In this document: positions 1-39,930 of the stretch, one piece after another | How the letters are laid out: every line of letters starts with the position of its first letter | How positions within the stretch are numbered: position 1 is the stretch's first letter | Position numbers and translations under genes: made by a program | DNA from: a virus | Length of the DNA: 39,930 nucleotides | Virus record (IMG/VR): IMGVR_UViG_3300048504_000142 | Location: 1 to 39,930 of that record | Direction: 5' to 3' (one strand) | The notes under the pieces: generated by a model | What the model saw: the letters and a program-made list of their open reading frames with translations, nothing else | Told to the model about the DNA's origin: nothing | The model's database searches: none

Positions 1-75
1 CCTGTAAAGAAACCACTGGCAACACCTTCCATTATCAAAGGAAATCCACACCCAATTAAAAGGGAAGACTTCTAA
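1..75 (+). CDS. 3' end of small lysine-rich protein (partial copy of 39750-39878)
   Basis: The frame is open from base 1 (Pro-Val-Lys-Lys-Pro) to TAA at 73-75 and ends in Lys-Arg-Glu-Asp-Phe. It is the truncated repeat copy of the 42-residue gene whose full version is at the right end of the window. It should be counted once. Confidence 0.6.
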   Translation, partial: PVKKPLATPSIIKGNPHPIKREDF

Positions 76-127
76 GAATGGCAGAAAGCATCACAATAAC
101 AGAAGAAGAGACAGGTTCTGAAGCACC
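1..127. repeat. Terminal direct repeat, left copy (assembly overlap of a circular unit)
   Basis: These 127 bases are identical to 39804-39930. They lie between the portal and scaffold genes, which is not where T7-like phages carry their physical ends (between the large terminase and the early genes). The length equals a common assembler k-mer. I therefore read this as the overlap of a circularly closed contig of 39,803 bp, not as a biological terminal repeat. Confidence 0.95.
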
Positions 128-770
128 AGTTGCAGAAGATAATCTTTCTGAACGACCTGAGTGGTTGCCCGAAAAGTTTAGCTCACCAGAAGATATGGCT
201 AAATCATACGGCGAACTTGAGAAGAAGATGTCATCACCGAATGATACACCAGAAGCGGACATTGAGACACCTAAAGGTGAACCTGTTAGCTTTAGCAAGT
301 TTGCTGATGAATACGAAGCTGGTGGTGAGTTATCTAACGATAGCTTCACAGAACTAGAAGGTATGGGATATCCACGGGAAATGGTGGAGACATACATTAA
401 AGGTATGCAATCAGGAGCAACAGCCGATGTTGCCGCAGTTATGGATGTAGCTGGTGGTAAAGAAGGTTACGCAGAATTAACTGATTGGGCAAAGCAATCT
501 CTCGATACTAAAGAACTAGAGTTGTATAACAACATGGTCGATGGTGGGACTGAGAATGCTAAGATGGCAGTCGAATGGCTTGCATCTAAACGTGAAGCGT
601 CAGAAGGTTCTGAACCTAGCTTACTACAAGGTAGAGCATCAGCGGCATCTAAAGATGAATTCCGTAGCACAGCACAAGTTGTAGCGGCTATGAAAGACCC
701 TCGATACGGTAAAGACTCGGCGTACACTAAAGACGTTGAAGAAAAACTAGGACGGTCTTCAGTATTTTAA
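78..770 (+). CDS. Capsid assembly scaffolding protein (T7 gp9-like)
   Basis: This 230-residue acidic protein lies between the portal and major capsid genes, the T7 position of gene 9. Scaffolding proteins organise capsid protein into the procapsid and leave during DNA packaging. The N-terminal ~90 residues are Glu/Pro/Ser-rich and look disordered. The middle is helical, and the C-terminus is basic (AMKDPRYGKDSAYTKDVEEK), as in podoviral scaffolds whose C-terminal helix contacts capsid protein. It is shorter than T7 gp9 (307). ATG 78 follows the preceding stop by 2 nt, with an AAGGGAAG ribosome site upstream. The assignment rests on position, composition and the C-terminal motif; no catalytic residues are expected. 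Confidence 0.85.
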   Translation: MAESITITEEETGSEAPVAEDNLSERPEWLPEKFSSPEDMAKSYGELEKKMSSPNDTPEADIETPKGEPVSFSKFADEYEAGGELSNDSFTELEGMGYPREMVETYIKGMQSGATADVAAVMDVAGGKEGYAELTDWAKQSLDTKELELYNNMVDGGTENAKMAVEWLASKREASEGSEPSLLQGRASAASKDEFRSTAQVVAAMKDPRYGKDSAYTKDVEEKLGRSSVF

Positions 771-779
771 AACTAATTA

Positions 780-801
780 TGGTGGGGAGAAATCCCCATC
801 A
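780..801 (+). promoter_or_regulatory. GNRA-capped RNA hairpin between scaffold and capsid genes
   Basis: Bases 780-788 pair with 793-801 (nine pairs, one G-U) around a GAAA tetraloop. No T tract follows, so it is not a standard terminator. It sits just upstream of a strong Shine-Dalgarno and a 13-codon ORF. It may be an mRNA stability or processing structure for the highly expressed capsid transcript. Confidence 0.6.
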
Positions 802-820
802 ATAACACTAAGGAGTTATT

Positions 821-862
821 ATGCCTAAGAAAAAACCTTACGGAAAAGGTACTAAGAAATAA
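821..862 (+). CDS. 13-residue micro-protein (putative)
   Basis: ATG 821 to TAA 862 encodes MPKKKPYGKGTKK, a very basic Lys/Gly peptide. The Shine-Dalgarno AAGGAG (810-815) is ideal and the spacing is good. No other start nearby can use that site, and the capsid gene begins 134 nt further on. Function is unknown. Its position between scaffold and capsid and its charge would suit a nucleic-acid or capsid-interior binding peptide, but that is inference. The alternative is a leader peptide that positions ribosomes. Confidence 0.5.
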   Translation: MPKKKPYGKGTKK

Positions 863-996
863 CTAACACACCTAATTTGGGTGGTTGAGACTATCGATAA
901 TGAACGACAAGGCCATATGCGTATGACAACCCTGACTAGTAAGAGACCGAAAGTCATTCTTAAAATCTATAAATTATTTTCAAATAGGAAAAGACA

Positions 997-1956
997 ATGA
1001 CAAACGTAACTCCATCGCGCCTCGGTGCGGTAAACCTAGCGGCGGCTAATGCAACGCAGTCGAATGCTTTATTTCTTAAAGTATTTGCTGGTGAAGTTTT
1101 AACTGCTTTTGACGAAACAAACGTAATGAAAGATTTACACGTATCGCGTACAATCGCATCTGGTAAATCAGCATCATTCCCAGTGACAGGTAAGGCGAAT
1201 GCCGCATACCACACTGTAGGTACACCATTATTGGGTACACAGAAAATTGCACATAACGAAATCGTTGTTAACATCGATGACGTTTTGATTGCAGATACAT
1301 TCATCGCAAACATTGATGAAGCTAAGAACCACTACGATGTACGTGCAGAATACTCACGTCTATTAGGTATGGCTCTTGCAAAACAATTTGATGTACGTTG
1401 CTTACAGTTAGCAGTATTAGCGGCTCGCTCATCTGCAACAGTAACTGGCGGTAATGGCGGTTCAGCTATTACAGACGCAGATTCAAAGACTAATGGTGCA
1501 TCATTAGCGGCATCAATCTTTGAAGCGGCTAAAATCATGGACGAGAAAGACGTTCCAGAGAACGAACGTGTTGCTATCGTGAAACCAGCACAATACTACA
1601 ACCTTGTACAAACAACAGACGTAATCAACCGTGACTTCGGTGGTGCTGGTGTTTATGCAGACGGTACAGTTCTTAAAGTTGCTGGTATTGATATTGTTAA
1701 ATCAAACAATGTACCATCAACAAACGTATCAGCAGTAGCTGGTGAGAACAACACTTATCACGGTGACTTCTCAACTACAGCGGCAGTTGTAATGCAGAAG
1801 CAAGCTTTGGGTACTGTTAAGTTAATGGACTTAGCTGTTGAAAGAACATCTGGTGACTTCGAAGTTATGTACCAAGGTACATTAATGGCGGCGAAGTACG
1901 CAATGGGACACGGCATCTTGCGTCCTGAGTGTTCAGTAGAAATCAAAACTGCTTAA
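997..1956 (+). CDS. Major capsid protein (T7 gp10A-like)
   Basis: This 319-residue HK97-fold capsid protein of the T7 type forms the icosahedral shell. The N-terminus (MTNVTPSRLGAVNLAAAN), followed by ALFLKVFAGEVLTAFDETNV and the central VGTPLLG and VVNIDDVLIADTFIANIDE segments, is characteristic of podoviral gp10. It is slightly shorter than T7 gp10A (345). I see no gp10B-type slippery extension: the gene stops cleanly and is followed at once by a strong terminator. Translation probably uses AGGAAAAG at 986-993. It lies in the canonical scaffold-capsid-gp11 order. Confidence 0.97.
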   Translation: MTNVTPSRLGAVNLAAANATQSNALFLKVFAGEVLTAFDETNVMKDLHVSRTIASGKSASFPVTGKANAAYHTVGTPLLGTQKIAHNEIVVNIDDVLIADTFIANIDEAKNHYDVRAEYSRLLGMALAKQFDVRCLQLAVLAARSSATVTGGNGGSAITDADSKTNGASLAASIFEAAKIMDEKDVPENERVAIVKPAQYYNLVQTTDVINRDFGGAGVYADGTVLKVAGIDIVKSNNVPSTNVSAVAGENNTYHGDFSTTAAVVMQKQALGTVKLMDLAVERTSGDFEVMYQGTLMAAKYAMGHGILRPECSVEIKTA

Positions 1957-1965
1957 TCTAATTCT

Positions 1966-1999
1966 GGGTTGGCCTTTAATCGGGTCAACCCTTTTTTTT
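1966..1999 (+). terminator. Intrinsic terminator after the capsid gene
   Basis: GGGTTGGCC pairs with GGTCAACCC (nine pairs, one wobble) around an eight-base loop, followed by eight T (1992-1999). It begins 9 nt after the capsid stop, the place where T7 has T-phi after gene 10. It should lower transcription of the tail genes relative to capsid. Confidence 0.92.
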
Positions 2000-2012
2000 A
2001 AATGAGGACATC

Positions 2013-2600
2013 ATGACAAAACCAACGTCTATGACCGAGCTAGAAGCGGTCAACGTTTTGCTGACAACAATCGGCGAAGCTCCTGTTAACACACTTACAG
2101 GTAATCAGGTTACAGATGTAACAATCGCTAACCAAGTGCTGACTGAGGTAAGCCGTGAGGTTCAAGCTCAAGGCTGGCACTTTAATACCGAAGATAAAGT
2201 CGTGCTTAGTCGTAACGAATTTAACCAAATTGTTATACCTGCAGATGTTGCACGTATAGACACACCAGACTTCAATACAGTCGAAAGAGATGGAAAGTTG
2301 TTTGATTTAACAGCTAGGTCTTTAGAATTTCAAGCAAGTGTTGAAGCAACAATCGTATATTATAAAGATTTCTTAGCTCTACCCGACACCGCCAAACGTT
2401 ACATTACAACAAGGGCGGCACGTATATTCTCAGATCGAATGCTCAACTCAGAATCTATCAGTAAAATGGTACGTATAGATGAGCAACGTGCATTAACTGA
2501 TCTTAAAGAATTTGAAGGTGATACAGCGGATTTCAATATGATGGATAACTATTCAGTATCGCGTGTAATGAATCGTGGAAACAACCGTAGGATGATCTAA
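2013..2600 (+). CDS. Tail tubular protein A (T7 gp11-like)
   Basis: At 195 residues it is almost the length of T7 gp11 (196). gp11 forms the dodecameric adaptor ring between portal and nozzle to which fibers attach. The start MTELEAVNVLLTTIGEAPVN and the following EVQAQGWHFNTE are the hallmark of this family. ATG 2013 has AATGAGGA upstream. The last base of its stop codon (TAA, 2598-2600) overlaps the gp12 start (TAATG), indicating translational coupling. Confidence 0.95.
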   Translation: MTKPTSMTELEAVNVLLTTIGEAPVNTLTGNQVTDVTIANQVLTEVSREVQAQGWHFNTEDKVVLSRNEFNQIVIPADVARIDTPDFNTVERDGKLFDLTARSLEFQASVEATIVYYKDFLALPDTAKRYITTRAARIFSDRMLNSESISKMVRIDEQRALTDLKEFEGDTADFNMMDNYSVSRVMNRGNNRRMI

Positions 2601-4954
2601 TGGGAATGATAAGCTCCGCTATCCCCAACCTGATACAAGGCATATCGCAACAATCTCCAGCTCTAAGGTTATCATCTCAAGCTGAACAACAGGTTAATGC
2701 GTTTCCTTCTCTCGTTGAGGGTTTACAAAAGCGACCACCGCTAGAACACGTAGCAACAATGAGTAATTCCGCAACAACGGGGTCATTCACACACCTAATA
2801 AACAGGGACGTATCAGAACGTTATTTCATGTTTATTAATGGTAGTAATCAAATATCTATATATGATTTAGCTGGCAACCAGAAAACCGTTAGCTATCCTG
2901 ATGGTACTAATTACTTAAATAGTTCATCACCAACTACAGATTTTAGAGCTGTTACAGTTGCTGATTATACATTCATTGTTAACTCAACACAGACAACAGC
3001 AATGAGTTCACAGCTAACTCCTTTATATCCTTTCAAGGGTCTTATAGCAGTTAAGCAAGGTGATTATAACCAAAGGTTCACTGTATACCTTGATGGAAGC
3101 GTTGCCGCTGATATTACAACTTCTTCCTCCGACCAAATACAAACACGTACAGATGACATCGCTTCGCGCTTGGCATCCGCAATAAATGGACAATCTAACT
3201 TCACCGCACAGGCTGATGGCTCTACAGTTGTAATATCAAAAACTGGAGATGCTACGTTTGATTTAGCTACCTATGATAGTTTAGGTGATACTGGATTAAG
3301 CCCTACTGTTGGTACAGTACAGCGATTTGATGACTTACCATCATCAGCACCACAAGGATACATAGCTCACATACAAGGTGATCAGACAAACGACTTTGAC
3401 GATTACTATGTAAAGTTTGAAAGCGATAACGGAACACAGAATAAAATTGGTACAGGTGTATGGATTGAGTGGGTAGAGCCAAATATTGAATTTGAGCTAG
3501 ACGCTTCTACAATGCCTCACTTACTTATTAGGCAAGCAGATGGTTCATTTGCATTTAGACAGGCTGATTGGGGTGACAGGGCAGTAGGTGATTTAACATC
3601 AATCCCTAACCCATCATTCGTAGGTAAGAAGATTACAGATGTATTTTTCTTTCAGAACCGACTTGGTGTGTTGGCAGATGAGAATGTTATTATGTCACGT
3701 ACCTCAGATTACTTTGATTTCTTTGGTACAACAGCTAGAACCTTATTAGATAACGACCCTATAGATGTAGCGGCAAGCCACGTTAAGGTTTCTACATTGA
3801 AACACGCTGTGCCGTTTGACAGAAAGCTATTGCTATTCTCCGACCAAACACAGTTCATTCTGAAGGGCGGAGACTTTATTACTCCTAAGAATACATCAAT
3901 AAGTCAAACAACCGAGTATGAAGCTAATACAACTACAAGCCCAGTAAGTGCTGGTAATGTTGTGTACTTCCCTGCCAAGCGTGGTGGGTTCACTTCAATA
4001 AGAGAATATTATGTTGTTGATGATACAGACAGATCAGATGCTACAGATATTACATCTCACGTAGCTAAGTATGTTCCTGATGGTGTTTATAAGTTAGCGG
4101 CTAGTACCGCTGAGAATGCCTTAGTTATAATGTCTTCTTTAGCTACAGATACAATATTCTTATATAAATACCACTGGGCTGGTCGTGAGAAGATGCAATC
4201 ATCATGGTCTAAGTACAAATTTGAAGGTGCTGAAGTTTTAAACGCTGAATTTATTGAAAGTACATTATACATTGTATTAAATAAATCAGGTAAAACAATA
4301 CTACAGCAAATACATTTTGATGCAGGTCGAAGTGATACAGACCAAGATTATGTGACAAGGCTAGACTATAGACTTTCTAATCAAGAGGTTAGCAAGGCAT
4401 ATAACAGTGCAACCAATCAAACAACAATAACAACACCGTATTCATTAATAAATCCAGTAGTAGTAACTAGAGGTACAAACCAAGGTACTGTAATAAATAA
4501 TGTAAGTGCATCGGGTACAACAATTATCGTATCAGGAAACCATACATCTACAGAATTCTACGTAGGTGAGCGTTACACAATGACATACGAGTTCTCTGAG
4601 CCTACGCTTAAAGAACCTACAGCATCTGGTGGACGTGTTGCCATTACTGGTGGACGACTTCAGATCAAACACTGGTTACTAAGATATCAAGATAGTGGTG
4701 ATTTTAAAGTCAGCGTTATACAAAAACAAAACTCACAAGCACAAGAGTACGTCTTTACAGGTCGTATTATCGGTGGTGGTTCTAACTTACTTGGCTCTAC
4801 AGCGTTAGATAGTGGAGACTTTAGGTTTCCAGTTATGTCTAAAGCTGAACGAATACGAGTATTAATAGAGAGTGATAGCCACCTACCCTGCCAATTCTTA
4901 TCGGCAGAATGGGAAGGCAATATGCACCTCAGAAGTAGAAGAGTAAATGGATAA
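2600..4954 (+). CDS. Tail tubular protein B / nozzle (T7 gp12-like)
   Basis: This 784-residue protein compares with 794 in T7. gp12 forms the hexameric tail nozzle. The N-terminus (SSAIPNLIQGISQQSPALRL, then QVNAFPSLVEGLQKRPP) is diagnostic. The centre (FFQNRLGVLADENVIMSRTSDYFDFF) and the following LLLFSDQTQFIL are typical of the beta-propeller part. The start overlaps the gp11 stop by one base, and the end overlaps the next gene by 8 nt. Confidence 0.96.
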   Translation: MGMISSAIPNLIQGISQQSPALRLSSQAEQQVNAFPSLVEGLQKRPPLEHVATMSNSATTGSFTHLINRDVSERYFMFINGSNQISIYDLAGNQKTVSYPDGTNYLNSSSPTTDFRAVTVADYTFIVNSTQTTAMSSQLTPLYPFKGLIAVKQGDYNQRFTVYLDGSVAADITTSSSDQIQTRTDDIASRLASAINGQSNFTAQADGSTVVISKTGDATFDLATYDSLGDTGLSPTVGTVQRFDDLPSSAPQGYIAHIQGDQTNDFDDYYVKFESDNGTQNKIGTGVWIEWVEPNIEFELDASTMPHLLIRQADGSFAFRQADWGDRAVGDLTSIPNPSFVGKKITDVFFFQNRLGVLADENVIMSRTSDYFDFFGTTARTLLDNDPIDVAASHVKVSTLKHAVPFDRKLLLFSDQTQFILKGGDFITPKNTSISQTTEYEANTTTSPVSAGNVVYFPAKRGGFTSIREYYVVDDTDRSDATDITSHVAKYVPDGVYKLAASTAENALVIMSSLATDTIFLYKYHWAGREKMQSSWSKYKFEGAEVLNAEFIESTLYIVLNKSGKTILQQIHFDAGRSDTDQDYVTRLDYRLSNQEVSKAYNSATNQTTITTPYSLINPVVVTRGTNQGTVINNVSASGTTIIVSGNHTSTEFYVGERYTMTYEFSEPTLKEPTASGGRVAITGGRLQIKHWLLRYQDSGDFKVSVIQKQNSQAQEYVFTGRIIGGGSNLLGSTALDSGDFRFPVMSKAERIRVLIESDSHLPCQFLSAEWEGNMHLRSRRVNG

Positions 4955-5420
4955 TAAACTACTAACACCGACAACGGTGGAAGATGTAGATTTTATCGCT
5001 CCTAGATTAAGACAAGCAGATTATGAAGAATGCAAGGCGGCTACAGGTAATGAGCCACTAAGCGTTCTTCATAATGGTCTCGATGTAGGAGATATAACAC
5101 TAACCCTGCGTTCACCTGATGGTGAGCGTGTGGGTCTGTGTGGTGTGGTAAAGTCTTACTTAGAAAACGCAGGGGTCGTCTGGATGTGCGCTACAGATGA
5201 CATCTATCAATACCAGATGACTTTCTTGCGTAACAGTAAAGAAGCTTTGGCCTACTTAGGTCAGGACTATTCATTACTATATAACTGTGTAGATGCCCGA
5301 AACACTGTCCATATGAAATGGCTTGATTGGATGGGCTTTACGTTCATCAACAAGCACGAAAACTACGGGGCTGAAAGCAGACCCTTTTACGAATTTGTAA
5401 GGATTAATAAAAATGTGTGA
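4947..5420 (+). CDS. Internal virion protein gp13-like (GNAT-like fold, DUF2833 type)
   Basis: This 157-residue protein follows gp12, as gene 13 does in T7. It resembles the gp13 family, which has an acetyltransferase-like fold: early strand DVDFIAPRLRQAD, GLCGVVKSY strand, LLYNCVDARNTVHMKWLDWMGF with the typical GNAT helix pattern, and the C-terminal FVRINK strand. In T7, gp13 is needed for virion morphogenesis. Enzymatic activity is unproven here. It overlaps the gp12 end and its own end overlaps gp14 by 8 nt. Confidence 0.8.
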   Translation: MDNKLLTPTTVEDVDFIAPRLRQADYEECKAATGNEPLSVLHNGLDVGDITLTLRSPDGERVGLCGVVKSYLENAGVVWMCATDDIYQYQMTFLRNSKEALAYLGQDYSLLYNCVDARNTVHMKWLDWMGFTFINKHENYGAESRPFYEFVRINKNV

Positions 5421-5931
5421 CCCTCAAATGGCTATGACCGCTTTAAAAGTAGGCGGCACTATAATGGAACAACGGAAGAAAGAAGAAGAAGCACAACGAA
5501 TTGCTCAAGAGTCAAAAGATGCTTACTTCATGAAAAGCAAACAAGCTAACTTGCGAGTATTGCAAGAACAAAATAAAGCATCTGAAGCAAAACAAGATGC
5601 TGATCTAAAAGCCATGAAATCACAAGGTACAGCAATAGCAGTCGCTGGTGGTTCTGGAGTTCAAGGAAACAACGTTAGTCAGCTTATAAATGACTTTGAG
5701 CGTTCTGAAGGTGTATTAACAGCACGAATTGAAAGACAGCTAGAAGGTATCCAACAACAAAACGAGATGGATAAACTAGCTTTCCAATCTGAAGCTCAGA
5801 GTAGAATTAACGCAAACCCACCGCCTAGCTTTGCTGAAAGCTTATTCAAAGTCGCGGCAGTTGCAGGGGGTGGATACTTAGACGCTCAAGAGTCAAACGC
5901 TCAAACCTCATATGAAACAGGAGTAGCATAA
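5413..5931 (+). CDS. Internal virion protein gp14-like
   Basis: This 172-residue protein is in the gene 14 position. T7 gp14 (196 aa) is ejected into the host and forms the outer-membrane part of the DNA-translocation channel. Visible here are a helical Lys/Glu/Gln-rich middle, the glycine-rich segment AIAVAGGSGVQGNNVSQL typical of the family (residues ~75-95), and a hydrophobic ALA/GLY stretch near residues 140-150 (FKVAAVAGGGYL). The start overlaps gp13; the stop overlaps the gp15 start by one base. Confidence 0.8.
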   Translation: MCDPQMAMTALKVGGTIMEQRKKEEEAQRIAQESKDAYFMKSKQANLRVLQEQNKASEAKQDADLKAMKSQGTAIAVAGGSGVQGNNVSQLINDFERSEGVLTARIERQLEGIQQQNEMDKLAFQSEAQSRINANPPPSFAESLFKVAAVAGGGYLDAQESNAQTSYETGVA

Positions 5932-7544
5932 TGGCACGACCAGTAGTGGGAAATCCATTCGAAAACCAAATACCAAGCATATCTCCTACTGCTAGAGTTG
6001 TAGAGACATATGTACAACCAGTTAAAAATAAAGACTTTGAAGCGTTAACTCAGATGCTTAACGAGTTAGACCCGAAGGTTAAGCGAAACGCTGAGAATAA
6101 TAAGAAACGCGCAGACGATTTAGCATATAAAGAAGGTACTAGACTGTATCAAGAAAACAGAGTTGCTATGGGCGAAGCTGTTAAACAAGGTCTAATACCA
6201 GAAGGCGCAAGCCCTTATCTCAGAAAAGGCTATCGTGAGTCACAGATGAACACGTTAGCTATGAGATATACAGGTGAACTAGAAGCCGCATTAGCGTCTC
6301 AAAACCTACATCATAACGATGACCCTAATGTAGTTAATAAGTTTATTAGTGATTTCCAAGCTGACTTCGTAGAAGCTAATGGTATGTCACAATTCTCTAA
6401 TGCAGAGATGGCAACTAACTTTGGTACGTCAGCGGCTAAAGCAGAAGAATTATTTCGACAATCTTGGCAGAATAAACATATCGAATGGCAGAAAGAAGAA
6501 AACTACAAACAACTTGGTAACGAAGTATACGAAGCTGTTTCAACTATGCTTACTGATGATATGGATGAAATATCTTATATGACAAACCGTGGGATGTTTG
6601 GTGTATGGCTAGAAGAAACAGCCGCCAAATACTCAACAAACGGCGCAAATAACGCTAAAGTATTGGACACAATTATCGATGCTGTTGGTATTCACGTACA
6701 AGAAACTGGTGATTTAGAAGTATTAGAAGTTTTTAAAGACACTAAATTTGGTACAGATGTTGTAGGTAATTCTTTATATTATAAGAAAAAAGAAAACGCG
6801 ATTATCAATAAATCTATACAGATAGAGAACACTAGGATTGCTAGAGAAGAAAAACTATTAGACAAAAAGAATGAAGAAATTCGTGCAAGCTCCGCACAAT
6901 TCCTTATTGATTATGTGACCGACCCAACACCAGAAAATGAAATGCTTTTAAGAGGTCAAATATTTGATTTAAAAATGTCGTCCGAAGAGAAAAACACATC
7001 ATTAGCAATATCTTATACCAATACTTTAAGGTCAATGGAGAAAGCTGAACGACTTGGTGGACAAAATAAAACTGCAGAAAGTGAACTAAATTTAGACGCG
7101 GCTTTAAGTAAAGCTAAAACCATTGAAGAAGCTTCTGATATTATTTTAAGATACTCAGAAGAAGGTAAGGTTACTGTAGAAGGTGTTAACGCCAAACTAA
7201 ATATCTGGAAATCTCAATATAACCCTGAGTTAGATGATCAACTTGGTTTAGATTTCGTGGGGCAATCTACTGAACGTGAGATGATGAAAAGAATTGAAAT
7301 GGTCATCAAAGGTAACATGGAAGATTATGATGATGCTAGAGCGCATAGATCAGTCTTAGTCGCGGCAGAATATAGGGCGCAAATGAGACTAGGAGTTGCC
7401 TTATTCAAAGAGGAAAACGGTGGAAGATTTCCAAGCCCTGCTGAAATGGATTTACTTTCAACGAACCAATTCAGCATGATTATTGCTAAATATCAATATC
7501 TGTTAACTCCGTTAGAGGAATTACCAACAGACCTAAATAATTAA
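5931..7544 (+). CDS. Internal virion protein gp15-like
   Basis: This 537-residue, highly charged, mostly helical protein is in the gene 15 slot. T7 gp15 (747 aa) forms the periplasmic tube of the ejectosome together with gp16. This version is about 200 residues shorter. The N-terminus (NPFENQIPSISPTARVVETYV) and TLAMRYTGELEAALA resemble gp15 proteins of marine T7-like phages. There is no signal peptide or membrane segment. Assignment relies largely on synteny and helical composition. Confidence 0.8.
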   Translation: MARPVVGNPFENQIPSISPTARVVETYVQPVKNKDFEALTQMLNELDPKVKRNAENNKKRADDLAYKEGTRLYQENRVAMGEAVKQGLIPEGASPYLRKGYRESQMNTLAMRYTGELEAALASQNLHHNDDPNVVNKFISDFQADFVEANGMSQFSNAEMATNFGTSAAKAEELFRQSWQNKHIEWQKEENYKQLGNEVYEAVSTMLTDDMDEISYMTNRGMFGVWLEETAAKYSTNGANNAKVLDTIIDAVGIHVQETGDLEVLEVFKDTKFGTDVVGNSLYYKKKENAIINKSIQIENTRIAREEKLLDKKNEEIRASSAQFLIDYVTDPTPENEMLLRGQIFDLKMSSEEKNTSLAISYTNTLRSMEKAERLGGQNKTAESELNLDAALSKAKTIEEASDIILRYSEEGKVTVEGVNAKLNIWKSQYNPELDDQLGLDFVGQSTEREMMKRIEMVIKGNMEDYDDARAHRSVLVAAEYRAQMRLGVALFKEENGGRFPSPAEMDLLSTNQFSMIIAKYQYLLTPLEELPTDLNN

Positions 7545-7559
7545 TAGAAAGATTATAAA

Positions 7560-10500
7560 ATGGAAGAAGAAGAATTTAAAGACGCACAACAGCGTCTTAA
7601 AGGCGGCTTGCTGTCTTCTACAGACTTCATATCCAAATACGGTCAGGATAAATATAATTCGACTATTGGTGTTATTGAGGCAGTACAGGAAACTAATGTT
7701 GTAGAAGCTGAACCAGAAGGTGCTGGCTTCTTTGGCACTCTTGCCGATATGGGTGAAGGTATCTTAAATGGTATCGAAGGTGCTATTAACGAGACAGGTC
7801 AAACACTAAATAGTGCTGGCGAATGGCTAGAAGAAAAGACAGGCACAGGACGTTTAGTCTGGGAAGACAATGACGGTGACGGTAAAGCTGATAGTATGAT
7901 ACCTACCTACTGGGATAGGGAAAAGGTCGTAGCTAACAAAGATAAGCTAGACCAAGACGTTCTCACTAAGGCTATGGAAAACTTAAACATTATTGATGAC
8001 GAACGTGAAACCATGATTGGTGGTTTTACTGAAGGTATCTCACAGTTTGTTACAGGATTTGTTGCACTTGGTGGAGCAAAGACTTTTGTGGGTGCAATGC
8101 TTAAAGGTGGTATCGTTGATGCTACTGTGTTTGACCCATACGAAGCAAACATATCATCTCTAATTGAGGATAGCTTTTTAGCAAACCCAATAACTGAAGC
8201 ACTAGCAATGGATGTAGATGCTCCCGAATGGGAGAATAGACTACGCAATTCTATTGAAGGTGGTGTCACAGGACTAGCTTTAGAAGGTATCATTAAAGGT
8301 GTGAAATTCCATATGCTTGGCGGTAAAGCTAAAGCAGAGATAAAGAAACTAGGTAAAGTATCTGATGAAACAGCGGCTAAACTAGACGAAGCACACGCAG
8401 AGTTAAATGAGATAGAAACTCAGCAAGGTAAACCTGAGAAGCTTGTAGTTAATGACGATGGTACAGCTAAAGCACCTGATGGTACTAAGTTTAAGGCTGA
8501 TGAAGCTAGTGATGATCTAGTAGAAGTCCCTAAGACAGAAGCTGAGATTAAAGCTGAAAACGAATTAAATGTTGAACCTAAAGCAGACGTAGAAACAAAG
8601 ACATCTGATGAAGTAAAAAGTGAGATACTACAGGCACAAGTAGAGCCTAAAGTAATCAAACCGAAAGCTAAAGTTCCTTTAATTAAGAAAGAAGATTTTG
8701 AAAATGCTTTATCAAGAGCATTTGAAAATGGTGATACTGAATTAGTATCTATTGAAGATGGTGCATTCTTTAATTCAAGAAATATGAACCAGCCAATCGA
8801 GGCCGCTAAGATTCTTGAAGAATTCACAACTGTACTGAGAGAATCTAAAACATTCAAAAAGATGAAGTTAGATAAGCCTCAAACACTTGATGATGTACAT
8901 AGAGGTGCAATTAAATATATCGCAGATGCGTCTGGCACGAACCCTAACAACATCATTAAAGAACTAAATATTACTGAAACTATCACAAGAGATTTATCTG
9001 AGAAGATAGTTGCAGGTAAATTTGCCATACAATCTATGAGTGATGAAGTTGGTAGACTTTCAAAAGAAATGACTCAAAAGAAAGAACTTGGCACACTTAC
9101 AGAAGTCGATGAAAATAAGTTTGTAGATATGATGCAAGCAACTATGGAAGTAGTAGCAAACGTTAAGTCACTGCAGACATCAGCGGCTAGAGCAACAAGT
9201 GCAGGTAGAGTTGTCACTGACAATTCTCTTGGGAATGACTTTGTAAATAGAGTTGATATGTTTGGTGGTAGCGAGAAGGTAAGAAAACTAGCTCAAGAAT
9301 TAGCTAAAGTTACTAACGGTAAACAGCGTACCAAGACTATATTTAAAGCGGCAGAACGTAAGTGGTTACGTGTTCTGAATGAGTATTGGATTAACTCAAT
9401 TTTAAGTGGTCCGACTACACATATGCTCAATATGACTTCAAACAGTGTTAACCTTATGTTGAGACCTACAGAACGCGCAATAGGTGCGGTTATGAGTGGT
9501 AACTTAAAAGAAGCTAAGACCGCAATGAAGATGTATACATATTATATATCTAACTTTTCTGATGCCATACAATTAGCGGCTAGGTCTGGCTACAACATGA
9601 AGCCTATACTAGATGAAAGTGTTAAGGTCGATAACGCAATGCAGGGTAATAACCCCCGTGCAATATCATCTGAATATCTTGGTGTTAAGAGTGGGACGTT
9701 AGACATACTAGGTAAAGCGTTAACTATACCTTCTCGTATGTTAGGAGCTGAAGATGAATTCTTTAAGCAACTTTCTTACAGGTCACACCTACAAGCTAAG
9801 ATAGCTACTGACGCGGCTTACATGGATATCAAAGATATTCAAAAAGCTGGATTTAATACTCGTCGTGAGTGGATTGAAGATACGTTTGAAAAAGCATTTG
9901 TTACAAAGATAGATGCTGAAGAAGCTTGGTCGGATGCTGTTATAACTCGCAGAGTAGTAGACGACCCTAAAGTCAAAGAGAAGTTCATTGAGAATGCCAT
10001 TGGTTCTGCTAACAAGAATAGTAGTTATTCATCAGCGGCGTTACTAGAAGCTAGACAGGCTACATTTACACAGCCACTAGAAAAAGGTTCATTCTCTGGA
10101 AACTTTCAAGGGTTTGTAAATAAACACCCGTTAATGAGACAGTTAACACCGTTCATTCAAACACCAATGAATATCTTAAACCAAGCTATAGATAGAACAC
10201 CAGCGTTTAATCTATTAAGAAAGCAGTACAAAGATGAATGGAATAACGCTGACCCATCTATAAGAGCGCAAGCTAGAGGTAAGATGGCTATGGGTATTGC
10301 TATTTATGGTACTCTATCAGCTCTCGCCCTTAATAATAAGCTATCTGGAGGTGGTCCGACTGACCCAAAACTAGCTAAATTATGGCGTGAGTCAAAGGAT
10401 TGGCAACCGTATTCAATTAACTTTGGTACAGATGAAAAACCTTATTGGGTTAGCTATGCTCGATTAGACCCGTGGACAACATCTTTTGGTATCGTAGCCG

Positions 10501-11339
10501 ATATCAATGAAATGATTGTAGCAGGTCAAATGGCAGATAACGATGCAACAGACCTGATGGCTATGTTTGTAGCGGCGGCAGGTAATAACATTGTATCTAA
10601 AACATACCTACAAGGTATCTCTGATACAGTTAGCTTGATGAATTCTAAAGATAGCCCTTGGGAAATCGAGAACTTCTTTAAGCAACGAATGGCATCATTA
10701 CTACCGTTGTCTAGTCTTACAAACCAGACAGGTAATATGAATGATGAATATTTACGTGACACTCGTAGCTACTTAGATAAGTTAAAGAAGCAATCAGGTA
10801 TTGGTCGTGATGGTCTTACTATCAAATACAACTGGATAGACGGACAACCTTTGGACACACCTGATAGACTTAAAGGTTTCGTGCATATTACTAAAAAGGG
10901 TCTTGAAGAGAAAGATGTTGGCACAGCTTTAATTAACAAAGAAATGCGTAAATTAGGGTATAGATTTCAAGGTGCAACCAGAAAAGTAAAAGGCGTAGAG
11001 CTTACTGCAGATCAGGTAGAACGTTGGAATCAATTAATGGGTTCAATGAAATCTGGCTCAAGAACTTTAAATGAAAAACTACAAAGAGTTATCAAAAGCA
11101 AAAGATATAATAAAGACGGTGAAGATTACGGTCTAGTATCAGCTTCAGAAAGTCACAGGGTAGCTATGCTTAATAGAGAAATTAAGCGTTACAGGGATAA
11201 AGCGTTAAGACAGTTAATGAAAGAATATCCAGTTATACGTGAGCAAACAAAGGCTTACAGGAAATTCCTAAGAAACAGTCAGCGTAATAAACCTGCAGTA
11301 AAACCAGAGACAATTCTGGATAATCTAAGCCTCGATTAA
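7560..11339 (+). CDS. Internal virion protein gp16-like (ejectosome core protein)
   Basis: This 1259-residue protein compares with T7 gp16 (1318), the central ejectosome protein that crosses the inner membrane. I see no lytic transglycosylase signature at the N-terminus, where T7 gp16 has one. Instead residues 103-111 (DNDGDGKAD) match a calcium-binding DxDxDGxxD loop. Residues ~270-390 are a low-complexity Lys/Glu/Ala linker. The C-terminal two thirds carry motifs typical of phage internal core proteins: EYWINSILSGPTTHMLNMTS, then HPLMRQLTPFIQTPMNILNQ, then WVSYARLDPWTTSFGIVADI. The ATG is 15 nt after the gp15 stop. Confidence 0.88.
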   Translation: MEEEEFKDAQQRLKGGLLSSTDFISKYGQDKYNSTIGVIEAVQETNVVEAEPEGAGFFGTLADMGEGILNGIEGAINETGQTLNSAGEWLEEKTGTGRLVWEDNDGDGKADSMIPTYWDREKVVANKDKLDQDVLTKAMENLNIIDDERETMIGGFTEGISQFVTGFVALGGAKTFVGAMLKGGIVDATVFDPYEANISSLIEDSFLANPITEALAMDVDAPEWENRLRNSIEGGVTGLALEGIIKGVKFHMLGGKAKAEIKKLGKVSDETAAKLDEAHAELNEIETQQGKPEKLVVNDDGTAKAPDGTKFKADEASDDLVEVPKTEAEIKAENELNVEPKADVETKTSDEVKSEILQAQVEPKVIKPKAKVPLIKKEDFENALSRAFENGDTELVSIEDGAFFNSRNMNQPIEAAKILEEFTTVLRESKTFKKMKLDKPQTLDDVHRGAIKYIADASGTNPNNIIKELNITETITRDLSEKIVAGKFAIQSMSDEVGRLSKEMTQKKELGTLTEVDENKFVDMMQATMEVVANVKSLQTSAARATSAGRVVTDNSLGNDFVNRVDMFGGSEKVRKLAQELAKVTNGKQRTKTIFKAAERKWLRVLNEYWINSILSGPTTHMLNMTSNSVNLMLRPTERAIGAVMSGNLKEAKTAMKMYTYYISNFSDAIQLAARSGYNMKPILDESVKVDNAMQGNNPRAISSEYLGVKSGTLDILGKALTIPSRMLGAEDEFFKQLSYRSHLQAKIATDAAYMDIKDIQKAGFNTRREWIEDTFEKAFVTKIDAEEAWSDAVITRRVVDDPKVKEKFIENAIGSANKNSSYSSAALLEARQATFTQPLEKGSFSGNFQGFVNKHPLMRQLTPFIQTPMNILNQAIDRTPAFNLLRKQYKDEWNNADPSIRAQARGKMAMGIAIYGTLSALALNNKLSGGGPTDPKLAKLWRESKDWQPYSINFGTDEKPYWVSYARLDPWTTSFGIVADINEMIVAGQMADNDATDLMAMFVAAAGNNIVSKTYLQGISDTVSLMNSKDSPWEIENFFKQRMASLLPLSSLTNQTGNMNDEYLRDTRSYLDKLKKQSGIGRDGLTIKYNWIDGQPLDTPDRLKGFVHITKKGLEEKDVGTALINKEMRKLGYRFQGATRKVKGVELTADQVERWNQLMGSMKSGSRTLNEKLQRVIKSKRYNKDGEDYGLVSASESHRVAMLNREIKRYRDKALRQLMKEYPVIREQTKAYRKFLRNSQRNKPAVKPETILDNLSLD

Positions 11340-11349
11340 CAACTACAAT

Positions 11350-11369
11350 GGCCTCGCTTCGGCGAGGTC
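11350..11369 (+). terminator. UUCG-capped hairpin between gp16 and tail fiber gene
   Basis: GGCCTCGC pairs with GCGAGGTC (eight pairs, one G-U) around a UUCG tetraloop closed by C-G, an exceptionally stable loop. Only an interrupted TTATTA follows, so it may be a weak terminator, or a pause or mRNA-stability element that sets fiber expression. Confidence 0.65.
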
Positions 11370-11392
11370 TTATTACAATATAGGAGATATGG

Positions 11393-14300
11393 ATGGCATC
11401 CATTGTAAACTATGTCGCTGACGGTGCGACGAACCAGTTTCAAATACCGTTCACATATATAAATCAATCAGACGTAGTTGTTACCGTTAATGGGACAGCT
11501 CCAACTTTTACATTTTTAAACTCAACAACAATTAATATAGCCGCAACACCTACATCGGGTGATAAAGTTATTATTAGTCGTGCTACACCTTTAAATCCAT
11601 TAGTGGATTTTGCAGATGGCTCAACATTATTTGAGGCTGATCTGGATTTAGCACACCAACAAAACAGACTAATAGCTGAAGAAAGTAGAGATAGAGCTGA
11701 TAGTGCTATAGCTACAATCAACGCTAATATAGATAACATTGATACAGTCGCAGGTATCGAAACTAACATAAACACAGTAGCTGGTAACACAGCAAATATT
11801 AACTCAGTCGCAACAAATATGGCTGAAGTTTTAACTGCAGATGATAACGCCGCTACTGCTACAACTAAAGCTAATGAGGCATCAGCATCGGCATCAACAG
11901 CATCAGCACAAGCAACTATTTCAACTACAAAAGCTGGTGAAAGTTCTACAAGTGCCGCTGAAGCTTTAGCATCTAAAAATGCCGCATCTGCCTCAGAAAG
12001 TAATGCGTCTACTTCAGAAACTAACGCCGCTAACAGTGCTACATCTTCGTCTAACAGCGCAAACGCAAGTGCATCCAGTGCTTCATCAGCTAACTCTAGT
12101 AAAAATGTAGCAACAACTAAAGCCGCTGAAGCTGTTGTATCAGCTAATAATAGTGCAGTAAGTGCAACTAATAGTGCAAACTCAGCTACTACAGCATCAA
12201 CAAAAGCTAATGAAGCTAGTGCTTCACAAGTTGCGGCCTCAAACTCAGAAACAAATGCGTTAAGCTCAAAGAATGCGGCGGCATCTTCAGCAACCAATGC
12301 GGCAACTTCAGAGAATAATAGTGCTTCAAGTGCTACAGCTTCTGCAAATTCAGCCGCAACAGCGAATACAAAAGCTGGCGAAGCATCGACTTCAGCAAAT
12401 AATGCGGCAACTAGCGAAACTAATGCGGCTACATCGTCTGCAACAGCTACAACTCAAGCTGGCATTGCGACGACAAAAGCTGGTGAAGCATCTACATCGG
12501 CAACAAATGCGGCGGCTTCTGCCGCGTCAGCACAGGTATCTAAAGATGCCGCGCTTTCAGCATTAGATTCATTTGACGACAGATATCTAGGACAGAAGAG
12601 CGCAGATGTAACTGTTGATAATGACGGTGACACTTTGGTTTCTGGTGCATTGTATTATAACACTACCGACGACATCATGAAAGTTTATGATGGTACTCAA
12701 TGGGTTGCCGCGTATGCTTCATTGTCTGGAGCTATGTTTGGTGCAAACAACTTATCTGATGTTGCGTCAACAAGTGGTGCAAGAGCAAACCTTGGTCTAG
12801 TAATTGGTACTAACGTACAGGCATTCTCAGCAATACTTGCAAATACTACAGCATCCTACACGACTGCAGAAGAAAACAAGCTGGCTGGAATTGAGACTAA
12901 CGCTAAAGATGACCAAACAATTACCGCTGGTTCTGGATTATCAGGCGGTGGTACTGGTGATGTTACATTAAGTCACGCTGATACAAGCAGTGTTGGTAAT
13001 AGCGATAATAGCGGTAATACGTTTATCCAAGACATTAACTTTGACACATACGGACACGTTACATCTGTAGGTACTGGGACAGTATCTGTAGGAAATGGAA
13101 CGCTTACAGTACAGGGTACTGGTGCTTTAGGTGGGTCAGGTACTTTTACAGCTAACCAAAGTGGTAACTCTACAATTAGTATTAGCCACGATGATACGTC
13201 TGGTCAGGGTAGTGTTAACAATAGTGGTGCTACAGTCATACAAGATGTATCATTAGACACATACGGACACGTTACTGGCCTTGCATCAAAAACACTAACT
13301 TTAGCTGATTTAGGTGGTAGTGCTTCCGCTGAGTCTTTCACAACATTATCTTCAGACCCATCTAGTCCGAGCATTGGAGATGTGTATTATAATACCACAG
13401 ATCATAACATTAGACTCTATATGGATACTGGTTGGCAATCTATTATCAACCTACCACCAATTACAAGTTCTAATACATATAGTGCTAGTGTTTTAAATAC
13501 AGCTTCATCAGCATTTTCATTAGACCTCACACAGTTTTTCACAGATGATAACACTCCAGCTTCAGACTTAGTTTATGCTACGTCTGGAAATATACCTAAC
13601 GGTATGTCTGTAAGCGGAACAAATCTTGTGCATGACAATGCTTCTTGGTCTGGTACTTCTGGTCAAGTAACTAGTAATTTTACTGTTACAGCTACTGATG
13701 GTGGGGGTGCTATTAGTGCTGGTAAACCCTTCGCTATTACATTAGACCCCGAACCCACACCACAACTTAATTATATACCTAGCTGGAATAGTCCAGATAT
13801 TACTCGTACAACATCAGGTACTATTAATGTACCATCAAATATTCCACCCTACACAGTTTGTTGGGTACAATTAGTAGGTTCTGGTGGCGGTTCTAACACA
13901 ACAGATTATCAAGCTAGCTGGGGCTTTGGAGGCTATGGCGGTAGTGCAGTGTTAATTGTCTGTAGAGCTGATGATCTGAACGGTTCAGCTCTTACAGTCC
14001 CTGCAGGTGGCGCACCAAATCCAGGTTGGCAAGGTGGACAAGCACATGCAAGCACCATAAATATTAAAGGTACAATATATACTACTTCACACGGTAACAA
14101 TAACCAAGTGGTGGTTCATCCAGCAATATATGATGTAAGTAATTTAACCACCCCTCACTTCACTTTCAGCGCGCAGAGTAATTCACATACTCCTTCTCCA
14201 AACATGACAAGTGTAAATTCTATGACCTTTGGTACTGGTCAAGATGGCGGTGGTAGTCACACAAACAGTGCAAGTGGTGGTAATAAAATCTGGGCTGGTG

Positions 14301-14464
14301 GTAATGGCTATGGCGATTATGGTGGCACTGGATATCAAACATCTTCCTACGCTGGGAATGGTGGTACATCGCGCGGTGCAAACAACGCCCAAGAACTTGG
14401 CGGCGGCGGTGCGGCAATAAATTTATACGGTGCTAGAGGTGGCGTGAAAGTATTTTTTAGTTAA
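11393..14464 (+). CDS. Tail fiber protein (T7 gp17-type N-terminus)
   Basis: This 1023-residue fiber recognises the host. Residues 1-~110 match the T7 gp17 N-terminal attachment domain (NYVADGATNQFQIPFTYINQ, then DLDLAHQQNRLIAEESRDRA), which docks to gp11/gp12. Residues ~150-390 are an Ala/Ser/Thr/Asn-rich quasi-periodic shaft. Residues ~400-450 and ~660-690 contain ALYYNTTDD and VYYNTTDHN modules. Two DTYGHVT repeats lie near residues 548 and 622. A cadherin/Ig-like domain follows (~700-790), and the C-terminal ~200 residues are Gly-rich with Trp/Tyr, probably the receptor tip. No chaperone-type autocleavage motif is evident. Start 11393 is chosen over ATG 11389 because the latter frame closes quickly; GGAG sits 6 nt upstream. 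Confidence 0.93.
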   Translation: MASIVNYVADGATNQFQIPFTYINQSDVVVTVNGTAPTFTFLNSTTINIAATPTSGDKVIISRATPLNPLVDFADGSTLFEADLDLAHQQNRLIAEESRDRADSAIATINANIDNIDTVAGIETNINTVAGNTANINSVATNMAEVLTADDNAATATTKANEASASASTASAQATISTTKAGESSTSAAEALASKNAASASESNASTSETNAANSATSSSNSANASASSASSANSSKNVATTKAAEAVVSANNSAVSATNSANSATTASTKANEASASQVAASNSETNALSSKNAAASSATNAATSENNSASSATASANSAATANTKAGEASTSANNAATSETNAATSSATATTQAGIATTKAGEASTSATNAAASAASAQVSKDAALSALDSFDDRYLGQKSADVTVDNDGDTLVSGALYYNTTDDIMKVYDGTQWVAAYASLSGAMFGANNLSDVASTSGARANLGLVIGTNVQAFSAILANTTASYTTAEENKLAGIETNAKDDQTITAGSGLSGGGTGDVTLSHADTSSVGNSDNSGNTFIQDINFDTYGHVTSVGTGTVSVGNGTLTVQGTGALGGSGTFTANQSGNSTISISHDDTSGQGSVNNSGATVIQDVSLDTYGHVTGLASKTLTLADLGGSASAESFTTLSSDPSSPSIGDVYYNTTDHNIRLYMDTGWQSIINLPPITSSNTYSASVLNTASSAFSLDLTQFFTDDNTPASDLVYATSGNIPNGMSVSGTNLVHDNASWSGTSGQVTSNFTVTATDGGGAISAGKPFAITLDPEPTPQLNYIPSWNSPDITRTTSGTINVPSNIPPYTVCWVQLVGSGGGSNTTDYQASWGFGGYGGSAVLIVCRADDLNGSALTVPAGGAPNPGWQGGQAHASTINIKGTIYTTSHGNNNQVVVHPAIYDVSNLTTPHFTFSAQSNSHTPSPNMTSVNSMTFGTGQDGGGSHTNSASGGNKIWAGGNGYGDYGGTGYQTSSYAGNGGTSRGANNAQELGGGGAAINLYGARGGVKVFFS

Positions 14465-14475
14465 AGGAGATAATA

Positions 14476-14796
14476 ATGTCAGATAAAATAATATGGCATA
14501 AAACGGAAAGGCGGAAGAACCTTGTTGTCAATGCTGATGTAGACCTTTCTCAATGGCCTGACTATGAAGAAGAACAAGGAGAACATCATCTTGGACACAC
14601 TCAAGAAGAACTCGAAGAAATGGATAGGAATTGTAGAAAGCTTAGAAACGCTGAACTAGCGCGGACAGATTATATGGTATTACCAGACCAAAATCCTACT
14701 CAAGAGTTACTCGACTATCGACAGGCACTTAGAGATGCTCCAGCTTATGAAGGCTGGCCTCTTGTACTTCCGCCCATAGAAAAGATGTCCGAATGA
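14476..14796 (+). CDS. Tail assembly chaperone-like protein
   Basis: This 106-residue acidic protein directly follows the fiber gene, with AAAGGAG upstream. Its C-terminal half (RNAELARTDYMVLPD, then YRQALRDAP) matches the repeated pattern of phage tail assembly chaperone/XkdW-like proteins (R..LL..TDW..LPD, YRQALRDIP), which are often next to fiber genes and assist fiber trimerisation. The N-terminal half is not recognised. Its TGA overlaps the next start (ATGA), so the downstream halogenase is translationally coupled to it. Confidence 0.7.
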   Translation: MSDKIIWHKTERRKNLVVNADVDLSQWPDYEEEQGEHHLGHTQEELEEMDRNCRKLRNAELARTDYMVLPDQNPTQELLDYRQALRDAPAYEGWPLVLPPIEKMSE

Positions 14797-15953
14797 AAAA
14801 AATCGCAGTAATTGGCAAGGGAACGGCTGGCTGTATGTCAGCCGCTTTCTATAAAAATCAAACAGACTGTGAAATTGATTGGTACTTCGACCCTAACATA
14901 AAACCACAATCAGTCGGAGAGGGTTCTAATTTAGTATTACCTTCGCGGTTGAATGAGTTTTTTGCATTTGGAGCAAGAGATTATAATAAAATAGATGCTA
15001 CTATAAAGACAGGTATCTATAAAGAAAATTGGGGGAAAGGCACAAAGCCCTTCCTTCATGATTTTCCTAGTCCACACACGGCTCTACACTTTAGTGCGCC
15101 TAAACTACAGGATTACATACATTCGAAATTAGAAAACTATGTAAACATAAAATCAGAGAACGTAGTAGCTAAAGATGTAGACGCAGATTACATCGTTGAT
15201 TGCACAGGTAAGCCTGTTGAATATGAGTCCCATAAACAATCTGATTACATACCAGTTAATTCTGTTTATGTTACTCAGTGTTTTTGGGAATATCCTAGAT
15301 TTAATCACACGTTAACTATTGCAAGACCATATGGTTGGGTGTTTGGTATTCCATTAGCAAACCGTTGTTCTATTGGTTATATGTATAATAAAGATATAAA
15401 TACTTTAGAAGAAGTAATGGCTGATGTTCAGAATATATTTGATGAATATAATTTAGAACCTAGTGATACTACTAATGCTTTCTCTTTCAAAAACTATAGA
15501 AGACATAGAAACATTGAAGGTAATTTAGCTTACAATGGTAATGCTTCTTTCTTTTTAGAGCCTTTAGAAGCCACGTCTTTTAGTACAGTAGATTCAATAA
15601 ACACAATAATTAACAGACACTGGTTTTGTGACGCTGATATAGAGTTAAGTAACCAAAGGTATGATTACTGGATTGACGCAAATGAAGCTATAATTATGCT
15701 TCACTATAGTGTTGGTTCAGCGTTCAAGACACCATTCTGGGATTATGCTCAAGAACGCGGTAGGAAATGTATGCAAAATGCTAATGAAAGTTTTAAGTAT
15801 ATGCTAAAACATTCAGTAGAACCTATGGGTCTTGGTACATATAGTAACTATTTTCCAGAACAATTCTTTCCACATGAAGAACTAAAGGCAGTTCATAGTA
15901 GCTGGTGGGAAGGCTCTTTCGCACAAAATAAGGTAGGCTTAGGTCTTACATAA
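14793..15953 (+). CDS. Flavin-dependent (tryptophan) halogenase-like protein
   Basis: The 386-residue protein resembles FAD-dependent halogenases (Trp_halogenase family), which use FADH2, O2 and halide to make hypohalous acid that a lysine relays to the substrate. Visible motifs: dinucleotide-binding VIGKGTAGCMSAA (6-18), DATIKTGIYKENW with K72 at the place of PrnA Lys79, WVFGIP (182-187) matching the family WxWxIP, and EPLEATS with E259 at the place of PrnA Glu346. All key positions therefore look intact. The protein is shorter than bacterial tryptophan halogenases (~500-540). No flavin reductase is encoded nearby, so reduced flavin would come from the host. The start overlaps the preceding stop. 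Substrate unknown. Confidence 0.85.
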   Translation: MKKIAVIGKGTAGCMSAAFYKNQTDCEIDWYFDPNIKPQSVGEGSNLVLPSRLNEFFAFGARDYNKIDATIKTGIYKENWGKGTKPFLHDFPSPHTALHFSAPKLQDYIHSKLENYVNIKSENVVAKDVDADYIVDCTGKPVEYESHKQSDYIPVNSVYVTQCFWEYPRFNHTLTIARPYGWVFGIPLANRCSIGYMYNKDINTLEEVMADVQNIFDEYNLEPSDTTNAFSFKNYRRHRNIEGNLAYNGNASFFLEPLEATSFSTVDSINTIINRHWFCDADIELSNQRYDYWIDANEAIIMLHYSVGSAFKTPFWDYAQERGRKCMQNANESFKYMLKHSVEPMGLGTYSNYFPEQFFPHEELKAVHSSWWEGSFAQNKVGLGLT

Positions 15954-15978
15954 ACATATAATAATAAGGAGATGAGTA

Positions 15979-16260
15979 ATGCCTCAAGAAGGTTGGCACT
16001 TATCAAAAAGTGTACCAGCAACATTACTATTTGGTTTAGTTACTCAAGGTGCGGCAATCGTCTGGACAGTATCAAGCATGAGTGGTGATATAGAACGTAA
16101 TGCTTCAGACATCTCACGCAATAGAATGGACTTGTCTAACTCTATGATGCGTATAGGTGATGTAGAGAACAACGTACAAACACAAGCCGTTGATATGGCT
16201 GTAATCAATTCTAACATTCAATTCATTAAAGATGCCATTGCAGAGATGGCTAAAGATTAA
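15979..16260 (+). CDS. Small membrane-anchored coiled-coil protein, probable lysis accessory
   Basis: The 93-residue protein has a short N-terminus (MPQEGWHLSKSVP), one hydrophobic segment at about residues 12-30 (ATLLFGLVTQGAAIVWTV), and a helical tail with Asn/Asp/Met-rich heptads ending in IQFIKDAIAEMAK. Similar proteins lie beside holins in many alphaproteobacterial and marine phages and are annotated as holin or spanin-like. The good ribosome site AAGGAGATG lies 7 nt upstream. Its neighbour is a 3TM holin, so a role in lysis or membrane anchoring is inferred from context only. Confidence 0.55.
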   Translation: MPQEGWHLSKSVPATLLFGLVTQGAAIVWTVSSMSGDIERNASDISRNRMDLSNSMMRIGDVENNVQTQAVDMAVINSNIQFIKDAIAEMAKD

Positions 16261-16271
16261 GGAATAACCAA

Positions 16272-16664
16272 ATGAAACTAGACCCTCTCGGCGGTATCGT
16301 CGAAGGTCTTGCTTCTGGTTTAGATGAATTATTTACAAGTGATGAAGAGCGTGAGGCCGCCAAGTTAAAGTTAATGACTTTGATGCAACAGCCTCACATT
16401 CTCCAAGCGGCGGCAAATATCGAGGGTGCAAAACATCGCTCAGTGTTTGTCGCTGGTTGGCGACCAGCTATCGGCTGGATAGCGGCCTGTGGCCTAGCTT
16501 ATGAATTTTTAATCTTACCATTTGCAAGCCTAATAAACGCATATGCAGAATTACCTGCAGAATTACCAAATCTACAAAGCGAACAACTTATGAGCCTTGT
16601 CATGGCCTTACTAGGACTTGGTGGCATGAGAAGCTTTGAGAAATATAAAGGAGTGTCCAAGTGA
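16272..16664 (+). CDS. Holin (GTA_holin_3TM type)
   Basis: This 130-residue protein has a helical N-terminus (about residues 15-55), then HRSVFVAGWRPAIGWIAACG (55-74) leading into a hydrophobic stretch to ~residue 90, and a second hydrophobic segment at ~105-118. The sequence GWRPxIGW is characteristic of the 3TM holin family first seen in Rhodobacter gene transfer agents. Holins permeabilise the inner membrane to release or activate the endolysin, here probably the amidase at 28098. It lies between the coiled-coil membrane protein and the terminase genes, as lysis genes do in T7 (gene 17.5). Confidence 0.85.
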   Translation: MKLDPLGGIVEGLASGLDELFTSDEEREAAKLKLMTLMQQPHILQAAANIEGAKHRSVFVAGWRPAIGWIAACGLAYEFLILPFASLINAYAELPAELPNLQSEQLMSLVMALLGLGGMRSFEKYKGVSK

Positions 16665-16894
16665 CTGAGAAACAACTCTTAGAACTACTACACAAAACTT
16701 TAGCGGAGAACTTACTAGCACGTATACAAGACCCTGATGCAAAATCAGCAGACCTTAACGTTGCCCGTCAGTTCTTAAAAGATAACCATATAGATGCACT
16801 TCCAGCGGACGGTAGCCCACTAGCAGACCTAGTTAAGACACTACCAGACTTTAATGACGAAGATGCAGATTTATCAGAAATGCGACCTAATTAA
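16661..16894 (+). CDS. Terminase small subunit (T7 gp18-like)
   Basis: This 77-residue protein compares with 89 in T7. The small terminase recognises concatemeric DNA and regulates the motor. The motif NVARQFLKDNHIDALPADGS (residues ~34-53) is the signature of the T7 DNA packaging protein A family. The start overlaps the holin stop (ATGA-type, GTGACTGAG context: GTG start at 16661). The large terminase begins 3 nt after its stop. Confidence 0.93.
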   Translation: MTEKQLLELLHKTLAENLLARIQDPDAKSADLNVARQFLKDNHIDALPADGSPLADLVKTLPDFNDEDADLSEMRPN

Positions 16895-16897
16895 TAT

Positions 16898-18619
16898 ATG
16901 TTTACATCCACAACCTCGTTGGGTGTTCCTATAAAACAAGACCCTTTAAGTGACTTTAGGAAATTCTTGTTTGTCTGTTGGCAACACCTCAACCTTCCCG
17001 ACCCTACCCCAGTACAATATGACATAGCTAAACACATACAACATGGTGATAAGCGTATCATTGTAGAAGCCTTTAGGGGCGTAGGAAAATCATGGATTAC
17101 TTCAGCCTACGTTGTGTGGTTGTTGTATATGAACCCTCAACTTAATATCTTAGTTGTATCAGCATCTAAAAACCGTGCTGATGATTTCACAACATTTACT
17201 CTTAGATTAATAAACGAGATGCCAATATTACAGCATCTTATACCAAGGACAGATCAAAGACAGTCTAAGATTAGCTTCGATGTTGGCCTAGCGGCGGCTT
17301 CACACGCACCATCAGTAAAATCTGTAGGTGTTACAGGACAGCTTGCAGGGTCACGCGCAGACGTATTGATTGCCGATGACATCGAAGTACCAAACAACTC
17401 AGCCACACAGGGCATGAGAGATAAACTCTCTGAAGCTGTGAAAGAATTTGACGCTATCTTAAAACCTAATGGACGTATCATATATCTCGGTACACCACAG
17501 AACCAAGAAAGCTTATATAACAAACTACCTGATCGTGGTTATAGTGTAAGAATATGGCCAGCTAGATATCCTAATGAAGACCAGTTGGTTTCTCTAGGTA
17601 ACAAACTAGCTCCTAAGATTAAAAAAGAGATTGCAGACGATGCAGAACTACTAGGAAAATCTACAGACCCCCAGCGTTTCACTGACTATGATTTAGCAGA
17701 ACGAGAGGCATCCTACGGACGGTCAGGATTTGCTCTACAGTTCATGCTAGATACAAGACTCTCAGACGCTGAAAGATACCCCCTCAAGGTCTCTGACTTG
17801 GTTGTCATGGACATACCCACCAGCGAAGCTCCAGACAAGGTTGTATGGGCTTCTGGTGAGCAGTATGTCGTACAAGAATTACCCAATGTAGCCTTCAATG
17901 GAGACTACTATCACAAGCCTATGTATATCTCAGAACAATTCGAAGAATACAGCGGTTCAGTTATGTCTATTGACCCTTCTGGTAGAGGTAAGGATGAAAC
18001 AGGTTATGCTGTCGTTAAGATGCTTAATGGTTTCCTATATGTCCGCAGATGTGGTGGAGTAGACGGTGGGTATTCTGAAGAAGCCCTGCAGAAACTCGCT
18101 ATGATTGCTAAAGAAGAGAATGTTAACGAGATAATCGTTGAGAGTAACTTTGGTGATGGTATGTTTAATCAGTTGATGACACCTATCCTAACTAAGATAC
18201 ATCCTGTTACATTGTCTGAAGTTAGACATAATACACAGAAAGAGAAACGTATTATAGACGTTCTTGAACCTGTGATGAACCAACATAAGCTAGTGGTAGA
18301 CAAAAAGCTTATCAAACAGGATTACGAGAGTACACAACATCTCCCACCTGAGTCATCTTTGAGATACCAGCTTATGTATCAGATGACACGGTTAACTGCA
18401 GAACGTGGAGCGTTATCTAACGATGACCGCTTAGATAGTTTAGCAATGGCTGTACAATACTGGGTGGATGCTATGGCACAAGATGCAGAACAACGCATTG
18501 GTGCTAGAAGAGAAGAAGTATTACGAGCTGAAGTTGATAAGGTTCTACAGTCAGCCTCAATGGGTCTGGCAGTCATTACAGGACATATAGGTGATGGAGA
18601 TACAGGTATGAAGTGGTAG
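16898..18619 (+). CDS. Terminase large subunit (T7 gp19-like)
   Basis: This 573-residue protein compares with 586 in T7. It is the ATP-driven packaging motor and nuclease. Walker A is RGVGKS (60-65); Walker B with the catalytic acid is VLIADDIE (156-163); the coupling motif region follows (IIYLGTPQN). The nuclease domain begins at SIDPSGRGKDETGYAVV (Asp near residue 357), continues with IIVESNFGDGMF, and ends with DDRLDSLAMA (~508), giving the three acidic metal ligands of the RNase H-like fold. It is the last large gene before the presumed genome end. Confidence 0.97.
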   Translation: MFTSTTSLGVPIKQDPLSDFRKFLFVCWQHLNLPDPTPVQYDIAKHIQHGDKRIIVEAFRGVGKSWITSAYVVWLLYMNPQLNILVVSASKNRADDFTTFTLRLINEMPILQHLIPRTDQRQSKISFDVGLAAASHAPSVKSVGVTGQLAGSRADVLIADDIEVPNNSATQGMRDKLSEAVKEFDAILKPNGRIIYLGTPQNQESLYNKLPDRGYSVRIWPARYPNEDQLVSLGNKLAPKIKKEIADDAELLGKSTDPQRFTDYDLAEREASYGRSGFALQFMLDTRLSDAERYPLKVSDLVVMDIPTSEAPDKVVWASGEQYVVQELPNVAFNGDYYHKPMYISEQFEEYSGSVMSIDPSGRGKDETGYAVVKMLNGFLYVRRCGGVDGGYSEEALQKLAMIAKEENVNEIIVESNFGDGMFNQLMTPILTKIHPVTLSEVRHNTQKEKRIIDVLEPVMNQHKLVVDKKLIKQDYESTQHLPPESSLRYQLMYQMTRLTAERGALSNDDRLDSLAMAVQYWVDAMAQDAEQRIGARREEVLRAEVDKVLQSASMGLAVITGHIGDGDTGMKW

Positions 18620-18641
18620 CACTTCGGGTTTGCTCTAGGTG

Positions 18642-18660
18642 ATTAAGTTGCACTATAGAG
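18642..18660 (+). promoter_or_regulatory. Phage RNA polymerase promoter 1 (after large terminase)
   Basis: ATTAAGTTGCACTATAGAG contains CACTATAG, the same core as the T7 promoter (-7 to +1), preceded by the genome-specific GTTG. Predicted +1 is G18658. It reads toward the DUF1127 micro-gene and the presumed terminus, like the T7 promoters near the ends. Confidence 0.88.
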
Positions 18661-18680
18661 CTAACCCCCCCTGTATACCC

Positions 18681-18713
18681 CTATAGGATACTATAGGATA
18701 TCTATAGGTATCT
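18681..18713. repeat. Tandem CTATAGGATA repeats near the presumed genome end
   Basis: CTATAGGATA occurs twice in perfect tandem (18681-18700) and a third time, altered, as CTATAGGTAT (18702-18711). T7 carries short repeat arrays next to its terminal repeat. The position after the large terminase suggests a comparable role in concatemer processing, but this is inference. Confidence 0.7.
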
Positions 18714-18730
18714 AAAGACCAGAGATAATA

Positions 18731-18762
18731 GGTTACTACGGGTTAGTCGTCGTAGGTAATCC
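18731..18762. other. Imperfect hairpin near presumed genome end
   Basis: GGTTACTACG (18731-18740) pairs with CGTAGGTAATCC (18751-18762), with two single-base bulges. There is no T tract. It could be a terminase recognition or processing structure, or a structured leader of the following micro-gene. Confidence 0.4.
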
Positions 18763-18783
18763 TCTCATAAAAGTATAAAGACT

Positions 18784-18957
18784 ATGAAGAATATGATAAT
18801 AGATATGATGGTAAAGCTGTATTCCCGTAACAAGTTCCATAGGAATGCTATGAAAGCTATAAGAGAACTAAATGAATGTACTGATAGAGAGCTATCTGAC
18901 ATGGGTATCAATAGATACGAGATCAGACATAAGGTTTACTCTGGGTATCCTAAATAA
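18784..18957 (+). CDS. DUF1127-family small protein
   Basis: This 57-residue basic peptide has the DUF1127 pattern: an N-terminal helix with Arg/Lys (LYSRNKFHRNAMKAIRELNE), then CTDRELSDMGINRYEIRHKV, matching the family core L-x-D-R-E-L-x-D-I-G-I-x-R-x-x-I. DUF1127 proteins are abundant in alpha- and gammaproteobacteria, and some bind RNA and affect sRNA-dependent or phosphate/carbon metabolism. Here it lies between the large terminase and the presumed end, the place of T7 gene 19.5, downstream of phage promoter 1. The ribosome site is weak (AAAGTATAAAG). A host-takeover or host-derived RNA-binding role is inference. Confidence 0.8.
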   Translation: MKNMIIDMMVKLYSRNKFHRNAMKAIRELNECTDRELSDMGINRYEIRHKVYSGYPK

Positions 18958-19094
18958 TTTCGGTAGAAAAATCTGAAGTGGTATACGTAAATCACCGAAC
19001 GCAAAAATCCCCCTGCCCGATTGACACTCTAATTATTGTGGGTGCGCGATGGTTTGCACCATTATTTACACCACACCACCAATTCATTCAATAT

Positions 19095-19141
19095 AGGTGG
19101 GGGATGGCAACAGTTATCCAGATTGTTACCACCTCTTTTTT
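19095..19141 (+). terminator. Possible terminator at end of late transcription
   Basis: AGGTGG (19095-19100) pairs with CCACCT (19129-19134); inside it AACA (19109-19112) can pair with TGTT (19124-19127). The sequence CTTTTTT follows. The long loop makes it less certain than the other terminators. It would stop read-through from promoter 1. Confidence 0.35.
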
Positions 19142-19320
19142 ACTAGGTTTCAAAAGGCCACGCCAAGAATTGAAAAGCTTTGCCTGTTTTTGCTTTCTCT
19201 ACTGTTTTGAAATTCTACAGACAACCAACAGAAACCAATAGAAATCCAACCACAACCACAACCAAGGTCAACAGGCAACCATAAGACTATTATATAACTA
19301 AAGACACCATAAGATATTAC

Positions 19321-19342
19321 AGCCCTTTTAGAGGGCTTTTTT
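19321..19342 (+). terminator. Intrinsic terminator before the early region
   Basis: AGCCCT pairs with AGGGCT around a five-base loop, followed by TTTTT (19338-19342). No gene lies just upstream. It probably insulates the early promoter from transcription arriving from the previous genome unit in circular or concatemeric DNA. Confidence 0.88.
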
Positions 19343-19382
19343 ACCGTCGTGTCTCTATTGTTTTTAATTAATTATTAATTGG

Positions 19383-19401
19383 TGTAAATTAACTGTTTAC
19401 A
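19383..19401. promoter_or_regulatory. Operator-like dyad TGTAAA-N7-TTTACA
   Basis: The inverted repeat TGTAAA (19383-19388) and TTTACA (19396-19401) is centred over the -35 element of the candidate early promoter. In a temperate phage this is where a repressor of early genes would be expected. The MarR-like protein at 22630 is a candidate ligand, by inference. Confidence 0.45.
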
Positions 19402-19424
19402 ATCTAATCGTTATCGCGTATTAA
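19396..19424 (+). promoter_or_regulatory. Candidate host sigma70 early promoter
   Basis: TTTACA (19396-19401), a 17-nt spacer, then TATTAA (19419-19424). This is close to TTGACA-N17-TATAAT. It lies just after a terminator and about 37 nt before the first early gene, as expected for the host-RNAP promoter that starts infection. Confidence 0.5.
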
Positions 19425-19460
19425 TCTATTAATGTTAATTAAATATAAGGAAATCTTAAA

Positions 19461-19616
19461 ATGTTAAACGATATGACAAAAACAATCTTCACAATCATTC
19501 TACTTATTATGATGGGTGCAACCACAGTATTATGCATTGCCGCTGGTGCTTTAGGTGTTGCTGGTGGTGTTATGGCAATTATTTGCGCCGCAATCATCTT
19601 AATAAACGAACATTAA
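19461..19616 (+). CDS. Small two-helix membrane protein, first early gene
   Basis: This 51-residue, strongly hydrophobic peptide has two predicted membrane segments: residues ~8-28 (TIFTIILLIMMGATTVLCIA) and ~29-47 (AGALGVAGGVMAIICAAIIL). ATAAGGAAAT precedes the ATG. It is the first gene behind the candidate host promoter. Early membrane peptides in phages can alter host membrane functions or exclude superinfection, but no specific function is recognisable. Confidence 0.7.
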   Translation: MLNDMTKTIFTIILLIMMGATTVLCIAAGALGVAGGVMAIICAAIILINEH

Positions 19617-19660
19617 TTAAATCTAACCATTAACTAATACAAACCAGAGGAAATAATAAA

Positions 19661-20536
19661 ATGACAAAAGCAATCGACACAATGCAAGAAATCACAAACA
19701 AAGTAGTTTCATTAATGGAACAACACGGGACAGACTGGTCAAGACCTTGGCGAGATAGTGCAAGGGCTGTTGGTAATCCTATCAGTGCTAAGAAACGTGA
19801 ATACACTGGTATTAACTTTCTTAACCTTGGCTTTATTACTGCAATGTCTGGCTATAAATCACCAGTATTCGCCACGTTTAAACAATGGAAATCTTTAGGT
19901 GCTACAGTAAACAAAGGCTCTAAAGGAACACACGTTCTATTCTACACAACTTTAAAAATTAAAGATAAAGTAACTGGTGAAGATAAAACAATACCATATC
20001 CTAAAACTTATGTAGTTTTTAACGCTGATCAAGTTACTGGCTGGGACGGTTCGTGGCTTGAAGAAACTGACAGCGAATTAGATGGTGTTCAAGATTGGAA
20101 TGACATCAAAACCGCTGATCAATTTATTGCTAAGTTACCAGCCAAGATTGAATACAAACCACAAAATCAAGCATTCTATTCACCAGCTCAAGACATTGTA
20201 GTGTTGCCAGAGCGTCACCAGTTCAAAAACGCATCAGGATTTTATGGAACTGCACTTCATGAGTTAATCCACTGGACGGGTCATAGCTCGCGTCATGATC
20301 GCTTTAAATCAATGGGCAAGTTTGGTGACAAAGATTATGCATTTGAAGAACTGGTCGCTGAGTTAGGTTCTGCCATGCTGTCAAATAAACTCAAGGTTGA
20401 TAGCGAGCCACGCGCCGACCATGCAAAGTATCTTAATAGTTGGATTAAGTGTCTTAAATCAGACCCCAAAGCAATCACCAAAGCCGCCGCTTTATCTCAA
20501 AAAGCTTGCACATATTTAACTGAAGCCGCCGCCTAG
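19661..20536 (+). CDS. ArdC-like antirestriction protein (ssDNA-binding domain plus zincin metallopeptidase)
   Basis: This 291-residue protein has the ArdC two-domain layout. Residues ~5-120 form the N-terminal ssDNA-binding domain (WSRPWRDSARAVGNPIS, YTGINFLNL, WKSLGATVNKGSKGTHVLFY). The C-terminal zincin-like domain has HELIH (200-204) as the metal site, followed by the conserved HSSRHDR and FEELVAELGSAML (228-240) carrying the likely third ligand. ArdC proteins protect incoming DNA from type I restriction. The early position matches T7 gene 0.3 (Ocr), an unrelated protein with the same purpose. Ribosome site AGAGGAAAT. The stop is followed directly by RNA element copy A. Confidence 0.9.
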   Translation: MTKAIDTMQEITNKVVSLMEQHGTDWSRPWRDSARAVGNPISAKKREYTGINFLNLGFITAMSGYKSPVFATFKQWKSLGATVNKGSKGTHVLFYTTLKIKDKVTGEDKTIPYPKTYVVFNADQVTGWDGSWLEETDSELDGVQDWNDIKTADQFIAKLPAKIEYKPQNQAFYSPAQDIVVLPERHQFKNASGFYGTALHELIHWTGHSSRHDRFKSMGKFGDKDYAFEELVAELGSAMLSNKLKVDSEPRADHAKYLNSWIKCLKSDPKAITKAAALSQKACTYLTEAAA

Positions 20537-20537
20537 G

Positions 20538-20605
20538 AATGCATCGGTTAACCCATCGGAGACGGTGGGTTTGCCCGTGCAATTCAGCGCGATTGAAAAG
20601 GAAAA
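20538..20605 (+). promoter_or_regulatory. Early structured RNA element, copy A
   Basis: Outer stem 20540-20544/20077+500-style pairing is as follows: bases 20540-20544 pair with 20577-20581, then a C-C mismatch, then GG 20546-20547 with CC 20574-20575. The inner stem is 20550-20558 with 20563-20571 and a GAGA tetraloop. Alternatively CGTGC (20576-20580) pairs with GCGCG (20587-20591), which would open the outer stem. The ribosome site AAAAGGAAAA follows at once. The element starts 2 nt after the ArdC stop. Pairs differ from copies B and C by compensatory changes. Confidence 0.8.
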
Positions 20606-20610
20606 TTAAA

Positions 20611-21090
20611 ATGGCTTCTAAAACTTCAACTATGATCAAACTAGCTAGAGAAATTCGTGAAACTGCTGATGGTGGTACACCACAAGAATTAAGAGACATT
20701 GTGTCTGAAATGATACCGCAAGGCAGGTTTAAATATCCTAGCTCTTATGATTTTAACGCTGATCTAAATGGTAGAGAGTATAGGTTTATATATGATGGTT
20801 ATATCGATGATGCTTTAAGAATGGAATTTGATACAGACCCATATAATCTAGGCTGTTTTAATGCGTGGTTCTTAGCAAAATATCTTCCACTAACAAAAGA
20901 GCAAATTCTTAAAGCTCAAAAAGCTGAATGTTTTGAGGTTATAGGTCAGCTTGTTCTAGCCTGTGGAAGACTTAACGAACTGCTTGAGGACGCTGTTAGT
21001 TATGATGATTATGGACATTTTTTCTCACATTATGATGGCGTTAAAATCGACTTAGAAACAACTGATTACATGATGTTTAGAACTAATTGA
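20611..21090 (+). CDS. Early protein of unknown function (159 aa)
   Basis: I do not recognise this protein. It is mostly helical and acidic, with aromatic-rich segments (RFKYPSSYDFNADLNGREYRFIYDGY) and a Cys/Ala/Leu-rich helix (FEVIGQLVLACGRLNELLEDAV). The open frame extends upstream to ATG 20539, but that start lies inside the structured RNA element and would add 24 basic residues; ATG 20611 is preferred because AAAAGGAAAA lies just upstream. It is the first of three genes preceded by the repeated RNA element. Confidence 0.8.
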   Translation: MASKTSTMIKLAREIRETADGGTPQELRDIVSEMIPQGRFKYPSSYDFNADLNGREYRFIYDGYIDDALRMEFDTDPYNLGCFNAWFLAKYLPLTKEQILKAQKAECFEVIGQLVLACGRLNELLEDAVSYDDYGHFFSHYDGVKIDLETTDYMMFRTN

Positions 21091-21156
21091 GATTGCATCG
21101 GTTGGCCTATCGGAAACGGTAGGCGTTCCCATGCAATCAAGCATGATTAGGAGAAT
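21091..21156 (+). promoter_or_regulatory. Early structured RNA element, copy B
   Basis: GATTGCAT (21091-21098) pairs with ATGCAATC (21131-21138), then a C-C mismatch, then GG with CC. The inner stem GCCTATCG (21105-21112) pairs with CGGTAGGC (21117-21124) around a GAAA tetraloop. In the alternative form CATGC (21130-21134) pairs with GCATG (21141-21145). It begins directly after the preceding TGA and ends at the AGGAG ribosome site of the next gene. Confidence 0.85.
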
Positions 21157-21162
21157 ATAAAA

Positions 21163-21366
21163 ATGAAATATCCAATTAAAAAAGATCGTAATTACACGAT
21201 AACAAAAGAATGGACGGGTAAAGACAAGCCTCAATACGTTATCAGATTTTGTAATGAATGGGTTGATAGTAAACCAACTATAAGTAGTGCAACAATACGT
21301 GCTATTGAAGTGCAATTCGTTAATGAATGGAATTCAATGATACGTTCTGACGAGGTGCAATCATGA
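21163..21366 (+). CDS. Small early protein of unknown function (67 aa)
   Basis: Basic N-terminal half (MKYPIKKDRNYTITKEW) and a mixed C-terminal half with Trp and Glu. No domain is recognised. AGGAGAATA lies upstream, directly behind RNA element copy B. Its TGA overlaps the next start (ATGA), so this gene and the next are translationally coupled and share element B. Confidence 0.75.
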   Translation: MKYPIKKDRNYTITKEWTGKDKPQYVIRFCNEWVDSKPTISSATIRAIEVQFVNEWNSMIRSDEVQS

Positions 21367-21707
21367 GACTTTACACAAACAGAAAAGGTAATTGGGCTGG
21401 CACTCAAGCAGATGCTAAAAAACTGGGTGGGTTTTTCTGTGTCGATGTACCCACAATAAAACCAGAGTTGTTAAATTTCTTAAACTTATACAACGTTAAA
21501 GAAACTATTTACCAACCCATAGAGACACCACCAGCACCCACTAGGCAACCATCCGACCCATCCAAGCCCAGAGAGATCAAGCAGAACTCATGGGACGAAT
21601 TTAACACGGTCAAGAAGCATTTAGAAACGTGTAATCGTGAGGCTGTTTTTACAATCATGAATTTAGCAATCCAACGATACTATGAATTGGATGGCGTTGA
21701 AGATTGA
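21363..21707 (+). CDS. Early protein of unknown function with Pro-rich linker (114 aa)
   Basis: Residues ~1-50 form a mixed alpha/beta start (MRLYTNRKGNWAGTQADAKK). Residues ~55-75 are a Pro/Ser/Lys-rich linker (PIETPPAPTRQPSDPSKP). Residues ~80-110 are helical (FNTVKKHLETCNREAVFTIM). I do not recognise a family. The start overlaps the preceding stop, and its own TGA forms the first bases of RNA element copy C. Confidence 0.75.
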   Translation: MRLYTNRKGNWAGTQADAKKLGGFFCVDVPTIKPELLNFLNLYNVKETIYQPIETPPAPTRQPSDPSKPREIKQNSWDEFNTVKKHLETCNREAVFTIMNLAIQRYYELDGVED

Positions 21708-21776
21708 TTGCATCAGTTAACCCATTGGAAATTTCAGTGGGTTTGCTCATGCAATCAAGCATGAATTGAAAAGGAA
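21706..21776 (+). promoter_or_regulatory. Early structured RNA element, copy C
   Basis: GATTGCAT (21706-21713) pairs with ATGCAATC (21749-21756), then a C-C mismatch, then AG with CT (GG/CC in the other copies). The inner stem AACCCATTG (21719-21727) pairs with CAGTGGGTT (21735-21743) around a seven-base loop. The alternative hairpin is CATGC (21748-21752) with GCATG (21759-21763). The AAAAGGAAAA ribosome site follows. Confidence 0.85.
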
Positions 21777-21785
21777 AATATTATT

Positions 21786-22001
21786 ATGGACGTTTTACTA
21801 TCAACAACTACAATCGACAGTTCAGCAGATTTTGCAGAGTATTCGAACGGGGTTCACGCCGCATACGAGCAAATCAATACACCAGATTTTAGAATTACTG
21901 AAGCATTCGAAAGCTTTCACTATGACCCTGCAGACACCTTTTTTCAGCAAGGTTTCTTTGATGCTATAAGCCACGAACTTGAAAAGGTTCTTAATGTTTA
22001 G
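21786..22001 (+). CDS. Small acidic early protein of unknown function (71 aa)
   Basis: This acidic peptide is rich in Asp, Glu and Phe (SSADFAEYSNGVHAAYEQIN, then FESFHYDPADTFFQQGFFDA). The C-terminal helix is DAISHELEKVLNV. It has no Cys and no membrane segment. DNA-mimic antirestriction or RNAP-inhibitor proteins can look like this, but nothing specific is recognised. It lies behind RNA element copy C. The next ORF begins within its last codons. Confidence 0.75.
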   Translation: MDVLLSTTTIDSSADFAEYSNGVHAAYEQINTPDFRITEAFESFHYDPADTFFQQGFFDAISHELEKVLNV

Positions 22002-22131
22002 CCACGTCTTATCAGTGTTCTTACTGCAGATGTTTGGGAAACAGGAAGACCAAACAAAAGTAGTAAGGACAGATCAAAAACACATCCCAATGTGGAAGCC
22101 AGAATATAAAGGAGAAGAGCCACCATTTTAG
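21994..22131 (+). CDS. Small protein of unknown function (45 aa, putative)
   Basis: ATG 21994 overlaps the end of the preceding gene by 8 nt and has AAAAGG 6 nt upstream. The peptide has a hydrophobic start (MFSHVLSVFLLQMF) and a charged, proline-containing tail ending in GEEPPF. Overlap, ribosome site and sensible composition support it. No family is recognised. Confidence 0.5.
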   Translation: MFSHVLSVFLLQMFGKQEDQTKVVRTDQKHIPMWKPEYKGEEPPF

Positions 22132-22256
22132 GATTAAAAGTTTTGGTTGAAAATAAATGCGTAAACGTATAGAAACCTAAACATCCTACTAACCATTTCA
22201 TATCCATTAGGGATTGAGAGCAGTAAATGTTAATTGAATAGGAATATAAAATCGTA

Positions 22257-22436
22257 ATGAGACTAGAAGTTGACTGTGGACTAACCACAAATGGTAACAA
22301 ACAAGTATCAAAAAGATATTGCATAACCCAAAATACTTGGTATGGTAAATCTATTGAACTACGTGCCTTGAATATTATAATAATAATCGACTTGATATAT
22401 AAGAAAAAAGGACTAGAGAAAAAACATGAAACATAG
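22257..22436 (+). CDS. Small protein of unknown function (59 aa, putative)
   Basis: ATG 22257 to TAG 22436. The start MRLEVDCGLTTNGNKQVSKR is followed by an Ile-rich stretch (NIIIIIDLIY) and a Lys-rich end. The AGGAA upstream is 12 nt away, which is long. The end overlaps the next ORF by 11 nt. Between 22132 and 22256 I see nothing coding. Confidence 0.4.
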   Translation: MRLEVDCGLTTNGNKQVSKRYCITQNTWYGKSIELRALNIIIIIDLIYKKKGLEKKHET

Positions 22437-22605
22437 GAATAAAAGCATCGACCACGGCGGACACTCCAGACCAGTGTCTTCATGGTGTAATCCGTTTACT
22501 GGACCACCTCAAAAACTGAACTCAATTAGAATAATGAACTGGTGGATAAAGAATAACTTTGCTCTACCGAAATATTGGATAAGTTTAAAATGCAATCCAG
22601 TGTGA
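22426..22605 (+). CDS. Small basic Trp-rich protein of unknown function (59 aa, putative)
   Basis: ATG 22426 to TGA 22605 encodes a basic peptide with five Trp (IDHGGHSRPVSSWCNPFTG, then IMNWWIKNNFALPKYWISL). It overlaps its predecessor and lies directly before the MarR-like gene. A perfect six-pair hairpin (GACACT 22460-22465 with AGTGTC 22473-22478) lies within it. There is no recognised domain; a short lysogeny-module protein such as an excisionase cannot be excluded. Confidence 0.4.
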   Translation: MKHRNKSIDHGGHSRPVSSWCNPFTGPPQKLNSIRIMNWWIKNNFALPKYWISLKCNPV

Positions 22606-22629
22606 TTGGCATTTAGAAGAGAAAGAAAA

Positions 22630-22965
22630 ATGAAACAATTAAATAATGTCGTTGAAGCTTTAAACATAATGGCTGATTTATATTACAAATGTACAGTAAA
22701 TCACGCACGAGTTTTTCTATATGTTGCCGCCCACCGCGATGAGATAATTGAAACAAGAGACTTAGTAGCTATTTTAAATATAACTCAATCTAGTTTAAAC
22801 AGAACAATTAGATCAATGGCTCATAGGTCATACCTAAAAGAAGAAGGTTTAGGTATATTAGAATTAAAGACTTCGCCAGAAGATGAACGTCAGCGAATAG
22901 TTACTTTAACACCTAAAGGACTTGAGTTGGCTATGAGAATGGAGAGTAAAATCTATGGAAAATAA
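22630..22965 (+). CDS. MarR-like winged-helix regulator, probable lysogeny control
   Basis: This 111-residue protein has a DNA-recognition helix-turn-helix (DLVAILNITQSSLNRTIRSM, ~residues 42-61) and the MarR wing signature DERQRIVTLTPKG (~86-98). MarR proteins bind inverted repeats as dimers. The frame is open to TTG 22606, but ATG 22630 preceded by AGAAGAG-type purines is preferred. It overlaps the integrase by 11 nt, so the two are co-expressed. A role in controlling integration or early transcription is inferred from context. Confidence 0.75.
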   Translation: MKQLNNVVEALNIMADLYYKCTVNHARVFLYVAAHRDEIIETRDLVAILNITQSSLNRTIRSMAHRSYLKEEGLGILELKTSPEDERQRIVTLTPKGLELAMRMESKIYGK

Positions 22966-24043
22966 TCAAGCCATACCCAAAGGAATCATACAGCGCGGTA
23001 GAAAATACCGCGTTTCAGTTATGGTTGAGGGTACAAGACAGACTGCAACCTGTAAAAATTTAGTCGAAGCTATCTCAGTTTTAGAGAGATTTAAGCGTGG
23101 ATTATTAACAGGACATATAGTTAATTATTCTACTTGGAATGTCTCAACAGCTTGGGATAATTACATTAGATATCGAGTTGAGATTTCCCCTAATTCTACA
23201 GGCAACCCAAAGAAGTTTAATTGGTATGGCAAAATGATAATGAATTACTTCGGTAAAACTACATCATTGGATATGCTAACCGAAGCTAACGTTTCTTCTT
23301 TCTTTGATTTTCTAACCACTAAGAAGAAATACTCAGCTAGTTGTACAAACTATCTAGGAACATTAGTTTATCAAATGCAGTTATTTGCTCACAAGAGAGG
23401 CCACCTATCAACGACACCTGTTAGAATGGAGAGCCGTAAGTTAACTAAAGGACGCATTAGATTTGTGACTGCAGAAGAAGAACTAAAAATTCTCGATTGG
23501 TATAATACAACTGGTCGAGAAGATGATGCAGATTTAGTTGTATTCTTTTTAGATACAGGCATGAGAAAATCAGAAGGTCTCAGGTTAACCTTTAACGATA
23601 TCGATTTTAAAACAGGTCGTATATCAATCTGGCAAACTAAAACAAACTACCCACGATCTATCAAAATGTCAGCGCGTGTCAGAACTATTCTAATGGGTCT
23701 CAGGCTACGTGTTAATGGTAATGATAGGAGAGTATTCGGACACATAGCTGAGAAGCGTTTCTACAGGAATTTCTGGGAGATGAGAGATGCTTGTGGGTTT
23801 GGTAAGGACTTAGTTATACATACCTTTAGACACACCTGTTGCACTCGTTTACTAGGAGCTGGTGTAGACATCCGATCAACTCAAGAATGGATGGGTCATT
23901 CGGATATTTCTATGACACAACGTTACGCTCATTTCATTCCAAGTAAGCTTGATGATGCAGTCGAAGCATTGGATAGTTTACAAAATACAGACATCAATTT
24001 AGAAGGAGATAACATCACATTATTTAACCCTCGCAGGGCTTAA
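22955..24043 (+). CDS. int: Tyrosine integrase
   Basis: This 362-residue site-specific recombinase has an N-terminal arm-binding region (~1-60), a SAM-like core-binding domain (~62-155) and a catalytic domain (~165-335). All catalytic residues are visible: R204 (DTGMRKSE), K229 (QTKTNYPR), H289 and R292 (HTFRHTCC), H315 (WMGHSDIS) and the nucleophile Y324 (QRYAHF). GGAGAG precedes ATG 22955. The position just upstream of the RNA polymerase matches integrase-bearing T7-like phages of marine bacteria (pelagiphages and some cyanopodoviruses). It shows that the phage can probably lysogenise. Confidence 0.97.
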   Translation: MENNQAIPKGIIQRGRKYRVSVMVEGTRQTATCKNLVEAISVLERFKRGLLTGHIVNYSTWNVSTAWDNYIRYRVEISPNSTGNPKKFNWYGKMIMNYFGKTTSLDMLTEANVSSFFDFLTTKKKYSASCTNYLGTLVYQMQLFAHKRGHLSTTPVRMESRKLTKGRIRFVTAEEELKILDWYNTTGREDDADLVVFFLDTGMRKSEGLRLTFNDIDFKTGRISIWQTKTNYPRSIKMSARVRTILMGLRLRVNGNDRRVFGHIAEKRFYRNFWEMRDACGFGKDLVIHTFRHTCCTRLLGAGVDIRSTQEWMGHSDISMTQRYAHFIPSKLDDAVEALDSLQNTDINLEGDNITLFNPRRA

Positions 24044-24051
24044 AATAAAAT

Positions 24052-24317
24052 GGTGTAAACTGGGTGCAAAGTGGGTGCAAACCTACACCAGTAGTTTAGG
24101 AATATACAAGGTATACAATGGGTTACGCATTGTTAGTAGGATAATAAACAGAAACCTTCACTATTCCCTGTATATCCATAAACGATTAGAAGCTCATATT
24201 AATATAGGTATTTCCTACATTTTATGGGTTTCTTTTTCATATTATTCTATGCGTTATCGAGTACAAAACGTATACGCATCAACAATAATTTTGCACCATT
24301 ACACCATCCCTTGCACC
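24052..24317. other. attP: Putative attP: integrase arm-type repeats flanking a core-like dyad
   Basis: Three direct repeats at an exact 11-bp period follow the integrase stop: GGTGTAAA 24052, GGTGCAAA 24063 and GGTGCAAA 24074, plus reverse TACACC at 24084. On the far side are reverse copies TTTGCACC 24290, ATTACACC 24298 and CTTGCACC 24310. Between them, ACAATG (24115-24120) and CATTGT (24128-24133) flank a 7-bp spacer GGTTACG, a layout like tyrosine-recombinase core sites. No tRNA 3' end is obvious. Apart from this and promoter 2, the 24044-24409 gap holds no gene. Confidence 0.6.
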
Positions 24318-24353
24318 CCCCAACAATTTAATCAATGAAAACAAGGGCTTGTA

Positions 24354-24372
24354 ATTAGGTTGCACTCTAGCA
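24354..24372 (+). promoter_or_regulatory. Phage RNA polymerase promoter 2 (upstream of RNAP gene)
   Basis: ATTAGGTTGCACTCTAGCA has C instead of A at -3 relative to predicted +1 G24370. It is the only recognisable promoter between the attP-like site and the RNAP gene, so the polymerase would activate its own gene. Confidence 0.8.
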
Positions 24373-24409
24373 CCGCAAGACCCTCCAACATACTAAAGGA
24401 TACTACAGG

Positions 24410-26884
24410 ATGACCAACGATCTGTACCGAGTACAAGAAGAGCTAGAACAAGAAGCTAGAACATTAACAATCAAGAGATTTGAAGAGGAACTAAAAGATA
24501 AAATAGAACGAGGTGACGAATCATCTACCTACTATGGGAACACTGTAATGAAGCGTTCTATCGAGAGTGTTATTGAAGGCATCCATGATGTCTATGAAGA
24601 AGCTGAACAAGGTAATGCAGGTAGACGTTCATCTGCAGTAGCCATGATGAAACTATTTAAACCAGAAATCCTAGCTTTCTTTACTGCTAAAGTAATCATG
24701 GATAGGATATCTAAGAAAGCAATCTTACAGGATATGGCTATCAATGTGGCTCAGTATCTTGAGGATGAACTAAGGTTACAATCTTTTGAAGAACAAAAAC
24801 CTTACCTGTTGAAATCAATTCAGAACAATAAAGAAACTACACGTTCACGAAAGAGAACTGAAATCATAGCGGCATACAACAGATACTGTGAGGAGTGGGT
24901 TGGCTGGACTAAGGACGAGAAGACACACCTTGGAACTAAACTAATTTATATATTCCAAGAGCGTACAGGATTTATCGAACTGGTTATGAAAAAGAAAGAG
25001 CGCTCTAACAAAGCTTTATATAACGTTGTACCTACACAAACAGTCGTGGATTTTATCGAAAAAAATAAGAACGCCGCTTCACTTATGCAACCTATATTTC
25101 AACCGATGGTTGTACCGCCGATGGATTGGACAAGCCCCTTCTCTGGTGGATACCTAACACACTACACCCCTCGCCTTCCCTTAATTAAAACAGGTAATAG
25201 AAATTATCTAAAGGAACTAGAGAACTTAGGTGATGAATTGAAAGATGTTTATGATGCAGTAAACACAATTCAGAAGACACCTTGGGCAATCAATAAGTTT
25301 GTATTGAAAGTGTTCCAGCAAATCCACGATAACGGTATTCCTGTAGGCAACCTACCACCACAAGAGGATATGCAGAAACCACCTTCACCTCTACAGTTTG
25401 ACCGTGATAGTTCTACGTTGACCGATGAAGAGAAAAAGAAGTTCAAAGATTGGAAAAGAAAAGCCACTAAAATCTATGACGAGAACATCCGTATAGGTTC
25501 TAAAAGAAACCTAACAGCACGGGTAAGATTTATGGCAGAAAAATATTCTGAGTTTGAGAGTATCTTCTTTGTACATACGATGGACTTTAGAGGTAGGCTT
25601 TACCCTGCAGGTTCTTCACATCTCTCACCGCAAGGTAATGATTTATCTAAAGGACTGCTACAGTTTGCAGATGGTAAACCATTAGGTACAAACGAGGCCG
25701 CTTGTGAACTAGCAATCCACGGTGCTAACTGCTTTGGATATGACAAGGCATCGATGCAAGAGAGAGTTGATTGGGTAGTAGAAAATGAGCAACGAATATT
25801 ACAGGTAGCTCATGACCCTATGGAAGACTTATGGTGGGCTAAAGAAGCTGACAGTCCTTGGTGTTTCCTAGCATTCTGTAAGGAGTGGGAAGGATATAAT
25901 CTTTTTGGTTATGATCATGTAAACTACATACCAGTTTGTAAGGATGGTAGTTGTTCTGGCCTTCAACATTTCTCAGCCGCTTTATCTGACGGTGAAGGTG
26001 CGACACAAGTAAACCTACTACCATTAGATAAACCTGCAGATATCTATCAGACTGTGATTGATAAAGCTATCATCAGAGTTAAGGCTGATGCTGTGCGTGG
26101 GGAGAATAAAGAAATAGCACAGGCTTGGTTAGATTTTGGTATGACCAGATCGTCGAGTAAAAGATCAGTAATGACACGGGTCTATGGTTCAACGTTGTTC
26201 TCAGCAAGGTCATTTGTACAGGAATATATAGTTGATACAGACTTGAAAAGATTACAAGCTGATAGATCATATGTATCTCCTTTACTTGATAAAGAATTTG
26301 ATGCGGCAATCTACCTAGCTAAGTATATCTGGGAAGCTATCAACGATACAGTTAAGGCGGCTAAGACAGGCATGGATTGGTTACAGTCTTGTGCTAGGGA
26401 GTTGGCTAAAGAAAACTTACCTATCACTTGGACTACTATCGATGGCTTACCTATCATGCAGAACTATCCTGATATGAAGAAGCGCAGAGTTAAGACCAAG
26501 TTTGGTGACAAGCTAATCTATATGACAGTACAGGAAGCTATCAAAGATAAGCTGGATAGCAGACGACAAGGTAATGGCATCAGTCCTAATTGGGTTCACG
26601 CTAATGATAGCTGTCACCTAAGAATGACAGTCAACCTATCTAAGTTCAACGGTGTCACTCACTTTGCTATGATACATGATAGCTTTGGATGTCACGCCGC
26701 TGATGTTGAGATGCTTGGTGCTTGTCTAAGAGAAACCTTCATAGAACTTTATGTAGAGAACGACCCACTACAGAAATTTAAAGATGAAGGAGAGTTGTTA
26801 ATCGATAGAGAACTACCTGACCTACCACCAAAGGGTGACTTCGATGTTACACAAGTACGTCAGTCAGAGTTCTTCTTTGCATAA
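24410..26884 (+). CDS. Single-subunit DNA-dependent RNA polymerase (T7 gp1-like)
   Basis: This 824-residue enzyme compares with 883 in T7. It transcribes middle and late genes from the GTTGCACTATAG promoters. Catalytic motifs: DGSCSGLQHFS with D512 (T7 Asp537), KRSVMTRVYGS with K584 and Y592 (Lys631, Tyr639; same spacing of eight), and HDSFG with H756 and D757 (Asp812). The C-terminus ends in FFA, as T7 RNAP ends in FAFA, and is needed for catalysis. AAAGGA lies ~10 nt upstream of the ATG. Expression probably begins from host read-through, then from promoter 2. Confidence 0.98.
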   Translation: MTNDLYRVQEELEQEARTLTIKRFEEELKDKIERGDESSTYYGNTVMKRSIESVIEGIHDVYEEAEQGNAGRRSSAVAMMKLFKPEILAFFTAKVIMDRISKKAILQDMAINVAQYLEDELRLQSFEEQKPYLLKSIQNNKETTRSRKRTEIIAAYNRYCEEWVGWTKDEKTHLGTKLIYIFQERTGFIELVMKKKERSNKALYNVVPTQTVVDFIEKNKNAASLMQPIFQPMVVPPMDWTSPFSGGYLTHYTPRLPLIKTGNRNYLKELENLGDELKDVYDAVNTIQKTPWAINKFVLKVFQQIHDNGIPVGNLPPQEDMQKPPSPLQFDRDSSTLTDEEKKKFKDWKRKATKIYDENIRIGSKRNLTARVRFMAEKYSEFESIFFVHTMDFRGRLYPAGSSHLSPQGNDLSKGLLQFADGKPLGTNEAACELAIHGANCFGYDKASMQERVDWVVENEQRILQVAHDPMEDLWWAKEADSPWCFLAFCKEWEGYNLFGYDHVNYIPVCKDGSCSGLQHFSAALSDGEGATQVNLLPLDKPADIYQTVIDKAIIRVKADAVRGENKEIAQAWLDFGMTRSSSKRSVMTRVYGSTLFSARSFVQEYIVDTDLKRLQADRSYVSPLLDKEFDAAIYLAKYIWEAINDTVKAAKTGMDWLQSCARELAKENLPITWTTIDGLPIMQNYPDMKKRRVKTKFGDKLIYMTVQEAIKDKLDSRRQGNGISPNWVHANDSCHLRMTVNLSKFNGVTHFAMIHDSFGCHAADVEMLGACLRETFIELYVENDPLQKFKDEGELLIDRELPDLPPKGDFDVTQVRQSEFFFA

Positions 26885-26899
26885 TTCTAACCATTAACG

Positions 26900-26918
26900 A
26901 TTAGGTTGCACTATAGCA
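26900..26918 (+). promoter_or_regulatory. Phage RNA polymerase promoter 3 (upstream of SSB cluster)
   Basis: ATTAGGTTGCACTATAGCA has the full CACTATAG core; predicted +1 is G26916. It lies 16 nt after the RNAP stop and 25 nt before the next start, and drives the DNA metabolism genes. Confidence 0.9.
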
Positions 26919-26942
26919 TTCTCACGAAACCGAAAGGAACTT

Positions 26943-27068
26943 ATGGATACTGAGACACTCATAATGATGGCTGAATACTATAAGCGAAATGCGATGCCCT
27001 TGCCTGTCGATGTACAGGCGAGGCTTCATGCTCATGGTATTTCAACTACTGAATATCAACATAACTAA
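26943..27068 (+). CDS. Small protein of unknown function (41 aa)
   Basis: ATG 26943 follows AAAGGAAC and lies directly behind promoter 3. The peptide (MDTETLIMMAEYYKRNAMPL, ending in TTEYQHN) is helical with a Pro turn. The SSB frame is open back to ATG 26989 inside this gene, but that extension lacks a ribosome site. No family is recognised. Confidence 0.6.
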   Translation: MDTETLIMMAEYYKRNAMPLPVDVQARLHAHGISTTEYQHN

Positions 27069-27078
27069 AGGAATAAGT

Positions 27079-27678
27079 ATGACGAATTTTGTCACACCTA
27101 AAGGCATAGCAGTATGGCCTAAACTAAATGCACCAGACTACAAATTTAATGTAGATGGTGAGTATAAAACAACACTGAAAATAGAGGCATCTAAAAGCCA
27201 AGACCTGATCAAACAGCTTGAAGGTTTACGCGATGCTTACAGGGATGAAGAAGCTAAGAACAATCCTAAGATTGCTAAGTATGATCTAGCTCCTGTCTAT
27301 GAAGAAGAAGAAGACGACCAAGGTAATCTTACTGGCTTCAATTTGTTTAAGTTTAAACAGAAAGCTAAGATTACTACACGCCGTGGTGAGATGGAGATGA
27401 AGGTTGCTTTATATGATAGCAACAAGACACCTACAGATGCCACAGTAACTGGTGGTTCTACTATTCGTGTAGCGGCAAGCGCATATACATATGCAATGCC
27501 TTCAACTAGACGTGTCGGTGTATCGCTGAGACCATCAGCTATACAGATTATCCAACTGGCTCAAGGGTCTGGCGGTGCTGAAGCTTTATCTATGTTTGAT
27601 AAAGAAGATGGCTTCGTCGCAGATAACTTTGATAATAGTAGCGAGGCGGTAGCAGTATCAGATGACGCAGACTTCTAA
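27079..27678 (+). CDS. Single-stranded DNA-binding protein (T7 gp2.5-like)
   Basis: At 199 residues (T7 gp2.5: 232), it has an OB-fold core (MTNFVTPKGIAVWPKLNAPD, YKTTLKIEA, GFNLFKFKQKAKITTRRGEM, STIRVAASAYTYAMPSTRRV, VSLRPSAIQIIQL). The acidic C-terminal tail ends in the aromatic DDADF, the hallmark through which gp2.5 contacts DNA polymerase and helicase. Start 27079 is chosen because AAAGGAATA lies upstream; an upstream in-frame ATG at 26989 would add 30 unrelated residues. The end overlaps endonuclease I by 17 nt. Confidence 0.92.
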   Translation: MTNFVTPKGIAVWPKLNAPDYKFNVDGEYKTTLKIEASKSQDLIKQLEGLRDAYRDEEAKNNPKIAKYDLAPVYEEEEDDQGNLTGFNLFKFKQKAKITTRRGEMEMKVALYDSNKTPTDATVTGGSTIRVAASAYTYAMPSTRRVGVSLRPSAIQIIQLAQGSGGAEALSMFDKEDGFVADNFDNSSEAVAVSDDADF

Positions 27679-28105
27679 GCGAAAGCTTGGTGGTGTCAGA
27701 AATTCTACTGTAAGACAGAACGCAATAAAGAATGGTTGGCGGTCAGGGTTAGAAGAAACCCTTGCCGCTGACTTACGTTCTAAGGGTATCGATTACCAGT
27801 ATGAAGAGAACGTACTGAAGTATGAAGTACCCTCAAGGATGGCACGATACACACCAGACTTTTATATTAAAACTAAATCTGGGAAGACAATCATAGTAGA
27901 AAGCAAGGGGCAGTTCAAAGTTGCCAATAGACAATCCATGATACTGGTAAAAAATCAGCATCCAGATATCGACCTTCGCTTTGTATTCTCCAACAGCAAA
28001 CAACGTATTTCTAAAACCAGCAAGACAACCTACGCCATGTGGTGTGAGAAGCACGGCTTCTTATACGCAGACCGTACAGTACCAGAGGAGTGGCTAAATG
28101 AATAA
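27662..28105 (+). CDS. Endonuclease I, Holliday junction resolvase (T7 gp3-like)
   Basis: At 147 residues it is nearly equal to T7 gp3 (149). It cleaves branched DNA and degrades host DNA. The nuclease core is visible: GLEETLAADL (acids at 31/32), YTPDFYI with D66, and VESKGQF with E80 and K82, giving the PD-ExK set. The N-terminal GGVRNSTVRQNAIKNGWRSG and the C-terminal YAMWCEKHGFLYADRTVPEE are typical of the family. It overlaps the SSB gene upstream and the amidase downstream (8 nt). Confidence 0.95.
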   Translation: MTQTSKRKLGGVRNSTVRQNAIKNGWRSGLEETLAADLRSKGIDYQYEENVLKYEVPSRMARYTPDFYIKTKSGKTIIVESKGQFKVANRQSMILVKNQHPDIDLRFVFSNSKQRISKTSKTTYAMWCEKHGFLYADRTVPEEWLNE

Positions 28106-28538
28106 AGAAGATGTCACACATATTATTATACACTGTGCGTACACACCCAGAACTATGGACATTGGTGTCAAAGATATTGACCGCTGGCATAGAGCTAAAG
28201 GATGGCTCGGTTGTGGTTATCATCTGGTCATTAGACGCGATGGCACTGTTGAATATGGTAGACCATTATCACGTACAGGCGCACACGTCAGATCAATGAA
28301 TAGGAAATCAATCGGCATCTGTTTGATTGGTGGAATGAACGCTGACAAAACTGGAGCGCAGATAAATTATACTGATGAACAATATGCATCGTTAAAGAAA
28401 ACTATCGATGAACTAAAATGGGAACACTTCCCTGATGCTAAAGTTAAAGGCCACACAGATTTTGATAAGGGTAAGACCTGTCCAAATTTTGATGCTGAAC
28501 TTTGGTACAATACAGGTGAGATAGTATCCACCATTTAA
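28098..28538 (+). CDS. N-acetylmuramoyl-L-alanine amidase, endolysin (T7 gp3.5-like)
   Basis: This 146-residue zinc amidase compares with 151 in T7. It hydrolyses the amide bond between MurNAc and L-Ala. Zinc ligands are H12 (IIIHCAYT), H119 (KGHTDF) and C128 (KTCPNF); catalytic Y41 (GCGYHLVI) and K126 are present. In T7 the same protein inhibits RNA polymerase; whether it does so here cannot be seen. There is no signal peptide, so release depends on the holin at 16272. The gene ends at phage promoter 4 (28538). Confidence 0.95.
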   Translation: MNKEDVTHIIIHCAYTPRTMDIGVKDIDRWHRAKGWLGCGYHLVIRRDGTVEYGRPLSRTGAHVRSMNRKSIGICLIGGMNADKTGAQINYTDEQYASLKKTIDELKWEHFPDAKVKGHTDFDKGKTCPNFDAELWYNTGEIVSTI

Positions 28539-28556
28539 TTAAGTTGCACTATAGCA
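28538..28556 (+). promoter_or_regulatory. Phage RNA polymerase promoter 4
   Basis: ATTAAGTTGCACTATAGCA starts at the last base of the amidase stop codon; predicted +1 is G28554. It has the full CACTATAG core. It lies only 25 nt before a terminator hairpin. Confidence 0.9.
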
Positions 28557-28578
28557 TTTTAATATTTTCCTCCCAACT

Positions 28579-28609
28579 GGCCTCACGCTTTTCGCGTGGG
28601 GTCTTTTTT
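28579..28609 (+). terminator. Intrinsic terminator immediately downstream of promoter 4
   Basis: GGCCTCACGC pairs with GCGTGGGGTC (ten pairs, two wobbles) around a five-base loop, followed by TTTTTT (28604-28609). It would end both read-through transcription and much of the RNA started at promoter 4, giving a ~55-nt transcript, with escape into the primase cluster. Confidence 0.88.
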
Positions 28610-28622
28610 ATCTGGAGACATA

Positions 28623-28841
28623 ATGTCACTCACAACAATTCTAATTCTAATTACAATGCTACTCTACTTTCTTGGCGGTGTTCTATTAACACGGCAAGTC
28701 AGTATGGAGCTAGAAGAAGATCAAGACTTAGCCTTACGTAGCTGGTTGTTTATCTTTTTCTTATGGCCTGTCGAGGCCGCACTCGATGTCTGGTTCACAC
28801 TATTAGATGCACTAGGCAATCCCCGAAATCCTGACAACTAG
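28623..28841 (+). CDS. Small membrane protein of unknown function (72 aa)
   Basis: Two membrane segments are visible: residues ~3-23 (LTTILILITMLLYFLGGVLL) and ~42-62 (SWLFIFFLWPVEAALDVWFT), with an acidic loop between (MELEEDQD). TGGAGACATA precedes ATG 28623; an upstream GTG at 28596 lies inside the terminator and is not used. Function unknown. It is the first gene after the promoter 4/terminator pair. Confidence 0.75.
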   Translation: MSLTTILILITMLLYFLGGVLLTRQVSMELEEDQDLALRSWLFIFFLWPVEAALDVWFTLLDALGNPRNPDN

Positions 28842-28850
28842 GAGACTACT

Positions 28851-29048
28851 ATGAATAAGACTACACAGATTAAAGACCACCTAAAAAAGTACGGCACAAT
28901 CTCACCGTTAGAAGCTATGTCAAACTATAGCGTCTGGCGATTAGCCGCAGAGATACACAGACTACGACAACGTGGTTTGGATATCACAACCTTAATGAAA
29001 CGCGCACCTAATGGAGCGAAATATGCAGAGTACCAGCTCGAACGATAG
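28851..29048 (+). CDS. Small helix-turn-helix protein
   Basis: This 65-residue protein has a winged-helix-like pattern: KDHLKKYGTISPLEAMSNYS (helix 1, turn, helix 2), VWRLAAEIHRLRQRGLDIT (recognition helix and strand), then a short wing with Lys/Arg. This is the pattern of the small phage HTH domain (HTH_39 type) often found among replication genes. GGAG precedes the start. It overlaps the primase-helicase gene. DNA binding is inferred. Confidence 0.75.
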   Translation: MNKTTQIKDHLKKYGTISPLEAMSNYSVWRLAAEIHRLRQRGLDITTLMKRAPNGAKYAEYQLER

Positions 29049-30648
29049 TTCATTACTTTACCATACGTCGTGTGAATGTGGCAGTAGCGATGCCCGTGCA
29101 GTTTATAGTGACGGTGGAAGCTGGTGCTTTTCTTGCCAAAAATTTTTTAAGGATGATGCCAAGATGCAAACAGAATTCGTACAATCTAAACCAACGTTCG
29201 GTCTTATTCCTACAGGTCAATCAGGTTCACTTGCTAAACGTAAGCTAACTGAAGAAACCTGTAAGAAGTATAGCTATACTATTAGTGAATACAAAGGCCA
29301 GCCTGTGCAGGTTGCTAACTATAAGAAGGACGGTGAAGTCGTAGCTCAGAAGATACGCTTCGCTGACAAGTCTTTTAAATTCTTAGGTGATGCAAAGAAT
29401 GCAGGGTTGTACGGACAACATCTTTTTAAAGGTGGTGGTGCTATGCTTTGCCTAACCGAGGGTGAGCTGGACACGCTTTCACTTTCCCAAGCACAAGGTA
29501 ATCGTTTTCCTGTATGTAGTTTACCGTCAGGAGCTGGCAATGCAGTCAAAGCTGTACAGAATTCTTTAGATTTTGTTGAGTCATTTGACCGTGTTGTTCT
29601 CATGTTCGACAACGATGAACACGGTAGGAAAGCAAGCCTTGATGTGGCTAAGTTATTATCACCATCTAAGGCACACATTGCTACGTTACCTGAGAAAGAC
29701 GCTAGTGATATGCTAGTGAAAGGCAAGACTAAGCAGATGCTAGAGGCTATGTGGGAAGCTAAACCCTATAGACCTGATGGCATCATAGCTGGTGTGGATA
29801 TGTGGGAATTAGTTTCTACACCAGACAATACCCAATCCGTACCCTACCCGTTCGATGGTCTCAATGAAAAGACTAGAGGTATAAGACGTGGTGAACTTGT
29901 AACTATTACTGCAGGTTCTGGGGTTGGGAAGTCACAGGTATGTAGAGAAATTGCATACCACTTAATTAAACAGGAAGAGACATTAGGTTATATCGCTTTA
30001 GAAGAAAACTGTAAGCATACAGCAATCTCTCTAATGGGTCTGGCTATAGATGTACCTCTTCATTTAACTCAGGAAGGAATATCAAATGATACTCTTAAAA
30101 CTGCTTTCGATACTACCGTTGGCAATGGTCGTGTTTTCCTCTACGATTCTTTCGGCTCTATGTCTACGGATAAGCTCATGGAGCAGGTCAGATACCTTGC
30201 GAAATCTTGTGGCACTAGCTGGATTATCATCGATCATCTCAGCATTATTGTTTCAGGTATTGATGATGGTGATGAGCGGAAAGCTATCGATGTTATAATG
30301 ACGAAGCTACGTTCTCTTGTAGAAGAGACAGGCATCGGACTTATCTTAGTCAGTCATTTACGCAGACCTGCAGGTGAACAAGGTTGGGAGAATGGTAAAG
30401 AAGTTACCCTCAATTCCCTACGTGGTTCAGCCGCAATCGCACAGTTAAGCGATATGGTTATCTCAGTAGAGCGAGACCAACAAGGTGACAACCCAAACAC
30501 TACTACCGTGAGAGTTCTCAAGAACCGCTACAGCGGAGAGACAGGCATAGGTTGTTACCTAAACTACAACAAAGAAACTGGACGTATGATTGAAACCCAG
30601 AACCCAGACAACGCTCCCGACTTCGGGGGTGATGAAGATGATTTTTAA
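29023..30648 (+). CDS. DNA primase/helicase (T7 gp4-like)
   Basis: This 541-residue replicative protein compares with 566 in T7. The N-terminal zinc-binding domain has CECG and WCFSCQKF. The TOPRIM primase follows (LCLTEGELDTLSLSQ and VVLMFDNDEHG). The C-terminal hexameric helicase has Walker A GSGVGKS and Walker B IIIDHLSI, then ISLMGL and HLRRP. The acidic tail (GGDEDDF) ends in Phe, as in T7 gp4. ATG 29023 is chosen because GGAG lies 6 nt upstream; in-frame ATG 29011 lacks a ribosome site. Confidence 0.95.
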   Translation: MQSTSSNDSSLLYHTSCECGSSDARAVYSDGGSWCFSCQKFFKDDAKMQTEFVQSKPTFGLIPTGQSGSLAKRKLTEETCKKYSYTISEYKGQPVQVANYKKDGEVVAQKIRFADKSFKFLGDAKNAGLYGQHLFKGGGAMLCLTEGELDTLSLSQAQGNRFPVCSLPSGAGNAVKAVQNSLDFVESFDRVVLMFDNDEHGRKASLDVAKLLSPSKAHIATLPEKDASDMLVKGKTKQMLEAMWEAKPYRPDGIIAGVDMWELVSTPDNTQSVPYPFDGLNEKTRGIRRGELVTITAGSGVGKSQVCREIAYHLIKQEETLGYIALEENCKHTAISLMGLAIDVPLHLTQEGISNDTLKTAFDTTVGNGRVFLYDSFGSMSTDKLMEQVRYLAKSCGTSWIIIDHLSIIVSGIDDGDERKAIDVIMTKLRSLVEETGIGLILVSHLRRPAGEQGWENGKEVTLNSLRGSAAIAQLSDMVISVERDQQGDNPNTTTVRVLKNRYSGETGIGCYLNYNKETGRMIETQNPDNAPDFGGDEDDF

Positions 30649-30678
30649 TTTAACTAGCTAGTCGAGAGGGACAGCATC

Positions 30679-32463
30679 ATGAAACGTATTATGTTTGACA
30701 TCGAAACAGATGGTCTAGTACCAGACCTAACAGTATGCCATAGCCTTGTGTTATTAGATATGGATACTGAAGAAGTATTAAGCTGTGCAGATCAGGAAGG
30801 ATATACATCTATTGCAGATGGTATGGCTTATCTTGAGAATGCGGAGTTACTTGCAGGTCACAACATCCAAGGGTTTGACTTCCCTGCATTAGAGAAGTTG
30901 TTTGGATTTGTATATGAAGGTGAGATACATGACACGTTATTGATGTCCCGTCTCGTCTGGTCTGATCTTAAAAACAATGACTTCAATTACATTAAGAAGA
31001 ACTTAGACTTCCCTAGAAATCTAATAGGTAGCCACTCGCTTAAAGCGTGGGGTCTTAGGTTAGGTGATAATAAGATAGAGTATGATGGTGGCTGGGCTGA
31101 ATGGTCTGAAGAAATGCAGACCTATTGCGTCCAAGATACTAAAGCTAACCTGACATTCTATAAGTTTATTATGTCTAAGAACCCAAGCCCTCAAAGTATA
31201 AAGCTTGAGCATGATTTCGCTCACGTCATTCGTAAGCAAGAGCGACAAGGTTTTAACTTTGATGTATCAGCCGCTAACAAACTGTTGCAGAAACTACAGA
31301 TGCGACAGGCAGAGTTAGAGACAACACTACAAGAAGTCTTTCCACCTTGGGAAATCAAGACACCATTCGTACCAAAGGTAAACAACAAGACCCGTGGTTA
31401 TGTTAAAGGTGAACTGACCTACAAGGTTAAGACGATTGTATTTAACCCTGCATCCCGTGACCATATAGCAGACAGATTGCAAGTGTTACGAGGTTGGAAG
31501 CCTGAGAAGTTTACAGCCCAAGGCAAACCACAAGTCGATGAGAGCGTACTCAAAGAATTAGATTACGATGAAGCAGTCGTACTCAATGAGTATCTCCTTA
31601 TCAACAAGCGTATCGGTCAGTTAGCTACAGGTGCTAATGGCTGGCTGAAGAGACAAGTGAATGGAAAGATACATGGACAAGTTAATACTAATGGAGCAAG
31701 CACGGGACGCTGTACACACAACCGACCAAACATTGCTCAGTGTCCTAGCGTATCAGCTCCATACGGTACAGATTGCAGAGCCTTATTCCATGCACCATCT
31801 GGCTACAAACTTGTGGGAGCAGACTTGTCGGGATTGGAACTAAGATGCCTAGCTCATTACATGGCTAAGTATGATGATGGTGCTTACGGTGACATCGTTA
31901 TTAACGGTGATATACACAGCGTAAATCAAGCATCGGCTGGCCTTCCTTCACGCGGCAACGCAAAGGTATTTATATATGGATTTTTGTATGGGGCAGGTTC
32001 TGCAAAGATTGGTTCTATAGTTGGTGGTAGTGAGAAAGAAGGTAAGCGTTTGATTAACAAGTTTATGAAATCAACCCCTGCCCTCAAGCTACTTAAAGAT
32101 GCCGTAACTACAGCGGCTAAAGCTAAAGGTTATCTGGTTGGTTTGGATAAAAGACAGTTGCCTATTCGCTCCCCTCATGCATCGCTCAATACGCTTTTGC
32201 AAGGAGCTGGTAGCCTATTGGCGAAGCAAGCCACAGTAATCCTTTATGAAAATCTAACCAGTAACGGTTACACATGGGGCAAGGATTGGGCGCAGGTCGC
32301 TCACGTCCACGATGAAGTTCAACTTATAGCAAGAGAGGAGATAGCTGATCATGTCGGAAAGCAAGCAGTTAAATCTTTTCAACAAGCTGGAGAACACTTC
32401 AACTTCAGAGTGCCAATCACAGGCGAATACAAAGTCGGCAATAATTGGGCAGACACACACTAG
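30679..32463 (+). CDS. DNA polymerase (family A, T7 gp5-like)
   Basis: At 594 residues it is 110 shorter than T7 gp5 (704). The 3'-5' exonuclease is present (FDIETDG with D7 and E9; HNIQGFD; YCVQDTKANL). Polymerase motif A is GADLSGLELR (D382), motif B NAKVFIYGFLYGAG, motif C HVHDEVQ (D545). The stretch between VFPPW and VFNPASRDH, where T7 carries its thioredoxin-binding loop, is about 40 residues shorter, so thioredoxin-dependent clamping is doubtful. The 3' end overlaps the HNH gene by 113 nt. Confidence 0.97.
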   Translation: MKRIMFDIETDGLVPDLTVCHSLVLLDMDTEEVLSCADQEGYTSIADGMAYLENAELLAGHNIQGFDFPALEKLFGFVYEGEIHDTLLMSRLVWSDLKNNDFNYIKKNLDFPRNLIGSHSLKAWGLRLGDNKIEYDGGWAEWSEEMQTYCVQDTKANLTFYKFIMSKNPSPQSIKLEHDFAHVIRKQERQGFNFDVSAANKLLQKLQMRQAELETTLQEVFPPWEIKTPFVPKVNNKTRGYVKGELTYKVKTIVFNPASRDHIADRLQVLRGWKPEKFTAQGKPQVDESVLKELDYDEAVVLNEYLLINKRIGQLATGANGWLKRQVNGKIHGQVNTNGASTGRCTHNRPNIAQCPSVSAPYGTDCRALFHAPSGYKLVGADLSGLELRCLAHYMAKYDDGAYGDIVINGDIHSVNQASAGLPSRGNAKVFIYGFLYGAGSAKIGSIVGGSEKEGKRLINKFMKSTPALKLLKDAVTTAAKAKGYLVGLDKRQLPIRSPHASLNTLLQGAGSLLAKQATVILYENLTSNGYTWGKDWAQVAHVHDEVQLIAREEIADHVGKQAVKSFQQAGEHFNFRVPITGEYKVGNNWADTH

Positions 32464-32752
32464 CAATCCACGTTCAATACAGGTGCGTGAGAAAGTGCGT
32501 GAACGAAAGAGATTACTTGTCGCCTATAAGGGCGGCGAGTGCGAACGGTGCTTCAATACATTCCATGAGAATGTCTTTGACTTCCACCACTATGACCATA
32601 CTCAAAAACTATTTGGAGTAAGTCAGAATAATATGCAGAAGGCTATGAGTGCTTTGTTAGCTGAAGCAGATAAATGCTTTCTTCTATGTGCTAATTGCCA
32701 CCGTGAAGTTCACACAACCAACGACCCCAATTTCATTAAAACTAACCATTAA
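32351..32752 (+). CDS. HNH endonuclease (position of T7 gp5.3)
   Basis: This 133-residue protein has two zinc-binding pairs, CERC (around residue 64) and CANCH (~114), plus FDFHHYDH and NCHREVH, giving the His-Asn-His nuclease core. The first ~38 codons lie in another frame inside the polymerase gene; GAGGAG 12 nt upstream of ATG 32351 supports that start. HNH proteins of this kind are often free-standing homing endonucleases, and T7 has gene 5.3 at this place. A shorter product from an internal GTG (32482) is possible. Confidence 0.85.
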   Translation: MSESKQLNLFNKLENTSTSECQSQANTKSAIIGQTHTSNPRSIQVREKVRERKRLLVAYKGGECERCFNTFHENVFDFHHYDHTQKLFGVSQNNMQKAMSALLAEADKCFLLCANCHREVHTTNDPNFIKTNH

Positions 32753-32760
32753 GGATTACT

Positions 32761-33402
32761 ATGATTGATGTATCTTATATGACCCATATGGGTTGTGACA
32801 ACCTTGTGACAGATGCCGCCCGTGTATCGTTTAACAAACAAGCCGACCAATACGGTGAACACCAGAACGAAAGACTTATAAACTTTCTAGCTAGGGAAAA
32901 CCATTACCATCCCTTCTCACACCCAGTAGCTACATTCAGATGTACAGCTCCTATCTTCGTTAGCAGACAACTTGCAAAACACCAAGTCGGTGGAACATGG
33001 AATGAAGTTAGTAGACGGTACATAAAATCTAATCCTATCTACTGGAAGCCAGAGTTCTTTAGAGCTGGCGCAGACGATGTGAAGCAAGGTTCTAGTTCAG
33101 AACCACACAGACGTTCAGATGAATTCGTAGAAGATTATCACGACATCTGCATCGATGCCATTGCTACATATAACAAGATGATAGCTGTTGGAATTTGTGC
33201 TGAACAAGCAAGGGCAATCCTACCACAAGGTGCAGTCACTGAGTGGGTCTGGACAGGTTCATTATTGTTCTGGTCTCGCGTCTATAATCTTAGAATTAAA
33301 CCCGACACACAAAAAGAAACTAGAGACTTTGCTGAACTACTCGGTGAACAAATGGAAGCTCTATACCCAATTTCATGGAAGGCGTTAACTCATGACCAAT
33401 GA
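32761..33402 (+). CDS. thyX: Flavin-dependent thymidylate synthase (ThyX)
   Basis: This 213-residue enzyme makes dTMP from dUMP with methylene-tetrahydrofolate and NAD(P)H through FAD. The signature region RQLAKHQVGGTWNEVSRRY corresponds to the ThyX motif RHRxxSxNExSxRY, with KHQ in place of RHR, a variant seen in phage enzymes. HPFSHPVATFRCTAPIFVSR and EQARAILPQGAVTEWVWTGS are also typical. The class II RNR and MazG nearby point to a complete dNTP supply module. Confidence 0.96.
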   Translation: MIDVSYMTHMGCDNLVTDAARVSFNKQADQYGEHQNERLINFLARENHYHPFSHPVATFRCTAPIFVSRQLAKHQVGGTWNEVSRRYIKSNPIYWKPEFFRAGADDVKQGSSSEPHRRSDEFVEDYHDICIDAIATYNKMIAVGICAEQARAILPQGAVTEWVWTGSLLFWSRVYNLRIKPDTQKETRDFAELLGEQMEALYPISWKALTHDQ

Positions 33403-33592
33403 TAAAGACCTAGTAGTATTTACATCAATGTCACAATGCATTGTTGCACTAGCTACATCCCACGACAGTGTTGAAGACGAAGCCATGAAGAACATAGTTC
33501 ATGACGCGGCACTTATTTGTTTAGCTGTTATGTCACCCCAAGAAAAAACTAACGCTGATCTAATGGCATTCGATGGGGGTAAGTTACAATGA
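33392..33592 (+). CDS. Small acidic protein of unknown function (66 aa)
   Basis: Helical, acidic and mildly hydrophobic (TSMSQCIVALATSHDSVEDE, then NIVHDAALICLAVMSPQ). No family is recognised. It overlaps thyX by 11 nt and the exonuclease by 4 nt (ATGA), so it is part of a tightly coupled operon. Confidence 0.7.
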   Translation: MTNDKDLVVFTSMSQCIVALATSHDSVEDEAMKNIVHDAALICLAVMSPQEKTNADLMAFDGGKLQ

Positions 33593-34326
33593 AGTATTTA
33601 ATAGATGCAGACATTGTTGCATTCAAAGCGGCCTCAAGTGTTGAGCGTCCTATTGATTGGGGCGATGGTATGTGGACACTACACGCTTATGAACATGAGG
33701 GTATAGATTATATAAAGAACTACATTCACCAAGTGACTAATCATTTAGGTGAAGGTGAGGTTGTTATGTATCTAACCCATACTGACAACTGGCGTAAGGA
33801 TGTATTGCCTGAGTATAAATCTAATCGTAAAGACACACGCAAACCCCTGATACTAAAAGCTCTACGTGAATATATCATGACTGAGATGGACGGTATCATG
33901 GTAGATACTATGGAAGCAGATGACCTATTAGGTATTACTGCAACCAATGAACCTGATTGTATTGTTGTGTCAGAAGATAAAGACTTAAATACAATACCGT
34001 GTCACCTCTACAACCCAGCTAAAGATGAACGGATACGCATAGTATCACTACGTGAAGCTGACTACTTTCATATGGTTCAGACACTAACAGGTGATACTGT
34101 TGATGGTTATAAAGGTCTACCTAGATGTGGCATAAAAACTGCAGAAAAAATTCTCGATGGTTGTGAAACCTTATCTGAGATGTGGGACGCAGTAGTCAAA
34201 GCATACGCAAAACAAAACCTCAATGAATCGGTTGCACTTACACAAGCGCGTGTCGCTCGTATCTGCCGTGCAGACAACTACGACTTTAAAACAAGAAAGG
34301 TAATCCTATGGACACCCCCGACCTAG
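33589..34326 (+). CDS. 5'-3' exonuclease (T7 gp6-like)
   Basis: At 245 residues (T7 gp6: 300), this FEN-family nuclease removes primers and degrades host DNA for nucleotides. Metal-binding acids appear in LIDADIVAFKAA (D7, D9), MEADDLLG and VSEDKDL. The helix-3-turn-helix DNA-binding element is TGDTVDGYKGLPRCGIKTAE. The N-terminal half contains the arch region (PEYKSNRKDTRKP). It overlaps DUF3310 by 19 nt. Confidence 0.94.
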   Translation: MKYLIDADIVAFKAASSVERPIDWGDGMWTLHAYEHEGIDYIKNYIHQVTNHLGEGEVVMYLTHTDNWRKDVLPEYKSNRKDTRKPLILKALREYIMTEMDGIMVDTMEADDLLGITATNEPDCIVVSEDKDLNTIPCHLYNPAKDERIRIVSLREADYFHMVQTLTGDTVDGYKGLPRCGIKTAEKILDGCETLSEMWDAVVKAYAKQNLNESVALTQARVARICRADNYDFKTRKVILWTPPT

Positions 34327-34553
34327 TAAACAAACCTGCCCATTATACTCAGTATGAGATTGAACCTATCGAATTCATAATGCGTAACGACTTACCTTTT
34401 CATGTAGGTAACATTGTTAAGTATGCTGTACGTGCTGGGCATAAACAGTATGATGGTATGACCCCACAAGATAGCGAAGCTACAGATTTATATAAGGTGA
34501 TTAGGTACGCTGAGATGCGGCTTAATCTCCTTACAGGTATGAGTGAGCTATGA
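34308..34553 (+). CDS. DUF3310 protein (T7 gp1.7-related domain)
   Basis: This 81-residue domain has the DUF3310 pattern: NKPAHYTQYEIEPIEFI, then NIVKYAVRAGHKQ and DLYKVIRYAEMRL. T7 gp1.7, a nucleotide kinase, contains this domain, but the short phage versions have no shown activity. Its place among nucleotide metabolism genes fits a role in nucleotide handling. Its ends overlap both neighbours. Confidence 0.88.
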   Translation: MDTPDLVNKPAHYTQYEIEPIEFIMRNDLPFHVGNIVKYAVRAGHKQYDGMTPQDSEATDLYKVIRYAEMRLNLLTGMSEL

Positions 34554-34780
34554 GTGGTAAGTACCACGTTATATCCACCGTCTCATGCACCTTCTGTAGA
34601 GAAGCTATTAACCTACTCGAAAGAGAAGACATACCCTTCGAGGTTACATATCTCGAAGCAGAACCGTGGTTGAAAACACTGCTGTTAAAGACGGGTTACA
34701 AGACCGTCCCACAAATATTCACAGACACTGGCGTTCATGTTGGTGGCTTCACAGAACTTAAACAATACGTGAGTAAATAA
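34550..34780 (+). CDS. Glutaredoxin
   Basis: This 76-residue glutaredoxin has the redox site CTFC (13-16), the cis-proline loop TVPQIF (~53-58) and the glutathione-binding VGGFTELKQY. It probably reduces the C-terminal cysteines of the phage ribonucleotide reductase encoded 323 nt downstream. Overlaps with DUF3310 (ATGA) and MazG (TAATG) show coupling. Confidence 0.95.
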   Translation: MSGKYHVISTVSCTFCREAINLLEREDIPFEVTYLEAEPWLKTLLLKTGYKTVPQIFTDTGVHVGGFTELKQYVSK

Positions 34781-35106
34781 TGACAAAAGAATTAACACTT
34801 AATGAGTACCAAAAAGGTGCTGAGAAGACAGCCGTGTACCCAACTAAACACGCACTAGAATATTTAACACTTGGCTTATCATCTGAGGTTGGTGAGCTGA
34901 ACGGTAAGGTCGCTAAGTATTACCGCAAGGATGGCGTGTACCCAAGGGCTGAAGTCTTAGACGAACTAGGGGATGTACTCTGGTTTGTCAGTGAATTGGC
35001 ACGGGTACACAATACGTCCCTACAAGTATTAGCCGAAAAAAATTTGAGCAAGTTAGCAGACCGCCAAGAGCGAGGGGTGCTAAAAGGAAATGGTGATAAC
35101 AGATGA
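34780..35106 (+). CDS. MazG-like nucleotide pyrophosphohydrolase
   Basis: The 108-residue all-helical protein has the MazG metal site LSSEVGELNGKVAK (ExxE) and LDELGDVLWFVSELA (ExxD). It hydrolyses NTPs or dNTPs; phage versions have been proposed to lower (p)ppGpp or to recycle host nucleotides. The pair with RNR (4-nt overlap) suggests a role in dNTP supply. Confidence 0.93.
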   Translation: MTKELTLNEYQKGAEKTAVYPTKHALEYLTLGLSSEVGELNGKVAKYYRKDGVYPRAEVLDELGDVLWFVSELARVHNTSLQVLAEKNLSKLADRQERGVLKGNGDNR

Positions 35107-37088
35107 AAGATATAAGAGCTGACGTTGTAACAAGACGTACATATAACAGACCCCTCAACGATGAAGGTACAGTGTTTGAAACATGGGAGCAAACAGTTGA
35201 CCGTGTAATCGGACACCAAGAATGGTTATGGGAACGCAGTAAAGGTGAGAAGCTTAACCAAGGTGAAACTGGTGAGCTTAATGAATTCAGAGAACTAATG
35301 ATGTCTAGGAAAGCTACAACATCAGGCCGTACCTTATGGCTCGGTGGGACTGATGTAGCTAAGAAGCATGAAGCATCTCAATTTAACTGTAGCTTTGGTA
35401 GAATAGAAACAGTCCACGATGTAGTGGATGCGTTCTGGTTACTACTACAAGGCTGTGGTGTTGGCTTTGAACCTATCGTTGGTACACTCAATGGCTTTGC
35501 AAAAAACATCGAGGTAGAAACGTTTCGTTCAACAAGGACAGACCGTGGTGCTGAAGATAACAAAACAGAACTACGGGTTACTGAAGAAGGCTATCGTATC
35601 TATAAGATAACTATCGGTGATAGTGCGAGGGCTTGGGCTAAAGCTCTAGGTAAAATCATGGCACTGAAAGACCCTATCGATAGGTTGATATTAGATTACA
35701 CTGAAATCAGACCTGCAGGTACTAGGCTAAAAGGTTATGGCTGGATTAGTTCTGGTGATGATACATTACACATAGCACTAGAAAAGATATGTAACATGAT
35801 GAACAAACGTGCTGGTCAATTACTAACACGTATGGATATCTTAGACTTGCTTAACCATATGGGAACTACATTGTCTTCAAGACGTTCTGCAGAAATCGCA
35901 GTGATGCCTGTAGATGATATCGAAGTTGATGAGTTTATATCAGCTAAGAAAGATTTCTGGTTACATGACAATGCACATAGACAACAATCTAACAACTCAT
36001 TGTTATTCTTTAAGAAGCCTACCAAGTGGGAGATAGCATATATCTTTGACCGTATGGTTGATGCTGGTGGTTCAGAACCTGCATTCATTAATGCTGAAGC
36101 CGCACTCAAACGCGCTCCACATTTTAAAGGAGTTAACCCATGCGCGGAGATACTCTTAGGTAATAAGAGTTTTTGTAACCTAGTCGAGATTGATTGGGGT
36201 AAATTCCTTGATGACTTCGAAGGTTTGAAACGTGCTGTTTATATGTCAGCTAGAGCAAACTATCGGCAGACTTGTGTGAATTTAGATGACGGTATCTTAC
36301 AGCGTTCATGGCATGAGCTTAATGAATTCCTACGTCTATGTGGTGTTGGTGCTACAGGTATTGTTAAATGGTTAGACCATCAAGAATATATGTACATGAA
36401 TGTCGAGAGTATGCTCAAGACACTACAGGCTCAAGCAAGACTAGGAGCTAACAGCATTGCAGATGAACTAGGACTACCTAGAGCTAAACTTGTATCGACC
36501 ATAAAACCAAGTGGCACGTTGTCAAAGATTTTTTCGACCACGGAAGGAGTCCACCGACCATTAGGTAAGTATCTGTTTAATAACGTAACTTTCTCTAAAC
36601 ATGACCCTATCGTACCCATCATGACTAATGCTGGATACAAGGTAATTGAGAAACCATTCGAACCCGACAGCGTATTGATTACATTCCCTGTATCATATGA
36701 CGATGTTAGGTTTGATGAAGTTGATGGTAAGTTTGTAAATCTCGAAACTGCAGTACAGCAATTAGATAGATACAAACTAATGATGGATAATTATGTAGAC
36801 CATAATTGTTCAGTAACTATTAGTTATTCTCCTGATGAAATCCCAAGTATGATTGATTGGATTATGAATAACTGGGACAGCTATGTGGGTGTATCATTCA
36901 TCTACAGGAACGACCCAACTAAAACTGCTGAAGACTTAGGCTATGCCTACCTACCTCAAGATGTCGTATCTAAAGAAGTATACGATGAATATGTATCAAA
37001 ACTAGCACCCGTAGATATTGAAAACGCAAACTCGTTTGATGAATTAACTGATGATGAATGTGCAACAGGTGCTTGCCCAATCCGATAA
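35103..37088 (+). CDS. nrdJ: Ribonucleotide reductase, monomeric class II (B12-dependent)
   Basis: The 661-residue enzyme resembles the monomeric adenosylcobalamin-dependent Lactobacillus leichmannii type (739 aa). Visible are N-terminal C96 (QFNCSFGR), the radical-site motif NPCAEI (345-350, C347 and E349), partner C358 (SFCNLVEID), and the C-terminal shuttle pair C653/C658 (CATGAC). Being oxygen-independent and single-chain, it needs only host or environmental B12. Phage glutaredoxin is a likely reductant. It reduces ribonucleoside triphosphates for phage DNA synthesis. Confidence 0.95.
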   Translation: MKDIRADVVTRRTYNRPLNDEGTVFETWEQTVDRVIGHQEWLWERSKGEKLNQGETGELNEFRELMMSRKATTSGRTLWLGGTDVAKKHEASQFNCSFGRIETVHDVVDAFWLLLQGCGVGFEPIVGTLNGFAKNIEVETFRSTRTDRGAEDNKTELRVTEEGYRIYKITIGDSARAWAKALGKIMALKDPIDRLILDYTEIRPAGTRLKGYGWISSGDDTLHIALEKICNMMNKRAGQLLTRMDILDLLNHMGTTLSSRRSAEIAVMPVDDIEVDEFISAKKDFWLHDNAHRQQSNNSLLFFKKPTKWEIAYIFDRMVDAGGSEPAFINAEAALKRAPHFKGVNPCAEILLGNKSFCNLVEIDWGKFLDDFEGLKRAVYMSARANYRQTCVNLDDGILQRSWHELNEFLRLCGVGATGIVKWLDHQEYMYMNVESMLKTLQAQARLGANSIADELGLPRAKLVSTIKPSGTLSKIFSTTEGVHRPLGKYLFNNVTFSKHDPIVPIMTNAGYKVIEKPFEPDSVLITFPVSYDDVRFDEVDGKFVNLETAVQQLDRYKLMMDNYVDHNCSVTISYSPDEIPSMIDWIMNNWDSYVGVSFIYRNDPTKTAEDLGYAYLPQDVVSKEVYDEYVSKLAPVDIENANSFDELTDDECATGACPIR

Positions 37089-37097
37089 GGAATAAAT

Positions 37098-37781
37098 ATG
37101 GCTAAAAAATCTGCCTACAAACGTAAGGTAGAAGAGCAAGGGCGCGTGGTTAATCCTCGCGTCCGCCCTCTACTCCCAATGAACCCTGCCCAAGAGAACT
37201 ATATGGAGTGTATCCATCGATACTCTCAAGTATTTGTTACTGGCGTTGCAGGTACTGGTAAGACTTATATAGCGGCGGCTATTGCCGCTGATATGTATAG
37301 TAAACATAGAGTTAAAAAGATTATATTAACTCGCCCTAACATCCCTGCAGGTAAATCTTTAGGTTTCTTTGCAGGTACTATTGAAGAGAAGATTGCACCT
37401 TGGGTCTATCCGATTACTGAAGTTCTAACTGAAAGACTAGGTAAGGGTAAATATGAGATAGCTCGTAAGCGTAATGATATCGAAATAGTTCCTTTCGAGG
37501 TTATGAGAGGACGTTCATTTAATGATGCATTTGTAATATTAGATGAAGGACAGAATTTAACACCTCACGAAATGAAGATGTTTCTCACCAGAATAGGAGA
37601 AAACACCAAGGTAATAATTAACGGTGATATATCTCAGCATGACCTAAGTGGTAACTCAGGTCTAAAGATTGCTATAGATTTATTGCATAAACATAACATC
37701 CCTGCCGCCCATTGTAACTTCACCCACGACGATGTTGTGAGGTCAGGTATATGTGCCGCATGGACACGCGCCTTTAATTAG
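37098..37781 (+). CDS. phoH: PhoH-like ATPase
   Basis: This 227-residue P-loop protein has Walker A GVAGTGKTY (~50-58), Walker B FVILDEGQN, the PhoH segment RPNIPAGKSLGFFAGTIEEK and sensor-type INGDISQHDLSGNSGL. PhoH-like genes are common in marine phages; their role (RNA metabolism or phosphate stress) is unsettled. It ends within promoter 5 and closes the metabolic block. Confidence 0.95.
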   Translation: MAKKSAYKRKVEEQGRVVNPRVRPLLPMNPAQENYMECIHRYSQVFVTGVAGTGKTYIAAAIAADMYSKHRVKKIILTRPNIPAGKSLGFFAGTIEEKIAPWVYPITEVLTERLGKGKYEIARKRNDIEIVPFEVMRGRSFNDAFVILDEGQNLTPHEMKMFLTRIGENTKVIINGDISQHDLSGNSGLKIAIDLLHKHNIPAAHCNFTHDDVVRSGICAAWTRAFN

Positions 37782-37795
37782 GTTGCACTTTAGAG
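37777..37795 (+). promoter_or_regulatory. Phage RNA polymerase promoter 5 (structural genes)
   Basis: ATTAGGTTGCACTTTAGAG has T instead of A at -3; predicted +1 is G37793. It overlaps the phoH stop codon and is the only recognisable phage promoter ahead of the whole morphogenesis block. Confidence 0.82.
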
Positions 37796-37808
37796 GATTA
37801 AACAAACA

Positions 37809-37985
37809 ATGTTTCCTTATATATCTAAAGAACTACTAGCAGAACTTAACACACGTTTTCCTAATTTATCTCCCAAAGCTGGTGAGACATTAGACGAATT
37901 AAAATGGCGTGGTGGACAGCGTTCAGTCGTAGACTTTTTAACAACAATTCATGAAGAACAATTAGCTTCAAATTTAGGAGAATAG
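37809..37985 (+). CDS. Small protein of unknown function (58 aa)
   Basis: ATG 37809 lies 16 nt after the predicted start of transcription at promoter 5, preceded by AGGATTAAACAAACA. The peptide (MFPYISKELLAELNTRFPNL, then LDELKWRGGQRSVVDFLTTI) reads as a compact helical protein. No family is recognised. It opens the structural block, near the place of T7 gene 7. Confidence 0.7.
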   Translation: MFPYISKELLAELNTRFPNLSPKAGETLDELKWRGGQRSVVDFLTTIHEEQLASNLGE

Positions 37986-37988
37986 ACT

Positions 37989-38225
37989 ATGTGCTTTGGA
38001 GGCAGTAAATCAGAACCAGCACCACCAGCCCCACCACCTGCCGCACCACCAGCGGTTAACCCAGTACAAACAAATATGTACGACCCATCTTCATCTGAGA
38101 GTGGACTTGCCGATGAGAAAGGCGCAGTAGCTGATATGGCCGCTGGTACATCTCAGTTAAAAGTAGACCTAGACCCTACCCTAACAAACTTGGGTAAAGA
38201 CACTGGGTTACAAATAACAAAGTGA
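37989..38225 (+). CDS. Virion-associated small protein (T7 gp7.3-like position)
   Basis: This 78-residue protein begins MCFGGSK, followed by a Pro/Ala-rich stretch (~9-25) and a Ser/Asp/Gly-rich disordered tail. Short Pro-rich proteins at this place, just before the portal, correspond to T7 gp7.3, a virion protein needed for tail assembly. There is no sequence motif to prove it; composition and synteny are the basis. TTAGGAG lies upstream. Confidence 0.65.
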   Translation: MCFGGSKSEPAPPAPPPAAPPAVNPVQTNMYDPSSSESGLADEKGAVADMAAGTSQLKVDLDPTLTNLGKDTGLQITK

Positions 38226-38236
38226 GAACGTAAAAT

Positions 38237-39787
38237 ATGAGTATAGGTACTGCAGAATCGCGGTATCGCCAACTCGAACAAACACGTCAATCTTATTTAG
38301 ATAGAGCTAGAGATTGTTCTGAACTAACTATTCCATCATTAATCCCACAAGATAGCCATAATGAAACGAGTGACATATACACTCCATTCCAAGGCATCGG
38401 TGCGAGAGGTGTGAATAACTTAGCTTCGAAACTTTCACTAGCCCTAATGCCACCTAACTCACCATTCTTTCGCCTCATGGTCGAACCGTATTCTTTAAAA
38501 GATATGGTTCAAGATGATGCGGCTAGGACTGCAATGGAGCAACAGTTAGGTGAATATGAACGGGCAGTAATGTCTGAGATTGAAACGTCAGGTGATCGAG
38601 TAGCGGTACATGAAGCGTTAAAACACTTAATTGTCGGCGGTAACGTACTGTTACAAGTCGGTCAAAATAAAACAAGAGTAATCCATTTAGATAGTTATGT
38701 TGTATCACGCGCCCCTAACGGCGAAGTGTTAGAGATAGTAACGGTTGAACACGTTTCACCTAACGCTCTGGACAAAGCGACAGCGGCTAACATAACAGGA
38801 AAGCTCGAAGGTGACGAAAAGACTGTAGAAATCTACACTCACATAGAGCGTAAGAATGATTTCTATACTGTTTACCAAGAGTGCAAGGGTACATTAGTTA
38901 CTGGCTCTAAAGGTAAATATAAAAAAGATAGCGTACCATTCCTACCATTAAGGTTCTCCCGTATTGACGGTGAGGATTATGGTCGAGGGTTTGTTGAAGA
39001 ACTTCTAGGTGACTTACGGTCTCTTGAAGCTTTATCACAAGCAATCGTTGAGGGCGCGGCGGCGGCGGCTAAAGTCTTATTCATGGTTAATCCAAACGGT
39101 ACAACCAGAATGAGAACAATCGCTCAAGCAGAGAATACAGCAATCATTGAAGGTAATAAGAACGATGTGTCTGTTTTACAGATGGATAAATTCAACGACT
39201 TCCGCGTGGCATATCAGTCAATGCAGGGTATTGAAGAACGCCTATCACAACAGTTCATGTTACAATCATCTGTGTCTCGAAACGCTGAACGTGTAACAGC
39301 GGAAGAAATACGATATCTTGCAGGTGAACTAGAGGATACCCTATCAGGTATTTACTCAATTTTATCTCAAGAATTTCAGTTACCTTACATTAACCGTAAG
39401 ATCGACGTACTAACAAAATCTAAGAAGCTACCTAAGTTACCAGAAGAAGTTGTAAAACCTTCGATTGTAACTGGTATGGAAGCACTGGGACGTGGGCATG
39501 ACCTACGCAAATTAGATTTATTTATACAAGGAATGTCTCAAGCATTAGGGGCTGAAGTATTACAGCAATATGTAAACTTACAGGACTATATCAAACGCCG
39601 TGCAACAGCATTAGGCATCGAGACAGACGGTCTTATTAAAACACAAGAACAAATCTCCCAAGAGCAACAGCAAGCGCAGATGCAACAAATGGCAATGCAA
39701 GCTTCGCCGAACGCAATTCAAGAGGGAGTTAAAGCATTAGGAAATTCATATGTTGAAAGCCAAAGACAGCAAGGCGGCGAAGGATAG
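38237..39787 (+). CDS. Portal protein, head-tail connector (T7 gp8-like)
   Basis: This 516-residue protein compares with 536 in T7. It forms the dodecameric portal through which DNA enters and leaves. Diagnostic segments: TPFQGIGARGVNNLASKLSL, ALMPPNSPFFRL, HLIVGGNVLLQV, LPLRFSRIDGEDYGRGFVEE, LGDLRSLEALSQAIVEGAAA, and the C-terminal Gln/Met-rich tail. It overlaps the next small ORF by 38 nt. The start follows GAACGTAAAAT without a strong ribosome site. Confidence 0.97.
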   Translation: MSIGTAESRYRQLEQTRQSYLDRARDCSELTIPSLIPQDSHNETSDIYTPFQGIGARGVNNLASKLSLALMPPNSPFFRLMVEPYSLKDMVQDDAARTAMEQQLGEYERAVMSEIETSGDRVAVHEALKHLIVGGNVLLQVGQNKTRVIHLDSYVVSRAPNGEVLEIVTVEHVSPNALDKATAANITGKLEGDEKTVEIYTHIERKNDFYTVYQECKGTLVTGSKGKYKKDSVPFLPLRFSRIDGEDYGRGFVEELLGDLRSLEALSQAIVEGAAAAAKVLFMVNPNGTTRMRTIAQAENTAIIEGNKNDVSVLQMDKFNDFRVAYQSMQGIEERLSQQFMLQSSVSRNAERVTAEEIRYLAGELEDTLSGIYSILSQEFQLPYINRKIDVLTKSKKLPKLPEEVVKPSIVTGMEALGRGHDLRKLDLFIQGMSQALGAEVLQQYVNLQDYIKRRATALGIETDGLIKTQEQISQEQQQAQMQQMAMQASPNAIQEGVKALGNSYVESQRQQGGEG

Positions 39788-39878
39788 TAAACCTTCAGAA
39801 GAGCCTGTAAAGAAACCACTGGCAACACCTTCCATTATCAAAGGAAATCCACACCCAATTAAAAGGGAAGACTTCTAA
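39750..39878 (+). CDS. Small lysine-rich protein between portal and scaffold (42 aa)
   Basis: ATG 39750 lies in another frame within the portal end, with AGGAA 6 nt upstream. The product is Lys/Pro-rich (MLKAKDSKAAKDSKPSEEPV to KREDF) and ends 2 nt before the scaffold start. Function unknown; small basic morphogenesis proteins are possible. Its 3' part is repeated at 1-75 because of the contig overlap. Confidence 0.6.
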   Translation: MLKAKDSKAAKDSKPSEEPVKKPLATPSIIKGNPHPIKREDF

Positions 39879-39930
39879 GAATGGCAGAAAGCATCACAAT
39901 AACAGAAGAAGAGACAGGTTCTGAAGCACC
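39804..39930. repeat. Terminal direct repeat, right copy
   Basis: Identical to 1-127. It contains the end of the 42-residue ORF and the first codons of the scaffold gene, so the scaffold gene continues at base 78 onward of the left end. Confidence 0.95.

Follow-up and report, generated by a model that had tools for sequence, protein, structure and literature searches.

A two-state intercistronic hairpin between early genes of marine phages

Overview

An RNA element new to Rfam and supported by covariation was identified between the early genes of marine phages, where a long hairpin begins close to the stop codon of the preceding gene and shares one of its strands with a second, competing pairing. 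The analysis shows the structure and its covariation, the competing pairing, where the stop codon lies, the presence of the element in many phages and the differing genes downstream of it. The best supported mechanism is a T7-like RNase III processing site with strand capture, a reading that is slightly more likely to fail than to stand and in which cleavage, the enzyme involved, the cut site and any benefit to the mRNA are all inferred.

The window, that is, the whole stretch of DNA analysed, is a 39,930-base contig of a T7-like (Autographiviridae) marine phage, whose closest phages in GenBank are Roseobacter Autographiviridae, namely CRP-125, CRP-114 and relatives. An exact 127-nt direct repeat at positions 1-127 and 39804-39930 could represent a terminal repeat or an overlap from circular assembly. 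In addition to a phage RNA polymerase gene (24410-26884), the window encodes an integrase, a MarR-type regulator and an ArdC-like antirestriction gene. All three copies of the element belong to the early region and precede the polymerase gene (Table 1). An open reading frame starting at 20539, inside copy A, is probably not a true gene start, the ATG at 20611 being the likelier one.

Other features of this contig were also observed. The MarR-type regulator and a tyrosine integrase lie at 22630-24043, directly upstream of the T7-like RNA polymerase, and the same arrangement is found in CRP phages and in LUZ100; the two genes hint that this T7-like phage has a temperate option. Additionally, ATTARGTTGCACTATAGCATT-like repeats of 21 nt each occur at positions 15693, 18642, 24354, 26900, 28538 and 37777 (family D2), and these sites are likely to be the promoter of the phage's own RNA polymerase. 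A further inverted repeat, ATGCAATC-CAGTGT-GATTGGCAT, at 22590-22612, just 5' of the MarR-type gene, is conceivably a decayed or a different element.

Table 1. Positions in the window of the three element copies, their signals and the neighbouring early genes
Feature	Position	Strand	Remark
Stop codon TAG of the ArdC-like gene (19661-20536), base of P1 of copy A	20534-20536	+	
Copy A, two-state hairpin (P1, C-C mismatch, P2, P3 with GAGA loop, then segment b)	20535-20591	+	
Copy A, competing hairpin CGUGC-AAUUCA-GCGCG	20576-20591	+	arms 20576-20580 and 20587-20591
Shine-Dalgarno-like AAGGA before ATG 20611	20598-20602	+	sequence
Early gene of 159 aa downstream of copy A, no family	20611-21090	+	other genes here in relatives
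Stop codon TGA of gene 20611-21090, base of P1 of copy B	21088-21090	+	
Copy B, two-state hairpin, GAAA loop	21089-21145	+	
Copy B, competing hairpin CAUGC-AAUCAA-GCAUG	21130-21145	+	arms 21130-21134 and 21141-21145
Shine-Dalgarno AGGAG before ATG 21163	21149-21153	+	sequence
Overlapping pair of early genes downstream of copy B (67 aa, phrog_16510; 114 aa, no family)	21163-21707	+	
Copy C, two-state hairpin, longer loop	21704-21763	+	
Stop codon TGA of gene 21363-21707, within P1 5' strand of copy C	21705-21707	+	
Copy C, competing hairpin CAUGC-AAUCAA-GCAUG	21748-21763	+	arms 21748-21752 and 21759-21763
Shine-Dalgarno-like AAGGA before ATG 21786	21771-21775	+	sequence
Early gene of 71 aa downstream of copy C, no family	21786-22001	+	

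The main fold and its covariation

The default helix of about 20-24 pairs lies between the stop codon and the Shine-Dalgarno of the next gene, and is composed of P1 (8-10 pairs), a conserved C-C mismatch, P2 (2-3 pairs), an internal loop, P3 (7-10 pairs) and a variable loop. It was verified that copies A, B and C fold at -27.6, -28.6 and -30.0 kcal/mol (z -4.4, -5.6 and -6.4, respectively), energies that no dinucleotide shuffle matched (0/200), and that they score 59.6, 71.6 and 69.2 bits with the R2 covariance model described below. Due to G-U pairs, the plus strand folds 5-8 kcal/mol better than its complement; therefore, the element is an RNA on the gene (+) strand.

In the 36-sequence alignment, both sides change in nine of the 12 P1 and P2 pairs, and the covariation score of these helices reached 0.276, compared with 0.151 +- 0.011 for shuffled alignments and no more than 0.074 for slid partners. 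The P3 helix was not aligned correctly by MAFFT for all groups and was judged from single folds, in which it is kept in all copies despite fully different letters, as in the versions GCAGCGU/GCGCUGC, GGGGCAGG/CUUGCCCC and GGCGCGGCG/CGUCGCGCC. The 3' strand of P1 (AUGCAA) is nearly invariant and the 3' C of the C-C mismatch is fixed, while the 5' strand drifts, with CG turning into UG in 12 sequences.

A first-pass annotation, made from sequence alone, had described three copies with one common fold, each in the order stop codon, hairpin, Shine-Dalgarno and ATG, and had named four compensatory changes. The places and the order held, as did the common fold, which is far better than that of shuffles, and the four changes (alignment A1; pairs 12-44, 17-39, 20-36 and 23-33). 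Its division into an outer stem, a mismatch, an internal loop and an inner stem held only in part: the helix is nearly continuous, and the corrected order is outer stem, C-C mismatch, 2-3 pairs, U-U mismatch and inner stem. The GNRA loop that it had pointed out (GAGA in A, GAAA in B) is not a feature of the family, in which GUCU, CAAG, UGAG and other loops occur elsewhere. Its claim of selection on RNA structure before early phage genes is supported, as the covariance-model search that it had suggested recovered homologues and the covariation score lay above both the shuffled and the slid controls. Its failure to place the element in a known RNA family was also borne out, with no match in Rfam.

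The competing hairpin

The conserved part was found to reach further 3' than the fold described in that annotation, to a GCATG segment (GCGCG in copy A) that forms a competing hairpin. The reading of the annotation was incomplete in that it overlooked this exclusive second hairpin, the regularity with which the stop codon sits at the foot of the stem, and the fact that downstream genes are exchanged. The segment in question, segment b, corresponds to the five columns 3' of P1 and pairs with the upper part of the P1 3' strand plus the mismatch C. Because both pairings use one strand, the two folds are mutually exclusive, and this strand sharing fits the near-invariance of the 3' strand, the drift of the 5' strand and the fixed mismatch C.

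The competing pairing holds in 99.4% of cells, four sequences having G-C in place of A-U, and it occurs in the versions CAUGC/GCAUG, CGUGC/GCGCG, CGUGC/GCACG and CGUGG/CCACG; the second of these, present in copy A, is a compensatory change relative to the first (alignment A2). In the CCACG group, segment b remains complementary while its distance shifts from 5 to 10 to 12 nt. A five-pair partner was present in 35 of the 36 copies, against 0.4 expected from shuffled tails; the copies are related, so that neither this count nor the 99.4% is an independent test.

When the 5' strand was held open, a 3' hairpin of at least four pairs formed in all copies analysed (41/41). The competing fold is the minimum-energy state in CRP114a, CRP227a and CRP361b, and in the other copies the long hairpin is the more stable one, by some 3 to 14 kcal/mol. 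The mean energies are -27.9 kcal/mol for the long hairpin and -20.7 kcal/mol for the competing fold. The Shine-Dalgarno is hidden by neither fold.

Placement and gene exchange

Of the 55 copies with a called upstream open reading frame, 48 have the stop codon no more than 5 nt from the first P1 base, most frequently at nucleotides 2-4. These copies include related contigs and are not independent, and some outliers reflect limits of the rule by which the longest open reading frame was taken. The next start codon is usually found 16-24 nt after segment b. The ArdC-like gene and copy A are followed by different genes in the window and in two other contigs (L001 and L052), and one 105-aa gene with its element precedes several genes, including an integrase in L232. 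The gene beginning MMNSEIL... follows two versions of the element, and so does the gene beginning MRQIEKE.... Downstream genes thus vary, and one gene can stand behind different versions; therefore, the element is a fixed linker for gene exchange.

Homologues and their distribution

Pattern scans of viral contigs and the relatives of three phage RNA polymerases served as sources, and two covariance models were built, R1 from nine sequences and R2 from 36. With these models, homologues were found in about 45 other viral loci, and the R1 and R2 searches yielded about 40 distinct trusted sequences. The Roseobacter phages CRP-114, CRP-227 and CRP-361, all with complete genomes, carry two copies each in the early region only, and in the whole genomes searched (these three and the window) the early region holds every copy. 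The cultured carriers infect Paracoccaceae, a host assignment based on these three phages. A text search of the genome paper of the CRP phages returned nothing on RNA structure, stem-loop, hairpin, RNase III or promoter.

The covariance models did not detect the element in the related phages CRP-125 and CRP-113, and therefore it is not essential to this group. The T7 genome gave no match to R1 or R2, and none was found in the regions of CRP-810, Ruegeria phage 45A6, Sphingomonas phage Lucius, HTVC031P, RHEph21 and LUZ100 that were searched. On the other hand, contigs L226 (35 kb) and L236 (63.7 kb), and also L231, carry the element with no T7-type RNA polymerase detected. Because L226 and L236 show no such polymerase, the element is likely to reach beyond Autographiviridae, although fragments could lack that part of the genome. 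A UvrD-like helicase was observed near the element in L226 and a CobS-like gene near that in L231.

In 785 kb of unrelated DNA, the top R2 score was 18 bits, versus 24-74 bits for accepted copies. Since R2 was trained on most accepted copies, high scores are partly obtained by construction; L315, L346, L349 and L303 are outside the training set, and L352 has the same core as L347, which is in it. E-values are rough, many of the viral contigs are fragmentary and partly redundant, and the search patterns themselves account for part of the letter conservation in AUCRGU...CYCAUGCAA. Two loci that fit the pattern, L240 and L241, were treated as chance and excluded. An 18-letter pattern scan of genome contigs returned apparent chance matches only, and these loci were reused in the negative control. 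A blastn search of two hairpins against the phage collection gave no credible match, and the copies in the CRP phages were later found by the covariance model. None of 385 alphaproteobacterial genomes contained the strict pattern, which recovers just the common sequence class, so that this test is a weak argument against a host origin. Finally, Rfam 15 returned no family at gathering or relaxed thresholds, the best hit at the element being mir-194, with 22 bits against a cut-off of 52.

A proposed processing site with strand capture

It is known that T7 early mRNA is cut by RNase III at five sites and that one of them, R1.1, is cut by an alphaproteobacterial RNase III. By analogy, the element would be a cis-acting intercistronic site in marine phage early mRNA, at which the host RNase III or a similar double-strand nuclease would cut at or near the mismatch and P2 and so divide the polycistronic transcript. 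Once released, the 3' strand of P1 (CAUGCAA) would pair with segment b (GCAUG); this pairing would separate the cut strands, and the downstream mRNA would then begin with a small hairpin. The intercistronic location, the several copies and the early region, the same setting as in T7, are in favour of this reading.

The T7 sites used for comparison, R0.3, R0.5, R1, R1.1 and R1.3 at their generally known positions, are likewise irregular early hairpins between genes, several per genome, placed before the next ribosome-binding site. When folded, they display the same plan, with a lower stem, an internal loop, an inner stem of about nine pairs and a small loop, and the R0.5 and R1 hairpins also begin at the preceding gene's stop codon. 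Like a T7 site, the element forms an irregular duplex of some two helical turns, interrupted by an internal loop. However, the T7 internal loop is asymmetric, whereas the element has a symmetric C-C mismatch and P2. Because no T7 site matches the element in sequence or by model, and four of the five lack a comparable downstream competing segment, the resemblance is architectural only; this and the lack of cleavage data count against processing. Moreover, the letters at the loop and mismatch positions (AUCRGU...CYCAUGCAA) are over-conserved for a double-strand nuclease, in part an effect of the search patterns. As a separate observation, the RNA just after the cut in T7 R1.1 (L361 5889-5909) can form a seven-pair hairpin, AUUGACC...GGUUAAU, which might parallel the competing hairpin of the element.

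Two other systems were compared. The promoter early stem-loops (PeSLs) of T4-like phages are hairpin linkers between early genes and a site of gene exchange (PMC4503421, citing Arbiol 2010, Comeau 2014). They share with the element a conserved hairpin at exchanged gene cassettes, but a PeSL couples a promoter to a terminator-type stem-loop, whereas the element is an intercistronic two-state hairpin. Promoter-like sites were not enriched in the early region (14 versus 20.8 expected), and the nearest forward one (21787-21814, 9/12) lies inside the gene after copy C. The ermC leader is a translational attenuator in which one strand has exclusive pairings that the ribosome can control. The element also has one strand with mutually exclusive pairings; unlike ermC, it has no common leader peptide (the ATG-to-ATG spacing is not in frame), follows an ordinary upstream gene and leaves the Shine-Dalgarno free. 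The intercistronic processing hairpins of T7-like phages are the nearest kind, unless the switch reading discussed next proves right.

Alternative explanations

A switch gated by translation termination is a possible alternative. In this case, a ribosome at the stop codon would hold the P1 5' strand open, so that the 3' strand pairs with segment b, and without a terminating ribosome the long hairpin would form; the resulting state would set reinitiation, initiation or stability of the next gene. The closeness of the stop codon to the start of P1 in most copies is in favour of this. A ribosome with a stop codon in its A site covers about 12 nt downstream (the toeprint distance), and such a footprint would open P1 up to the C-C mismatch; additionally, the competing fold is already preferred in the three copies named above. 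However, there is no obvious output, since neither fold hides the Shine-Dalgarno, and the long hairpin is favoured by several kcal/mol in most copies. Moreover, T7 RNase III hairpins also start at stop codons, and compact packing may explain this position. A bolder version, which can only be offered as a possibility, is that the stop codon is part of the hairpin and that segment b traps the strand freed by the terminating ribosome, coupling the fate of each early cistron to translation of the preceding one, while the element also acts as a portable linker for gene swaps between marine phages.

It is unlikely that the element is recognised by an RNA-binding protein, of phage or host origin, that would jointly control several early genes. 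Letters near the C-C mismatch and the internal loop are conserved but P3 is free to vary, several copies per genome precede different genes, and the element occurs in different phage groups. However, no candidate protein is at hand, the competing pairing requires none and the search patterns explain part of the letter conservation.

A DNA repeat or recombination site for early-gene cassettes, with incidental RNA structure, would agree with the different genes found after the same copy and the same gene found after different copies. Nevertheless, it is very unlikely, being largely refuted by the covariation and by the strand asymmetry, with G-U pairs on one strand only; the fixed orientation and the fixed placement between stop codon and Shine-Dalgarno call for selection on RNA, and homologous recombination at a conserved linker is the simpler explanation of the exchange. 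It is equally improbable that the element is merely an mRNA-stabilising hairpin or an intrinsic terminator: the hairpins are stable and intercistronic, but no U run follows them and a stabiliser needs neither the conserved C-C mismatch nor a second partner of the 3' strand.

Other candidates were rejected. An intrinsic terminator and a promoter cassette were ruled out, with no terminator-like site at the elements and no enrichment of promoter-like sites, and no tRNA was found. A leader peptide running from AUG CAA...AUG was discarded, as loop length varies and the frame is not kept, and an integron attC-like site was rejected by eye, as the core boxes do not fit.

Significance

The element represents a new RNA family in an abundant marine phage group, and its cultured carriers CRP-114, CRP-227 and CRP-361 allow testing. 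If the processing reading is true, early mRNA is processed in a T7-like manner, with an added strand-capture device, in phages distant from T7; if the switch reading is true, the element would be a new stop-codon-gated switch. Either reading suggests how new host-takeover genes may plug into the early operon with ready expression signals.
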